A stretch of DNA of 17,175 bases from Coprinopsis marcescibilis (taxonomy: Eukaryota > Basidiomycota > Agaricomycetes > Agaricales > Psathyrellaceae): contig ML210548.1 of the NCBI GenBank assembly GCA_004369085.1, positions 1-17,175 on the forward strand, read 5' to 3'. This document shows, one piece after another, positions 1 to 17,175 of this stretch. The position numbers and the translations under genes are program-made. The notes beneath the pieces are model-generated. The model ran no database searches. It saw only the letters and a program-made list of their open reading frames with translations, and was not told the DNA's origin. Position 1 is the first letter of the stretch. Each line of letters starts with the position of its first letter.

Positions 1-2265
1 GCTGCGCATCATGTAATTAGCAGCTACATGACCCCTTTGGACGTTTGGCGACTATCCTTGCCAGTGTTTCGAATTTGTTTCGAATGTGAATTAATACTCT
101 CATCGAGCGGATGGTAGTGTTTTATGTAAAGCCTTCGGGTATTGCCACCTGTGCACGTCCAATTCAGAGACGCATATCACCAGTATACTGCCTTGCGCCA
201 GAGCTGAATGGCCTCCTACGGCCTAACACGCGGTATATCTTCGAAACCAAATGCAACCTTGCTTGGTCGACCGTGTCGTTCCGATGACATCATTGGGGCG
301 GCCCGGCCGGAGATAGCTGTTCATTGCGACGAGCATCGCAGCTCGCGTTACATCCGGGTGCCCAACCGGCCAGCCTCAACATATCACAGTCGCTGGGCAG
401 GACGAATATTGAGGTCCAGGCCTTCAGTCTCGCTCATAGCCTCATTGAGAAGACCGTCGTGTGGAAGTCGATTGTCAGACGGTTACCTGCAGATACGACG
501 AGGTACAGCCTATATCTGCTTTCCTGAACACCTCAGCTGACATAGCTGCTGCCAGGGTATCACTGATATGGAGGGCAGCAATGAGCCGCGCACTTAGCAC
601 GATACTAGCCAGTGAATAGGATGATACTGTATACGAACTGTGAGTTTCGTTGACCCTCTTCATACGCCTGCCCTAATGGTTTCTCAGCTCCTCCTCCTCC
701 CATGCTCGTCGTTCTTCCAATTCCACTACTTGGCTTACGACTATCCACTGCCTGCAACTGTTATCGCACAGCTTCGTAGCCAGCCCGTACCTTTATCGCG
801 ACGCGACAGCCCCACCCACTCGCCTGCCACGCTTTATAGAGCCTCGGAGCCAGGTTCATACTGCATTGGGGATCTCAAAGATCTCGAGTGCTGCATATAC
901 CTGGCCAGCTCGCTACGTTTGGACCAGCCGACACCCGGGCAGCATCAAGGAATAGTGATGACCAGACGCTCTGGCGCGGAGTTGTATGCGTTCCACCGGG
1001 CGATATCGCGGAACAGAGCCCCGGAATTTGACAGTCAGTCATTGGCTTACAAGGTGCGTTGCAAACACTCTCTCTGGCTCGTTGTAACATATTCTGACAC
1101 TGTGAATCGTAGACATGGGGAATTCGAATACCACTCACCACAAACGTCGCGGCCATGCTACCCTCGTTTCCCGCTCCTCCATCGTCGTGCTGGCGACCGA
1201 AATTAGCAGTCATCCTCTCCGACCCGTTCTCTACCGCCGATCTTCGCAGAACGAAGCCCAAAAACTCGTTCCCTGCTCTCACTCAACGTCCAAATCAACA
1301 CCATACACTTTGCCCAATGCGGATACTCGAGAATGAGGTGCGGGGCCCCGCCATGCGAGTGGACGAATGTGATCATGAGAGGGCGTAGTGGTAGGGTCTA
1401 GAAAGTGCGTTGGTGGGGAAAGACGATGCTGCCGGCGTCCCGGATTCGTCGATGTGACCCGCTTGCCCACCGCTCTATTTGCCTCCATCCACGTCCATTT
1501 TTAGACCCTTCCGCGGCCCCTCATCTCCTTTGATTGGCGTCCTATTCGTGGCTGCGGGAGAACGAGAAACAACGGTGTCACTTTCATCCGTTGGTGAATG
1601 GCAGGTCGGTTCGGGCAAATGTGGCAGATCCAGTTCGACACCAGACGCGTCATCGTCACGGCCTGCGACTGTATCTCTTATCATCGGCATCGACAGTGCA
1701 CCGATTCCTTGTGCCGTCCCCGAGTGTACCCTCGACCCCTCATGCTTCGTCATCTTGAGAAGCAGTGAATTCACGAGACCCATCCCCTGATGGTTGTCCT
1801 GCACCTAGACCCTCGTCAACATCTCTAACCGCGATTAATCTATGGAGCGCACATCGAGCAAAGCTGGCGGTCACTGCATACACTGCGATCCGCGGTGGGA
1901 TGTGACAGGCTGTCAGGTGTGAACGGCATCGCTGAGGAGCCGAGGGAGCGGGAGATGCAGGATGTGCGAACCGAGGCAGCGGAGAAGCGAGGGGAGAAAC
2001 GGAAGCTGGTGAGCCCTGTCTTTCGTGTCGAGTTTTTGGTAACTTGACTGATTCATGGACTACTTTCGTCTAGAATGTTGCTATGCGCTCAAACCCGCTT
2101 GTGGGAAGGGGAGCGTGGCGGGCGGGATGAGTGGGCAACGGTGCGTGGTACGTTCACTCAATGATTTCGTGTTGTTGACAATATACTGATTCAGGGATTT
2201 CGTCCAACTAGACCGCAGGCTGAGGGGAGAGGATGGACTGAAGTACACACACGCACATTATCATC
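1..2265. other. GC-rich flank without a recognised gene
   Basis: I recognise no protein family here on either strand. Several open frames of 60-188 codons overlap one another on both strands, as expected by chance in GC-rich DNA, and none shows a motif. Plausible introns exist on the plus strand (about 1053-1112, 2008-2072 and 2149-2195, each with a GTRNGT donor and a pyrimidine-AG acceptor), so a decayed or unfamiliar spliced gene is possible. The flank ends at the 9-bp target site of the neighbouring transposon. Confidence 0.5.
1826..2129 (+). pseudogene. possible 3' exons of an unidentified gene
   Basis: An open frame of about 60 codons runs to 2007 and ends in a charged stretch rich in Glu, Arg and Lys (reads EKRGEKRKL at its end). 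It is followed by a good intron (GTGAGC donor at 2008, TTGACTGATTC-like branch, CTAG acceptor at 2072). Splicing continues about 18 codons to a TGA at about 2129. No start codon and no homologous family were recognised. This may be the end of a real gene or a chance run; the evidence is only the frame and the splice signals. Confidence 0.22.
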
Positions 2266-2274
2266 ACCATGTAT
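2266..2274. repeat. left target-site duplication ACCATGTAT
   Basis: Nine bases immediately outside the left TIR are repeated exactly after the right TIR (7983-7991). If the terminal base is taken as TACGG instead of ACGG, the duplication shortens to 7 bp (CCATGTA), so 9 bp is the longest consistent reading. Confidence 0.85.
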
Positions 2275-2513
2275 ACGGTTGACGAGAACGTCGTGGATCA
2301 AATTTCCCGCGCGAGCACATTTCGGCGCTCGCCGAACCAATTCCCACACACCACAGCCCGCCTCAAGTCATCGCCCGCACTTACTACAGCTTCTATACTC
2401 GCCGTCGTACCTCAGGACCTCGAGATTTAATGCTAGAACATACTGTAGATAGGTCCAGTATATATACATGGTATCCCCCACCCTTAGAGATACGTTTCAG
2501 GGGTACATTTCGC
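2275..2513 (+). repeat. left 239-bp terminal inverted repeat
   Basis: Starts ACGGTTGACGAG and matches the reverse complement of 7744-7982. I count one mismatch in the outer ~215 bp (C/T near 2388) and four in the innermost ~24 bp, about 98% identity, with no gaps. It contains a palindrome (2321-2336, TTCGGCG-CT-CGCCGAA) and a TATATATAC tract, either of which could be a transposase or transcription signal. Confidence 0.92.
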
Positions 2514-2557
2514 CTACTGTAACCTGCAGCCTGCGGCAAAGAGTACATACGAAGAAA

Positions 2558-4241
2558 TTACCCAAGGATCACTTTAATAGCATCAGACATAGTAGAAAAG
2601 ACCTCCCAAGCGTTCTCAAGAGTGGCCGAAGGTCTACCGATGGAGATAAACGCAGCCTCTGCCATCACCTTGAAGTCATCGCTGAACCAACGGAAAAAGG
2701 TGTCTCGAGGTCCAACCTCTTCCTCAATCAAGCGCCGAGTGTGGCGCTGAGCATCCTCGGGAACCCTGATCAGACAGTTGAGAGCATTTGGGTCGTATTT
2801 CTCTGGGAGGTTAATGGCATCTGCAGGCACATGACCTGAAGGCATATGCTTGTAAGCCTGTGTACGGATGCGGTGATGGTTCCAATAGGTTCGGAAGGAG
2901 TCCAGACTATCCTGAATGAGTGGGATGAAGATCCAATAGAAGAGGTCGCTGTGAATAGAGTTGAGCTTTGAGAACCGATGCTGCTAGGTGTGACCAATGA
3001 ATATTAATGAATACGCAACATACCTGTGGTAAGTGCACTGAGGCTGGAAAATATGACGAGCTTTCCCTTGAAGAATGATTTCCTTTAGTGACCGCCCAAC
3101 TTTAACCCCCAGCCATCGCCACAATGATTCAATGACAGTATTGTGAACGCTCATAATAGCCATCGCTGTCGCAAACACCGCAGGGTCAACATCGGGTGCA
3201 AAGATCCGTCTAAATATGCTCGAGTTGATAAGCCAAGAACAGTTTATCAAAGATTCAGTGCATACCTCAAGGCATCTTGAATACTTTGCTGCCACCCACG
3301 CTCCGGACCCTTGTCAGTTGTCAGTTGGAGAGGGATCCCTACCCAAGAGTGAGTATATAGAGTAGCTAGTAGCACAGATAGACAATGTACCTCCACACTC
3401 AGCAACGAGGTCAAGGTATAGGTGAGCCAAAGGTGCTGCACTTCGAGAGTCAGGGATTGCGACAAGCTTGATGATGTACCCAGACCACTTGTCCCTGTAT
3501 GCGTAGATCGGAATGCTAATGTCCCCCATCTGTAATGCCTGTGAATTAAGCTTCTCGTGCCCATCTGCTGATACCTCTTGATAGGGTCCAAGCGAAAGGA
3601 GAGGAAGGCGAGGTATCAACGTGCGATTTGCCCCAGGACGGCGCAAATCAAAACCCTCTGGCGCAACCTCTTTCATGAGTAGGCGGAGCGTATCACTACC
3701 ACAGTTCCACACATAAATGATGAGACTATGTTTTGTAAAGCCACTTGAAGATGCTAAGGGCTTACCGAGCAATCATAATGTGTTCATCTTGAAGCATTGA
3801 CTTTAACGCATGTGGGCCTGTGCCGTGAGTAATATCCTTTTGTATGAAACCAGCCGCAGTGTTTCTTATAGTGTCCTTTGGAAGGCGGGGCTTTCGAACG
3901 GTGGGTATCTCGAGACGATCCTCAAGCACACACAGGGTAGTCTCGCTAAGCATTAACAGACAATGTGAGTGAGATCTGCCCATTGTCTATAACATGAAGC
4001 AAATAATGCATACCCAATGCTGAGACCGAACTCATCCTTGAGAAACTTGATTTTTGACTTGCGGGTATACTTCAAACGAACACACTTGAGAAGTCCTTCT
4101 CGAAGCTGTTCATCTGGAGGGTCTGGAAATAGTGATTCAGGATGTTAAGGTTGAGTACAGCTGCACTCAGCCTTGGATTAACAATGAACAGAACTCACAT
4201 TCCTTCGACCCCCATTGGTTTTTGCCAGATGGATTAGGCAT
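2558..4241 (-). CDS. integrase-core (rve-type DDE) transposase, 7 exons, 428 aa
   Basis: Model on the minus strand, exons 4241-4199, 4122-4014, 3945-3766, 3695-3391, 3338-3266, 3209-3024 and 2948-2558. All introns are GT-AG of 52-76 bp and the sum is exactly 429 codons. The start MPNPSGKNQWG and the segment LEIPTVRKPR match the N-terminal region of fungal 'integrase core' proteins. The catalytic triad appears complete: D155 (SADGHEKL), D221 (LTTDKGPE) and E264 (HNTVIESLWRWLG), giving DD(66)(43)E-like spacing. The C-terminal part includes a YWNHHR segment and an SIGRPSATLENAWEVF tail typical of this family. Its gene lies inside TIRs and is divergent from the alpha-kinase gene. I infer cut-and-paste integration activity on the flanking TIRs. 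The exon 6/7 acceptor at 2949 was chosen because it keeps the conserved frame; the nearer AG at 2984 does not. Confidence 0.85.
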
Positions 4242-4582
4242 ACTAAGGGATGATAGCGAGAGTAGAGGATAAATAAAATGAATGTAGGACAGAGGCAAGC
4301 TCTGAGATGCATATTCGTCGAAAGTGGACTCTGCTTTTAACCTTGAATGAGACGCCCTGTGTTGTAACTTGGTCATCTGTATTTTGAGCAATTTGTCTTG
4401 GATTTCGGGTGAATATGGGCCTCACTGGCCAATTAAAAAGCGCCAAGAGAGTGCTTGCAACTGTACAGTGCTGCGCAGATGGCACCATGCTCAACGCGGT
4501 GCATTGGCAATAAAAACGAGGTATGTTGGCGCTACCATGGGATTCTCGGTCATGAACCAACTGCAGTGCAAGACCCTTCTCA

Positions 4583-4595
4583 TTCGGGACGCTCA
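4583..4595 (+). repeat. 13-bp direct repeat, copy 1
   Basis: TTCGGGACGCTCA, repeated exactly at 4730-4742 in the divergent promoter. Candidate regulatory site. Confidence 0.5.
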
Positions 4596-4729
4596 TTGGA
4601 CAAAGTGCCCTTGAGCAAAGCGAGGCGCACATCAGAGGTGCATGTGTACGGATATCCAATGGTCTAGTTTGCTTCCCCAAAAGCTGGGATAACATGCAGT
4701 TCTTTCTCCCGAAAAAAACGAGGCTGACT

Positions 4730-4742
4730 TTCGGGACGCTCA
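4730..4742 (+). repeat. 13-bp direct repeat, copy 2
   Basis: Exact copy of 4583-4595, 147 bp downstream and about 100 bp before the kinase TATA box. Confidence 0.5.
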
Positions 4743-4840
4743 GGAGGGAGAGTAAAGCTGGAGAAAAGAATGCCCATGGGGACTGGGGCGGGGCTTGAGA
4801 GTCAAATTTGGGGATTCAATCCTTTGTGTGGACTTGGGAC

Positions 4841-4848
4841 TATATAAA
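4841..4848 (+). promoter_or_regulatory. TATA box of the alpha-kinase gene
   Basis: TATATAAA lies 74 bp upstream of the start codon at 4922. That predicts a transcription start near 4870 and a 5' leader of about 50 bases. Confidence 0.6.
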
Positions 4849-4921
4849 CAGTACCAAAATTCCCATATTCAACACAGCTCAACCGACATTGTTCAATTAT
4901 TTCTTCAACTTTGTGCTATTA

Positions 4922-7573
4922 ATGCCTAACACCACTACTCTAAACTGCCCTGACTGTCGCAGGTCGTTCCCTTGTGCTCCGACTACTCATTCCAAATGCG
5001 AGAGGTGTGTGGAGCTTGCTAAGCGCCCATATCAGTCTAGCGAGTATGAAGAAGTGATGGTGCGTCATTTATTTTGTAATTATTTTCACTGATGCATTAT
5101 ACCTCTCTGCGCTTAGAAATGGCCCCAATGCATCGAATGTGGACAGTCCTGGAGGAATGCAACCCTCAACAATGCCAATGCTTGTGCCAACTGCGGACCT
5201 GGGGATACCCAAGTGACTGCGGGTCGTGGGGAGTGTGTCATAGGTATGTCTATGCTCTGTACTGATGCTGGGAACTATTGGTTACCTTTTAACTCTAGCT
5301 GTCGAGCGATATCGGGGCTCTCAGGCTGTTGCTCTAGAAGATACCACTGCCCGTCGCTCCGAATCTTTGTTCCAGTCACTGAAGCCCTCAACGGCAGCTG
5401 CAGTAACTTCGGCGCTAACAACAGAAGTTCTGCAGGCACGCGAAAACATTATGCGTGGAGTTGCAGCTGTTAATAGCGGTAAACGTACAGATGCTGTTGT
5501 AGTGGATATTAAGGTGAGGGTCATAGGCTGTGGCGTTGCATTGTAACTCATGTTTATGTAGTACCGGTTGAGCGGAAAACCTAGGGTTACTGCCGACATT
5601 TATGGGATGGTTCGGGCAGCCTTCAACTCAGAGACAACACTTTGGGGTATGTTCCCTTTAACTCAGTTAAAATAAAGTGATCTGACACCATCTGAAGATG
5701 TTCAGGACCGTGCACTGAAGCAGTTCAACGTTGTCTGGACTAAAAATGGTCAGATTCCAATTGTTGTGTGAGTTTTGATGTTATACGTCAGCATGTACGG
5801 ATTTGTTAAAGTGGATGCTTGTCTTCAGAGGGGAGACTACCTTGCGGCAGCAAGATAACAGGCTCATTGATCAAGACATGCTTGGTTCCACACTTCATGA
5901 GTATCTTGCTCAATTGATTGATATGGGGTTTTCCACCGCCCCCACAAGTGTGAGTAGGTTTGGAAAGAAAGGATTGGTTCACGGAAAGCGTGTGGTTCCA
6001 TTTGAGCTTTTCATTATGGAACATATGGTGAGTCCAGCTACAATGATTCTCGATGCAATTTATTCTGATTTTAGGTACAGTTTGCGGAGCGCATCGAGAA
6101 GCTTGCTTTGACTAATTCAGTTCCTACTTTGGAGGCAGGAAAATTGAATAGCAAACGCAATAGGACAGGCTCAATGGCATCTTCCATGATGGCAGCACCA
6201 GCGAAGGTTGCTCGAGTTGGTACCGGAGGTGAGTGTATTGCATATTCCTAATTTTCCGCTGCCAAACATTCGATAGGGTTTGAGTTTCGCTCCTCCTTTG
6301 CGTTACCACCACGAAGCACCTCCCATGAGACGTCTTCTATTCATCTGAGTACAGAGATAACACTAAAGCGGATTGAGTGCATGCATCTTACTGCCGATGG
6401 ATGTCCAATCTTTGTACCAAAGGAACAGTTGAAGGCCTTTATCGGGGAAGCTCCAATTGCTCATGGCTCCATGAAGGTTGTCTTTGAAGTACGTTGATTA
6501 CATTCAAGCCTCAATACGTCCCTACAGCTACTTATATATAATAAGCTTACCCTTTCAGACTCCAAGACCACCACCAAGTATGTTGTCAAACGATTCTATA
6601 AGTTGGAAGACTCGGGTAGCGACAATGACGATGACACCTCTACAAAGTTCGACTTTTCCAATCCCCCATTCACCGTAGACGAGCACACCCCAAAAATTCG
6701 CGCTGAGTGCGTTCGCTTGGCTCAGGGCGCACAGTTCTTGAAGGACTTCTACAAAGCTTGCCAACAGAAGGGTGTTAGTGTCTATGACTGTACGTACTGC
6801 GCCTACGGACAGTGGATCAGAAAATAGCTAACACCCACTGTAGATCTTCGTTTTGCACACTCCTCACTTCTGCAGGAATGCGGAGAGGTGTCGCAAGCCT
6901 CAGGAATGCGCATCGCGGGAGGTAAAGCTAGCAATGCGCTTGACCTGGATACAGAGCACGCACTGCCAGGCTTTACGTGGTTGATGGAAGAGAGGCATGC
7001 AAGCGGGCGCATTGAACGCTTTAGCGGCACTCTGCAACACTCTCCGTTGCACTCTGATATCACTCATCTGACGGTTTACGCATTTGCGCACTTTGTTTAT
7101 GAGTTCACGGGCCGTCAGATAGTCCTTGCTGACTTACAAGGTAAGTCAAACCCACTGAATTCCCTTAGCGATCTCGGCGCTAATTCACCGTATAAATAAC
7201 TTATAAATAACAGGAACTCCTACTTTACTCCGTCATAGTGGTGAACGCATTGAAGGCGTCCTTATTTTTGATCCTATGACTCACACACTCAACCAGTCAG
7301 TACATATCATTTAACTGCGCATTTTTCCGTGGGCCTGAATTGTATTCCAGGGGTTCTGGCATCGGTGACTGTGGTGTACAAGGCATCAACTCGTTTTTGG
7401 AACAACATCAGTGTGGAAGGATATGCGAGCAACTTGGCCTCAGTCAGCCCGGTGAGGCTGACCTTCTGACCGGTGCTAACTCCAGGTCCTCTAGTCCCAC
7501 AGACTCTGATAAAGATCCCACTGAAGGCAATTTGGATAAGACTCCTGAGCCAGTTGGGCAAAATGCTGCTTAA
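4922..7573 (+). CDS. zinc-ribbon plus alpha-type (MHCK/eEF2K-like) protein kinase, 12 exons, 681 aa
   Basis: Exons 4922-5059, 5117-5243, 5299-5513, 5562-5646, 5698-5767, 5829-6027, 6075-6228, 6277-6488, 6546-6789, 6844-7140, 7214-7295 and 7351-7573 total exactly 682 codons. The N-terminus has two CxxC pairs twice (C9/C12 with C26/C29; C51/C54 with C69/C72), like zinc ribbons. Residues about 100-300 match nothing I know. The C-terminal third is an alpha-kinase: GSMKVVFE glycine-containing loop, K415 in VVKRF, zinc-site candidate H564, D578 in ADLQG, D600 in FDPMTHT, GSGIGDCG loop (609-616) and the H627-x-C629-x3-C633 zinc knot. All key residues of this Ser/Thr kinase family seem present. A Ser/Thr/Pro/Asp-rich tail follows. 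The acceptor at 6545, not 6558, is needed to keep the kinase frame. It lies inside the TIR element, divergent from the transposase; the substrate is unknown. Confidence 0.85.
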
Positions 7574-7743
7574 TATTACGGTGGTACATCTCTGTAGTAT
7601 GTATTTAGCCCTGGGTTGATTCCTATGGATATCCAGCTTACATTCGAGAAATTTCCTACACACATGTCTTAGAAGTGCATATAAATCTACGCACCCTACT
7701 GCGCACTAGGACTGCGGGAAAACTGCCGGTATGCGAGATAAAT
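7574..7743. other. 3' region between kinase stop and right TIR
   Basis: About 170 bp with no gene; presumably the 3' UTR and terminator of the kinase transcript. No consensus polyadenylation signal stands out. Confidence 0.4.
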
Positions 7744-7982
7744 GCGAGATGTACCCTTGACACATATCTCTAAGGGTGGGGGATACCATGTATATATACT
7801 GGACCTATCTACAGTATGTTCTAGCATTAAATCTCGAGGTCCTGAGGTACGACGGCGAGTATAGAAGCTATAGTAAGTGCGGGCGATGACTTGAGGCGGG
7901 CTGTGGTGTGTGGGAATTGGTTCGGCGAGCGCCGAAATGTGCTCGCGCGGGAAATTTGATCCACGACGTTCTCGTCAACCGT
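7744..7982 (-). repeat. right 239-bp terminal inverted repeat
   Basis: Reverse-complement partner of 2275-2513, ending CTCGTCAACCGT. The mirror palindrome lies at 7921-7936. It begins about 170 bp downstream of the alpha-kinase stop codon. Confidence 0.92.
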
Positions 7983-7991
7983 ACCATGTAT
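7983..7991. repeat. right target-site duplication ACCATGTAT
   Basis: Exact copy of 2266-2274, directly after the right TIR end (CAACCGT). It marks the insertion site of the 5.7-kb element; joining the flanks through one copy recreates the empty site. Confidence 0.85.
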
Positions 7992-8451
7992 AGTACCCTT
8001 TGGAAATGTGGTGTGCAGACGGTTGTAGACGATTCAACAAAGTGATACTGGTGATGCTGGTACTGCCATGTGATGCAGAGGCTGAAGACAGGAAGAGTGG
8101 CACAAGACATGGGGTGGATAACTCCAAATCAAGCATTGGGTGCTTCCTGCAGGAAGCAGGGGGCAGGATACCTTGAATAGCTTGATGTCCCGTGCACCCA
8201 TGCCATAGGCCATCCTCACTCATTCATTCAATCATTGTTCTTTCCTCATTCTTGAACCCATGTCAGCTGGTATTGAATACCTCATCTCTTTTCATTTGAT
8301 GTTTCTCAAGTTTCAGTCCAAAAAAATATGGGTGGGATCTTTGCCATAGTATGATCAGAAAATACAATTACAATACAAAAGTACAGAACAAAATACCAGA
8401 GAGAAAACAAATAAATATAATCTGTAATAAACCCTACTGTGCCCCACAGGC
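7992..8451. other. non-coding gap between the transposon and the ankyrin remnant
   Basis: No protein family is recognised. The right part (about 8300-8451) is AT-rich and lies just after the stop of the minus-strand ankyrin gene, so it may be that gene's 3' region. Short open frames here look like chance. Confidence 0.5.
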
Positions 8452-10121
8452 TCAAAGCAACTCAGCAGTTTCCAACTTGTTGGTGAATACCCATGGGATT
8501 TCTTCCAATGCCAATGATAGTGCTGAATGTCCATCAGATCTTGTAGCATTAACATCAACCTTCTCTTGCTTCAGCAACACCTCAACCACATCTTTGTGTC
8601 CCCAATAGGCTGCCTGCATGAGTGCTAACCCCTCTTGGCATTGTGAGGAATTGACATCAATGTCATCTTGCTCCAGCAAGAGTTTGACAATGTGTATATG
8701 CCTCTGTCTGGATGCCACTGCAAGGGCTGTCCCATACTTCCAATGTGATGCATTCACATCAATGCTATCAACCCCAAGTAGCATTTGAGCTGCATCTAGC
8801 TGGCCACCCCAGGCTGCAAGAATGGGAGCTGAATAACCCTCTCCATCACCAGTGTCAGGCTGCCTTGCATTGACATTAATGCCCCGGACACAAAGAAGGG
8901 ACTTGATGACTTCTTTGTGGCCACAGACTGCTGCCCACATGAGTGCCGTTGTGGAACATGCATTGACATGATCTGCATCAACAACTCCCAGAAGCATGTC
9001 TACAACCTGAACATGGCCAGCCCATGATGCTGCAATTAGGGGTGACCATCCCTCCCTGTCAAAGCATTGGGTATCAACACCTTCAAACCCAATGAGCAGC
9101 TCTATCGTTTTGAGATGTCCACAGCCAGCAGCAAATGCTAGTGCTGTGCAACCATCAGGTGATTTGGAATTGGCATTGAGGGGGGAAGGAGGTGGGTAGT
9201 TGGTTGGAGAGGAATCCAAACCCAACCACTGTGCAAGAAGACTGTGGAAGTTGCAGGCAGCAGCAAGCTGGATGGAGTTAAGATGGTCAAATCTGCCACT
9301 TAAAAGATACTTCCAGGGAAATTGCTGGCACTCCAGGATCAATTCATTAACAAAGTCTGGGAGTAATGCTGAGTGTGCATGGATTGCCCAGTTGCAATGG
9401 GCATATGCAAGAAAGAGATGGGTAGTGAAAACATCATCATTGTAATCATGGATAGTGCCATTGTAGTTTGCAAATGCACAATCTTGAAGGAAAGCAACAC
9501 ATGTGCCAGCCAACATTGCCTCTGCATCAACCCCCACCTTTGGAAGGTAGCCAACCAGAAAGTCATGTGCAGTATAGTCTAAAGTAGAGCATAAGCCATC
9601 ATCCATGCAATTAAATGGAAATGGCACATATGAACAAGGCAGACAAGTTTTGTCTCTGGCTCAAAAGTGATCAACCCACAGCATGCAGACAGTAATGTGT
9701 CAGGATCAACCAGAAGGGTGGAGTCATACTTGAATGGTTCCATTTCAATAGCAAGTGCATGCAGAAGATCATCCATCTTGAGTGACTCATGTGCATATGC
9801 AAGCAAGATCAGTGCACCAAGGGCCAACTTGGGTGCTGGACTACCATTGATATACTCCATGGTGGCCTCATACATGGCATTAACACCCACAGGAAGCACC
9901 TGCAGTGCTGTGTCTGGGCTCTTGATATTGATGCAGCTACCAAGCATGTTGAGCTGTAGAGAGACCACTAAGAACCTACAAACCAATGGGTGAGCAGATG
10001 ATACACTGCAGTTGTACCTGAAGTTGCTCACATCCCCAACGATCTTTTGAGCACAGTCTTGAAAGCCTTCTCCTTCCAATCCCCCTTCTCCAGCAGGTTT
10101 CACAGCCTTGGCATGCACCAA
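8452..10121 (-). pseudogene. 3' part of a NACHT-ankyrin (NLR-like) gene, frame broken
   Basis: Read on the minus strand, 10121-9579 encodes a segment (SLQLNMLG, VGVNAMYEATME, LLHALAIE, LLSACCGLITFEPETKL) that resembles the winged-helix region following the NACHT NTPase in basidiomycete NLR-like proteins. A likely 42-bp intron (10017-9976) joins FR to FLVVSLQ. The downstream frame, 9627-8452, begins near DYTAHDFLVGYLP and carries about six ankyrin repeats plus a partial one (for example ALMWAAVCGHKEVIKSLL). The two parts are in different frames; a 49-bp intron-like insert (GTGCCA...TTTAG, about 9626-9578) lies at the junction but does not restore the frame exactly. No P-loop or NACHT core is present: gypsy sequence lies upstream instead. 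Intact relatives are thought to be intracellular recognition proteins with variable repeats. I regard this copy as partial and probably non-functional. Confidence 0.65.
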
Positions 10122-10227
10122 ATCTTGTCCTCATGTAAAATGATATCAATGAATGCCACATCTGGCACATGGTCCTTGAGCAGTGGTAGTGGCTGTAATA
10201 TGAGGAGCAAATTTGCCAGAATCTTCC
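10122..10227. other. junction between NLR remnant and gypsy remnant
   Basis: About 100 bp of unclear origin. The minus strand reads as semi-coherent protein in more than one frame but with stops, so it may be degraded upstream NLR sequence. The exact break is not visible. Confidence 0.35.
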
Positions 10228-11261
10228 TTATTTCTTGTGGTTGATAATTACTTCCACTTTGTACTCTTCTTGTCTATCAATAAGATCAGGTGGTGGTGTC
10301 ATGTGTGAAGGGCTGTGCATGTTGGTTTCCATGTATGGAGAGAGCTGTATGGTATGGAAGACATCATGGATCTTCCATTGTTCCGGTAAAGCAAGGCAAT
10401 AAGAGACTGGTTCTATGACTTCTGTTATCTTGAAAGGTCCTTCCTGTTTTGGTCTTATCTTGTTAGAGAGGTATTGCTGATTGAGGTTCTTGGCTTCTAG
10501 CCACACTTTGTTGCCTAGTTTTAAGGGAGTGACATCATTTTGTGACCTGTTGATCATCTGATTACAGGCTAGTTTGTGTGCGGTGATTGCTTCTTTTCAC
10601 AATAAGGTGAGGTCCATCATTCTTTCTTCTACCAATGGAATGTTTGACTGTTCAAAGGCTTCTGGGATGCCTTGTGGTTGGAGTCCCATGATTAATTCAA
10701 ATGGTGCCTTCTGGTTATCTGCCTGTTGTTGGTTGTTGTAAGTGAATTTGAGCATGGGGAGGTGATCTTTCAAGGTTTCAGGGTGGTTGACACAGTAATA
10801 CCCAAGTATGTTTGGACCTCTTGAAGTCCTCATTCGGAATTCCCATCGGTTTGAGGGTGATAGACAGTGGAGAGTCAGGAATTGATTACAAGTCTTTTCA
10901 GTACTTCTCAATGGGATTTTGCAGCAAAGTTGGGTTCTCAGTCTGAAATGATTCATTCAAGGATACTGAAATGTCAAAAGGTTGTGTTGATAATCATCTT
11001 TCCTGTGGTTTCTGCACAAACCTCTTTGTTGCAAGGAGTGAAAGTCACCCCCTTTGTAAGTCCTTGATCCACCTGGATCAAGATGGAGTCATAGCCAGAC
11101 ATGAGATCCATTGTGACAAAGGCAAAAGGTTGGTGTGACCTGGTTGACTTGTTTGGAATGAGGGTCGGTTTTAATGGTCAACAGTTAATTTTGAACTGTT
11201 GACATATTGTGCATCCTTTAACATAGTCTCGTACATCTCCTCTGAGGATGATTCTATTTGA
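10228..11261 (-). pseudogene. Ty3/gypsy integrase remnant (downstream half of split element)
   Basis: Reading the minus strand from 11261 down: DVRDYVKGCTICQQFKI (the CxxC of the integrase zinc-binding domain), MDLMSGYDSIL (first catalytic Asp), a degraded ISD segment (second Asp, followed by TGA), TVYHPQTDGNSE (catalytic Glu, followed by TGA) and TYNNQQQADNQKAPFELIMG. Then comes 10557-10228, an integrase C-terminal domain (LKLGNKVWLEAKNL, GPFKITEVI) leading into the start of a chromodomain-like segment (EEYKVEVIINHKK). Several frames are needed, so the gene is dead. It continues on the other side of the MULE insertion at 15778-16590. Confidence 0.82.
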
Positions 11262-11859
11262 AAACCCGTTATGACGGGTTTGTTTGGAAACCCCCCCGAA
11301 CAATCAAAATGTGGGTGACGGGCACCCTCCGAGCATCAGCGCCGGGCAACGGGGGCCCATATGGTGGTACCGACTCTCGGGTGCTGTTCGCATGTGCCAT
11401 ATTTCCCTTTTGGATTGATTAAGGCGGTAACGCGACTTGAGGCTCGAATTGGTGGGCGCTTGTTCGCGTCGCAGAATTTCAATCGACTTGTTTACCAAGC
11501 AGCTCATGTAGCCTTGCCAACATAATTAATGTAACGAAATGTCTTGATAAATTAGAATGGGCTGCTGTGCAGCTTGGCAAAGGAAACACGCTTGAACTTG
11601 CGCAAATCCGGTTTCGACTCCGTCATTCCTAAATTTACTGGGCTAATTGGAAACAAAGCGAACGTACCTACGTGGTCTTATTGCTAAAATACGCTTGTGA
11701 AGTACCTGAAGCTTTCTCAACCGGCTAAATCTCTATATCCCGGCATAAACTACTATAAAAGCTTGAACTCTGAGCTCACAGAACACACGCAAATTTAACG
11801 CGCTCAACTTCAACTCTTTCAACTCCCAAAGCTCCTTGCATCCAACCACACTCTCAAAA
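11262..11859 (+). other. MULE 5' end and upstream region
   Basis: This 600-bp stretch has no recognisable protein. It holds the element's left terminus (palindrome at about 11262-11282) and, near its end, a TATA box. It most likely represents the subterminal region and promoter. Confidence 0.5.
11754..11760 (+). promoter_or_regulatory. TATA box of the MULE gene
   Basis: TATAAAA lies about 105 bp upstream of the first ATG (11860), a typical distance for a fungal core promoter with a short leader. Confidence 0.5.
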
Positions 11860-14800
11860 ATGACCCCTTCAAAAACTACTCTACACCTGTGCCGAATCAA
11901 CTCTACTCTAACGAGTTCTTTAATCACATCACATTCTCTCTTGCCGCGAAGATGCCCTACCCAACCATTGCGCCGGACCGTTCGCTCACAATGTGGACCT
12001 TTGACCCTGATACCCCCACCAACATGGCTGCGATGGAAGTGGATGAAGGCAAGGCCATACCATCGAGTCGTGACCTTCATCCGATCGTCTCTCAGATGGA
12101 GCGCGCATATAACGAGGGTTCTCGCTCAGTTGTTATCACCCTTACCACGGGTGGTCGCACCAAGAACCTGGTTTATCATTTCATGAAGGTACGCACTCTT
12201 GGCTCTGCACTGCTGGTAAATCTTGGGCTTATTTTAGGAATGGGACAGATCCGACTCTGCGTTAACGTTAACAACAACCATGGCCCAATTACGCAGGCAA
12301 AGGATATCTTTACTCGACTGTCCAGCCTTCTCTCTCCTTTGCTGAGGTTGAAACTTGGTCAGTCTTGTATTTGCTCGCAGATACAAGGCTTCATGGTTGG
12401 CACGTTCCCTCTCTACAAGCTTGGCACGCTTCTCGGAGAGGAGTGGATCGAGGAGGATGTTCTCAATGCTTTATGCGAGCTTTGCTACTTCCGAACGCAC
12501 CCAAATGTCATTAATGGGTCTGGCAAATCCATGGCTCGATCTCTTGTTGTTCCGACGCTGCTGGCAAGCAACGTCTGCTACCTTCTAGAGGCGCCGTCTG
12601 CTCATGACTTCAAAAAGCGCTCAGCACTGTCAACTGCAAACATCCGACTCCTGCAACGCTATGTTTGATCTTGCCCTCCTACTGTTATTCACATGGTATC
12701 TTGCGACGACGGCCACTTCTCTGCACAGACATACCATGCGCATAGTGGGCGCTTAGAGCATCGAGACTCTCTCAGCCGCCCTCCTTCCCCTCATCTTCTC
12801 CCAACCTTCCATGGGATATTGAAGGACACTGGACTTCCACTTCCGGAGACTATATCAACTGTTCCGGTCCCCATGCAGCGTCAAGCCTATGGGAGCTGCG
12901 GAATCGCTGCCTTAAACTTTGTGGAGACGCAGCTGGACCCAGGAAAGATTCAGTGGACAGATGCAGCATCAACGTATCTACGCAATGTTGCTTTGCACAG
13001 TCTAGTTGTGTTTCATCTTGTTGCTGAACTCAAGAATACGGTGAGTACAGAATTGGCATCTGACTTTGCATATGGCTAACGTTATCGAATGCAGGAATCG
13101 TCAACCTGGTTTATACCACAGATGCAATCGGATAATGACAAGTCAATTTTGTCCTTGGACCACACGGTAGTACCGGATGCTTATTATGAAGACTTTAACC
13201 TTTATTCGCCAATGGTAAGACATATACAGCCTTGTACAGAAACATTTTGCTGATTTCTCGATGATTTAGATTTATCATCCAATTCATGACTTCTTAGAAG
13301 CTCTTGACAAGGAGAGCTTTCAGGAGCTGGTAAGCATCTAGTATCCCTAACAGTGTTGGTTTATCTCTAATTCTCAACTTGTTATCAACGACATTAGATG
13401 CTTGATGGTACTGAGAGCATTAGTTTATCTGTGTCATGCTTTTCTCGTGCAAAGCTTGACCAACCAGTGCCTATGATGTCCAACAAGCGCCCAAAGATCA
13501 AGCAAGAGCGCATCACCCCACCCCCTAGCACATCAATGGCAAAGCTTGACCAACCGGTGCCTATGACGTCCAGCAAGTGCCCGAAGATCAAGCAGGAGCG
13601 CATCACCCCACCTGCCTCAGACCCAATCCCCAAAGTCAAAACGTGCAGTATCGTCGATTTGACAGCATCCAGTCCAGTCACCACTCCAGTCAAATCTGAA
13701 CCTCCACACATCATCAACCTTACAGCCCAGGATCAAGCTGTTCGCAAGCGCTCCTGGTCAATCATCTCCATTTCCGACTCGTCTTCCTCTGACCCCAAGG
13801 AGCTTGCGGTTGCCTTATCAAGAACGAAGCAAGCAAAGAAAAGGTGGGGCTCAGAGGCTATCAGCACCAACATTGCTGTTGGATCAGTCTTTCGGAGTCC
13901 GGATGAGGCAAAGAAAGCAATCTTTTCTGCACAGGAGGCGTTGGGATTTGTCTGGCGTATTGCGCAGTCAAAGCGGGACTCGGGAGGAGTGCAGCGCAAG
14001 ATGACCTTTCGATGCCGCAGCTACCAAGTCCATAACCCAACACACTCAAAGTTTATCGACCCGTCAGATCATCGAAAAGGCAAATCAGTTCGAACAGGCT
14101 GCTTTGCGCAGGTCAACCTCAACCGAATTGGCGCATCAGGACTCTGGAATATTACTCTCGTCGACTTCGATCACAACCATGGTTGTGAACTGGCTCCAGG
14201 AGCAAAACCTCCACAGCAGCCAACTCAGAAGCAGAAGGACGTGGTTGCAGAATATGTCTCATCTGCGGGGACAACATTCAATCGAAGCCAGATCTCAGCA
14301 ATTGTCAAGACACAATTCCCGGACCAACCTCTCGAGCCCAGACAGTTGTTGAACATCATGAATTCGGTCAAGAGGGAGGCCCGAGAAGAGACCGCACGAC
14401 TGGGAGGTGATGTTCAAAGCATCCTGGCACGACTGCAGGAGCTCAAGGCAGAGGACCCTAATTGGCAGTTTGATATCCGGCTGGACAGCAACCAACGCCT
14501 CATTTCGATTTGGTGGCAGTCTCCAGCACAGGCTAGCCTCACCCGGTGCTTCCACGATATTCTGCTAACCGATGACACCTACAACCGCAACCAGTATGGA
14601 TACCCCCTTAATATCGGCGTCGGCATCGATAACTTTGGACGTTCGCGAGTTCTTTGGTTCTGCATCCACGAGACCGAGGATATCCCCTCATATTCATGGA
14701 TCTTTCAACGTCACCTCCAGAGTGCTGGCTCACCCCCAGAAATCCTTATCTCCAACCAGCATGAATCAATTATACGCAGCGCAGAGATCACCATGCCACT

Positions 14801-15777
14801 CACACACCATCTCTACTGTCTGCACCATCTCAACGGGAATATTCCAACCAACCTTCGCCCCATACTTGGACCACAGTGGAAGGAGTTCACCACTCGCTTT
14901 TGGGCTGTCTATCGGGCTATCTCTCCCAACCAGTTTGAAGAGCTGTGGGAAGCGTTACTGGTCAGTTTCCCCCGCACATGGCCATACCTTGCTGAGCTCT
15001 ACACATGTCGCCAGCGATGGGCATGGGCTTGGATTGGAGTACTGTTTACTGCCGGTGTTCGCACAAGCGGCCGAGTTGAGGTTGAAAACCGCATAACCAA
15101 GGCTATTACCAGCCCCAAGTCAAGCCTGTATCAAGCTTTTGTCGCTCTCAACGAGAGAAGCACTCAGCAGTCTGTCCGCGAAGTGACAGAGTTCCGACAG
15201 GTCAGTAACAACTTTCCATTGCAGTTTTGACTCGTTTATAACTATTCAGCAACAGTCGTCTCGGCGCCAACATGACACCCCAATCGAGTCAATCTTTCGA
15301 GGTCCACTTACGTTGGTTCGCAACTTTGCTGGTCCGTTCGCAGTTCAAGAAGTCTACCAGCAGATGTCGCTCAGCGTCTACTATCGCACAGAGCTGGTTC
15401 AGCTACCACCACATCTGAGATCATGGGTACGTTCTTTTTTTTTTTTTTAATGAATATTCTCGTATCAAAGACTCACCCCATAACGTCTGATTTATTAGAA
15501 TGACACAGTCGAGTTTTCAACAGTTGCTACATCATTCTCTTGGTCGAATGGCGAGGAAACAGTGGGTGTCATCAAGTATTGGCCTCATTTTGTCGTCTAA
15601 CAAAGCCCACAGCGAATGATCAACACATTTCAGAACGACACCACTCATCTATCGATGGAATGGCTCCTTCGTCTCATGCGCAATCATGGGCTCCACCCAC
15701 ACCACATATATAGAGTCTCGCATCTGGACTCTGGAATGGTTCATTACGTTGCAATCCTACCAGAGCAGTGCTATATG
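11860..15777 (+). pseudogene. Ulp1-like protease / FAR1 zinc finger / MULE transposase fusion, decayed
   Basis: The frame reads through 11889-12668, 12669-13040, 13095-13214, 13270-13329, 13398-15200, 15250-15426, 15499-15561 and 15613-15777, joined by GT-AG introns of about 50-72 bp in phase 0. The N-terminal part resembles a C48 (Ulp1-like) cysteine protease: EEWIEEDVLNALCEL, His 12714-12716, Asp 12765-12767, a Gln shortly before Cys 12897-12899 (YGSCGIAALNF). A Ser/Thr linker with SUMO-type motifs follows, then a FAR1-like Cys/His finger (FRCRSY ... DFDHNHGCE) and a MULE domain (DDTYNRNQYGYPL, HHLYCLHHLNGNI, RVEVEN). Damage: ATG 11860 is out of frame with the domain, a probable 1-nt deletion near 12250, TGA at 12666-12668, Asn (14754-14756) at the second catalytic Asp, and truncation before the expected SWIM finger. 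It was a nuclear self-mobilising protein; this copy is not functional. Confidence 0.75.
13449..13628 (+). repeat. 90-bp in-frame tandem duplication (2 copies)
   Basis: Copy 1 starts at 13449 and copy 2 at 13539, with period 90 bp (30 codons). Each encodes AKLDQPVPM...PKIKQERITPP. The copies differ by a few substitutions, so the duplication is not brand new. It doubles a psi-K-x-E motif. Confidence 0.85.
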
Positions 15778-16590
15778 CTCAAGTTTGCCAGGGTGTCCTG
15801 CAAGGATCAAATCATGATGGCCACATGTTATCTGTCATTGAACTTGTAATTGAACTGGGTGAGGTATGTGTACCATCTGGCTTGTCTTCAGTTCAATTTT
15901 TGTGTTTCCCAAAAGTAGGATAGGTTTTTATGATCCGGTAGTACTTCGATTGGATGTTGGGCTCCCATTAAATAGTGTTGCCATTTGGTGAAGGCTCAGA
16001 TAAGAGCCAAGAGTTCTCGGTCATAAATTTCATAGTTTCATTTGGTTGGTGAGGGTTTTTGAAATGAATGATACTGGATGTCATGCTCCATTGGTGTGTT
16101 AAGCTGGATGAGAACAGCTCCTGTTGTGTATTTCAACACATTGCTTTTGACTTGGAAAGGTCTTTCCAAGTTGGGCATGATCAAAACTGGCTGTTCTGTA
16201 AATCAATGTTTCAGTGTGTCAAATGCCATTTGTCATTGGGGTGTCCACTTGAATGAAACTCCGTTTTGAAGAAGTTCATTCATTGATTTCATGAGTTCAA
16301 AATGAACCTTCGATAGAAGTTTCCAAATCCTAAGAAAGACCTTTCTTGCTTCACAGTTTTCAGCACTGGCCAATCTTGAATTCCAGCAACCTTTTTGGGA
16401 ACCATGGAGATTTGTCCTTCTTTGATGATCATGCCAAGATATTTGATGTGTTCTTGGCAAAACTGACATTTTTCTGGTTTCAAATAAAGGTTGTTCTCCT
16501 TGAGGACCTGGTGGGTCTTCCATGTGTCTTCAATCATCTTTTTCTTGGTTTTGGTAAAGATGATGTGAGTTGAGTGAGGGGGATCTTGAT
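15778..16590 (-). pseudogene. Ty3/gypsy reverse transcriptase-RNase H remnant (upstream half of split element)
   Basis: On the minus strand from 16590 down: [22 protein letters not shown] and [14 protein letters not shown] (3' part of the reverse transcriptase), [40 protein letters not shown] and RQARWYTYLTQFNYKF (RNase H region), then HHDLILAGHPGKLE (integrase zinc-binding start), where the MULE begins. The YxDD active site would lie upstream of 16590 and is missing. At least four in-frame TGA codons sit where the family has Arg or a similar residue (15888-15890, 15996-15998, 16038-16040 and probably one more near 16176). The linker between RNase H and integrase seems shortened. Non-functional. 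Confidence 0.82.
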
Positions 16591-16630
16591 TTTTCATGCA
16601 TAGTTCTGATGAGTACATTACACTCACCCA
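16591..16630. other. junction between gypsy remnant and minisatellite
   Basis: About 40 bp of unassigned sequence where the reverse transcriptase homology stops. Confidence 0.35.
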
Positions 16631-16949
16631 CCACTCTCCGTAGAGTCTTCAGAGACTTTGTGAAGACTCTTCGAGGACTATGTGAAGACTTTACAGAGAC
16701 TTTGTGAAGAGTCTTCGAGGATTGTACGAAGACTCTTCGGAGACTTTGTGAAGAGTCTCCGGAGAGTCTTCGAAGAGTCTCTGGAGAGTCTTCAAAGAGT
16801 CTCCGAAGAGTCTTCACAAGGTCTTTGAAGAGTCTCCGAAGACACTGCAGAGAGTCTTTGAAGACTCTTCATAGAGTCTCTGAAGAGTCTGTGAAGAGTC
16901 TCTATACAATCCTCAAAGAGTCTTCACAAAGTCTCTGAAGACTCTCCAA
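16631..16949 (+). repeat. 11-bp minisatellite, about 29 units
   Basis: The stretch parses without any insertion or deletion into consecutive 11-mers close to AGAGTCTYYGA (for example AGAGTCTTCGA, AGAGTCTCTGG, AGACTTTGTGA). Units differ by substitutions but stay in register. The unit is close to its own inverse (GAAGACTC/GAGTCTTC), so the array can fold into many hairpins. The minus strand reads through part of it as an 11-residue protein repeat, which is a by-product of an 11-bp period. Confidence 0.9.
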
Positions 16950-17021
16950 GGTCCTCATAATATTTATGAATACTGTATTTGTAGGAATTGTTTAGTAGAA
17001 CATGAAAAATAAGTCTTTGGA
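16950..17021. other. short spacer after the minisatellite
   Basis: AT-rich. The end may hold degraded coding sequence of the KDZ-associated protein in another frame (SLEWM), which would imply a frameshift. Confidence 0.3.
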
Positions 17022-17175
17022 ATGGATGGTGTAATCTTAGCTGCAGATAATCATTCCTGCTCTGAGTGCACTTATGCTTACAATGCTACATCAGACATCT
17101 TGGATGGAAAGCCAGTTCCAATAAAGGTTGATAATGCAGGGTTGGTAAATATAGCTGTGGTAGATGGAGTTGTGA
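17022..17175 (+). CDS. partial KDZ-transposase-associated cysteine-cluster protein
   Basis: The frame starting at 17022 reads MDGVILAADNHSCSECTYAY, then NATSDIL and VVDGVV, and leaves the window open. The AADNHSCSECT...ATSDI block strongly resembles the cysteine-cluster (CxC-type) proteins that accompany Kyakuja-Dileera-Zisupton transposases in mushroom genomes; in these the CxxC pair probably binds zinc. An in-frame TAA lies just upstream (17010-17012), and the better upstream match is in another frame, so the copy may be broken or the ATG may be internal to an exon. Only about 51 codons are visible. Confidence 0.55.
   Translation, partial: MDGVILAADNHSCSECTYAYNATSDILDGKPVPIKVDNAGLVNIAVVDGVV

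Follow-up and report, generated by a model that had tools for sequence, protein, structure and literature searches.

The 17,175-nt stretch of Coprinopsis marcescibilis contig ML210548.1 analyzed here (the window, to whose positions all coordinates refer) contains a complete transposon spanning 2274-7983, in which a transposase gene and an alpha-kinase gene diverge from a common intergenic region between terminal inverted repeats (TIRs). Its features, with the evidence for each, are as follows:

2267..2273, no strand: left target site duplication, CCATGTA (single copy at empty sites C299 and, diverged, C334)
2274..2513, plus strand: left TIR, starting TACGGTTGACG (repeat finder, arm alignment, six-element comparison)
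2558..4241, minus strand: IS3EU-type DDE transposase, 438 aa, 7 exons (spliced model, PF24764, fold matches)
4242..4921, no strand: divergent intergenic region common to both genes (TATATAAA at 4841)
4922..7573, plus strand: alpha-kinase, 681 aa, 12 exons (spliced model, Pfam, fold)
7744..7983, minus strand: right TIR, terminating in CGTCAACCGTA (repeat finder, arm alignment, six-element comparison)
7984..7990, no strand: right target site duplication, CCATGTA (flank repeat, six-element comparison)

The TIR arms (2275-2513 and 7744-7982) are identical at 234 of 239 bases (~98%), and a repeat finder adds one base per side, giving TIRs of 240 nt with outer ends at 2274 and 7983. The 9-bp direct repeat ACCATGTAT lies on both sides of the TIRs (2266-2274 and 7983-7991), and the target is held once at the paralogous uninterrupted site C299 (ACCATGTAT) and once, in diverged form, at C334. 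The arms, the duplication and the two paralogous empty sites bear out the first-pass annotation of a complete TIR transposon. The 9-bp target duplication that it reported is true of the window copy (C384), but comparison of six complete elements sets the ends at TACGG..CCGTA (2274..7983) and makes the duplication better read as 7 bp, CCATGTA. The longer reading holds for C384 but is not the family length, because the extra A and T are target bases that match the terminal A/T of the element.

The transposase and kinase genes

The two genes had been described as divergent, multi-exon and made up of whole codons, and the spliced models of 438 and 681 codons agree with this. The transposase exons lie at 4199-4241, 4014-4122, 3766-3945, 3391-3725, 3266-3338, 3024-3209 and 2558-2948; this final model has a 52-nt intron in place of the 25-nt intron of a preliminary 447-aa model, and the public model of the same gene differs slightly in length (P0019, 428 aa). 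The assignment as a DDE integrase-core transposase is confirmed by a match to the integrase core PF24764 (rva_4; E 1.6e-10, computed on the preliminary 447-aa model), which is the sole Pfam match in the window's transposase, and by a fold of the integrase/MuA/TnsB/IstA type. There was no match to any MULE model, and querying PDB sequences with the transposase profile produced matches at chance level only. Weak matches to the IS481 family model (20) and the IS3 family model (8) were found among 120 transposase homologues. Residues 1-154 of the 438-aa model show no HHCC order of a zinc motif, containing only C28, C56, H91, H96, H106 and C119.

The kinase reading frame is unbroken from the ATG at 4922 to the stop at 7571-7573, across exons at 4922-5059, 5117-5243, 5299-5513, 5562-5646, 5698-5767, 5829-6027, 6075-6228, 6277-6488, 6546-6789, 6844-7140, 7214-7295 and 7351-7573. 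The protein has a Cys-rich N-terminal part, a ubiquitin-like fold and, at its C-terminus, an alpha-kinase domain that matches PF02816 (Alpha_kinase, E 1.5e-25, 90.8 bits against a cut-off of 21.3). In the public model of the same gene, again slightly different in length (P0001, 644 aa), residues K378, H527, D541, Q543, D563, H590, C592 and C596, which correspond to the metal and zinc sites of alpha-kinases, are invariant or at least 90% conserved among 18 homologues. These homologues came from a domain-restricted search; a broad search gave two proteins, both from C. marcescibilis. Between the genes, TATATAAA begins 81 bp upstream of the kinase ATG. A TET/JBP gene was sought beside the element: the single intergenic open frame examined (4243-4815, minus strand) has no Pfam match, and the sole Tet_JBP match found in the genome sits on C302.

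Related copies in the C. marcescibilis genome

Six complete elements were found in the genome (C384, C211, C349, C26, C51 and C87), all with the transposase and kinase genes divergent, and in two of them the transposase differs from that of the window at 73-75% of positions. The termini are TAYGG..CCRTA in all six, the end of C87 being shifted by one base as read from its flanks. Duplications are 7 bp in C384, C211 and C349, 6 bp in C51 (CATTGG) and C87 (CAAAGG), and imperfect in C26; C314 and C111 share a 6-bp duplication, CTCGTG, if both are halves of one insertion. The TIRs of C51 are 179 bp long (97%) and those of C87 107 bp (93%). Both genes are decayed in C349 and C211, and decay makes the spliced kinase model unreliable for C279 and for residues about 280-480 of C211.

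A kinase or kinase remnant adjoins 11 of the 14 related transposase loci found and is divergent in every one. No kinase was found alongside the other three transposase loci, nor a transposase alongside seven of the 18 alpha-kinase loci, several of the unpaired loci lying at contig edges or beside unread flanks. The proposal that the kinase is a stable partner of the transposase is thus supported by their repeated co-occurrence at different target sites within this genome: relatives between matching TIRs do have the kinase and, with 18 alpha-kinase loci, it is not a single-copy host gene. Copies with internal deletions that retain little of either gene, 99.7% identical to one another, are present between different flanks; this suggests that both genes are dispensable in cis.

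Co-divergence and selection

Distances between transposases and between kinases correlate closely across the six complete-element pairs of C. marcescibilis (r 0.96, exact p 9/720) and across ten pairs (r 0.89, p 5e-5). In other fungi, 6 of 15 kinases, from five species, form candidate same-contig pairs with a transposase, matched by the length of their contigs. The correlation is weak among these six foreign pairs alone (r 0.20, p 0.25), and reaches r 0.52 (p 0.002) when they are combined with four C. marcescibilis pairs. Mantel tests were done both with and without the Favolaschia pairs. These pairs are ambiguous, their kinases differing at 4% and their transposases at 46% of positions. Of 16 comparisons, 13 gave a finite dS, and in these, with dS near saturation, dN/dS is 0.10-0.21 in kinase and 0.07-0.08 in transposase comparisons; both genes show purifying selection.

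Relation to known elements

By termini, layout and, less closely, duplications of 6-7 bp the window element fits the IS3EU superfamily, the named Repbase families being compared by description only. The first-pass annotation knew of no described family with an alpha-kinase partner; this does not hold, as the pairing is already in print for TET-bearing IS3EU families from Pucciniales and, in one case, from Tuber indicum, all of which are reported to carry an alpha-kinase gene opposite the transposase (Kojima 2025, PMC12730594). As described there, these families share with the window element TIRs of more than 30 bp and TAYGG..CCRTA termini, whereas they have a TET/JBP gene between transposase and kinase, where none was found in the window element, and the rust families have 6-bp duplications, as do C51 and C87 but not the three 7-bp copies. 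IS3EU/GingerRoot elements, described as related to IS3/IS481 and as having duplications usually of 6 bp, have in common with the window element TA..TA termini and no HHCC before the catalytic core; alpha-kinase goes unmentioned in the available text of that paper, from which the word 'alpha' is absent (Kojima 2023, PMC10045372). 'Intons' (PMC3520738) and Styx of Zymoseptoria (PMC10853768) are fungal DNA transposons of IS3EU ancestry with further genes, and the passages on them name no alpha-kinase. In contrast to the alpha-kinases MHCK-A, eEF2K and TRPM7/ChaK, the window kinase is transposon-borne and has the Cys-rich N-terminus and ubiquitin-like fold. What is new here is the TET-less mushroom form, the test of co-inheritance and the Cys-rich / ubiquitin-like / alpha-kinase architecture.

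Discussion

To our knowledge, protein kinases are rare among the known genes of eukaryotic DNA transposons. The window element is very probably an apparently intact cut-and-paste IS3EU transposon with an alpha-kinase as its stable partner. After binding to the TIRs, the transposase, a DDE enzyme of retroviral-integrase fold, would cut the element out and insert it elsewhere by staggered cuts that would leave the 6-7 bp duplications. The kinase would most likely be a trans-acting accessory factor with the transposase or host proteins as its substrates, and their phosphorylation may permit transposition or blunt host control. We suggest more tentatively that the alpha-kinase could be an ancient, functionally required second protein of fungal IS3EU elements, needed to license transposition or to disarm host control, and that the kinase expansions of rusts and mushrooms could be mainly transposon cargo.

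It is also conceivable, if somewhat doubtful, that a stable kinase works for the element solely by benefiting the host or by shielding the element from host defence (silencing or degradation), and not in transposition itself. Such a role would agree with the ubiquitin-like fold of the kinase and with the proposal that the TET/JBP genes carried by fungal transposons, among them IS3EU families that also have alpha-kinases, help to evade methylation silencing (Kojima 2025, PMC12730594). This is a narrower question within the stable-partner explanation, and the two probabilities are not meant to add up to one. Host genes do get captured by transposons, and constraint is weaker on the kinase than on the transposase; both points favour the recent mobilisation of a host alpha-kinase gene as passive cargo. 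We nevertheless consider chance capture very unlikely and reject it, given the identical divergent layout of six complete elements, two with transposases 73-75% different, the congruent divergence of both proteins, the candidate pairs in five other species and the same arrangement in the published account of TET-bearing IS3EU (PMC12730594). Because of the repeated pairing and co-divergence, the alpha-kinase is better regarded as a long-standing second gene. A Mutator-like element, the reading invited by the 9-bp direct repeat around C384 since MULEs usually give duplications of about 9 bp, has next to no chance and is rejected on the PF24764 transposase without a MULE match, the 6-7 bp duplications at other copies and the IS3EU termini.

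The retention of the kinase across deeply diverged transposase lineages suggests a part for phosphorylation in the transposon life cycle, a role open to testing with the intact window copy, whose host is a non-pathogenic mushroom. Rust fungi are reported to have a highly expanded alpha-kinase family: two species have 79 and 39 genes, whereas seven Agaricomycetes average 5 (PMC4469406 Table 3). Such counts in rusts may largely measure copies of IS3EU, which would bear on gene-family analyses.

An IS3EU-type transposon in C384 with two divergent genes

The C384 contig, all of which makes up the window (17,175 bp of a 36.3-Mb Coprinopsis marcescibilis assembly, whose contigs carry C-numbers here), holds two divergent genes between inverted repeats:

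2274–2513 and 7744–7983, inverted repeats of 240 nt each (repeat finder)
4922–7573, + strand, alpha-kinase gene, 12 exons giving 681 codons
4241–2558, − strand, DDE transposase gene, 7 exons giving 438 codons

The arms are identical at 234 of 239 compared bases, and both reading frames are free of stops and frame breaks. Both flanks align to C299, where they meet at one target position, and they likewise converge on a single target in C334. Because these empty sites (intact in C299, diverged in C334) hold the target once, the element is an insertion. Across six complete elements the ends read TAYGG..CCRTA. Target site duplications (TSDs) are of 7 bp in C384 (CCATGTA), C211 (CCCACGG) and C349 (GACAGAG), imperfect in C26 (CTCTGTC/CTCTGTT), and of 6 bp in C51 (CATTGG) and C87 (CAAAGG, six bases taken from the flanks with the element end set one base inward).

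Elsewhere in the window we observed:

8452–9660, − strand, piece of an ankyrin-repeat gene adjoining the right flank of the element
10228–10596 and 16289–16648, − strand, LTR retrotransposon gene fragments (Tf2-1-like SH3; reverse transcriptase slightly below its cut-off)
13398–15230, + strand, 610-aa open frame with MULE transposase and FAR1 domains
13449/13539, 74-nt direct duplication inside that frame
16639–16946, tandem array of an 11/22-nt unit, also self-complementary

The MULE frame is a second DNA transposon, unrelated to the IS3EU element. Both element flanks recur elsewhere in the genome (C299, C334, C153 and others).

Copies in the genome

Searching the genome with both proteins and with PF02816 (Alpha_kinase) gave lower bounds of at least 14 related transposase loci and at least 18 alpha-kinase loci. 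C314 and C111, 100% identical over 941 bp, are treated as two halves of one insertion and counted once. A separate branch of PF24764, the integrase core domain of the window's transposase, was left out of the transposase count (C237, C155 and C263, the last also matched weakly in the transposase search of the genome). At least one transposase found by protein search, P0028 on a 21,666-bp contig, is missing among the DNA matches.

Transposase and alpha-kinase loci in C. marcescibilis
Both genes: C384, C211, C349 (two places), C26, C6, C33, C314/C111, C51, C87, C62
Transposase without kinase: C238 (contig edge at its start); C50 (run of N on the kinase side); C34 (fragment; flanks unread)
Kinase without transposase: C279 (flanks read); C337, C132 (both at contig edges); C9, C12, C54, C11 (flanks unread)

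The two genes occur together at 11 loci and are divergent in all 11, where random scatter of 14 and 18 loci in 36.3 Mb would give about 0.08 pairs within 6 kb. Since copies of the same element do not count as independent observations, the depth of divergence outweighs the number of pairs. Compared with the window's transposase, those of the elements C51 (91329–97051) and C87 (41558–46946) show differences at 73% and 75% of positions, and the layout is unchanged in both; these elements, IS3EU-like with an alpha-kinase and 6-bp TSDs, are a second, deeply diverged IS3EU-like lineage.

Several loci are remnants (C33, C314/C111, C62 and the second C349 place), and the C6 kinase keeps only its first ~214 residues. 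C314/C111 and C33 are near-identical deletion derivatives at different sites: they are 99.7% identical, have different flanks and lack most of either gene. The transposase would catalyze movement of the element and could mobilize these derivatives in trans, and the kinase may serve as an accessory or counter-defence factor.

Co-inheritance and selection

Paired transposase and kinase distances among the six elements are correlated (r 0.96, exact one-sided p 9/720), which cannot be due to host phylogeny because all six lie in one genome. Adding four pairs from other species gave r 0.89, and two further Favolaschia pairs r 0.72 (each p 5e-5, 20,000 permutations). The correlation was weaker before C51 and C87 were included, at r 0.52 (p 0.002) for ten pairs and r 0.79 (p 0.0005) for the eight that remain when Favolaschia is set aside. 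It was also weak for the six foreign pairs by themselves (r 0.20, p 0.25). All foreign pairs are putative, assigned by same-sized contig. The kinase is a stable partner gene of the element in this genome, as the first-pass annotation had proposed.

Both genes are under purifying selection. Thirteen of 16 comparisons gave a finite dS (1.45–2.88, near saturation), and in these dN/dS was 0.10–0.21 for the kinase and 0.07–0.08 for the transposase; the three infinite dS values are all from C384–C26. Both genes are open in C384, and neither has a stop in C26 (one frame break per automatic model). C349 has one stop and one frame break in the kinase and three stops in the transposase; C211 has four stops and one frame break, and two stops, respectively.

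Other species and published families

The kinase-domain protein search returned 18 proteins, 15 from outside C. marcescibilis (contig size given for 14), and the transposase protein search 131 matches, 120 of them listed; both were restricted by the need for shared words. Among the matches listed, six of the 15 foreign kinases have a same-species transposase on a same-sized contig (Mycena galericulata, M. vulgaris, Plicaturopsis crispa, Collybiopsis luxurians and, twice, Favolaschia claudopus), and nine, including those of Ganoderma and Tulasnella, have none. Two foreign kinases come from Ganoderma leucocontextum, reported to be significantly richer in IS3EU sequences than the species it was compared with (PMC8955403). 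A predicted Hohenbuehelia grisea protein, P0008, joins a DDE_3 domain to an alpha-kinase and may be a gene-model fusion.

The transposase/alpha-kinase pairing, for which the first-pass annotation knew of no described family, is already in print, as it is stated in Kojima 2025 (PMC12730594): all TET-bearing IS3EU families carry a TET/JBP gene between oppositely oriented transposase and alpha-kinase genes, and those of rusts have TAYGG..CCRTA ends and 6-bp TSDs. A search of openly accessible literature, covering mostly titles and the starts of abstracts together with passages of some papers, found no other description of the pairing. A 2012 meeting report mentions fungal transposons of IS3EU descent with several conserved proteins (PMC3520738). 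The sole Tet_JBP match found in the C. marcescibilis genome (C302:18263–18682) lies outside all counted IS3EU loci.

Two rust fungi are listed with 79 and 39 alpha-kinase genes (PMC4469406 Table 3), and the three Microbotryomycetes compared in that paper with none. We suggest that the rust expansion may represent IS3EU cargo, its alpha-kinases having a presumed transposon origin.
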